In this document: positions 1 through 40,759 of the stretch, one piece after another
Layout of the letters: each line of letters starts with the position of its first letter
Position numbering within the stretch: position 1 is the stretch's first letter
NCBI GenBank assembly: GCA_020831705.1
Contig: JAFIGB010000342.1
Span: forward strand, 1-40,759
Length of the DNA: 40,759 bases
Direction: 5' to 3'
DNA from: Candidatus Sumerlaeia bacterium
GTDB lineage: Bacteria; Sumerlaeota; Sumerlaeia; SLMS01
Notes under the pieces: model-generated
Told to the model about the DNA's origin: nothing
Database searches by the model: none
What the model saw: only the letters and a program-made list of their open reading frames with translations
Translations under genes and position numbers: made by a program

Positions 1-2
1 AG

Positions 3-1232
3 GAAGGCATCGCCGTGCTTTCGCCCCACGGCAGGGGCGATTGGTTCTATACAGGCCCCGGCGAGTCGGACACCCTCGACGCCATCCGGGAGGTGAAGGA
101 ACTCCTTCCCATCGATCCCGACCGTGTCTATCTGCTCGGCCACTCCATGGGCGGCTGGGGGGCGTGGCATCTTGGCCTTTCCCACCCGAATATCTTCGCC
201 GCGATCGTTCCCATGGCCACCTGGCCACCCCTGCCCCGATTGGCAGCCGCACGCCATCTTGCGCCTTTCCTTATCCATGGTGCTGACGACGACATCATTC
301 CCCCCATTGGATCCCGCCTTGCCGCCCAACACCTCGAATCGATGGGAATCCTCCACAAATACACGGAGGTGGGCGACCGCGGCCACGAATCCGTCCTGAT
401 CAGTGAAATGCTCGACGAAATTGGGGACTGGCTCAAGGGATGGGAGCGGGTCACCAACAGCCCCGAGGTTTTCCTGGCCAGCTATACACCTCGCCGGGGC
501 GCCAACCAATGGCTCCAATTGGCGCGGGTTCATCGATGGACGGATCTCGCCACCATTGATGCGCGGGCAAAGGAGGGTCACATCGATTTCCTTACCCGTA
601 ATACACTTGGATTTTATGCCTTCCCCCCCATCGAACTTGTGGGCCGAAACTTGACAATTCGTATAGACGGCGAGCCCTTGGAGGTATCAGGCTACGACAA
701 GGGTTCGGCGCTGCACCTGAACCGCGAAAGTGGGACCTGGAAGGTCGATATTGTTTCCTCCGGGGAAGTAAAGGCACCCGAGGCGCGTGTCTTGCACCAG
801 ATCGGGGAACGGGAACGGAACATCCCCCTCCTCGTTGCCGAAGCCGTGGCCGAGGCGGTCCCTGAAGGCTCCATCGTCCTGATTCCCGATGACCTTGTGG
901 CACCGGAAATCTGGCCGGGGAACTTTACCGAGGATCACCTTCTGGACATGTTCCTTCATGAGGAGGACATGCTGTACTTCTTCCACATGACCGCCGGTGA
1001 GGCACGGGAAATCCTCGAGAACCAGCATGAGTGGTTCCCGCCATGGTGGGTGGGATTGACCACCTGGAAGGAGCGACTCCCCGAGGATGACGAGGCCCGC
1101 GCCGTGATTGTTGCGCCGGAGGTTCTCGGAAAACGCCTTCCCGCGTTCGGTCGCCCAACAGGTCTTTCCCTGCGCCGTGCCCTTTACGATGTCTTCAGGC
1201 TTCGTGGATATATCGAACCCACCGGGGATTAA
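3..1232 (+). CDS. Alpha/beta hydrolase (prolyl oligopeptidase-like), 5'-truncated
   Basis: The frame is open from the window edge, and the first residues (EGIAVLSPHGRG) already match the strand before the nucleophile elbow in this family. The gene therefore starts upstream; the GTG at 15 is unlikely to be the start despite a purine-rich stretch before it. The nucleophile elbow is GHSMGG, the acid is probably in HGADDDIIPP, and the histidine in GDRGHES completes a Ser-Asp-His triad. After the hydrolase domain come about 250 residues that begin like the C-terminal module of secreted PHB-depolymerase-like esterases (ASYTPRRGANQW, FYAFPP, IRIDGEPLEV). They continue with a stretch loosely recalling 5'-nucleotidase C-terminal domains (MTAGEAREIL). 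Substrate unknown; an esterase or peptidase acting outside the cytoplasm is the best guess. The next gene starts 32 bp downstream, so the two may be co-transcribed. Confidence 0.8.
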   Translation, partial: EGIAVLSPHGRGDWFYTGPGESDTLDAIREVKELLPIDPDRVYLLGHSMGGWGAWHLGLSHPNIFAAIVPMATWPPLPRLAAARHLAPFLIHGADDDIIPPIGSRLAAQHLESMGILHKYTEVGDRGHESVLISEMLDEIGDWLKGWERVTNSPEVFLASYTPRRGANQWLQLARVHRWTDLATIDARAKEGHIDFLTRNTLGFYAFPPIELVGRNLTIRIDGEPLEVSGYDKGSALHLNRESGTWKVDIVSSGEVKAPEARVLHQIGERERNIPLLVAEAVAEAVPEGSIVLIPDDLVAPEIWPGNFTEDHLLDMFLHEEDMLYFFHMTAGEAREILENQHEWFPPWWVGLTTWKERLPEDDEARAVIVAPEVLGKRLPAFGRPTGLSLRRALYDVFRLRGYIEPTGD

Positions 1233-1264
1233 CCCCGCAGTTATTCAAAAAAAGGTCCGTACCC

Positions 1265-2569
1265 GTGACGAAATACTTCAAGTCCCGTTATTCCCTCGTT
1301 TCCTTCCTTGCCATTTCCTCTCTCCTCATTGGGCCAACCCTTGCTCCCGGCCAGTTGCTTCCCTCCGTCAGTTACGGAAGTTGGACTGATTTGGCCGATG
1401 GGGTGCGATATCGGGAGGGATCCAGCACGAGCCCTCGTTGGGCGGTTCAGATCGTGGAGGTGGACCTCAGCAATCCGCGAGTGGGTCTCCTTCCCGTGCG
1501 CAGCATGGTTTCCGGTGGTTATGAGAGGACAAGTGCCCTTGCCCAGCGCGTGGACGGTATTGCCGCCATCAATGGGGGGTACTTCGGGGGTGGGGTGAGC
1601 TACAGCCACTTCGAACTTTTCGATTCCATCAGCAGCATCAACGCCGCCAGCCGCCCGCCGCGTTCCACCTTCGGCATCGGGATGGAAAATGTACCCACAA
1701 TGATCAGGCCGGTGGGAAGTGCGGGAATTCCCGTTCCCAGCGACCCCGCCTGGCAGAATGTCATCCACGCCATCGGTGGGGGACCGAGGATTGTGACCAA
1801 TGGGGCGATTGATTCCCGCCATGTCGAGGAAGGCTTCGATGCTGCCTCCGGCGTGGGCCCCACCGTCCGCCATCCCCGAACGGCCCTTGGCCTGAACGAG
1901 GACACCAACACGCTTTACCTGGTTACGGTCGACGGCCGCCAATCAACCTGGAGCGTGGGGATGACCTTCAATGAGCTCGCAAGCCTCATGATAGACATCG
2001 GCTCCACCGTGGCGATGAACTACGATGGGGGTGGTTCCACAACGATGTGGGCTGATGGCGAGGTGAAAAATCGACCTTCCGATGGGAGCGAACGTACCGT
2101 CACAAATGCATGGGTCGTCGTTCCCGGATATCGTATAGACAACAGGGACCCACGCTTTTCCAGCAACGGTGGCTGGTTTTCCTCCGCAAATGATGGCTAC
2201 CACCTTGAAAACTCCCTGGTTGTCTCCACAGGATCCCAGCCGTCCACGGCAACATGGACGCCGAACCTGAAGGAGCCGGGGCGCTACGAAGTCCGGGCCT
2301 GGTGGGTGGCCGCAAACAACAGGGTCCAGGAAACGCGCTATACAGTGCATCACCTCCACGGCACAACTACGGTGAACATGGACCAGACCACCAACGGCAG
2401 CCGCTTCAATTCCCTGGGAGTATTCGACTTCGAGGCAGGTGAGGATGCGCGGGTGACGTTGACCAACGTAGGCCCCGCCGATCGATTTGTCTCCGCAGAC
2501 GCCCTGGAGTTCCTCTTCGTGGAGGACCTTCCCGAATCGTCATTGACGGATTCCTGGTACACCTACTGA
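1265..2569 (+). CDS. Secreted phosphodiester glycosidase (NAGPA-like) with golvesin-type C-terminal domain
   Basis: A GTG start with AAAGGT about 9 bp upstream opens a 434-residue protein. Residues 1-29 form a signal peptide (basic start, hydrophobic core, then LAPGQ). Residues about 40-300 carry the phosphodiester glycosidase (NAGPA/exopolysaccharide protein) signature: AAINGGYFGGG, RHPRTALGLNED, LVTVDGRQSTWSVGM, NELASLMIDIG and AMNYDGGGSTTMWADG. Family members cleave GlcNAc-phosphate diesters or sit in exopolysaccharide and spore-coat contexts. From about residue 315 the chain matches the golvesin/xanthan-lyase-associated beta-sandwich (DGYHLENSLVV, TWTPNLKEPGRYEVRAWW, DALEFLFVEDL), a presumed extracellular binding module. 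The fusion suggests an enzyme trimming phosphodiester-linked surface or environmental glycans. Function is inferred from domains only. It ends opposite the convergent gene at 2698. Confidence 0.85.
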   Translation: MTKYFKSRYSLVSFLAISSLLIGPTLAPGQLLPSVSYGSWTDLADGVRYREGSSTSPRWAVQIVEVDLSNPRVGLLPVRSMVSGGYERTSALAQRVDGIAAINGGYFGGGVSYSHFELFDSISSINAASRPPRSTFGIGMENVPTMIRPVGSAGIPVPSDPAWQNVIHAIGGGPRIVTNGAIDSRHVEEGFDAASGVGPTVRHPRTALGLNEDTNTLYLVTVDGRQSTWSVGMTFNELASLMIDIGSTVAMNYDGGGSTTMWADGEVKNRPSDGSERTVTNAWVVVPGYRIDNRDPRFSSNGGWFSSANDGYHLENSLVVSTGSQPSTATWTPNLKEPGRYEVRAWWVAANNRVQETRYTVHHLHGTTTVNMDQTTNGSRFNSLGVFDFEAGEDARVTLTNVGPADRFVSADALEFLFVEDLPESSLTDSWYTY

Positions 2570-2593
2570 CGAAATCGTTTCCGTGATTTCGTC
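2568..2593 (+). terminator. Probable hairpin terminator of the left + strand pair
   Basis: Perfect 9-bp arms (GACGAAATC at 2568-2576, GATTTCGTC at 2585-2593) with an 8-nt loop overlap the stop codon of the glycosidase gene. A T-rich but interrupted tail (TCTCTTTCC) follows. The stem is AT-rich and the U-tract weak, so termination strength is uncertain. Confidence 0.4.
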
Positions 2594-2647
2594 TCTTTCC
2601 AGGTGAGTATTTTCCCACACATCATCCACAAGACCCTGAACGCACAA

Positions 2648-2673
2648 GAGGCCTGCCATTGCTGGCAGGCCTC
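2648..2673 (-). terminator. Strong hairpin between convergent genes
   Basis: Perfect 11-bp arms (GAGGCCTGCCA at 2648-2658, TGGCAGGCCTC at 2663-2673) enclose the tetraloop TTGC. It lies 25 bp past the stop of the - strand gene ending at 2698 and about 80 bp past the + strand gene ending at 2569. There is no good U-tract on either side, so it could be a bidirectional terminator or a 3'-end stabilising hairpin of the hppA transcript. Confidence 0.55.
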
Positions 2674-2697
2674 CTGGCGTGTAGATGGGGCGCGTGC

Positions 2698-3456
2698 TTA
2701 CCCCAGCGATGCAGATCTCCACCAACGGTGGTGGTCCTCGTCGAGCTTGGCCTTCGAGGGGTACGGATAAAACTTCATGGCGTCACCGTTGCCGACATAA
2801 AATCCCCGGCGAATGGTGCGGTAGAAGCTGCCGACGTTGGGGCGCCGGTCAACAGTCTTGGTGATCTTTTTCCCATCCGAGACAATGCGAAGGCATTCGC
2901 TGATGTGATCCGGGTGGGAATAGGGAAGGTAGCTGGCGAGCTTGCCTTCCTTGTCCGTGTCTATCAACATATCCACCAGGAAGACCTTCGGATAGGATAC
3001 CGGGTTCTGGAGGTTGGTGATGAACTGGACGAACCCCTTGGGAGCGAGGGAGGACACGATCAGGGCGCCGGCGGGGGAGAGCTCCATGTACATGTGTGGT
3101 CCATTTTGCTCCTCCTTCTCAAGCGTTTGGCCTTCCAGAGCAAGGGTCAGGCCGTCGCGGGTCACCAAATGGAGGTTCATCATGCTCTCCACCGGAATCC
3201 GTTCCAGGGCGCGATAGACGGAGATATACTTGCTTCGACGCGGGTTGCCTTCCCGGTGGGGCTTGCAGCTTTCCCGGGCCTTCTCCATGTCGATGGCGTC
3301 CCCCACCTTGTTCGGGTCGATCTCGATGAAGATTTCCTCGCCGGTCGTTTGCCGAAGATTACCAACGGCCATGTAGGCACCGAAGCTTTCAGGGTCCAGG
3401 TGGGAGGCAACCAGGGCCTCGTAGCGGTTGCACAGCAGGTAGAAGCGTACTTCCAT
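2698..3456 (-). CDS. Hypothetical protein co-transcribed with hppA
   Basis: The product is a 252-residue soluble protein with no signal peptide, no membrane segment and no family I recognise. It starts 14 bp after the hppA stop, with AAGGAAA about 8 bp before the ATG, so it is almost certainly read from the hppA message. The sequence looks like a mixed alpha/beta fold (MEVRFYLLCNRYEAL, IFIEIDPNKVGDAID, VSSLAPKGFVQFITN, VFLVDMLIDTDKEG). The C-terminal half is rich in Tyr, Lys and Arg (TVDRRPNVGSFYRTIRRG). No catalytic motif stands out. Its only contextual clue is the pyrophosphatase, so a role linked to the pump or to pyrophosphate metabolism is possible but unsupported. A hairpin at 2648-2673 follows it. 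Confidence 0.8.
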   Translation of the reverse strand: MEVRFYLLCNRYEALVASHLDPESFGAYMAVGNLRQTTGEEIFIEIDPNKVGDAIDMEKARESCKPHREGNPRRSKYISVYRALERIPVESMMNLHLVTRDGLTLALEGQTLEKEEQNGPHMYMELSPAGALIVSSLAPKGFVQFITNLQNPVSYPKVFLVDMLIDTDKEGKLASYLPYSHPDHISECLRIVSDGKKITKTVDRRPNVGSFYRTIRRGFYVGNGDAMKFYPYPSKAKLDEDHHRWWRSASLG

Positions 3457-3470
3457 GATGTCGTTTCCTT

Positions 3471-6050
<2,580 letters not shown>

Positions 6051-6190
6051 GGAAACCCTCTGTTGGAAAAAATGATCGCCGCGCGTCAGGAATGGGAATG
6101 AGATCCCTTGGAGATGCCGCGGAGGCTACATACCGGATCCTATATGTCTGATTTTTGGGTGGTACTTCCCTCAAATGACCTGAATCCAGC

Positions 6191-6218
6191 CGTCGAAGGC
6201 GACTCCCCAGCCTCGACG
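6191..6218 (-). repeat. Hairpin in the hppA upstream region
   Basis: CGTCGA at 6191-6196 pairs with TCGACG at 6213-6218, and GGC at 6198-6200 pairs with GCC at 6210-6212. One bulged base and a 9-nt loop complete the stem. It lies 141-168 bp upstream of the hppA start, in the direction of hppA transcription. It may be part of a structured leader or a terminator-like element after the hydrolase gene; no U-tract follows. Confidence 0.4.
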
Positions 6219-6254
6219 CCCCCTAATTAGTGGCTTCCAGCGGCGGGCCGCAAG

Positions 6255-6327
6255 GGCTAAATCGGAGTTTGGGCATAAAATGTATCGAGCTTGTCCACTT
6301 TAGCCGCTCCAATCATCATTTATGCCC
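6255..6327. repeat. Two interleaved inverted repeats between the hydrolase gene and hppA
   Basis: GGCTAAA (6255-6261) pairs with TTTAGCC (6299-6305), and GGGCATAAA (6271-6279) pairs with TTTATGCCC (6319-6327). The order is A-B-A'-B', so the stems could form a pseudoknot or be mutually exclusive. The last arm overlaps the stop codon of the gene ending at 6316. The rest of the 6051-6315 gap holds the hppA promoter region. An ACATA/TATGT half-dyad at 6128-6147 brackets a GGATCC. No convincing sigma-70 promoter was found. Confidence 0.4.
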
Positions 6328-7200
6328 TTCCTCCCGATGGCCGCCGAACAAATCACGCTTCTGATCAACACTCAATTCGGACATCAAATGGTGATGCCCC
6401 GCCCCGGAAACCGCCATGACACGAATTTTATCCGGCGCGACACGCTGCAATTCTTCCACCATTCCCTTGGGAATGTAGGCATCTTCCGGATCATGAACAA
6501 TGATGATTTCCGGCGGGCTTGCCTTGGCGAGCACCTTTTTGAGCAGGGCGACATTGTCGAGGGTCACCCGCATAAGCCGCGCCTTGAATGCACCATGATG
6601 GCGGCGCACTACATCCTTCACATTGGAAAACGGTGCGAGGAGCACAACACGGCGAACGGGATTTTTGAGGGCAAAATCCAGTGCCAGGGCCGCGCCAATG
6701 GAATATCCGGCCACGGAAAGGGAGCGCCCCCCGCTGGTCCACCATTCCTTGTCGCCAATTCGCCGTCCGTGAATGGTACCCACATTGGTGAGGGCTTCTT
6801 GTGTTGTGGCCTGAATATTATCCAGGCTCGGAGCCCCCTTCATATCGCCATATCCGGGGTAATCCATGGCAAGAAATCCGTGGTCCTCCAACCGGAGGGG
6901 TTCGAGATGCTTGAACCAGTTGATCCCCTTACCGGTACGACCCGGAAAGAGGACCCAAAAATGAAGGCCCTCTTTTTCCGCAGTCGTCGGGCCAAGATAA
7001 TAGACCTTCCCCTTCATGAGTTTCGTCTCCACTTGCACGGAAACGACTCTTTCAGGAAGGGCGTCCATATCCTCCTGCGTATATCGCCTGGAGCCCGGGA
7101 GGAGCCGTTTCCAGGTCCAGGAGTAACCATGGAGGAAGTAGGATACGAAAAGCGATGCAATGATCCCAGTAATTGCACCGGATATAATTCCCGGGATCAT
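6316..7200 (-). CDS. Membrane-anchored alpha/beta hydrolase
   Basis: A 294-residue protein with one N-terminal membrane helix (IISGAITGIIASLFVSYF) and a cytosolic- or periplasmic-facing alpha/beta hydrolase domain. Visible landmarks are LDYPGYG-type oxyanion loop residues (AMDYPGYGDMKG), the nucleophile elbow GYSIG near residue 165, the acid in HDPEDAYIP and the histidine in GAGHHH, giving a complete Ser-Asp-His triad. The overall plan matches YqkD/FrsA-like serine hydrolases (COG1073 type). Substrate unknown. It is the last gene of a - strand run, 28 bp after prmA, so co-transcription is likely. Functional linkage to prmA is not evident. Confidence 0.85.
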   Translation of the reverse strand: MIPGIISGAITGIIASLFVSYFLHGYSWTWKRLLPGSRRYTQEDMDALPERVVSVQVETKLMKGKVYYLGPTTAEKEGLHFWVLFPGRTGKGINWFKHLEPLRLEDHGFLAMDYPGYGDMKGAPSLDNIQATTQEALTNVGTIHGRRIGDKEWWTSGGRSLSVAGYSIGAALALDFALKNPVRRVVLLAPFSNVKDVVRRHHGAFKARLMRVTLDNVALLKKVLAKASPPEIIIVHDPEDAYIPKGMVEELQRVAPDKIRVMAVSGAGHHHLMSELSVDQKRDLFGGHREEGHK

Positions 7201-7228
7201 CTTTCAGTTTCCTCCCCGTTCCTGCCTG

Positions 7229-8158
7229 TTATTTGGGCATGCAAAGGAAAGCGCCCCACTCGTCCAGTTGATACTTGCGGAGAAGGGTAAATCCATTGGC
7301 CTTCACGGCGTCCACGACGCTCGCTTCCTCCGACCAGAGAAATCCGGAGAGGGCCATGGGTTTGTTGATGGAGCGCAGGGAGGGAAGCAGGGGGTAGAAG
7401 CGTTCACTGAGCATGTTGCAGACGATGCGGGACGGTTCGGGGCAACCCTGCTCCATGGCGGCCTCAAGCCCCTTGGCGGGATCGGGTGACAGGATGAACT
7501 TCATTTTGTCCCGCACGCCATTGAGTTCTGCATTGAGGTAAAAGTTCTCCTCGCAAACAGGGTCGTATTCCACCCCGATTGTATAGATGCCGCCGAGCTT
7601 GACCGCGGCAATGCCGAGAATTCCCGAACCCGTGCCAATATCCAGGAGGCATTCCCCCGGTTCGAGCCAATCCTCAATGAGGCGCATACAAAGCTGGGTT
7701 GTCTCGTGGGTGCCGGTGCCGAATGCCTGGCCGGGCTCGATTTGGATGAGGAAGGCGTCGGACTGGGCCTCTGCGGGAAGTTCCGCCTCCCAGGGAGGGC
7801 CGACGTATATGCGCGGGCTGACCTGAAGGCGGTGGAAGTATTGACGCCAGTTGGCGCCCCAATCCTGGTCCTCGATTTCCTCGGGGTCGAGAATGGCGAC
7901 GCCACGCCCCAGAGTTTCCTCGGCCATGCGCGCGAGGGCCTCCGGGTCGATGCGTGTATGGCCATCATCTGGTGAGGGGAAGAAAAGCCGTGCATTCCGG
8001 GGGGGGAGGTTCTCTGCTTCGGCGGTAAAGCCCGCAGGTTGTTCCTCAATCCCGATGGATCCCAGTTCCTCCAGCACCCGCCAGGTGAACATCTCCCACT
8101 GTTCCGTCGTTGGCGCTTCCCGGAGTGTGATCCGCCATGTTGGCCATTTCTTGCTCAT
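7229..8158 (-). CDS. prmA: Ribosomal protein L11 methyltransferase
   Basis: SAM-dependent methyltransferase that trimethylates ribosomal protein L11. The 309-residue length is close to the usual 290-300. The family-specific substrate loop QAFGTGTHETTQLCM is followed by the class I motif DIGTGSGILGIAAVKLG (motif I) and the acidic residue in IGVEYDPVCEEN. CNMLSERFYPLLPSL sits where the family has NIL(A)xP(L), a divergent version of the catalytic-pocket motif. The N-terminal about 100 residues form the L11-recognition domain (TWRITLREAPTTEQWE). It lies 35 bp downstream of the FAD subunit gene of the molybdenum hydroxylase. Confidence 0.93.
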   Translation of the reverse strand: MSKKWPTWRITLREAPTTEQWEMFTWRVLEELGSIGIEEQPAGFTAEAENLPPRNARLFFPSPDDGHTRIDPEALARMAEETLGRGVAILDPEEIEDQDWGANWRQYFHRLQVSPRIYVGPPWEAELPAEAQSDAFLIQIEPGQAFGTGTHETTQLCMRLIEDWLEPGECLLDIGTGSGILGIAAVKLGGIYTIGVEYDPVCEENFYLNAELNGVRDKMKFILSPDPAKGLEAAMEQGCPEPSRIVCNMLSERFYPLLPSLRSINKPMALSGFLWSEEASVVDAVKANGFTLLRKYQLDEWGAFLCMPK

Positions 8159-8193
8159 TCAGGTCATCCGTTCATGTCTGGTTTTCGGGCCGG

Positions 8194-9048
8194 TCACGAC
8201 ACCGATTGATGACCTATAAACTCCTCCAGGATGCGGCGGCAAACACGAAGACGATATTCAGCCGTCGAGCGGATGTCGCTGATCGGGCTGATCTCCGTCT
8301 TGAGGACTTCCCAGGCTTCCTCGGCGTCGGCACCGTTGGCGAGGGTCTCCTCGGTCTTGAACGAGCGGATGGTCGTTGGTGCCACCGACCCCCAAGCGAG
8401 ACGGAATTGCTTCCCACCGGGTGTCGAGCCACCCGCGCAGACGACCTTGCTGATGGCCTGGGCCTCCCGCGTTCCGACCTTGCGGAAGTACTGATTCGGC
8501 TGGAGGGCCGCGTGGGGGAGCTCGATCGCCGTAATCAATTCCGATCCATCCATGATGGTTTGTCGGTATCCGGTGTAGAAGTCACTGAGGGGAACACGGC
8601 GCTCCCCCTTCGTATTGGCAAGGACCAACACCGCATCATACACCATGAGCACCGGGACGGTATCGGCAGCGGGGGAGCCGTTGGCCACGTTGCCCACCAA
8701 TGTTCCCCGGTTTTGGATCTGGAGGGCGCCGGTAACCCGGGCGCTTTCCACAAGGAGGGGCCACCGTTCGATGACCAGTGGGTTCATCCGCACGTCTGTA
8801 TAGTTGGCGAGCGCGCCGATGGAGATCCCGCCGTCGGAAGTCCCCGTGACGTGGCGCCATTCGCCAGCAAGGCGGTGGAGCGAGATATACGTCCTGCCGG
8901 GCATTTTCCCATCATTCATCCAGACCATCACATCGGTGCCGCCTGCGATGGGAAAGGCGTCGGGATGGGCGGCCTTCATTTCGAGGGCCTCCGCGATGGT
9001 GAAGGGCACCAGGCACTTGAGGGTGTTGATGTTTGTTCGTGTGTTCAT
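8194..9048 (-). CDS. Xanthine dehydrogenase-family FAD-binding subunit
   Basis: Medium subunit of a three-subunit molybdenum hydroxylase; it carries FAD and passes electrons from the FeS subunit to NAD+ or another acceptor. The FAD pyrophosphate loop is FPIAGGTDVMVWMNDG, and the second FAD motif is NRGTLVGNVANGSPAADT, typical of the CO dehydrogenase/XDH medium subunit. The CODH flavoprotein C-terminal domain follows (RTGVRE-like region, here RKVGTREAQAISKVV). I chose the ATG at 9048 because it overlaps the upstream stop as ATGA and has GGAGG 10 bp before it. A longer reading to 9117 would overlap the FeS gene by over 70 bp. Length is 284 residues, normal for the family. Confidence 0.92.
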   Translation of the reverse strand: MNTRTNINTLKCLVPFTIAEALEMKAAHPDAFPIAGGTDVMVWMNDGKMPGRTYISLHRLAGEWRHVTGTSDGGISIGALANYTDVRMNPLVIERWPLLVESARVTGALQIQNRGTLVGNVANGSPAADTVPVLMVYDAVLVLANTKGERRVPLSDFYTGYRQTIMDGSELITAIELPHAALQPNQYFRKVGTREAQAISKVVCAGGSTPGGKQFRLAWGSVAPTTIRSFKTEETLANGADAEEAWEVLKTEISPISDIRSTAEYRLRVCRRILEEFIGHQSVS

Positions 9049-9515
9049 TTTCCAGCTGCCTCCCCGATGGCCCGCTCCACCGATTGATAGATGCGTGTAT
9101 ATCCGGTGCAGCGACAAAGGTTCCCTTCAAGGGCCTCACGAACGCCGCCGGGCGCCTTCTCGGGCTGGCGGAGGAAGTAGAGCGCCGACATGAGCATTCC
9201 CGGTGTGCAGATGCCGCACTGGGCGCCACCCTCGCAGATAAACGCCTCCTGGAGGGGGTGGAGTTCACCGTCTATACAAAGTCCCTCGACGGTTTCGACC
9301 TCGGCTCCCTCGGCCTGGCAAAGGGGCACCATGCAGCTCATCACGGCATCCCCGTTGAGGAGCACCGTACATGCGCCGCATTCCCCCTCGCCGCAGCCGT
9401 ACTTCGTTCCGGGGGAAAGCTCCTCATTTCGCAGGGCGTGAAGGAGTGGTGTCATTGGGTGGGAGTGGAGATCCACTTCCTTCCCATTCAACTTCAGGCG
9501 GATTGGTTCAGTCAT
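9045..9515 (-). CDS. Xanthine dehydrogenase-family 2Fe-2S subunit
   Basis: Small subunit carrying two [2Fe-2S] clusters. The N-terminal plant-type ferredoxin domain has CGEGECGACTVLLNG with its partner Cys in MSCMVPL. The C-terminal helical domain has CGICTPGML and LCRCTGYTRIYQSV, the diagnostic pair of the family. The ATG at 9515 has GAGGAG 7 bp upstream and overlaps the large-subunit stop by 8 bp; a TTG one codon earlier is less likely. The 156-residue length is standard. It forms a tightly coupled operon with the large subunit before it and the FAD subunit after it (ATGA overlap). Confidence 0.95.
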   Translation of the reverse strand: MTEPIRLKLNGKEVDLHSHPMTPLLHALRNEELSPGTKYGCGEGECGACTVLLNGDAVMSCMVPLCQAEGAEVETVEGLCIDGELHPLQEAFICEGGAQCGICTPGMLMSALYFLRQPEKAPGGVREALEGNLCRCTGYTRIYQSVERAIGEAAGK

Positions 9516-11640
9516 CAAGCAACTCCTCGGCGATGATGGGGATCTTGTTCAGGGGACGGCGCAGGGCCATGGATACTGCATTCAGGACAGCCGGCCCCGG
9601 GCCATCCATGGGAATCTCGCCCACCCCCTTGGAGCCAAAGCCGCCGTACTCGTAGGGGTTCTCAATGAAGTCCACCATGATCGGTGGCGCGTCCATTGTT
9701 GTGGGGATGATATAATTCGTCATGTGGGTATTGATCATGGCGCCCTCCTCAAGGACGACATTCTCGCAGGTCGCCCAGCCAATGCCCTGGGCGATGCCCC
9801 CCTCGACCTGACCCTTTGCAAGGGTGGGGTTAATGACGGTGCCAATGTCATACACGCCCCAGAAATTCTCCACGGTCGGGTGCATGGTGACGGGGTCGAT
9901 GGTTACCTCGGCAATGTTGATGCCCCAGCTATACGCGCCGTAGGCGCTTCCCCGGTACTTTTCGTCATCCCAGTACAACCCCGGCGGTGCCTGATATTTT
10001 GCTTCGCCAAGTGTCTCCCCGTGGGTGGCATGATAGTCGGCGATCGGTGTTCCGTTGAGCTTGCCCTTCAGGTCATGGGCGGCGCGTTCAACAAGACGCC
10101 CGACCACGCTGCATGTCCGCGAGGCAACCGTCGGGCCGCTGTTGGGAACCTTGGAGGTCTGCGGCTTGACGAAAAGAACATCATCCACCTCAAGGCCAAG
10201 AACCTCTGCTGCAATTTGGGGGAAGATGGTTTCCGTGCCCTGGCCCATCTCTGTTGACGACACCCGGACTTCCACCTTGCCGTCCCCCCGCGTGGCGAGG
10301 GCGACCCGGCTGGCGAGATAGACCTCGCCCGAGCCGGTAAATCCCGTTCCATGGAGGAACACCGACAACCCGATGCCCCGATTGGGAATGGGTGCGATTT
10401 TCTTTGCCCGGTTCCAGTAGTCCGCCATCTGAAGACCCTTGTCGACAATAGCGTCCAGCATCGGATCCCCCTCAAGGGCCTGACCCGTCGGCAGGACGTC
10501 GCCCTTTTTCAGGAAGTTCTTCCGCCGGAATTCCACCGGGCACATGCCCAGTTTCTCCGCCAGGGCCGACATGGCCGATTCGATGGCAAAAAGACTTTGG
10601 GGCGCCCCGAACCCCCGGAACGCGCCGTAGGGGGGCGAGTTCGTCGCGTATGACTTGCCGACAAGACGCGCAGCCTCCCATTTGTATGGCCCCGAACCGT
10701 GGAGAATTCCCCGGGAAAGCACCACGGGCGACAGCGTGATATAAGCTCCTCCGTCTATACGGAAGTCACAATCGAGTGCCTTCAGCTTGCCGTCCTTCGT
10801 ACAGCCGATGCGAAGGCGCGTTTCCGACGGATGGCGCTTCGTGGAGCAGGCCATGTCCTCGGCACGATCGTAGATCATGCGCACCGGGCGTCCCGCCTTT
10901 CGGGCAAGGAGCGCCGTGTGGATGGCCACCGTGCTGGGGAAGTCCTCCTTGCCGCCAAAGGCCCCGCCCGTCGTTTCCTGAAGAATGTCCACCTGGCGAT
11001 CGTCCTTCAGACCAAAGGCCGTCTTGACAGCCTTGTGGACGTAATAGGGGCATTGGTGGGAGCCGCGAAGGTGGATGTTGTCCCCATCCCACCAACCGAC
11101 GAATCCGTTCGGCTCGATATAGACATGCTCCTGGGCACCGGTGCGATAGACCTCCTCGAAGACAACATCGCATTCGGCAAACGTCTTTTCGATGTCTCCC
11201 TCCTCGATGAGATATTCCTTCTGCAGGGAGCCCTCGCCAATTTCGAAGGCGGCAGACTTGTCCTCCTCGTAGGTGATTGTGATCGCCCTGGCTGCATCCT
11301 CCAGAAGCCCGGCGTCCTTGTGGGCGAGGAGGAGAATCGGCTCATGTTTGTGCTGAACAAATTCCTCCACCAGTGCGGGCTGGTCCTGCTCGATGAGGAC
11401 GACAACATTGCGCGGGAGGTCCTTCGCCGTGGCGATGATGAATTCATCCCAGGGGATGCCCTCGCCGAAGGAGATATCCACAATGCGGCCCTTGGCGATG
11501 GTGCTGCGGATCGTCTTTCCGTGGAGGCAATCAGGGATGACATTGTCATCCACGTAGCGGGAGGCACCAGTGACCTTCTCGCGGCCCTCGCGGCGAAGGA
11601 TCGACTGGCCAATATATCGGTAAGGTGGGGCAATACTCAT
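9508..11640 (-). CDS. Xanthine dehydrogenase-family molybdopterin-binding large subunit
   Basis: Catalytic subunit of a molybdenum hydroxylase that hydroxylates a purine or other N-heterocycle or aldehyde at the Mo-MCD centre. YIGQSILRREGREKVTG opens the a/b hammerhead domain. TGGAFGGKEDFPS includes the Glu that contacts the substrate in xanthine dehydrogenases, AFRGFGAPQ includes the substrate Arg, and GSKGVGEIPMDGPGP includes the catalytic Glu. It lacks the AYRCSFR-type motif of CO dehydrogenase, so an XDH-like reaction is favoured. The ATG at 11640 has GGGAG 6 bp upstream; an upstream in-frame start at 11706 would add 22 residues unlike the family. 710 residues is normal for separate-subunit enzymes. 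No molybdenum cofactor maturation gene is in the window. Confidence 0.93.
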   Translation of the reverse strand: MSIAPPYRYIGQSILRREGREKVTGASRYVDDNVIPDCLHGKTIRSTIAKGRIVDISFGEGIPWDEFIIATAKDLPRNVVVLIEQDQPALVEEFVQHKHEPILLLAHKDAGLLEDAARAITITYEEDKSAAFEIGEGSLQKEYLIEEGDIEKTFAECDVVFEEVYRTGAQEHVYIEPNGFVGWWDGDNIHLRGSHQCPYYVHKAVKTAFGLKDDRQVDILQETTGGAFGGKEDFPSTVAIHTALLARKAGRPVRMIYDRAEDMACSTKRHPSETRLRIGCTKDGKLKALDCDFRIDGGAYITLSPVVLSRGILHGSGPYKWEAARLVGKSYATNSPPYGAFRGFGAPQSLFAIESAMSALAEKLGMCPVEFRRKNFLKKGDVLPTGQALEGDPMLDAIVDKGLQMADYWNRAKKIAPIPNRGIGLSVFLHGTGFTGSGEVYLASRVALATRGDGKVEVRVSSTEMGQGTETIFPQIAAEVLGLEVDDVLFVKPQTSKVPNSGPTVASRTCSVVGRLVERAAHDLKGKLNGTPIADYHATHGETLGEAKYQAPPGLYWDDEKYRGSAYGAYSWGINIAEVTIDPVTMHPTVENFWGVYDIGTVINPTLAKGQVEGGIAQGIGWATCENVVLEEGAMINTHMTNYIIPTTMDAPPIMVDFIENPYEYGGFGSKGVGEIPMDGPGPAVLNAVSMALRRPLNKIPIIAEELLDD

Positions 11641-11767
11641 GGGAACTCCCGGAAGTGGATTCAGGAGGCCGCACTTTCGGCGGTCAACATCCCAGAAAAG
11701 CAGCATGGCAGGGAGCGGTCAAGGTAAGAGCGCCCATTGGCTTGTCCAAATTGCTTGTTGGGGGGGA

Positions 11768-14236
11768 TCAGTGTCCCGGGCGGAAGAATGCCATCCCCGT
11801 GCGACCATTGGAGGTCTCCCGTTCCCGGGGCACCTGATGGGGCTGCACCACCCGCCAGGTGGGAGGTTCCACCCAGCCGGGTTCGCCGGGAATCAGGGGG
11901 GCGCCATCACGGGGATTCACAGCCATCATGTCATATCCGGCAGGGAGTTCCAACGTCGCCTCGCGCATTTCATCGGGAAGGGATTCCCAGCTGGCAGCGA
12001 GGAAGTCCGCCCAGATCGGCCCGGCGGCATGGCTTCCCGTTTGGCCGGGAGCCAGGGAAAGGGGAAGATCAAATCCCACCCAGGTCACCACCACATGGTG
12101 GGGGGTAAAGCCTGCGAACCATGCGTCCTTGAGGTCGTTCGTGGTACCGGATTTCCCCGCCACCTTGTCCCGCAGGTCCCTTGGAAGGCGCTGGCGCAAC
12201 GGTTGCCCCGTCCCGTGGGTCATCACCCCGACGAGCATTTGCGTCAACCAGGCCGAGGCCCGGGAACCGACCAGATTCTCCTCCCGGGGAATGGCGATAT
12301 CGATGGATTCACCGCCGTGGCTTCCCGCCATGCGGGTGATCAGGCGCGGTCCCCGCGCAAGCCCCTGATTGGCAAGGGGCTGCCATGCGGCGGCCAATTC
12401 CAGGGGGGTGACATTCGTTGTCCCAAGGACAACAGGCCATTCGAGGGGGAGGTTCCACGGTTGGTTTCCGTGGCGTTGAAATTCTTTGACGTAATTGAGG
12501 GAACGCCTCAGGCCGACAGTCTGGACGAGATTGATTGTCGGGACGTTGCGGCTCCGTTCCAGCGCACGCTGCACGGTCACCGATCCCATGAACTGGTTGT
12601 CGTAATTCCGGGGCGAATACCCGTCACCGAATCTCAATGGCTGGTCACGGAGCATCGTCCATGGTGTGACGGTTCCCTGTTCCAGTGCGGCCGCGAAGAA
12701 GAAAGGCTTGAGGGTCGAACCGGCCTGGCGCCGGGCCTGGACGGCACGATTATAGAAGCCATGGTTCAACGGGTCGTTGTATTGACGTCCACCCACCAGG
12801 GCGAGAATGTCACCGGTTCGCCGATCCAGACAAACAAGGGCACCCTGAATGCGGCGGGTGGGAACCAATTCGCCGCGGAACATCCCCCGATCACCCATGA
12901 CCTCCTGCACGCGGATGTCGACGCCCTCGCCCGGTTGCAGGTTTTCCCCTTGCGTGAAATACGAGCGTGTGGCTTCCGGGATCGGCAGGTCACCGCGCCA
13001 TCCACCGGGGAGTTCCACCACAATTGAGTTGGAATAAATCGCCACGACCTTCGCCATGCGGGTCTGGCCGCGGGCGGGATGTGCCCCGTAATCCTCGTTT
13101 GATTTCTCCCGCTGGAATCGAACCTGCCGCCCGGTAATCCAGTCGGCCTCCACCGAATCGAGTCCCGCGCGCAGCGTCTCCTGCGCAATGGTCTGCAATT
13201 GCTGGTCAATCGTTGTCTCCAGCATCCACCCAGCCGCGGTCAATCGATCGCCGCCAAGGCCCTCCATGCGCGACGCCTCGCGGCGAACGGCATCAATGAA
13301 GTACGGCGCACGCCCCACGGGAAGGGGTTCCGGGTTCAGATCCAATTCCTCCTGCACCGCATGACCGTAATCGGCGGGGGAGATGGAATTGGTCTCCAAC
13401 AACTTCCAAAGAACCTGATTACGCCGGGTAACGGCCCGCTCGGGGTCGTTCAGCGGCGAGTAGCGCTCGGGAGTTTGCGGAAGACCCGCCAACAGGGCCG
13501 CCTCGGGAATCGTCACATCAGTGGCCGACTTGCCAAAATACGCCCGGGCAGCCGCTTCCACTCCCCAAGTGCCGCTCCCGAGATAAATCTGGTTCAGATA
13601 AACCTGAAGAATCTGGTCCTTCGTGTAGCGGCGTTCCACCTGCAGGGCGATGAGGAGCTCGTTGAACTTCCGACCGAAAGTCCGCTCCGTGCCGACGCGG
13701 GGAAGAACATTGCGGACCGTCTGCATTGTAATGGTGGAGGCGCCCTGGCTGACCCGGCCGCGACGCATATTCATCCACGCCGCACGGGCAATCCCGAGGG
13801 GATCGACGCCGTAGTGCTGGTAGAAGCGCTCGTCCTCAATGGCAATGAACGCATTGGGCAGGTATTCGGGAAGGGCATTGAGGCCCACCACATGGCGCCG
13901 CTGTTCATAGAGCGCCGAGACCACCTGGCCATCACGATCCAGAATCACCGTCGCTTCCGGTGGATTGTAAATTTCAAACTCATCAATGGGCGGGGGATCA
14001 TACAGCCATGCCACCATGGCCCCCAGTGCAAACCCGGCACCTGCCAATGGGAGACAAAGGAACACAATGCCCACCCAGGCGGTGAGCTTCAGGAGAAGCG
14101 GTGAACGCCCCCCTGCGCCTTCCGTCCGCCGGCGTATCCTTCCCCGCAGCCTTCCCGCCCCCCGTCCGGTTGCGGAGTCAAAAAGTTCCTCCTGGCTCCC
14201 GGTTTCCAGACGATCCTGCCGGCGAAAGATACCCAT
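11768..14236 (-). CDS. Class A (PBP1A-type) penicillin-binding protein
   Basis: Bifunctional peptidoglycan synthase: glycan-chain polymerisation plus cross-linking. After a basic cytoplasmic tail rich in Arg (about 1-45) there is one membrane helix (WVGIVFLCLPLAGAGFALGA). The GT51 domain shows EDERFYQHYG with the catalytic Glu near residue 133, QGASTITMQ, and KDQILQVYLNQIYLG. The transpeptidase domain has the nucleophile in GSTLKPF (near 505), the SxN motif in RSRNVPTINL, and KSGTTND (near 693). An OB-like insert lies between (TRMAKVVAIYSNSIVV). At 822 residues it has normal PBP1A length. A 24-bp perfect dyad sits 40 bp upstream of the start. The Shine-Dalgarno is weak (GAAAG). Confidence 0.96.
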   Translation of the reverse strand: MGIFRRQDRLETGSQEELFDSATGRGAGRLRGRIRRRTEGAGGRSPLLLKLTAWVGIVFLCLPLAGAGFALGAMVAWLYDPPPIDEFEIYNPPEATVILDRDGQVVSALYEQRRHVVGLNALPEYLPNAFIAIEDERFYQHYGVDPLGIARAAWMNMRRGRVSQGASTITMQTVRNVLPRVGTERTFGRKFNELLIALQVERRYTKDQILQVYLNQIYLGSGTWGVEAAARAYFGKSATDVTIPEAALLAGLPQTPERYSPLNDPERAVTRRNQVLWKLLETNSISPADYGHAVQEELDLNPEPLPVGRAPYFIDAVRREASRMEGLGGDRLTAAGWMLETTIDQQLQTIAQETLRAGLDSVEADWITGRQVRFQREKSNEDYGAHPARGQTRMAKVVAIYSNSIVVELPGGWRGDLPIPEATRSYFTQGENLQPGEGVDIRVQEVMGDRGMFRGELVPTRRIQGALVCLDRRTGDILALVGGRQYNDPLNHGFYNRAVQARRQAGSTLKPFFFAAALEQGTVTPWTMLRDQPLRFGDGYSPRNYDNQFMGSVTVQRALERSRNVPTINLVQTVGLRRSLNYVKEFQRHGNQPWNLPLEWPVVLGTTNVTPLELAAAWQPLANQGLARGPRLITRMAGSHGGESIDIAIPREENLVGSRASAWLTQMLVGVMTHGTGQPLRQRLPRDLRDKVAGKSGTTNDLKDAWFAGFTPHHVVVTWVGFDLPLSLAPGQTGSHAAGPIWADFLAASWESLPDEMREATLELPAGYDMMAVNPRDGAPLIPGEPGWVEPPTWRVVQPHQVPRERETSNGRTGMAFFRPGH

Positions 14237-14275
14237 CGACTTTCAATCCCATCCGGCCCCATGGCCCGGTTTTGC

Positions 14276-14299
14276 CCTGTGAAAGTGCTATTTCACAGG
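14276..14299. promoter_or_regulatory. Perfect dyad upstream of the PBP gene (possible operator)
   Basis: CCTGTGAAA (14276-14284) and TTTCACAGG (14291-14299) are perfect 9-bp inverted arms around a 6-nt spacer, centred about 50 bp upstream of the PBP start. A direct repeat TTGCCCTGT (14272-14280 and 14300-14308) frames it. A related palindrome precedes nuoG (35323-35343). It could be a repressor or CRP/FNR-type site, or simply an RNA hairpin in the PBP leader. Confidence 0.45.
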
Positions 14300-14558
14300 T
14301 TGCCCTGTTGGGTAGCCCCCCCCCCGACACCATGGCAAGTCTTTTCGGATTTGAGGGATTTGGGTGCGGGGGGGGAATTGAGCGTAGAATCGTCAGCGAA
14401 AGGTTGACGACACTTACATGATTCCCAAATGATGCGCCAATCGTAAGTTGCGCCTGCATGGCGCCCGATAGCAGTGCATTGAATGTCCAAGGTGAGGGGA
14501 GTACCTCAGTCCCCATCGTGCAGCCAGCGCAGCCGCTGCTGGCCGGAAGTTATCATCC
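14300..14558. other. Divergent intergenic region between the PBP gene and the AlbA_2 gene
   Basis: No gene is seen. It holds a run of ten C (14316-14325) and a weak + strand promoter candidate: TTGACG at 14404 and AATGAT at 14428, spacing 18. Two small hairpins in the AlbA_2 leader follow, GGGGA/TCCCC at 14496-14514 and CCAGC/GCTGG at 14524-14542, the latter just upstream of the ribosome binding site GGAAG. None is strong alone. Confidence 0.3.
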
Positions 14559-16220
14559 ATGACCGAGAACCAACATACCGAGTGGAAGGAATCGTGGCGT
14601 GATGAGCATCTGAAGTGGGTCTCGGCGTTTGCCAATGCTGAGGGGGGAACACTTGTCATTGGCAGGAACGACAAGGGGGAGGCCGTGGGTGTGCCGCGTG
14701 CCCGGAAGCTCCTGGAGGACCTCCCCAATAAAATTCGTGACATGCTGGGGATTATGGTGGACGTCAATTTGATAAAGGAGAATGGGCGGGAGTTGATTGT
14801 GATTGTCGTCGAATCCTATCCCTACCCGGTGAGTTACAAGGGCGAATACCACTATCGTTCCGGAACAACCAAGCAGGTTTTGAAGGGTGCGGCTCTGGAT
14901 CAGTTCCTCCTGAGGAAGCAGGGAAAGCATTGGGATGGAGTGCCGCTGCCAGGCTTGAAGGTGGACGCCCTCTCCACCGATGCCATTACCACCTTTCGTC
15001 GGCTGGCAAGAAAGTCGTCCCGGTTGGACAGCGATGATCTGGATGAGGAGCGGGGAGTTCTCCTGGAGAAGCTGCATCTTTACGAAGACCAATACCTGAA
15101 GAGGGCGGCCTCGCTTCTTTTCTTCAAGGAACCGGAAAAATTTACGTCGGGGGCGTTTACGAAGATCGCGTTCTTCCGTTCCAACACCAATTTGCTCTTT
15201 CAGGATGTTGTTTCCGGCAACCTGTTTGATCAGGCCCTGAAGACATTTGACCTGTTGGAGACGAAGTACCTGATCTCCACGGTGACTTATCAAGGGATTC
15301 AGCGGAGGGAGAGGCTGCCTATTCCCAAGGCTGCCCTGCGGGAGGCTGTTCTGAACGCCCTGGTTCACAAGAACTATGGCGTGGCGACCCCGGTTCAAAT
15401 CAGTGTTTATTCCGACCGATTGATCATTTGGAACCCGGGGGAGTTGCCCGCCAACTGGACCCCCGAGCGGCTGAAGAGCAAGCACCCGTCGATTCCATAC
15501 AACCCGGCCATCGCCCACACGTTCTTTCTGGCGGGCTTGATCGAGGCTTGGGGGCGGGGATTTGAGAAAATCTACGCTGCCTGTGCGATTGAAGGGCTCC
15601 CTGAACCCCGAATTAAAAAAGATTCCGAGGGCCTTTGGATTGAATTGCAATTTCCAGAGGTGGATGAAAAGTGGGATAGAAACTGGGAAGATGTGGGTGT
15701 CATCTCGGAAAATGGGGATGAAAACGAAGCAGAGTGGGATGAAAACGCAGCACAGCGGGATGAAAATGAAGAAAAGTGGGATGAAAATGAAGAAAAGTGG
15801 GATAGAAACCGGGAAGTTGGGGATGAAAACGAAGCAGAGTGGGATGAAAACTTTGAAAATGGGGATGAAAACGAAGCAGAGTGGGATGAAAAATTTGAAA
15901 ATGGGGATGAAAAGCGGGAAGATGGGGATGAAAAGTTGGGTGAAACGGCTTGCAGGTTGGGTGAAACGGCTTACAGGTTGGGTGAAACCGCCGAGAGGTT
16001 GGGTGAAAAGTTGGGTGAAAACAAGGCAGCCATCCTTCTGCTGATGCTTGAGTCCCCGAAGATTTCGTCCAAGCGGGTCGCGGAGAAACTCGATCTTAGT
16101 GTCACTGCGATTGAGAACAACGTCCAAAAGCTCAAAGCGGATGGATGGCTGGAACGAGTCGGCCCCGCAAAGGGTGGCCATTGGAAGGTTCTACTGGAAA
16201 GGCTGGAGGAGGGTGACTGA
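14559..16220 (+). CDS. AlbA_2 (Schlafen-like) ATP-binding protein with heptad-repeat linker and wHTH
   Basis: 553 residues in three parts. Residues 5-125 are an AlbA_2/Schlafen domain (EWKESWRDEHLKWV, AFANAEGGTLVIGRND, SYPYPVSYKGEYHYRSG). Residues about 250-350 are the GHKL-like C-terminal part typical of COG2865 proteins (LREAVLNALVHKNYG, SDRLIIWNPGELP, LIEAWGRGFEKI). Residues about 490-553 are a winged helix (SSKRVAEKLDLSVTAIENNV). Such proteins are annotated as transcriptional regulators and often lie inside type I restriction-modification loci. Here the stop codon overlaps by one base (TGATG) the start of an hsdR remnant, which supports that origin. The linker at 372-488 is an unbroken run of heptads, more elaborate than the short GETVGET-like linkers usual before the winged helix. 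GGAAG precedes the ATG. Nucleic-acid binding is likely; the actual role is unknown. Confidence 0.85.
   Translation: MTENQHTEWKESWRDEHLKWVSAFANAEGGTLVIGRNDKGEAVGVPRARKLLEDLPNKIRDMLGIMVDVNLIKENGRELIVIVVESYPYPVSYKGEYHYRSGTTKQVLKGAALDQFLLRKQGKHWDGVPLPGLKVDALSTDAITTFRRLARKSSRLDSDDLDEERGVLLEKLHLYEDQYLKRAASLLFFKEPEKFTSGAFTKIAFFRSNTNLLFQDVVSGNLFDQALKTFDLLETKYLISTVTYQGIQRRERLPIPKAALREAVLNALVHKNYGVATPVQISVYSDRLIIWNPGELPANWTPERLKSKHPSIPYNPAIAHTFFLAGLIEAWGRGFEKIYAACAIEGLPEPRIKKDSEGLWIELQFPEVDEKWDRNWEDVGVISENGDENEAEWDENAAQRDENEEKWDENEEKWDRNREVGDENEAEWDENFENGDENEAEWDEKFENGDEKREDGDEKLGETACRLGETAYRLGETAERLGEKLGENKAAILLLMLESPKISSKRVAEKLDLSVTAIENNVQKLKADGWLERVGPAKGGHWKVLLERLEEGD
15672..16022 (+). repeat. 21-bp tandem repeat encoding about 17 heptads
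   Basis: Degenerate 21-bp units encode seven-residue blocks in register: WDENEEK, WDENEEK, WDRNREV, GDENEAE, WDENFEN, GDENEAE, WDEKFEN, GDEKRED. They then change into LGETACR, LGETAYR, LGETAER. Because the unit is a multiple of three and stop-poor, all neighbouring frames are also open here. The array is very acidic with a Trp or Gly at the first position and Leu in the last units. Confidence 0.85.
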
Positions 16221-16446
16221 TGGCGATGCATCCCTACTCCGAAGACGCCCTAATCGAGCAGCCAATCAATCAGCCATGGAGGAAATGACCCTCGACCGAG
16301 GAACCCTGAGCGTGGTGGAGGCTAATCGCGAGGTCTATACGCTGCTGAAGTCGGGGCACCGGGTGACGCTTCAGGATGCCTAGGGACGCGAGGAAACCCA
16401 CCGGGTGCGCTATCTCGATTGGGACAACTTCAATGTCCCATCCTGA
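16220..16446 (+). pseudogene. Remnant of type I restriction enzyme R subunit (hsdR)
   Basis: The ATG at 16220 overlaps the AlbA_2 stop (TGATG) and encodes MAMHPYSEDALIEQPINQ, the canonical HsdR N-terminus (YSEDALIEQP). The frame then breaks. In another frame from about 16264 the HsdR segment that normally lies about 60 residues further on appears (AMEEMTLDRGTLSVVEAN, REVYTLLKSGHRVTLQDA). An in-frame TAG at 16381 replaces what is usually Gln, then GREETHRVRYLDWDN continues to a TGA at 16444-16446. So an internal out-of-frame deletion, a nonsense change and loss of the nuclease and helicase domains are all visible. No hsdM or hsdS is in the window. This gene cannot make an active enzyme. Confidence 0.8.
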
Positions 16447-16882
16447 AGAACTTCCTGAGCTTTGCGATCGAAGGACTCGCCAGGGTTTCTCAGTGGTTTA
16501 CCCATGAGAGGTGTCAACCATCCCACTCCTTGAAAGTCACTTTTCACCGAGAAAAATTCCCACTGATCCGATACCAAAGCTCGGTGATGAGAATGTGGGT
16601 GTTGGAAGCGAGTGGCATTTTCCCGAAGTGGGCGATGAGCAGGGATCGAGATGGTGGGCAGATCGCCCCCCCCCGATTTTTTTTTATCAACCATCAACGT
16701 GTCACTTGCAACCTCGGGGAGGAGTCGTTACCACGGGAACCTTGCGTTGGAATCGTTGGGGGATGGTTGCCCCTCGGTTTGAAGCGCATGGGGAATTTGC
16801 AGCTTGCGCCATCGCAGGGAGCGGGTAAGAAACGGCCCTGTTCGATGGAGGACTAAATCAACCCGGCGGTGTTGTCTCGATC
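16447..16882. other. Non-coding interval with decayed sequence
   Basis: No gene supported on either strand. It contains a run of nine C (16666-16674) two bases from a run of nine T (16677-16685), and short open frames without family resemblance. Its position between the hsdR scar and the sugar permease, where a substrate-binding protein gene would be expected, suggests deletion debris. The promoter for the permease operon must lie here but no clear sigma-70 boxes were found. Confidence 0.4.
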
Positions 16883-17902
16883 ATGAAGGTGAAAGAGAAT
16901 ATCAGCCTCAGGGAAAATGTGGAAGCCTGGTCCTATCTGGCCCCGGCAACGATTATTCTCCTGATTTTCTGGTTCATGCCTGTGGTTGTCTCCCTGGCGA
17001 TGAGCTTTGGCAATATTACGGCGCTCAAACCCATCGATGAGATGGAGTTTGTCGGCCTCAGCCAGTACACATCAGCCCTGACGGACCGGAATTTCCAGAA
17101 AACCCTTTGGAATACCGTTAATTATGTCGTGTATTCCGTCCCCCCCACGCTGATTCTCGCTCTGGGAATTGCGATGCTTCTCAACACGAAGATTCGCAAT
17201 CGCGGGGCTTTTCGCACCATTTTCTTCCTTCCCTACATTACCACCTGGGTCGCCATTGCGATTGTTTTCAGGTATCTCTTCCACCGCGAATTCGGCCTCG
17301 GGAACTGGCTTCTTGGGATTATTTCCGTGGATTTGCTGGGGATGTCCTCGGCGTGGAGGCTGGAATGGCTTCAGGAACCCCGTGGCATCTGGGAAATGAT
17401 GCTGTTTGGCCCCCTTGGCGTCTCCATTGCCGACATGCCTTTCGGGGTGGATAATATCGTTCGCGGACCAAGTCTCGCCCTGACCTCGATTGTGATGACC
17501 AGTGTCTGGCGCGACACGGGTTACTTCATGGTGATTTTTCTGGCAGGGTTGCAGAATATCGACAAAACTCTCTACGAGGCGGCCTCCATTGACGGGGCCA
17601 ATGCCATCGACCAGTTCAAGGCGATCACGTTCCCCCTCCTCAGCCCGGTTTCGTTCTTTCTACTGATTATCTCCATGATCGGTGCCTTCAAGGTCTTCGT
17701 GCCCCAATTCATGATGACTCCCACCGGCGGACCCGACAACAGCACGATGCCCCTGGTCATGTACCTGTATCAGGAGGGCTTCAGTGGCGAGTGGAGGTTG
17801 AGTTTCGCCGCTGCGGTTGCCTACATCCTGACGATGATCATCCTGTTGCTGACCCTTGCCCAGAACCGGCTCTTTGGGCGGAAGGTGGAATACGGTCAAT
17901 GA
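16883..17902 (+). CDS. Sugar ABC transporter permease, MalF/UgpA type
   Basis: Inner-membrane subunit of a carbohydrate-uptake ABC importer (CUT1 type). The 339-residue protein has six or seven predicted helices and the cytoplasmic EAA loop that docks to the ATPase (EAASIDGANAIDQFKAI, then TFPLLSPV). Other family landmarks are FRTIFFLPYITTWVAIAIVF and GGPDNSTMPLVMYLYQ. An extra segment of about 50 residues (LLGMSSAWRLEWLQEPRG to FGVDNIVRG) enlarges the periplasmic loop in mid-protein. No strong Shine-Dalgarno precedes the ATG. It overlaps the second permease by four bases (ATGA). The substrate-binding protein and ATP-binding subunit are not in the window. Confidence 0.93.
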   Translation: MKVKENISLRENVEAWSYLAPATIILLIFWFMPVVVSLAMSFGNITALKPIDEMEFVGLSQYTSALTDRNFQKTLWNTVNYVVYSVPPTLILALGIAMLLNTKIRNRGAFRTIFFLPYITTWVAIAIVFRYLFHREFGLGNWLLGIISVDLLGMSSAWRLEWLQEPRGIWEMMLFGPLGVSIADMPFGVDNIVRGPSLALTSIVMTSVWRDTGYFMVIFLAGLQNIDKTLYEAASIDGANAIDQFKAITFPLLSPVSFFLLIISMIGAFKVFVPQFMMTPTGGPDNSTMPLVMYLYQEGFSGEWRLSFAAAVAYILTMIILLLTLAQNRLFGRKVEYGQ

Positions 17903-19143
17903 ATCCGATCGACCTTCTCGCGACCGCCGATGGTGGGCTGACTCTTTTCCGTCTCGTCCTGCGGCTTGGCTTTGCCCTCTTCCTCATCGTCCACTTGGCG
18001 GGGTTGGGACTGATTCTCGTCCAGACCTTTTCCCCGGTGGGGGAGCGGCGGACGAAACTCGGCATTATCACCCGCAAAATTGGCCGATTCTTTATCTACG
18101 AGTGCCTGGTTATTGGCTCCATTGTCATGACCGTGCCCTTCTATTGGATGGTCGTGACGTCTTTCAAGGACGCGGAAACAGCATCATCCGCGGATCCGAT
18201 CTGGACTCCCACACGGATTCAGGCAACTGTATTGCCGGGCGAGGGACTGGATATGATTCCCGTCCATATTCTCGGCGTCTCCCAGTCTGAAGTTGCCGGT
18301 GAGGAGATCGCCACGGTTGTTCCCATGGAGAACTTCCGTTTCCGGCGCATTACCGAGGGGGGTGCCCGGATAACCCGCCAGGTTCCCGATCCACCGGAAT
18401 CGGTCATGCGCGTCCCTGCCAATGCGGTGGAGCGCAACCCCGTCATTTCCTTTGCCATGGATAACTACCTCAATGCGTGGTACCGGCCCGAGGAGTCATC
18501 GCGGGGTCAGGTGAACTTCTTCACGTATTTCTTTGTTTCCACGCTGACATCCGTCCTGGCGACAACGGGGACACTGATGACATCGGCCCTGGCGGCGTTT
18601 GCCTTCGCGCGGCTGCGGTTTTGGGGGAAGAATTTCTTCTTCTATGTGATTCTGGCCACGATGATGGTGCCGGGCCAAGTGCTCCTCATTCCCAACTTCC
18701 TGATCCTGTCCAACATGGGAATGCTGGATACCTACGGGGCGCTCATTGTTCCCTGGCTGGCCTCGGTCTTCACCATTTTCCTGATGCGGCAGTTCTTCAT
18801 GACGATCCCCGAGGATCTTTGGGATGCGGCTCGAATCGATGGTGCCTCGCGTTTCCGGTATCTTTGGCAGATTGTGGTGCCCCTGTCGCGGCCGGTTTTC
18901 ATTACCGCCGGCATTTTCGACTTCCTGAACAACTGGAATTCCCTCCTTTGGCCGCTGATTGTGACCAGTTCACCCAATCGACGGACGCTGATGGTGGGTC
19001 TTCAGAACCTCAATGATGATGCCGGGGCGGAATTCCACATTCTCATGGCGGCGAGTTGCTTCGCCATCCTGCCCATCGTGATCCTGTTCTTCTTCCTGCA
19101 ACGCTTCTTCATCGAAGGCATTGCCCGAACCGGGCTCAAGTAG
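17899..19143 (+). CDS. Sugar ABC transporter permease, MalG/UgpE type
   Basis: Partner permease of the preceding gene, started at the ATG overlapping its stop (ATGA). The EAA loop is DAARIDGASRFRYLWQI followed by VVPLSRPVF. TSALAAFAFARLRFWGKN and MMVPGQVLLIPNFLIL are typical family sequence. At 414 residues it is about 130 longer than usual MalG proteins (near 280). The extra sequence is an additional N-terminal membrane helix (RLGFALFLIVHLAGLGLIL) and a periplasmic insert of about 100 residues after the first canonical helix (TSFKDAETASSADPIW onwards to the TYFFVSTLTSV helix). Enlarged loops in both permeases may form a docking surface for an unusual binding protein. Substrate unknown. Confidence 0.92.
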   Translation: MNPIDLLATADGGLTLFRLVLRLGFALFLIVHLAGLGLILVQTFSPVGERRTKLGIITRKIGRFFIYECLVIGSIVMTVPFYWMVVTSFKDAETASSADPIWTPTRIQATVLPGEGLDMIPVHILGVSQSEVAGEEIATVVPMENFRFRRITEGGARITRQVPDPPESVMRVPANAVERNPVISFAMDNYLNAWYRPEESSRGQVNFFTYFFVSTLTSVLATTGTLMTSALAAFAFARLRFWGKNFFFYVILATMMVPGQVLLIPNFLILSNMGMLDTYGALIVPWLASVFTIFLMRQFFMTIPEDLWDAARIDGASRFRYLWQIVVPLSRPVFITAGIFDFLNNWNSLLWPLIVTSSPNRRTLMVGLQNLNDDAGAEFHILMAASCFAILPIVILFFFLQRFFIEGIARTGLK

Positions 19144-19323
19144 TCCTTATCTTTCGAAAATTCAGGGGTTATGGTCGGGTTTTCGCCAAACCTTTTGGTG
19201 CTCCCGGCCATCCTCTTTCATGGTGGCAGGCGAAACGGATGGTTTCCATCACGCACCATTTGGCTGTTGCCATGGTGGCCGGTCCCATGGCAGTATTTGC
19301 GAGAATACGAGGGAAGGAATACG

Positions 19324-20472
19324 TCCTTGAAGGTCACACACCCCCCCAAAGACAGCCTGGTAGCGGTCGCTCTGACGATGATGCTTGTCGGTGTTGGCTT
19401 TCAGGCGCCCGCGGCTGACCGGGAAACGGACCCGTTTCCCATCACGGTGTCGCTGGGGGAGGAACTCCTCCATTCCATTTCCCTGCGTTCAAATGGCCCC
19501 TTCACGACGGCTTCCTGGGTGGAAAGCAACGGCTCCGACCCTGACCAGATTCATTTCCTCACCTTCCCGGATGCCCATCTCGACGCCCTCCCGGAGGTAC
19601 GCACCATTTCCGCTGCCGGCAGGAGTGGTATCATCCATTCCCCTGAGATGGACCTTCATCCCGCCACCAGCGAACCCGGCTTTACATGGATCGGAGATGG
19701 GGAGTCGGGAACCCGGGTTTATTTTGCAACACCCGGCAACGACCCAACGGTGGTCTTTTCCTCCGAAGGTGCCATCGAATACCCGGTTATTGAGTACGAC
19801 GGCATGGGGACCGCCTACCTGAGCTGGTTTGAAACCTCGGGTGGAAACTCCCGTGTGTATCTTGCCCGCCAGGACTCAAATGGTGGCTGGGGAGTCTTTT
19901 CCGTAAGCGAAGGTGAGTACAGCAACGACATCCTTCCCCAATTGCTTGGTCGTGATCAGGGCGTGGATCTTTACTGGTTTTCCATCCTTGGGGGCGACAC
20001 CGTTACCCGTAAGGCCAGCTACTCGCCTTCCCAGGGTTTGACCGAATCGGACCCCCTGCTGGAGCATCTTCCACACAACCGTTGGCCGGTTTTCTACTTC
20101 CCCCAGGGATATGACCTTTTGGGTGCCCTTTGGCTGGAGCAGACTGCCGAGGGTGAGATTTACTTCGACCTCGATCCCAGGAGCGAAGGCAACCCGGTGG
20201 CCTCGCCGGTCGGTGACCCGACCTCCAATGTTTCCAACGTCTCGGTGTCCGAGGATCCCCACGCCGCCAAGGTCTGGCTGGAATCGCACCCCACGACCGG
20301 GAAACATCTGGTTGCCCAGCGCCCGGGAACGGATACGGAAATCCGGCTGGAAATGAACGTCCCCGTCTTTGAGTCCGTCGTCTCGGCTTCCACGGATTGG
20401 CTGAACCTTCTTTGGCTGGAAGAGGATCCGGAAAGCGGGTTGTTGCTCCTTCGCTTTACCCGTGTCCAATGA
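19324..20472 (+). CDS. Exported protein of unknown function
   Basis: A TTG start with GGAAGGA 8 bp upstream gives a 382-residue protein with a clean signal peptide (basic start, SLVAVALTMMLVGVGF, then QAPAAD). An ATG at 19171 would add 51 residues that do not look like protein, so I prefer the TTG. The mature part is rich in Trp, Ser, Gly and Asp, with repeating strand-like pieces spaced about 45-50 residues apart (SWVESNGSDPDQIHF, TWIGDGESGTRVYF, YLSWFETSGGNSRVYL, LYWFSILGGDTVT, LWLEQTAEGEIYFDL, VWLESHPTTGKHLV, LLWLEEDPESGLLLL). This W-x-E pattern suggests a beta-propeller with about seven blades. No enzyme motif. It follows the two permeases and overlaps the next gene by 11 bp. Confidence 0.7.
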   Translation, partial: SLKVTHPPKDSLVAVALTMMLVGVGFQAPAADRETDPFPITVSLGEELLHSISLRSNGPFTTASWVESNGSDPDQIHFLTFPDAHLDALPEVRTISAAGRSGIIHSPEMDLHPATSEPGFTWIGDGESGTRVYFATPGNDPTVVFSSEGAIEYPVIEYDGMGTAYLSWFETSGGNSRVYLARQDSNGGWGVFSVSEGEYSNDILPQLLGRDQGVDLYWFSILGGDTVTRKASYSPSQGLTESDPLLEHLPHNRWPVFYFPQGYDLLGALWLEQTAEGEIYFDLDPRSEGNPVASPVGDPTSNVSNVSVSEDPHAAKVWLESHPTTGKHLVAQRPGTDTEIRLEMNVPVFESVVSASTDWLNLLWLEEDPESGLLLLRFTRVQ

Positions 20473-21439
20473 CAGGGGTGGGAATTCGGTGCGACGATTC
20501 CTCATGCGGGTGCTTTCCTGGGCAGGAATAATCGGCAACGCTCTCCTCGTCTTAAGCCTCCTCCTTCGATTTCTGATTTCCGACCGCATCTGGCCCCTCA
20601 ACTATAACAGCTATATTCCAAGTCCCGCGTATATACTGGCAGCGTTGGTTGTGCCTTGGTTTCTACCCGTTCGCTGGTGGTTGAGGGTGGCAGCCTTTGT
20701 TGTCGTTTTACCGGCGGGAATTTTTACGCTCTATCAGGAACATCCCAGGCTTCTTGTGGGAGGCTCGGGTGTCAGGGCACCATCGGCGGGGGAGGACATC
20801 CGCATGCTGACGTGGAACGTCCAGGCCTATCATGGTGGGATGGATGAAATCATCGAGGCGATCCAACACGTCGATCCCGACATTCTTTGCCTCGTCGAGG
20901 GAACCTTTGGGGATCGCTCCCCCGAGCAGGTCCGCAGGGCGCTTGGACGTGACTATCAATGGGCTGTTGGTCGGCGTCTATCCATCGCCTCCCGAATTCC
21001 CATCAGGGAAAGCCAGCAGGCGACTCTTTCGCGGTCGATGTGGTCGTTTCGCGCGGTGTTTGAACCGGCCGACGGCGTTGAGTTCGCGCTGCTACTGGTC
21101 GATGTAAACCCGCCATTTCGACGTTCGGAGGGGGATGTTTTTCAGGAGCTTTGGATGTTGCGGGAAACGGAATATCTTCCCCTTGTGATGACGGGTGACT
21201 TCAACACACCGCGCCACAGCAGGCGTCTGGCGGGTGCCATCGGCGGGATGCGGAATGCCGTGGAGGAGGCAGGGGAGGAACGCTGGTGGGGAACCTGGCC
21301 TGCCTGGGGAATACCCCTTTGGCAACTCGACTATACATTCTTTGATGACAATTTTCTCATTCATGATGCCCGGCTGAAGAAAACCGAAGTCAGCGACCAT
21401 CACGGTGTCGTGGTGGAGTTCTCGCTTCCGGCTGAATAA
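20462..21439 (+). CDS. Endonuclease/exonuclease/phosphatase-fold membrane protein
   Basis: 325 residues, GTG start overlapping the upstream stop by 11 bp; a later GTG at 20490 is also possible. Three predicted N-terminal helices (AGIIGNALLVLSLLLRFLI, PAYILAALVVPWFL, LRVAAFVVVLPAGIFTL) are followed by the EEP catalytic domain. Metal- and phosphate-binding landmarks are present: LTWNVQ (Asn 119), CLVEG (Glu 146), TGDFNTPRHS, LDYTFF and SDHHGV. These suggest an active Mg-dependent phosphodiesterase or phosphatase. The topology puts the catalytic domain probably outside the cytoplasm, as in the YafD-like family. Substrate (lipid, nucleic acid or sugar phosphate) cannot be told. It ends only 21 bp from the convergent gene. 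Confidence 0.9.
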   Translation: MSNDRGGNSVRRFLMRVLSWAGIIGNALLVLSLLLRFLISDRIWPLNYNSYIPSPAYILAALVVPWFLPVRWWLRVAAFVVVLPAGIFTLYQEHPRLLVGGSGVRAPSAGEDIRMLTWNVQAYHGGMDEIIEAIQHVDPDILCLVEGTFGDRSPEQVRRALGRDYQWAVGRRLSIASRIPIRESQQATLSRSMWSFRAVFEPADGVEFALLLVDVNPPFRRSEGDVFQELWMLRETEYLPLVMTGDFNTPRHSRRLAGAIGGMRNAVEEAGEERWWGTWPAWGIPLWQLDYTFFDDNFLIHDARLKKTEVSDHHGVVVEFSLPAE

Positions 21440-21460
21440 GCTGGATGGCGCTTGGGGTAC

Positions 21461-23002
21461 TTATCCCGTTGGCATGTCGAAGTGGTAATCATATCCACGC
21501 CAGCGGCGGTAGCGCCTTGTCTCGCCAATGATGGCGAGAATGATTCCCAGGCCGATATACATGCCCGTCGCCAGGGAGCCAAAGGGTGGCTCGCTCCCCT
21601 CATAGCGCGACATGTTGAAGGTGCCGTCGATTGCCAGGATAAATGGGGAGAGGGAAACGACCTCGCCGAGGATAAATGAATAGCCGGGGAGGGCAATCCA
21701 GCATGCCGTGGCGAATACGGGGATTATGAAAAGCATCATGGAAATGACGGAGAAGATCGCAAATCCAGCGACCCTGCGTGTTCTGGAGAAGGCCGTAATG
21801 GCACGGGCTGCCACGCAGAGAAAGAAAAAGGAGGCAAGGGATACGGATAGAAATGTTTGCAGGAAGGCAGGTTCCAGATGGCTGACCATGGCATATTTGG
21901 GGATGGCCTCCACCGTCATCCACCATGCAACTCCCAGAATCAGGAGGAACGGGATTGTCTGGTCGAAGGGGCGCAGTGCGGGAATCAGGCGCTTGAGATG
22001 CCAGATCTCGTCGCCAACCTCCATGCGACCCATGGCAAAGGTAAGGACGGCCATGACGAGCAGTGTATAGATCCCCGTCAGGAAGAATATTTCCGCAAGC
22101 TCATTGGTGAAGGTATTCGTCGACAGAATGAGGAGTGCCCCGCCAACGGCGACGCCATAGATGACGGCAAACTGCCAATGGTTGAGGGCGCGGGATTCCT
22201 CCGGTTCGAAGAGCTTCCGGGCGGCCAGGAGCAGGAAAAGCCCTGCGAGAGCCATCATGGAAAGGCAGATCATCACCCACGGTGCCACCGGGTAATCAAG
22301 GATGTATATCGCGTTGGCCACCATGGCCCCTTCGCCATCCTCGCCCCCCTGGGCCAGGGCCCCGGCAAAGAGGAGCTGGAACTGGCTGTATAGGAAAAGG
22401 GTGGCGAAGAAAAGCGTGAAGATCAGGAAGATGACAACGCCCTGTGCAGTTCTCGTTCGATCGAAGATCGAGGAAACGAAGAGACCGATGGCGGAAAGTA
22501 GACAGGAGCAGGTGAGGAGAAGGAAGAAGGTTCGGATGACATCCATGAGCGCCACGCCGCCATACAGGAAGCTGAGGCTCAGGAGGGGAAGTGCGCATAC
22601 CAGGGCGAGAATGACATAGAATGTCGTCGAAAGAAAGCATCCCAGGATATACATCCACCGGGTGATCGTGGTGACGCGGAGGAAGTCGAAGGTTTTCCGT
22701 TCCTTCTCCATGGTCGTCAGACCGGCCGTGATGGCGGGTGCCAGGACAAGGACGAGGAGGAACTGGATTCCGGTAATCCAGTAGTAGATCAGTTCACCGG
22801 TCTGGCGCATGCTCGTGAGAACTTCCACGCTGCTTTCGATACCGATATTTGGTGTCTTGATGAGGATGATCAGGCTGGTGGAGATCGCCATGGCAATAAT
22901 GTAGGTGATGATGCTGTACATCAGCCCGCGGCCCCGCATTCGGCGCCGGAGTTCCCGAATGAGGATCGGGTTGTCGAAGATGTTCTGCACGAAGGCCTTC
23001 AT
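21461..23002 (-). CDS. ABC-2 type transporter permease
   Basis: 513-residue polytopic membrane protein with about 12 predicted helices. The N-terminal pattern NPILIRELRRRMRGRG followed by a helix, a large loop and APAITAGLTTMEKERKTFDFL is typical of ABC-2/GldF-like export permeases, in which the ExxR segment touches the ATPase. The doubled length suggests two permease halves in one chain or six extra C-terminal helices (WMTVEAIPKYAMVSHLEPAF region onward). The ATP-binding partner is not adjacent. The start lies only 34 bp from the terminator of the nuo operon, leaving little room for its own promoter. Substrate unknown. Confidence 0.85.
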   Translation of the reverse strand: MKAFVQNIFDNPILIRELRRRMRGRGLMYSIITYIIAMAISTSLIILIKTPNIGIESSVEVLTSMRQTGELIYYWITGIQFLLVLVLAPAITAGLTTMEKERKTFDFLRVTTITRWMYILGCFLSTTFYVILALVCALPLLSLSFLYGGVALMDVIRTFFLLLTCSCLLSAIGLFVSSIFDRTRTAQGVVIFLIFTLFFATLFLYSQFQLLFAGALAQGGEDGEGAMVANAIYILDYPVAPWVMICLSMMALAGLFLLLAARKLFEPEESRALNHWQFAVIYGVAVGGALLILSTNTFTNELAEIFFLTGIYTLLVMAVLTFAMGRMEVGDEIWHLKRLIPALRPFDQTIPFLLILGVAWWMTVEAIPKYAMVSHLEPAFLQTFLSVSLASFFFLCVAARAITAFSRTRRVAGFAIFSVISMMLFIIPVFATACWIALPGYSFILGEVVSLSPFILAIDGTFNMSRYEGSEPPFGSLATGMYIGLGIILAIIGETRRYRRWRGYDYHFDMPTG

Positions 23003-23035
23003 GGTCTTTCCGCATCCCCCGCGGGCTTAGGCATG

Positions 23036-23072
23036 AATAAAAAGGAACCGCCACGGACAATCGTGGCGGTTC
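23036..23072 (-). terminator. Intrinsic terminator of the nuo operon
   Basis: On the - strand, perfect 11-bp arms (+ strand GAACCGCCACG at 23045-23055 and CGTGGCGGTTC at 23062-23072) with a 6-nt loop are followed by CTTTTTATT. It begins 41 bp after the nuoM stop codon. Stem, loop and U-tract all fit a classical Rho-independent terminator. Confidence 0.9.
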
Positions 23073-23112
23073 GGTTCGATGTGCTCAAGGGTAGAAGTGT
23101 GGCCGTGAAATT

Positions 23113-24816
23113 TCATTCACCCAGCGCCAGCAACTCCTCCTCGTTTTCGATGACGACTCCAGGGACCGCGAGCTCATATCCCTTGTCCTTCACTTCCATC
23201 TGAAGGACGCGTGCTACCGGCTCAAGGGCCGTGCGTGTGGCAGGGGCCATGGCGTCAAAAATGGGCTTCGGAAAGAGGCCAATGGCAAGAGCGGCAACGG
23301 CGAGGAAGGCAAGCTGGCCCCACTCGCGGGGAACGAGGTCCGTGAGGCCCTTGTTCTTTTCGTTGTCGAGCTTCCCGAAGAAGACGCGCTGGTACATGAT
23401 CAGGAGATAGACAGCACCGAAGATCACCCCGAGGGTGGCTCCCAACGCCACCAGCCAGGTGTATTGGGTCATGCCCATGGCAGCGGCCCAGCTGGCATCA
23501 TCCTGGGCCTGCATCAGGATGGGGTAATTCTGCATGGATCCAAGGAGGATGTTGAACTCGCCAAGGAATCCGTTCAGGCCGGGGAGGCCCACCGAACTGA
23601 GGACCATCACCATGGTCAGTGCGGCGAAGATGGGCAGGTTCGTGGCCAGACCACCGAACTCCTTGAACTCACGGGTGTGGCGCCGTTCGTAAATCATGCC
23701 GACGGCAAGGAACAGCCCGGAGGTGGAGATACCGTGGTTGATCATCTGGAGAATTGCCCCCGACATTGCGGCCGGGTTGAAGCTGAAGATACCCAGGGTT
23801 ACAAAGCCCATGTGGGAAACCGAGGAGTAGGCGACGAGGCGCTTGATGTCGGTCTGTACGATGGCCGCCATGGCACCGTAGATAATCGCAATGACCGACA
23901 GCCAGGTAATCAACGGGGCAAAGGAAATGGAGGCATCGGGGAAAAGCGGGATGCAGTAGCGGATGATGGCGTATCCACCCGTCTTGAGCAGGATGCCCGC
24001 AAGGATCACGGAGCCGGCCGTGGGAGCCTCGGTGTGGGCATCGGGAAGCCAGGTATGCAGGGGAAAGAGGGGCACCTTGATGGCAAAGGCAATAAACAGC
24101 GCCAGGAAGGGGAAATAGGATGCTTGGAAGGTGCCATGGTCGCCGGACTGGGTTTGCAGCATGATCTCGTAGGAGTAGCTGCGTACATACTCAATGACAC
24201 CCAACTGCGGATTGTAGGCACCGTTGTTGTAGTACATCCAGATCATGGCCACCAACATGACAACCGAGCCGGCCATTGTATAGATAACGAACTTCATCGT
24301 GGCGTAGATGCGGTTTTTCGATCCCCAGTTGCCGATCATGAAGTAAAGGGGGATGAGCATCAATTCCCAGAACATATAGAAGAGGAAGATATCGATGGCG
24401 AGGAACGTCCCCATGATACCCGTCTGGAGGGCCAGGAGGAAGAAGTAGAATTCCTTCTCGCGATGGACGATCGATGTCCACGAGCAGAGCACCCCGATGA
24501 TGCCGAGAACGGCGGTCAGGATGACGAAGATCATCGACAGGTTGTCGGCACCGACGGTGTAGGAAATGCCGAATTCAGGAAGCCATGGAAGGTGTTCGCG
24601 ATGCTGGAAGGTTGTCGCGATGGTTTCAGCGAAGACACGCGCCTCGGTGACGAAGGTACCCGACCAATCGAAGGTCATGGCCGCGTAAAGGACGAGGAGA
24701 AGGTCGACGATCATCACACCCAGGGCGGCGTGTTTCATCTTCTTCGTGGGCATCGTCAACGCCAGGATCGCCCCGGCGATCATGGGAAGGAAGATTATGA
24801 GTGTTAACAGCGGCAT
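23113..24816 (-). CDS. nuoM: NADH-quinone oxidoreductase subunit M
   Basis: Antiporter-like membrane subunit of respiratory complex I, taking part in proton translocation. The 567-residue, roughly 14-helix protein shows FLFYMFWELMLIPLYFMIG with the conserved Glu in helix 5. It also has AIKVPLFPLHTWLPDAHTEA with the channel Lys and His, the discontinuous-helix region IIYGAMAAIVQTDIKRLVAY, and SSVSHMGFV. Its C-terminus is about 50 residues longer than E. coli NuoM, ending in a charged tail (MEVKDKGYELAVPG). Last gene of the operon, 57 bp after nuoL, and followed by the terminator at 23036-23072. Confidence 0.96.
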   Translation of the reverse strand: MPLLTLIIFLPMIAGAILALTMPTKKMKHAALGVMIVDLLLVLYAAMTFDWSGTFVTEARVFAETIATTFQHREHLPWLPEFGISYTVGADNLSMIFVILTAVLGIIGVLCSWTSIVHREKEFYFFLLALQTGIMGTFLAIDIFLFYMFWELMLIPLYFMIGNWGSKNRIYATMKFVIYTMAGSVVMLVAMIWMYYNNGAYNPQLGVIEYVRSYSYEIMLQTQSGDHGTFQASYFPFLALFIAFAIKVPLFPLHTWLPDAHTEAPTAGSVILAGILLKTGGYAIIRYCIPLFPDASISFAPLITWLSVIAIIYGAMAAIVQTDIKRLVAYSSVSHMGFVTLGIFSFNPAAMSGAILQMINHGISTSGLFLAVGMIYERRHTREFKEFGGLATNLPIFAALTMVMVLSSVGLPGLNGFLGEFNILLGSMQNYPILMQAQDDASWAAAMGMTQYTWLVALGATLGVIFGAVYLLIMYQRVFFGKLDNEKNKGLTDLVPREWGQLAFLAVAALAIGLFPKPIFDAMAPATRTALEPVARVLQMEVKDKGYELAVPGVVIENEEELLALGE

Positions 24817-24873
24817 CGCGTGAGATCTACCTCTTTATGTCTTGGTACCTGCGGTGTGTCTGATGCGTCCGGT

Positions 24874-27267
24874 TTACTGATCTGACTGCTCGGCATTTTC
24901 AACCTGCCCTGTCAGTGTATCCCGAAGGGGGCTGGCAGGATCGGAGTAACTGTCGGTGTTCTCGGTGAAGCTGGAGATGCCAAAGGCGAAGTAAAGCAGG
25001 AACAGGCAGGCACCAATGAACATCACCAACCCGTAGACCTGAACCTGGCCGTTTTGCATCTGGCGAAGCCTGATGCCCGCCGCACGGCAAACCCGGCCGG
25101 ATCCGTTGACGATTCCATCGACGATATACTTGTCGACCCAAAGGACAGCCTTGGAGGCACGCCAGGAACCAGCGACGAACAGGGCATCGTAGAATTCATC
25201 CCACTTCCAGGCGCTCAGGGAAATGTTCCAGAACGGACGAAGGGGAGACTTGACCAGCTTGGCGGCCTTCTCAAGGTTGCCGTCCTTGTAAAGCATCCAG
25301 GCAATACCGAGCCCGATGGCGGCGATACCCATGGAAAGAATCGCGAGGAGCAATTCCGGTCCATGATAATTTCCGTAAATAGTGCCGTCCTTCATCACCT
25401 CGCCAACGACAACAGCGCCGTAGGGAACCTTGCCGTCTGTATAGCCGTAAATATCCTGGGCAATGAACATCGCGCCACGATCGGTGATCGGCTCAAGGAA
25501 GCCCCAGAACAGGGAGTTGAGATTACCAAGGGGAATAAGGCCGGAGGGAATGTTCACCCAGCCGACGATGAGGGAGCAGATGGCCAGTACGATCAGGACG
25601 CCGGACATGGAGATGGGCGACTCGTGAACGTGGCTGTATTTCTCCTCCGACATTCTTGTCTTGCCGGTGAAGGTAAGGAAGAAGGAGCGGAACATGTAGA
25701 ACGCCGTCAGCAGTGCGGTGAAGGCACCGAGGGCGTACAGCGTTGTATAGAAAAGCGAATTGGCGTCGCCCTGGGCCGCGCTGTGAACCATGTACAGGAT
25801 TTCGTCCTTCGAGAAGAAACCGGCGAAGGGGAAGAATCCGGCAATGGCAATGGTGGCTGCGAGGTAGGCGATGGCCGTCTTGGGCATCTTGCTCCAAAGG
25901 CCACCCATCTTGAAGACGTCCTCCTCATGGTGGAGGGCGTGAATCACCGAACCAGCCGCGAGGAAGAGGCACGCCTTGAAGAAGGCGTGGGTGAAGACGT
26001 GGAAGATGCCAATGGCAAAGGAACCCACACCGATGGCGAGGAACATGAAGCCAAGCTGGGAGACGGTGGAGTAGGCGAGGATCTTCTTGATGCCACGCTG
26101 GGCGCATCCGGCAACGGCGGCAACGAATGCCGTCAGGGCACCGATGACAGCCACGACAGCGAGCGTGGTGGGGGAAAGCATGTACAGCACGTTGAGACGG
26201 GCGAGCATATAGACACCGGCCGTGACCATGGTCGCCGCGTGAATGAGGGCGGAAACCGGTGTGGGACCGGCCATGGCGTCGGGAAGCCAGATGAAGAGGG
26301 GAATCTGGGCGCTCTTGCCGGTGGCTCCGAGGAAGAGGAGGAGCGTGGCGGCGGTGATGAACACACCGGAGTATCCGAAGCCGTTGGGAACCTCGCCCAT
26401 GGTGAGCGAGTGAATGATCGTCTGGAAGCTCAGGGAGCCGAGTCCCCAGAAGATCAGGAACATGCCCAGCATGAGACCAAAGTCACCAACACGGTTTACA
26501 ATGAAGGCCTTCTTGCCCGCGTCCGCGCAGCTGAGCTTTTCATTGAACTGCTTGTTGTAAAAGAAGCCGATCAGGAGGTAGGAGCAAAGACCCACACCTT
26601 CCCAACCGATGAACATGACGACGAAGTTCGCCCCAAGGATGAGGATATACATCGAGGCGGCGAACAGGGCGAGGTAGGAGAAGAATCGGGCGTACCCTGG
26701 ATCAATCTCGACCTTGCCATGATGGTCCTCGCGCATGTAGCCGGTTGCGTAGATAAAGACCAGACTGCCAACAAAACTGATGAAAAGCAGGAAGATCGCC
26801 GTCAGCTGGTCGACATGGAAGGCCATGTCCACACGGAGGTCGTGCTCGCTGGCGAAGACGGAGGGAACATCAATCCAGGTCCAGAGATGAACGTGGCCAC
26901 CGGCCCCATCACGGGCACTGGTTTCCCAGGGCATGGGGTTTTCAGGGTCCATGATCGGTGCGAAAGTGTATTGCGCACGAAGAACCGCCTGCTGGGCGGC
27001 GTTCATGGTGTTCCACTTCACAAGACCGGGATTGCCGGTGGGGTTGTCCACCCGGGAAGCCTCGGCTGCCACCGCTGCGTGGTCGGCTTCATTGGCAATT
27101 CCACGCACCTGGAAAAAGATCAGGGCGGAAAGCAGGAAGGTGAATACCATCGCTGCGACGGAGATATACCCGGCTTTCTCACCGAGCTTGCGGCATCCCA
27201 GGCCATTGATCAGGGCTGCGATCGCCATGATGGCGGGTATCAGCCAAACGAGTCCGATAAAATCCAT
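24874..27267 (-). CDS. nuoL: NADH-quinone oxidoreductase subunit L
   Basis: Distal antiporter-like subunit of complex I with the C-terminal lateral helix. Core motifs are MFIGWEGVGLCSYLLIGF, KSAQIPLFIWLPDAMAGP, and SALIHAATMVTAGVYML, followed by GIKKILAYSTVSQLGF. At 797 residues it is long compared with 610-700 in most bacteria. About 50 extra residues lie in the first periplasmic loop (about 60-128, including ADHAAVAAEASRVDNPTG and PMPWETSARDGAGG), and more follow near the C-terminus before the last helix (MFIGACLFLLYFAFGI). It begins 5 bp after the small gene at 27273 and precedes nuoM, so N lies before L in this operon. Confidence 0.96.
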   Translation of the reverse strand: MDFIGLVWLIPAIMAIAALINGLGCRKLGEKAGYISVAAMVFTFLLSALIFFQVRGIANEADHAAVAAEASRVDNPTGNPGLVKWNTMNAAQQAVLRAQYTFAPIMDPENPMPWETSARDGAGGHVHLWTWIDVPSVFASEHDLRVDMAFHVDQLTAIFLLFISFVGSLVFIYATGYMREDHHGKVEIDPGYARFFSYLALFAASMYILILGANFVVMFIGWEGVGLCSYLLIGFFYNKQFNEKLSCADAGKKAFIVNRVGDFGLMLGMFLIFWGLGSLSFQTIIHSLTMGEVPNGFGYSGVFITAATLLLFLGATGKSAQIPLFIWLPDAMAGPTPVSALIHAATMVTAGVYMLARLNVLYMLSPTTLAVVAVIGALTAFVAAVAGCAQRGIKKILAYSTVSQLGFMFLAIGVGSFAIGIFHVFTHAFFKACLFLAAGSVIHALHHEEDVFKMGGLWSKMPKTAIAYLAATIAIAGFFPFAGFFSKDEILYMVHSAAQGDANSLFYTTLYALGAFTALLTAFYMFRSFFLTFTGKTRMSEEKYSHVHESPISMSGVLIVLAICSLIVGWVNIPSGLIPLGNLNSLFWGFLEPITDRGAMFIAQDIYGYTDGKVPYGAVVVGEVMKDGTIYGNYHGPELLLAILSMGIAAIGLGIAWMLYKDGNLEKAAKLVKSPLRPFWNISLSAWKWDEFYDALFVAGSWRASKAVLWVDKYIVDGIVNGSGRVCRAAGIRLRQMQNGQVQVYGLVMFIGACLFLLYFAFGISSFTENTDSYSDPASPLRDTLTGQVENAEQSDQ

Positions 27268-27272
27268 CGTGA

Positions 27273-27515
27273 TCAGTCCGATCCTTTATTAGTGCGGGTG
27301 GTGGAGAGCGAAATTACATTTTGCCAGGGGATAAGGGTACGGCGGCCTTCGGCATCACCGGCCCCATCGGGAGCGACAAGAAGGCCCTTCTCGGTTACGG
27401 AAACCAGTTCCACGTCATTGATGTCGCCCTGGCTTTCCGGATCCCATTTGGCCCGGGAGCGGGAGACGAGGAAGTAGGGGAGTTCCTTGAACTCCACTTC
27501 GACGGTCTGGAGCAT
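27273..27515 (-). CDS. Small unknown protein inside the nuo operon
   Basis: 80 residues, between nuoN and nuoL. The ATG at 27515 has GGAG 8 bp upstream, and the stop lies 5 bp before the nuoL ATG, a spacing that implies translational coupling. An alternative ATG at 27590 would add 25 residues with three Cys but has no usable ribosome binding site. The protein is soluble and strand-rich (TVEVEFKELPYFLVS, DINDVELVSVTEKGLLV, RRTLIPWQNVISLS), which suggests a small beta-barrel or SH3/Sm-like fold. It has no standard place in bacterial complex I operons. Possible roles are an accessory or assembly factor; nothing in the sequence proves this. Confidence 0.65.
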   Translation of the reverse strand: MLQTVEVEFKELPYFLVSRSRAKWDPESQGDINDVELVSVTEKGLLVAPDGAGDAEGRRTLIPWQNVISLSTTRTNKGSD

Positions 27516-27608
27516 GGAGGAATCTCCAACGCCGAGGATTTCACCAAGGGCGCTTCTGGAGGCTTCGCTACATTGACAGGTACACAACATAAGCTTGTTG
27601 TCTGCTCC

Positions 27609-29240
27609 TTAGCGGGTGAAACCGTAGACGAGTGATTCGCCCAGGCTGATGAACATTGTCGGGAAGACCCCAAGAATGAAAATCAATATCGACGATGCGA
27701 AAAGGATGATGCGCGTCATGGAATCGAAGGAAAACAGTTTCACCGATTCCTTCCGAGTTCCAGCCAGTCGAACCGCCTGGGTGTCGTCCACTTCACGCAT
27801 GAACATCTTCACAACAAGACTCAGGTAATACCATGCGGAGACGGCCGAGGCGAGCACCGCAATGACAGCAAGGGCTACGAAGCCATACTGGATGGCTTCC
27901 TTGAAGAGGTAAAACTTACCCATGAAGCCGATTGTGGGTGGCGTGAAGCCGATACCGACCAGGGAGAACATGGCGATGGCCATGCCGATGGCGGCGGCGG
28001 GCTTGCGGAAGATGAGTCCGCGGTAGGCATCCATGTGGTCCTCGCCATCAATATAGCTGGCCGTACCGAACGACAGCACGCTCGTCACCGTATATCCAGC
28101 CAGGTAGAGAAGGATCGCCTGGCGCACGGCAATCATCGCCATCTCCAGCTTTTCCCCCTCAAGCATGTTCGGAAGGGCAATATACACCATCGCGCCCACA
28201 AGCATGTAGCCGGTGTGAGCGATCGAGGAGTAGGCCATCATGCGCTTGAAGTTCACCTGAACCAGCGCAGCGACATTCCCCCAAACCATGGAAACGATTG
28301 CGACGAAACCGACCACGAAGATCACCGGCTGGGTGAAAACGGGCCAATGGGACATCGCTTCCAGAACGTGGAGCAGGAAGGCGAAGGCAGCAACCTTGGA
28401 GGACGTTGCAACCACCATGACGGTCGGTGTGTTGCCGCCCTCGTAGACGTCGGGAGCATACATGTGGAAGGGGGCGGCCGTCAGCTTGAAGCACATGCCG
28501 ACGAAAAGAAGCCCGAAGCCAAGGAAGACATACATCGGGTTGAGGGCCTGAACGACAGCGGGCTCAATGGTGACGCCATTTTCAACAACCGCTTCCGTTA
28601 CGACGACACCACCGGCCTTGAAGACTTCAGCCATTTCCGTCAGGAACGTTGTATGCGTGGCACCAAAGAGGAAGGCGATTCCGAGGACCAGGAACGCCGA
28701 TGCGAAAGCACCGAGAATGAAATACTTGAAACACGCCTCTGTTGACTTCGCATTCTTGCGATCAATGCCGATGAGGACATACAGGGAAAGGGACATGATC
28801 TCGAGGACGATGAACGCCGTAAGCAACTCATTCGCAATGGCGAGCAGGACAGCGCCAAAGGCCGCAAAGAGTGTCAGCGAGTAGACCTCGGCAGCGGGAA
28901 GATTACGCTTCTTCACCAGCGAGGGCATGATGGTTGTCATCATGAGGAAGGCGAAAAGAATCACGAGCGCCCCAAGCTGGCCGAACTCATCGGACCGGAA
29001 GGCGCCTTCAATGAATGTTTCTGTCGGGGGCGGCAGGATATTGAAAAAGCAGCTCGCCATGGTCATGACCAGGGCACCAGCCGCAATCATGGGAAGATAC
29101 TTGCGGCTGACTTCCTTGGTGGAAACTGCATCGAAGACAAGGCAGGCAATTCCGCCGAGCAGCAGAATGGCAAACTGCAGGAGGTCGCTGAAGTGGATGC
29201 TTGTCGGCACGTAGGCCTGAATATTTTCAATCGGGTTCAT
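27609..29240 (-). CDS. nuoN: NADH-quinone oxidoreductase subunit N
   Basis: Third antiporter-like subunit of complex I. 543 residues with about 14 helices. Landmarks are AFIVLEIMSLSLYVLIGI (conserved Glu), CFKLTAAPFHMYAPDVYEG with the channel Lys and His, and NFKRMMAYSSIAHTGYMLVG, followed by PTIGFMGKFYLFKEAI. It is longer than E. coli NuoN (485), mainly because of an insert around GGVVVTEAVVENGVTIEP in a periplasmic loop. In the usual operon N is last; here it follows nuoK and precedes the small gene and nuoL. Confidence 0.95.
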   Translation of the reverse strand: MNPIENIQAYVPTSIHFSDLLQFAILLLGGIACLVFDAVSTKEVSRKYLPMIAAGALVMTMASCFFNILPPPTETFIEGAFRSDEFGQLGALVILFAFLMMTTIMPSLVKKRNLPAAEVYSLTLFAAFGAVLLAIANELLTAFIVLEIMSLSLYVLIGIDRKNAKSTEACFKYFILGAFASAFLVLGIAFLFGATHTTFLTEMAEVFKAGGVVVTEAVVENGVTIEPAVVQALNPMYVFLGFGLLFVGMCFKLTAAPFHMYAPDVYEGGNTPTVMVVATSSKVAAFAFLLHVLEAMSHWPVFTQPVIFVVGFVAIVSMVWGNVAALVQVNFKRMMAYSSIAHTGYMLVGAMVYIALPNMLEGEKLEMAMIAVRQAILLYLAGYTVTSVLSFGTASYIDGEDHMDAYRGLIFRKPAAAIGMAIAMFSLVGIGFTPPTIGFMGKFYLFKEAIQYGFVALAVIAVLASAVSAWYYLSLVVKMFMREVDDTQAVRLAGTRKESVKLFSFDSMTRIILFASSILIFILGVFPTMFISLGESLVYGFTR

Positions 29241-29327
29241 CGTGTTCAGTGCGCTTCGGGGAAGAATGGCTCGGCCCCAGGGCCGGGCTTGGATGTTCTC
29301 GGTTCAGCAGCAATCAACGTCAGTCCA

Positions 29328-29636
29328 TCAACCATGGAGCATGTCGTGTTCATCGACACGAAGGTGACGACGAACGCGGAACAGGGCGATGAAGATGGCC
29401 AGTCCCACACCCGCCTCAGCGGCAGCGACGGTCATGATAAAGAGAACAAGAATGCCTCCGTCGATGATGCCATGCTGGAAGGCGAAAGTCACGAAAGCAA
29501 GGTTGGCGGCGTTGAGCATCAACTCCACACTCATAAAGAGCGAGATGGCGTTGCGCTTCCACATCACACCGAGGATTCCCACCGTGAAGAGGAAAAGGCT
29601 CAGGATCAGGTTGGCTTCAAAAATGGATTCTCCCAT
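29328..29636 (-). CDS. nuoK: NADH-quinone oxidoreductase subunit K
   Basis: 102-residue, three-helix subunit of the complex I membrane arm. Both conserved membrane glutamates are visible, in MSVELMLNAANLAF and AAAEAGVGLAIFI, and are needed for proton transfer in known enzymes. The gene starts 5 bp after nuoJ ends and is followed by an 87-bp gap to nuoN. Length is normal. Confidence 0.96.
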   Translation of the reverse strand: MGESIFEANLILSLFLFTVGILGVMWKRNAISLFMSVELMLNAANLAFVTFAFQHGIIDGGILVLFIMTVAAAEAGVGLAIFIALFRVRRHLRVDEHDMLHG

Positions 29637-29641
29637 GAGGA

Positions 29642-30202
29642 TCAGGAGACCTCCTCTTCGCTGATAATTTCCTGCCCGTCCTCGTCATAACGCTTCGCCA
29701 TGACAATGGCTCCGATGACGGCGACGAGGAGAAGAATGGATGTCAGGATGAATGGGGCGACATACTTGGTGATCATCAGGGTGGAGAGCAGGATGACTTC
29801 AGGCGTTCCACTTTCCTTGATGAAGGCCTCGTTCTCAATCGCCCCGGGAGTAACACCCGAGACGGTCCAGACCTGGACGGCAAGAGCGAGGGTGAAGAAG
29901 AAAACCAGCGAAAGCGCTCCCCCCCAGAACCGTGCCTTGCGCAGGTACCAGGGCATGACTTCCGGCTCCCGAAGGTTCAGAAGCATAATGACGAAAAGGA
30001 AAAGGACCATGATCGCGCCCGTATAGACGACAATCTGAATGAAGGCAACGAACTCCTGACGCATGATCAGGTAGTTCACCGCCAGCGCGGCCATCACACC
30101 GACAAGGCAGATGGCGCTGCGGACCGTGTTGCGGTTGAAAAGAACACCGAGGGCGAAGAGCACGGTGATCCCAAACAGCACGTAGTAAATGACGAGGGCC
30201 AT
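29642..30202 (-). CDS. nuoJ: NADH-quinone oxidoreductase subunit J
   Basis: 186-residue, five-helix membrane subunit of complex I. Family landmarks are RSAICLVGVMAALAVNYLI and QIVVYTGAIMVLFLFVIML; the latter helix contains the pi-bulge involved in coupling. The C-terminal helix FILTSILLLVAVIGAIVMA and a charged tail (RYDEDGQEIISEEEVS) follow. It precedes nuoK by 5 bp and lies 127 bp after nuoI. Nothing I recognise occupies that 127-bp gap. Confidence 0.95.
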   Translation of the reverse strand: MALVIYYVLFGITVLFALGVLFNRNTVRSAICLVGVMAALAVNYLIMRQEFVAFIQIVVYTGAIMVLFLFVIMLLNLREPEVMPWYLRKARFWGGALSLVFFFTLALAVQVWTVSGVTPGAIENEAFIKESGTPEVILLSTLMITKYVAPFILTSILLLVAVIGAIVMAKRYDEDGQEIISEEEVS

Positions 30203-30329
30203 GGATGGTTGTCGCGGGAGGCCCCGCGTTTCTTCCTTTCCGTCGGTTGGGGTCGGTCACCCGTTGGGGGGATTCCGATCTTGTTCAAGACTGCGAAGCG
30301 ACCCCACCGGGGAGTCGCTCCATGAATTC

Positions 30330-30872
30330 TTAATGCTCGGCCTTCACCGCCCAGGGATCGCCCTTAGCCGACTTGTCGGATTCAGGCGTCACGTGGGAGA
30401 TGTACGGATCATATTCGTGGTAATCGCCAAATCCCTTTTCAGCGGGATCGAGCATGTCATCCTTCTCGGCGATGAAGTCCGTCCGCTTGTTCATCGCCAA
30501 TTCATAGGAGGCACCCATGACGATGGCGTTCTCGGGACAGGCTTCCTCGCAGAAACCACAAAAGATGCAGCGAAGAAGGTGAATCTGGTAAATCTCGGCG
30601 TAGCGCTCACCGGCTGAAACCTGATTTTCATCGGTATTCTCGGCGGCTTCCAGGTAGATGGCCTCGGAGGGGCAGACGGCAGCGCAAAGGGAGCAACCCA
30701 CGCACCGCTCAAGTCCGTCGCGGTAGCGCTGAAGGCGGTGGCGCCCCCGGAAGAAAGCAGGTTGCTCGCGCTTCACCTCGGGGTATTCCAGCGTCACGTT
30801 GCCCTTGCCAATAATGAAGTTCCCCATGTGCTTGAGGGCGAGTGCGGAACCTTTTAGGAAATCAACGAGCAT
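30330..30872 (-). CDS. nuoI: NADH-quinone oxidoreductase subunit I
   Basis: Peripheral-arm ferredoxin subunit that holds clusters N6a and N6b and hands electrons toward NuoB. Two 4Fe-4S motifs are complete: CVGCSLCAAVCP and CIFCGFCEEACP. I start it at the ATG at 30872, preceded by GGAGG at 8 bp and matching family N-termini (MLVDFLKGSALALKHM). An ATG at 30890 with AAGGA would add six residues. 180 residues is typical. It lies between nuoH and nuoJ. NuoB, its electron acceptor, is not encoded here. Confidence 0.95.
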   Translation of the reverse strand: MLVDFLKGSALALKHMGNFIIGKGNVTLEYPEVKREQPAFFRGRHRLQRYRDGLERCVGCSLCAAVCPSEAIYLEAAENTDENQVSAGERYAEIYQIHLLRCIFCGFCEEACPENAIVMGASYELAMNKRTDFIAEKDDMLDPAEKGFGDYHEYDPYISHVTPESDKSAKGDPWAVKAEH

Positions 30873-30966
30873 GGTATTTTCCTCCAGCATGATCCTTGGG
30901 TTGATGGACCAACGTGTCCTCCGTTGGTTTGGGCCAATTCATGACCCCTGCTTAACCATCAAGCGG

Positions 30967-32364
30967 TCAGGATGCCAGTGCTGGTTTTTCCCCCTTTTTG
31001 GCGGATTTTGGATAAAGGCGATAATCTTTTTCGAGCTGGGCCTTGCGGCGGGGCGAATAGTAAAGGAGGTCCCAGGCGAGGAACAATCCAAGGGTAATCG
31101 CACCGATAATCCACTTGGTAGCCAATTCCACCTGCCCATTGCCTGTTACCATCAGGTCGATGGCGATGATTCCTGAGGTGATGACGAGGTTGATCAAGCC
31201 AATGGGGAGGAGACGCTTCCAGCCCAGATCCATCAATTGATCGTAACGCAGGCGGGGGAGTGTCGCGCGGGCGAAGATGAACAGGAAGATGAAGAATCCA
31301 ACCTTGGCAGGAACGATCACCATGGGGCCGATCAGGTAGGAGGCCATAATCACCCAGGGGTAGAATCCGGCGAAGGAGGGGGAAATGTTCGTGATCCACG
31401 TTGCGATCGCTTCCCAGGGAAGGGGGAACAGGCCATGGTAACCACCAAGGAACAGCGTCACGCACATGGCGCTGACGATGACCATGTTGATGTATTCGCC
31501 CAGGAAGAAGAGGGCAAATCGCATGGAGGAATATTCCGTGTGGAAACCACCGGTGAGCTCCGGTTCGGCTTCGGCCAAGTCGAAGGGCAGGCGGTTCGTT
31601 TCTGCAAACATGGCGATGATAAAGAGGAGGAAGGCCACCGGCTGGGCCATGACATTCCAGTGCCAGAAACCGCCAGCCTGGGAATCAATGATGTTGTAGA
31701 GGTTCAGGCTTCCCGCGAGGAGCACCACACCGATGATCGACAGGGAAAGGGTAATTTCGTAGCTGACCATCTGCGCCGAGGCACGAATACCACCAAGAAG
31801 GGACCATTTGTTGTTCGAGGACCAACCTGCCAGCGTGATGCCATAAACACCGATGGAGGTCACGGCCAGCACGTAAAGAATGCCGATATTGGGGTTGGTG
31901 ATTGCCAGGGGGATTTCACTGATAATCCCACCAGGCCCAATAATCGACGGGTCAAGGCGGAGGAAGGAAACCAGAGCGTCCAAGTGTGCACCCTGAATGA
32001 TGGGCCCCACGGGGACAAGACAGAGGGCGAGGAAGGCCGGGGCGACCGTCAGTCCTGGCGCCAGAAGATAGAGCGGTTTGTCCACACCCTTGGGCGTGAT
32101 CTCTTCCTTGAAGAAAAGCTTCACACCGTCGAGAATACCATGAAGGAGACCCCAGGGGCCGGCACGGTTGGGACCGGGACGATCCTGAACCCAACTGATG
32201 ATTTTGCGTTCAAAGAGAATAATGAATGGGATGATCTGGAGGAGACCACCAACGATGAGCGCAATCTTGATGAGTGCGATCACGATAATGAGGGCGTTGG
32301 CTGGGCCATCGGTGAATTGCCCCAGGAAATCGAAGAGGGGCTGGAGACTGAAGGGCAATTGCAT
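30967..32364 (-). CDS. nuoH: NADH-quinone oxidoreductase subunit H
   Basis: Membrane subunit forming most of the quinone-binding chamber. Landmarks are ERKIISWVQDRPGPNRAG, LHGILDGVKLFFKEEITP, PFDLAEAEPELTGGFHTE (acidic E-channel) and YSSMRFALFFLGEYINM. I choose the ATG at 32364, preceded by GGAAGG at 8 bp, giving 465 residues. A longer reading to 32466 adds a charged, protein-unlike leader. Compared with the usual 325-350 residues it has a larger N-terminal part and a loop around LDALVSFLRLDPSIIGPG, and about 30 extra C-terminal basic residues (YSPRRKAQLEKDYRLYPK). It follows nuoG after a 184-bp gap with no gene. Confidence 0.95.
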   Translation of the reverse strand: MQLPFSLQPLFDFLGQFTDGPANALIIVIALIKIALIVGGLLQIIPFIILFERKIISWVQDRPGPNRAGPWGLLHGILDGVKLFFKEEITPKGVDKPLYLLAPGLTVAPAFLALCLVPVGPIIQGAHLDALVSFLRLDPSIIGPGGIISEIPLAITNPNIGILYVLAVTSIGVYGITLAGWSSNNKWSLLGGIRASAQMVSYEITLSLSIIGVVLLAGSLNLYNIIDSQAGGFWHWNVMAQPVAFLLFIIAMFAETNRLPFDLAEAEPELTGGFHTEYSSMRFALFFLGEYINMVIVSAMCVTLFLGGYHGLFPLPWEAIATWITNISPSFAGFYPWVIMASYLIGPMVIVPAKVGFFIFLFIFARATLPRLRYDQLMDLGWKRLLPIGLINLVITSGIIAIDLMVTGNGQVELATKWIIGAITLGLFLAWDLLYYSPRRKAQLEKDYRLYPKSAKKGEKPALAS

Positions 32365-32548
32365 GCGCCGGACCTTCCGGAATTGAGGGCGTTGATTTGG
32401 GGGGTCCCTAATCCACCTCGGGATTGGGATTTTTTTCACAAAGTCCGCCCCCGCGACGGCCCGCACTTAATGGGCAACGGTGGGAAGAGGTCAACCCGAT
32501 TTCCGGGTCAGGCCACCACCGCTTCGGGAACGGTCAATCCTGCAAATT

Positions 32549-35206
32549 TCAGGCGGTATTGCCCGCGCCAGCCTCCGCCAACGCATTGGACTTTACCACT
32601 TCCAGCTTAACCGCTTGCGTGTCTGTCAACCCACTGAGCTTTATCCCACCAAGCCCTGCCGGAAGATAAACCACACCAGGTGCCGGACCTTCACAGACCT
32701 TCAACTCGACCTCATAGGACTCGCCGTTGATGTCAAGTGTACCACGATCACCCGTTTCCGCCCCAAGCTTCACGGCGTCCACAGGATTCAACTCCACATA
32801 AGGGGCCTTTTGCAGCAACTCCACGATGGAGGCATGGTTCAGGTGGTAATCATCACCCTGAACATGCTCCCCCCAGGTCAGGAGGAATCCATCGAAGCCC
32901 GACTCCGGAACGGAGCGCGGTGCTGCGGTCTGGTCGTCAATCGCCACCGGCTCTCCGGTCCAACGGAAATGGGCACCGTCGGTGCGATAATCACCGGGGT
33001 TGTAGTCCTTCGTGTGCGTACGCGCACCGCCCGGATCCTTGATGCTGTTGTCGTTACGCGGTCCGGCTAAAAGCAGTTTCTTGAACGTACCCTTGAAGTC
33101 CGGTGCGATCACCGACATCATTTCCTTGAACACATCCTCGACCGTTTCATAGGCGAAGTTGTCCGAACCCATGATGGTGGCGATGCCAGTGAGCATCTCC
33201 CATTCGGGTCGTGCACCGCCGACGAGGCCCTCGGTGCTGGCAAGACGGGCAAGGTTTCCTTCCACATCGCAGAAGGTGCCGTCCTTCTCCAGGTGGGAGG
33301 CCGCCGCAAGGTACACATCGGCGATCCGAGTGTAATCGGAGTCGAAAAGATCGGAAACGGCGTAGAAATCGAGCTTCCCGAGTGACGCCAGAAGGCGCTC
33401 CCGGTCGGGGCTGTGATGGAGCGCATCGGCACCAAGCACAAGCAGGCCCTTGATCGTACCATCCTCAATGGCATCGGCCAGTTGCCGTGCATTGACGGAT
33501 TTGCCCTCGGCATCGGCCTTGGGCTGGGCACCAACCGCATGAAGCCCGAAGGCATTCCGGTCGCGAAGGGTCGGGATGTACTTCCAACCTCCTCCAAGGG
33601 CACCGACAAAGGCCAGTGCTGCGGGGACTTCATTTGGCAGAAGCAGGCCGTTGAGATCTTCAAGGCTTTGAAGAACAAGGCCGCGACCTTCCACACCCTT
33701 GAGGAGTGTGATCAACGCTTCCACGCGGGATGACTCGGTGGAGAAAATTTTCGCCAGTTCGGAAACGACGGAAGTGTCACCACCAACACCCTTGGAGAGC
33801 AGCTGGAGCGCTTTCGCGGTGGAACCGGGTGCGCAGTGGAACTTGTATTTGGAGTGGGGGGCGAGGAACGCATCGTGGTGATGGCCAATCTGAACGATTG
33901 GCTTGCCCGTCAATCGGGCGTGTTCCTTCAAGCGCATCGCAAAGGCCGGGACGCTGTGCAGGTAATCGCCGTTAAGGACAACGACGGCATCGAACCCGTC
34001 CTCAAGATCGCCATTGGCATGCTGGAAAGCCTGCGCGGCGGCCTCGGCGGCCTCTGCAGTTTGGAAACTTACGCGCCAGTCGATGTTTTCCGTTCCGATG
34101 ACATCACGGGCGAGCTTCTGAGCCAGGTAACCCTCCTCCATGGAGGAGCGGGGGCTGACGAGGATGGCAAGGGAATCGGGGCCGTGCTCGTCGGCAACCT
34201 TCTTCAGACCCGTGGCAACCCGGCGGACTGCCTCGGTGAAGGCGGCAGGGAGGAGATTTTCCCCGAACTTCACCCGGCTTTCATCCCAGCGGTTTTCATG
34301 GCTGGGGAAATCAGAGCCAAAGCGGGTAATGTTGTCGATGAATTCCTCGGTGTCCTCGTTGACGGTATAGACACCGTGGTATTTCCGTGAGGGAGGCGTC
34401 GTGCGATAAAGGCGGCCGTTACGGGTCCAATGGGTGACCTTGGAGCCGGAGGCGTCCCAGATGCTGGTGCTTTGGGTCTGGAGAAGTTCCCAGACACGGG
34501 CCTTGAAGCGGAACGGCTTGGAGGTCAGGCATCCAACGGGGCAAAGGTCAATCACGTTGCCGGAAAGGATATTGGCAACCGGTCCCTGGCCGAAGGTTCC
34601 AATGTAGTTGTCGGATCCCCGGGCAAAGACTCCCATGACGTGCTCACCGGCGACCTCATCACAGAAGCGGACGCAACGGGTGCACATGATGCACCGGTTA
34701 CGCTCGATATCAATGAGGGGGTCGGCCTCGGGCTTGAGATATTTGCGCTTGGGATCGCGCATGCGGGTATGGGGGGTGCCATACTCCATGGAGTAACGCT
34801 GAAGCATGCACTCGCCGCCGCGGTCACAGATCGGGCAGTCGAGGGGGTGGTTAACCAGCAGAAACTCCATCATTCCCTCCTGGCATTCCTTGGCCAGTTG
34901 GGAATCGGTGAAGACATGCATCCCCTCGGTGATGGGTGTTTGGCAGGCAATGGCGGGCTTGGGAAGGGGGGCCAGCTTGTTGTCATTGCGGGGATTGGGG
35001 AGATGGATCTCCACAAGACAAAGGCGACAATTCCCGGCAACACTGAGGGCGGGGTGCCAGCAATAATGGGGGATGTAGTAATCTTCCCGTGCGGCGACGG
35101 AAATGATCGTTTCCCCTTTTTTGCCGACGACTTCCTTCCCGTTAATGACCAGCTTGATTTCTTCGTCACCCGGCTTGAGGGCGGGGTGGACACTTTGATC
35201 AGCCAT
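32549..35206 (-). CDS. nuoG: NADH-quinone oxidoreductase subunit G
   Basis: Largest peripheral-arm subunit, relaying electrons along FeS clusters. 885 residues. The N-terminal 2Fe-2S domain has HYCWHPALSVAGNCRLCLVE with its fourth Cys in AIACQTPI. The His-Cys3 cluster is in HPLDCPICDRGGEC, and cluster N4 uses CIMCTRCVRFC plus CPVGC. A molybdopterin-oxidoreductase-like domain fills the middle and, as is usual, shows no Mo ligand. The C-terminus has a molydopterin dinucleotide-binding-like region (YVELNPVDAVKLGAETGD). The ATG has AGGA 6 bp upstream. It is the first gene of this operon; nuoA-F are elsewhere. The leader carries a three-way junction and a palindrome. Confidence 0.95.
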   Translation of the reverse strand: MADQSVHPALKPGDEEIKLVINGKEVVGKKGETIISVAAREDYYIPHYCWHPALSVAGNCRLCLVEIHLPNPRNDNKLAPLPKPAIACQTPITEGMHVFTDSQLAKECQEGMMEFLLVNHPLDCPICDRGGECMLQRYSMEYGTPHTRMRDPKRKYLKPEADPLIDIERNRCIMCTRCVRFCDEVAGEHVMGVFARGSDNYIGTFGQGPVANILSGNVIDLCPVGCLTSKPFRFKARVWELLQTQSTSIWDASGSKVTHWTRNGRLYRTTPPSRKYHGVYTVNEDTEEFIDNITRFGSDFPSHENRWDESRVKFGENLLPAAFTEAVRRVATGLKKVADEHGPDSLAILVSPRSSMEEGYLAQKLARDVIGTENIDWRVSFQTAEAAEAAAQAFQHANGDLEDGFDAVVVLNGDYLHSVPAFAMRLKEHARLTGKPIVQIGHHHDAFLAPHSKYKFHCAPGSTAKALQLLSKGVGGDTSVVSELAKIFSTESSRVEALITLLKGVEGRGLVLQSLEDLNGLLLPNEVPAALAFVGALGGGWKYIPTLRDRNAFGLHAVGAQPKADAEGKSVNARQLADAIEDGTIKGLLVLGADALHHSPDRERLLASLGKLDFYAVSDLFDSDYTRIADVYLAAASHLEKDGTFCDVEGNLARLASTEGLVGGARPEWEMLTGIATIMGSDNFAYETVEDVFKEMMSVIAPDFKGTFKKLLLAGPRNDNSIKDPGGARTHTKDYNPGDYRTDGAHFRWTGEPVAIDDQTAAPRSVPESGFDGFLLTWGEHVQGDDYHLNHASIVELLQKAPYVELNPVDAVKLGAETGDRGTLDINGESYEVELKVCEGPAPGVVYLPAGLGGIKLSGLTDTQAVKLEVVKSNALAEAGAGNTA

Positions 35207-35272
35207 GCGTTTCCTGCCGTGCGGTTTGTTTTTTGGTCGATTCCCGACTTCTTGGGGGAAAAGCTTTTTGGC

Positions 35273-35319
35273 TCGCGAGGGCGGCGAAAGTCCCAGCCGC
35301 CGGAGGGTTGCTCCCGCGA
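35273..35319 (-). ncRNA. Predicted three-way-junction RNA element in the nuoG leader
   Basis: Three stems nest without gaps at two of the three joints. P1 is TCGCG (35273-35277) with CGCGA (35315-35319). P2 is GGCGGC (35280-35285) with GCCGCC (35296-35301). P3 is GGAG (35302-35305) with CTCC (35311-35314). All pairs are Watson-Crick. It lies 67-113 bp upstream of the nuoG ATG on the transcribed strand, downstream of a CRP-like dyad. I do not recognise a known riboswitch class. High local GC makes chance folding possible. Confidence 0.4.
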
Positions 35320-35322
35320 ACG

Positions 35323-35343
35323 CCTGTGAATCTTTTCACAAGG
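35323..35343. promoter_or_regulatory. TGTGA-N6-TCACA dyad upstream of nuoG
   Basis: TGTGA at 35325-35329 and TCACA at 35336-35340 with a 6-bp spacer match the classical CRP/FNR-family half-site layout. The flanks extend the symmetry (CCTGTGAA and TTCACAAGG). It is about 120-140 bp upstream of the nuoG start, a reasonable place for a regulator of a respiratory operon. A related CCTGTGAAA...TTTCACAGG dyad precedes the PBP gene. No CRP/FNR-type regulator gene is in this window. Confidence 0.4.
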
Positions 35344-36190
35344 CCCTGTGTAGGCAACGGGAAAGTGGACTTGGCGCGGTCAGATTTCGAGGATTTTTCC
35401 CCAACTTACTAAAAAAAGCCACTTAAACAACGGATGAAGCCGATTCCTACACCCCAACAGCACAAAATAAAATGGCGACCGGTCAACTTGGATAACACCC
35501 CCCCAGGCATATCCAAAAGTACCGGCCGCCAAGTTTCCCCCTCACCTCAACTCTTGGGGATTTTTCCTCTCCTCCCCAAGCTTCCCTCCCCTCTCCTCAT
35601 TGTAACTCCCCTTCGCCTCCACGGGCCTCCCAGCTTCGTGGTGCGGTGCACATCATGCGGGGGACTCCGCACGATAAGGTTATTCCTCCCTCCGGATATC
35701 CCCCGATCTTCGCGGCAACGGTCACTTGGTGTCCCTCGCCTGAGATAAAGGGGTTGCAAGAGGAGCGCCGTTTTTTCTCCAGCCGACAAAGAATTTTGGA
35801 GACTCCCCAGAACTAAATCGTGAACCATTCAATATAAAGGGCTTACGGATTTTCGGGCTGGGTGCCAACGATCTCTTCACGGAGTCTTGCCACGGTGTAT
35901 TTCTGCCATTCGTTGCAAGGCGACAACATCGTCATGTTGCCTCTTCGCGAATCGCTCCGTGATTATCCGGATCCTCGGGATGACATTGTGCGGTTGCTAC
36001 CAATCAATTCCATCTTCGCCACCAGTTGCTAGTGCAAAACCCCAGGAAAATCAGTCACTTGCAAACAACTCCCTTTGGGTCATAAAATCTGTTGAGCCTG
36101 CAATTCGTGTTTTGCCCAACTGGCACGCACAAGGCTTGTTGGGGAGCAGGACAAGTCAATGCACCCTTGGGTGCGTTTTGGAGCCAAGCC
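35344..36190. other. Gene-poor divergent interval between nuoG and the secreted-protein gene
   Basis: No gene supported over about 850 bp. Base use changes visibly: AT-rich patches (ACTAAAAAAAGCC near 35407) and a long pyrimidine-rich tract at about 35530-35640. An inverted repeat CTTGGGGA/TCCCCAAG (35553-35560, 35573-35580) and a GTGCGG/CCGCAC pair (35641-35646, 35667-35672) are present. Around 35880-36030 both strands keep a 40-55-codon open frame without a convincing start or ribosome binding site, possibly gene debris. Promoters for nuoG and for the gene at 36191 must lie at the two ends. Confidence 0.4.
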
Positions 36191-37780
36191 ATGTTGCGCA
36201 CTTTTTTCATGCCCTTCGTGGGGATCGCAGTATTTCTCTTTCTCGTCTCCGTGAAACCGGCTCCCGGCTGCTTTCTCTATGAATGCGATGAGGGCCAGCT
36301 TCCCCCGGATGAGGACTGTGAATGCGATAACCCCAATTACCGGTTCCGGTATGGGATACGGCAGGCGACGGACCGCCCCGCCTGGGGCCCTTTCGCCGGT
36401 CAGGATGGCAGTGCCTGTTTCTCATTCGATGTGGAGGAATGCGCTCATGTTCTCATTGCAAGTGCGCCCAGTGGTGGCAGCTTTCTCACCTACGTGAGCG
36501 ATCGAGTCGGCGAAACAGCTGACCTTTTAACGGTGAAGGTTGATTATCAGGGGCACCTTCACATCATGTTTCTGGCTGACCGGGATGGCGATGGGGCGCC
36601 ATATATTCACTACACACGCGCGGACATCCCCAATCAAAATGCTGTCACCTTCACCCACCTGTTTGAGGCCCGTCACGGCCGATACATTCCTCCCAAATTT
36701 CGTCTCCTTCAACCGTATGGCCAGCCAAGAACGACGCCGATCGTGGAGACCCGCGGCTTTGATATAGGCGATGGGCATAGCGGTTGGGCTGGATATCTTC
36801 TCGTGGGAAGCCCTTACTCGGTGACATCATGGGAGGGCTACACCCCGGTAGCCGAGGGTCAACTCGGTGGCGGGATTTCAAGCATGAATGCTGATTTTCA
36901 CAGTGGTGTTGCCCCAACCGCGGGAGCTCCCCACACGGCCCATGGTGCCGTCGTGTACGATTCGGCAGCCCAGATTTATGTGAGGTATTCACGGGGTTCC
37001 GGGGGGACATTTGTTGATCTCTCGAATCATCGCTACATCGGGCGCGGCTTTTCTCCCACCGTTGCCATCCAGTCGATTGGTCCGGGACCGATGGATTACA
37101 TTGGCCATATTGCGTATCGGGGTGAAGGGAATGACGCCGGAAAGATCAAGTATGGCCAATTTTCCGAACGCCCCAATGGCATTTTCAAGTTCGACCTGAT
37201 CTCCTCCAATATTCAGGCTTCTGGTTTTGGTCGGGTGCATGTTGCCGTTCACCCGACAACTTCCGCCCTCGATCCCATCAGCCTTGCGAACACTCCTGTC
37301 CATCTTGTTTGGTATGATTTCGACCATCGACAATTGGTGGGAGTCAGGAACCAGGGTGGGTTTTCCTCCATGTTTGGGTTCCATCAACAGGTGCCGAAGC
37401 CCCAGCCATTCAATGAATTCGGCAGGGGTTCATTTTTTCCTTCTGATCCCATCCATACGGATAGCGAAACAATCTGGAGCTCCGGAGGAGGTCGAAATCA
37501 GATCCCCGTCCTTAAGACAAGCTTTGATTACTTGTGGGCAACAACCTCGGTGGGGAATTTCCAACCCTTCGACCCAAATAATCCATCACCTACCCCCATC
37601 GTCACTCCGACACCGACCCCTTCGGTTCCGGTTGTGACCCCAACCCCAAACCCATGTGGGTTGTATCGAAGTCTTGTGGCTGACCGTATTCTGGGCAGGG
37701 TTGTTCCTTGCCCAACATACCGGCAGGATCATAATTTCGACAGTGTTGTGGACGCGGCGGACTTTTTTTACGCCTTCTAG
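36191..37780 (+). CDS. Secreted protein with Pro-Thr linker and dockerin-like C-terminus
   Basis: The ATG at 36191 with GGAG 7 bp upstream opens 529 residues; an upstream ATG at 36092 would add an unlikely leader. A signal peptide (MLRTFFMPFVGIAVFLFLVS) ends near KPAPGC, which only loosely resembles a lipobox. A Cys-rich stretch follows (CFLYECDEGQLPPDEDCECD). The body is strand-rich with propeller-like pieces (HIMFLADRDGDGAPYIHYTR, GHIAYRGEGNDAGKIKYGQF, PVHLVWYDFDHRQLVGV). Then comes a linker of Pro, Thr and Val (TPIVTPTPTPSVPVVTPTP) and an end with one EF-hand-like calcium loop, DHNFDSVVDAADFFYAF. Such single dockerin-like tails (DxNxDxxVDAAD) are common on secreted proteins of Planctomycetes-like bacteria and may act in sorting or assembly. 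Function unknown; surface or extracellular location likely. Confidence 0.8.
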   Translation: MLRTFFMPFVGIAVFLFLVSVKPAPGCFLYECDEGQLPPDEDCECDNPNYRFRYGIRQATDRPAWGPFAGQDGSACFSFDVEECAHVLIASAPSGGSFLTYVSDRVGETADLLTVKVDYQGHLHIMFLADRDGDGAPYIHYTRADIPNQNAVTFTHLFEARHGRYIPPKFRLLQPYGQPRTTPIVETRGFDIGDGHSGWAGYLLVGSPYSVTSWEGYTPVAEGQLGGGISSMNADFHSGVAPTAGAPHTAHGAVVYDSAAQIYVRYSRGSGGTFVDLSNHRYIGRGFSPTVAIQSIGPGPMDYIGHIAYRGEGNDAGKIKYGQFSERPNGIFKFDLISSNIQASGFGRVHVAVHPTTSALDPISLANTPVHLVWYDFDHRQLVGVRNQGGFSSMFGFHQQVPKPQPFNEFGRGSFFPSDPIHTDSETIWSSGGGRNQIPVLKTSFDYLWATTSVGNFQPFDPNNPSPTPIVTPTPTPSVPVVTPTPNPCGLYRSLVADRILGRVVPCPTYRQDHNFDSVVDAADFFYAF

Positions 37781-37812
37781 CCACCACCATGAGGAAAGAC
37801 CCAACTGATTGA

Positions 37813-39159
37813 ATGGCCGATAACCCACCCCCCCTTGAAGAAGAAGCTACATTTACCGAGGAATATTGGCGCGACCAGCACATGCGGCGGGTTGCCAATT
37901 TATTCGTCTATCCCGCGGGGTTACTTTACCTCGCCATATGTGCCCTTCTCCTTTTTGGGGAGGATGCAGCCCCCGATGTCATCGGAGCCGTCTGCACGGA
38001 AGCCTGCGGTGGAGCACGGGTTTTTGGAATCCACTTGGAGTGGTTCGGTGGGGGAGCAATGGCGCTCCTGTTGGCGATTCGTCTCGCCGCCCAGAAGACC
38101 CTTTACGAGCCGTTGGTCGCGGCGGCCGTCTCCCTGGCCTTCATCCATGGCGGTGCGTCCTTCATTCTAGCGGCCTCCCAGTGGTTCGGTTTTGCCGACT
38201 TCTGCAATCTTTGCCAGGCCGCTGCCCTTCTTTCGTTCCTGATCGCCATCTTCCATATTCCCGTAGCAGCACGTGCATTCCGTTTCCCCCTCATTACGAG
38301 CCTTCAGTCCATTGTACTTGGAGGATTTATCGTCCTTGCTGCATGGCCGCTTTTTTATGACGGCACCGGGGATGTCATTGAGTTCGAGTTAAGCTTCACC
38401 GATCGGGAGAATAGAACCAGGGATGAAGGCCAACGTATGGAAATGGTCATGGAAAAGGAAGAGAAGGCACCGGAAGTTATAGCGGAGCCGGAACCGGAGC
38501 AGGACGACGACACAGTTACTGACGTACCCGGTCGGGAGCTTGCCCCACCGACCAACCTGTCAGGTGCGGTCGAAATCCTTTCCATTGGCCGGGAGGACGC
38601 CCCGTGGACGCTATACATCCTTTCCCGCATGGGGTGCCCGATCTGTCGCCGTTTCGAGTCATTAACCCTTCCTGTCCTGATCCGGGAAGCTGTTGAACCG
38701 GGGCATTTGAGGATCCAGTTTTATTATACGGTCCAGACTGCTGAAGTACGCTTCCAGACGTTCCAGTTGGTTGCGGCGAAGTCCCTCGTCGGGGCCGGGG
38801 AAAGCGTGACATCCGCCATTGCCCATGTTCAGTCCCTGGACAATCCCATGCCCACCGTTCCCTTCCTGATCAATGCCCATCAGGACGAGGGGGTACGCGA
38901 GAAGGCGCATGAGTTCCTTCGTGTCACCGACTCCACATTGGGCTGGAATCCCGTTGCGAATGAGCACATCAGGTTGAGCCAGTTATTGCGGCAGACCTAT
39001 CTGGATGGAAACACGGCGACGCCCTGCACCGTGTTGGTGCCCTGCCCCGTTGATAAGGGGAATCTGCCACCGGGTTCGGAGGTTTTTGCATTTGTTGGTT
39101 ACCAATTACCCGATCCTTATCTGGAATTCATGGGCCTTGAAGTTCCGGACAACGATTGA
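37813..39159 (+). CDS. VKOR-thioredoxin (DsbA-like) fusion protein
   Basis: A 448-residue membrane protein that should make and pass on disulfide bonds in the periplasm. Residues 28-182 form a five-helix vitamin K epoxide reductase domain. The loop cysteines are C61 and C65 (VCTEACGG, followed by FGIHLEWFGG), and the quinone-side active site is CNLC at 131-134. An acidic linker (about 190-245, KEEKAPEVIAEPEPEQDDD) leads to a thioredoxin-fold domain with CPIC at 275-278 (LYILSRMGCPICRRF) and a cis-Pro candidate in MPTVPFLIN. The fused form couples the oxidase (DsbB-like) with its partner (DsbA-like). Electrons would go to quinone and so to the respiratory chain. No strong Shine-Dalgarno; GAGGAAAG lies 14 bp upstream. 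It follows the Cys-rich secreted protein by 33 bp, a plausible client. Confidence 0.9.
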   Translation: MADNPPPLEEEATFTEEYWRDQHMRRVANLFVYPAGLLYLAICALLLFGEDAAPDVIGAVCTEACGGARVFGIHLEWFGGGAMALLLAIRLAAQKTLYEPLVAAAVSLAFIHGGASFILAASQWFGFADFCNLCQAAALLSFLIAIFHIPVAARAFRFPLITSLQSIVLGGFIVLAAWPLFYDGTGDVIEFELSFTDRENRTRDEGQRMEMVMEKEEKAPEVIAEPEPEQDDDTVTDVPGRELAPPTNLSGAVEILSIGREDAPWTLYILSRMGCPICRRFESLTLPVLIREAVEPGHLRIQFYYTVQTAEVRFQTFQLVAAKSLVGAGESVTSAIAHVQSLDNPMPTVPFLINAHQDEGVREKAHEFLRVTDSTLGWNPVANEHIRLSQLLRQTYLDGNTATPCTVLVPCPVDKGNLPPGSEVFAFVGYQLPDPYLEFMGLEVPDND

Positions 39160-39248
39160 CCGTGTGCATTGCAAATTAAGTTGGTTGCGCCACCGGGGCT
39201 GGGATGGTTTTTTCGCACCTATAGAGTCCCACCTGACAGGGTCACGGC

Positions 39249-39977
39249 ATGGTTCCCATTCTTGAAAACTTCTACTGGACGATTGTCCTTCACCATTCGG
39301 CGTCGGGTTTCTCTGCACGGATTCCCCTCCTTGTCGTGCTTTATCTCGTGGCGACAGGGAACCAGAAACCGGGCTGGAGATTCCTCACGGGTGTGCTGGC
39401 GGCTCATTTCGCCCTTTCCTGGTATCTTAGTGTGGGAGTCGGAGGCCAGGTCACCCCTCTTGCCCTGGTTTCCTTTACCCTCTTTGCGACATGTGCCTGG
39501 CTGACCTGGGCCGATGAGACCCCGTGGAAGGTTCTTCCTGATGGGGGTTCATTGAGATATCTCGCCGTGGTCGGGTATACATTGGCCTTCATTTGGCCCT
39601 TTTGGAAATTCCTGAGCTGGTGGGAGGGTCCGTTGTTTTCTCCCATGGCTGTCCTTCCCCACCAGACCCTGGCGGTGTTGCTCATCCTCCTTGCAGTTAC
39701 CGGGAGAAACGCGCCTGTTGCCCTTCTCACCGTGGCTGGAATTTGCAGTGTCATCCTGGCGGTTATAGATGTCGTTTATGCGGGATTATGGGTTTCCATC
39801 CTTCTGCCGGCCCTGGCGTTAACGGCGGGCGCCACTCATTTTCTTGGTAGTGGCAGCGTGAAACCAACCGAGCCCGTCGGGAAGGAAACCACCAAGCCCA
39901 TTGAGAAAACGGAAGACCCCGAACCTGACACCACGGAGGAGCGCAAGCAGGGCGGGCGGAAGTGGAACGTGCGATAG
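39249..39977 (+). CDS. Integral membrane protein of unknown function
   Basis: 242 residues; the ATG has AGGG 8 bp upstream. Seven or so hydrophobic segments (ARIPLLVVLYLVAT, FLTGVLAAHFALSWYLSVGV, LALVSFTLFATCAWLTW, LRYLAVVGYTLAFIWPFW, TLAVLLILLAVTG, VALLTVAGICSVILAVIDVV, LWVSILLPALALTAG) are followed by a charged cytoplasmic tail (EPVGKETTKPIEKTEDPEPD). I do not recognise the family firmly; the arrangement resembles small uncharacterised membrane proteins of the DUF6064 kind, without their usual PCPT motif. It lies between the VKOR fusion (89 bp upstream) and the ABC ATPase (about 80 bp downstream), in the same direction. Confidence 0.75.
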   Translation: MVPILENFYWTIVLHHSASGFSARIPLLVVLYLVATGNQKPGWRFLTGVLAAHFALSWYLSVGVGGQVTPLALVSFTLFATCAWLTWADETPWKVLPDGGSLRYLAVVGYTLAFIWPFWKFLSWWEGPLFSPMAVLPHQTLAVLLILLAVTGRNAPVALLTVAGICSVILAVIDVVYAGLWVSILLPALALTAGATHFLGSGSVKPTEPVGKETTKPIEKTEDPEPDTTEERKQGGRKWNVR

Positions 39978-40057
39978 CCCGTGGCATAAGCTTCGCTCCC
40001 TGTGATGGTTCTGGGTAATCGTCCCACACCATCCCGCAGGTGCCACCGTCTCCATCC

Positions 40058-40759
40058 ATGACAAATTCCCCCCTCGTCTCAGTCTCCAAGGTCAGGAAAT
40101 CATACGGAAGGGCGGGTTCCTCCGGGGGAACTCCAGTTCTCAGGGGTGTGAGCCTCGATGTTGCCCGGGGTGAATTCGTTGCCCTGATGGGGGCCTCGGG
40201 AAGCGGCAAGACAACGCTGCTGAATCTTGTCGGGGGGATTGATTCCACCGACGAGGGATCCATCCATGTGGATGGAACGGCCTTGGAATCGATGACGGAT
40301 GATTCCCGAAGTGCCTTCCGATTAAGAAACATCGGTTTTGTATTTCAGTTTTTCAACCTGCTGCCCAATTTAACTGTGAAGGAAAACATCTCCCTTCCCC
40401 TGCTCTTCCTCGGGGTGAAGGAAGGTGCGGCTCATCGTTCCGCCAATGAGGCTGCCAATGAGGTTGGCCTTGGTGACAAAACGGAGCGCCTTGTGCATCA
40501 GTTGTCCGGTGGGGAAATGCAGCGGGTGGGAATTGCCCGCGCCCTGGTTCACAAGCCGAAGCTGCTCCTCGCCGATGAGCCGACGGGAAATCTGGATTCC
40601 CGCACGGGGAAGTCCATCCTGGAGCTCCTTCGATCCGTTGGTACTACCCATCACTTGACGATCCTGATGGCGACCCATGACATGGGAGCCGCCGAGAGCT
40701 GCGACCGAGTTGTTCGCATGGCCGATGGTCAGGTCACAGACGAACCATCGAAACCATGA
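40058..40759 (+). CDS. ABC transporter ATP-binding protein, LolD/MacB type
   Basis: Cytoplasmic ATPase that would power a LolCDE/MacB-like membrane partner (lipoprotein release, peptide or lipid export). Motifs are complete: Walker A GASGSGKTT, Q-loop FVFQFFNLLPNLTVKENI, signature LSGGEMQRVGIARAL, Walker B LLLADEPTGNLD, and H-loop MATHD. FQFFNLLPNLTVxEN is characteristic of the MacB/LolD subfamily. I start it at the ATG at 40058 (233 residues); a GTG at 40040 would add six residues and neither start has a good Shine-Dalgarno. The stop is the last codon of the window, written as CCATGA, so the next gene, presumably a FtsX-like permease, probably starts with the overlapping ATG at 40756. Confidence 0.93.
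   Translation: MTNSPLVSVSKVRKSYGRAGSSGGTPVLRGVSLDVARGEFVALMGASGSGKTTLLNLVGGIDSTDEGSIHVDGTALESMTDDSRSAFRLRNIGFVFQFFNLLPNLTVKENISLPLLFLGVKEGAAHRSANEAANEVGLGDKTERLVHQLSGGEMQRVGIARALVHKPKLLLADEPTGNLDSRTGKSILELLRSVGTTHHLTILMATHDMGAAESCDRVVRMADGQVTDEPSKP

Follow-up and report, generated by a model that had tools for sequence, protein, structure and literature searches.

A Schlafen-like gene beside a dead hsdR carries tandem repeats that track its winged-helix recognition helix and are probably its own candidate binding sites

What does a gene do when the restriction subunit behind it has decayed, and what controls its product? The window analysed here, a 40,759-nt stretch of one contig from a Candidatus Sumerlaeia bacterium, raises this question with an apparently intact AlbA_2 gene that runs, through a TGATG stop/start overlap, directly into sequence resembling the 5' end of hsdR (Table 1). 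A preliminary description had read this sequence as the scar of a type I restriction–modification (R-M) locus, with the HsdR N-terminus followed out of frame by the next conserved block and an in-frame TAG, and had taken the overlap as a sign of former coupling. We found both blocks as described. The second block, which begins 11 bases past the first, matched only two genes when 72,556 plasmids (7.3 Gb) were searched by tblastn (45–47% identity, E 2e-8 and 3e-8), from Picosynechococcus and Planktothrix, both annotated as type I restriction endonuclease subunit R. Local blastp against HsdR gave E values of 4e-15 and 1.5e-14 and aligned the block at HsdR residues ~69–128, so that ~55 HsdR residues are absent between the blocks, close to the earlier estimate of about 60. 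The stretch from 16443 to about 16510 added little score and was non-significant alone. With the frameshift, the TAG (16381–16383) and nothing HsdR-like past ~16443, no open HsdR frame with motor and nuclease parts is left. The fragment had no match in the PDB or NCBIfam and reached only REase_I at E 0.05 in PADLOC.

Table 1. Features of the AlbA_2 gene and the hsdR scar behind it (window coordinates)
Feature	Position	Strand	Basis
Intact Schlafen/AlbA_2–HATPase_c_4–wHTH gene, 553 aa	14559..16220	+	ORF, Pfam, fold match
AlbA_2 (Schlafen-like) domain, aa 3–107	14565..14879	+	Pfam; conserved acidic E3, E8, D38
HATPase_c_4 domain, aa 277–361	15387..15641	+	Pfam
Distal array, 10 exact GGGATGAAAA copies, 21-nt steps (one 42)	15715..15934	+	Repeat count
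Proximal array, 5 copies of TTGGGTGAAA(A/C), steps 21, 21, 21, 12 nt	15936..16021	+	Repeat count
Winged helix-turn-helix (wHTH), aa 491–537	16029..16169	+	Pfam, AlphaFold2 model, wHTH comparison of family members
TGATG stop/start overlap, AlbA_2/former hsdR	16218..16222	+	Sequence; relatives with overlap
hsdR remnant, N-terminus, MAMHPYSEDALIEQP, opened by the ATG at 16220	16220..16264	+	Translation and local blastp
hsdR remnant, second block, MEEMTLDRGTLSVVEANREVYTLLKSGHRVTLQDA-stop-GREETHRVRYLDWDNFNVPS, out of frame, TAG at 16381	16276..16443	+	tblastn and local blastp

A second copy of the hsdR fragment was absent from the same genome, a metagenome-assembled genome (MAG) that is 84.6% complete in 502 contigs, and comparison with the R-M proteins collected for this analysis revealed no hsdM or hsdS remnants in the gap at 14237–14558. 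No empty site could be defined, since the PBP1-type gene and the ABC permease are not neighbours in relatives of the class. An assembly or sequencing error that conceals an intact hsdR would suit so fragmented a MAG, known here from its assembly alone, but would require a ~55-codon deletion, a nonsense change and the loss of some 900 further residues in one place, and ordinary genes continue on both sides of the scar in the contig; we regard it as exceedingly improbable. Judged from its sequence, the scar is genuine and hsdR is dead, and this gene of a former type I operon would have been inactivated by an internal deletion that shifted the frame, together with a nonsense change. The scar itself is ordinary, because RloC of Geobacillus offers a precedent: this R-M-linked RNase likewise lies by an hsdR relic (PMC2610378). 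As an ordinary gene death, it shows that an effector is able to outlive its restriction partner.

The surviving protein has the domain order of a bacterial Schlafen, with Pfam matches to SLFN_AlbA_2 (E 1e-14), HATPase_c_4 (E 2e-20) and HTH_24 (E 7e-6), in that order. Foldseek with an AlphaFold2 model (pLDDT 78), computed without plasmid rows, retrieved DIP2311 (3lmm) over the whole length at E 4e-23, followed by SLFN11/13/12 at about 1e-3; human Schlafens and MarR regulators match parts of the model. The acidic E3, E8 and D38, which by their spacing we take to be the Schlafen nuclease acids, are nearly invariant among relatives and kept in the window; the AlbA_2 domain is a candidate RNase. 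The gene also appears intact by its conserved core, where 8 of 138 columns deviate (relatives range from 0 to 21). Pfam found no AAA_13-type ABC ATPase, the hallmark used here for PrrC/RloC, in the window protein. A 542-aa open frame lies antisense over the whole gene (14553–16181, minus strand).

Relatives with an undamaged operon made the former coupling tangible. The order hsdS–AlbA_2–hsdR was found on a Synechococcus plasmid (L071), where the overlap is 1 nt, on plasmids of Arcobacter (L065) and Aliarcobacter (L069), where the genes overlap further or lie close together, and also in L090 and L133; in a planctomycete (L034) AlbA_2 and an intact hsdR share an ATGA overlap. A type I context was further seen in L073, L095, L121, L123, L130, L131 and others. 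The association of AlbA_2 with type I loci thus held in many cases, but not as a type I specialty: by gene neighbourhood, family members recur in R-M loci, both type I and type III-like, as well as in BREX loci, with one copy inside a BREX locus (L031; PglZ, BrxL), one near BrxL (L038) and one flanked by a DNA methylase and a ResIII helicase (L033, type III-like). The preliminary description had left a choice between an R-M-independent role and a recent loss; R-M independence appears common in the family, because many relatives have no R-M neighbour. In the family tree the position of the window protein has no support. Among viral contigs, the family alignment as query retrieved 0 relatives and a Bacteroidales query retrieved 3. 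The surviving gene would be a bacterial-Schlafen accessory effector in the hsdS/hsdR slot, a position like that of R-M-linked anticodon nucleases such as PrrC, which serves here as a model for the slot only and not as a family assignment.

The same genome still carries type I genes elsewhere: a second locus with a different, intact hsdR on contig C85 (1307–10177) and a further hsdS on contig C67. The C85 locus comprises hsdS, an AAA_13 ATPase, a 344-aa unknown, hsdR and a YgjP metallopeptidase. The AAA_13 gene, which matches PADLOC family PDC-S06, sits between hsdS and hsdR, so the other R-M locus of this genome has another candidate effector. In L029 (5200–8030), the HsdS C-terminal tail (QELLTGR.RLV) recurs ahead of one accessory gene after another between hsdS and AlbA_2; 3' of AlbA_2 this locus has no hsdR, and another gene overlaps the AlbA_2 stop.

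The preliminary description had missed repeat arrays within the AlbA_2 gene. Both arrays of the window gene sit in the linker between the HATPase and wHTH domains. The proximal unit, TTGGGTGAAA, is that of relatives with a STTAIE-type recognition helix (the helix of the window protein is SVTAIENNVQ, within 16095–16139), and the genome has no other paired TTGGGTGAAA sites. Most repeats in the window are GGGATGAAAA, not the unit expected from its group, and this array may be a variant or an old one. We tabulated 84 family members with a readable 3' end, and array-bearing relatives were spread over many phyla. A wHTH of the window type was present in 45, with in-frame arrays ahead of it at 12/24/36-nt steps; 31 had a second wHTH type with sites at or after the stop codon, at steps of 11, 31, 20, 22 and 9 nt; 7 had a third type and 1 was partial. 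By a strict criterion (one 7-mer at least three times within 45 nt), repeats were present in 43 of the 45 in-frame members (shuffles 1.8; neighbouring control genes 7/247) and in 18 of the 31 post-stop members (shuffles 0.3; control genes 4/247), the other 13 falling short of it. The spacings of the non-coding arrays are not multiples of three, and their register to the stop codon is fixed, with positions such as -11, 0, +9, +20 and +31 kept while the motifs differ in sequence.

What the unit follows is the recognition helix. For in-frame members less than 65% identical in the core, unit sharing was unrelated to core identity (r -0.007) but correlated with the helix at a partial r of 0.34 (0/2000 permutations) and with the rest of the wHTH at 0.13; for post-stop arrays the relation was weak on fewer data (77/2000 permutations at core identity below 80%), with the rest of the wHTH predicting as well as the helix. 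These tests treat members as independent, without phylogeny correction. Over all members with core identity below 65%, unit sharing was 4% at helix identity under 0.5 and rose to 20% and 39%. Across phyla, STTAIE-type helices pair with TTGGGTGAAA, G(I/V)KYHL with ACTACCC, GIEWQI with ACTAGGG, SAxQ with GTGGT(C/G), RNTA with TTGCAC, RQxAT with GTCAAT, and SKRT with TTGGGCAA, the last including Rhodothermus at about 40% identity; these groups were assigned by eye after the data had been seen, the partial-correlation permutation test being the unbiased one. Synonymous codons are fixed as well. LGEK is written TTG-GGT-GAA-AAG in 6/6 loci (window, L031, L035, L065, L090, L133), although TTG makes up 8% of Leu codons in the window, and TREK is ACT-AGG-GAG-AAA in 4/4 (L038, L054, L069, L122). 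The exception is L099, in which LGEK is spelled by different codons and the helix differs too. By these comparisons the repeat unit tracks the recognition helix and not the protein core.

Could the repeats count at the protein level alone, as a hydrophilic or coiled-coil linker that is prone to slippage and whose likeness in DNA reflects recent tandem duplication? In-frame units do encode 4- or 7-residue repeats, and AlphaFold2 gives helix at residues 390–432 and 461–485. However, numerous relatives have a non-coding array that lies at the stop codon or behind it with 11/9/20/22-nt steps, L120 has 11-nt steps inside the gene, and the synonymous codons are fixed across phyla, so that we find this explanation quite improbable. 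Because the sites vary in step with the DNA-reading helix, the arrays are probably candidate binding sites of the protein itself.

Two closely related plasmid loci showed how array and helix move. Arcobacter L065 and Aliarcobacter L069 share 99% identity in hsdM, 98% in hsdR and 97% in the AlbA_2 core (core as DNA); among the genes compared, differences are confined to hsdS (44%) and the array-plus-wHTH segment, and past this segment the last bases of the AlbA_2 gene are identical again. In both segments the array is the one that the accompanying helix predicts. In these loci, then, array and wHTH behave as a single exchangeable specificity module, with one swap seen. L065 and L069 also differ between hsdS and AlbA_2, with DUF87 and SLATT genes in place of a KAP NTPase, so accessory cargo was swapped at the same site. 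Such an exchange, the adjacency of array and wHTH, and the equal predictive power of helix and remaining wHTH in post-stop members would also be expected if the two travelled together as a recombining cassette and matched by shared descent, not by recognition. This account sits poorly with the in-frame class, in which the 10-residue helix outpredicts the rest of the wHTH, and with sites that agree in spacing and register and differ in sequence, and we judge it improbable. Genome G410 has four family members (L121, L130, L134, L135), of which the three with a readable 3' end differ in arrays and helices.

Taken as a whole, we consider it reasonably likely that the window holds a type I remnant with a surviving Schlafen effector whose wHTH binds an array at the 3' end of its own gene, the two forming an exchangeable module. 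The C-terminal wHTH would most likely bind the tandem array there, and sites spaced by roughly one or two turns of the double helix suggest that it does so co-operatively, along a single face. By holding the protein on its own gene, the array would keep it scarce or latent, through local autoregulation or tethering. The array motif was not enriched within 400 nt upstream of the gene (1.04 per kb against a background of 1.2), which does not match a promoter autorepressor or controller (C) protein with its own upstream sites and makes simple promoter repression unlikely; a better fit would be a local influence on transcription that runs through the gene or past its end, or the holding of a latent effector at its gene. 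The array directly ahead of hsdR in type I loci and the MarR-like wHTH could instead mark a transcriptional timer of the R-M operon, a roadblock or repressor and not an RNase effector. Against such a timer speak the missing upstream sites, the family members in BREX loci or lacking a downstream R-M gene, the near-invariant acids, and the report of BREX-linked Schlafen RNases that carry a histidine-kinase-like domain and a wHTH at the C-terminus (PMC12839542); we think it somewhat unlikely. In a bolder version of the favoured array-binding reading, to which we assign a rather low likelihood, widespread R-M- and BREX-linked Schlafen effectors would exchange self-contained cassettes in which the array holds a latent RNase and the DNA of the gene acts as antitoxin, so that the RNase would be freed once that DNA, or the restriction enzyme, was lost or degraded, and old arrays would persist downstream (L095, L123, L062). 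In the present genome, with the hsdR partner lost, the effector may have become inactive, may act independently, or may have only the array to hold it.

Several known systems resemble parts of this arrangement. BREX-linked Schlafen RNases joined to a minimal histidine-kinase domain and a wHTH, in the domain order of the window protein, have been catalogued (PMC12839542, 2026); the accessible part of that paper describes no R-M slot, repeat arrays, helix–array co-variation or cassette exchange. PrrC, which is silenced by its R-M enzyme, and RloC are R-M-linked RNases too (PMC2610378), but as ABC-ATPase proteins with another nuclease. TrlG of Photorhabdus, a relative with a dominant growth-restricting effect, shares AlbA_2 and HATPase_c_4 with the window protein and differs in its role in temperature restriction and its three-gene operon (PMC7554251). 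HsdS target-recognition modules are likewise an exchangeable specificity segment in a conserved operon, and hsdS too is divergent between L065 and L069; HsdS is read out at genome-wide methylation sites, whereas the array would be read out at the gene itself. Iteron-bound plasmid initiators are wHTH proteins whose tandem sites, spaced close to the helical repeat, lie within or next to their own gene; here, in contrast, no replication role is indicated, and the sites lie at the 3' end and are exchanged with the wHTH. A literature search of incomplete coverage found no prior report of such arrays.

If the arrays are the protein's own sites, dozens of natural wHTH/site pairs could be read from genomes as a data set for a wHTH recognition code, the odd KTVP, TREK, GEKL and TTQK repeats of 'ATP-binding' or 'RecG-like' proteins would be explained as DNA elements, and how Schlafen RNases linked to R-M and BREX are controlled would become directly testable. 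Some loci look as if older modules persist: L062 has arrays of two types, and in L095 and L123 a short ORF directly after the AlbA_2 stop, ahead of hsdS, is built from several 12-nt arrays (units TVEK, TREK, KVTE, TTQK and SGQK), like a graveyard of old modules. In L034 (8001–9470), one linker holds two arrays, of TPGK and then APPV units, and APPV alone fits the wHTH type.
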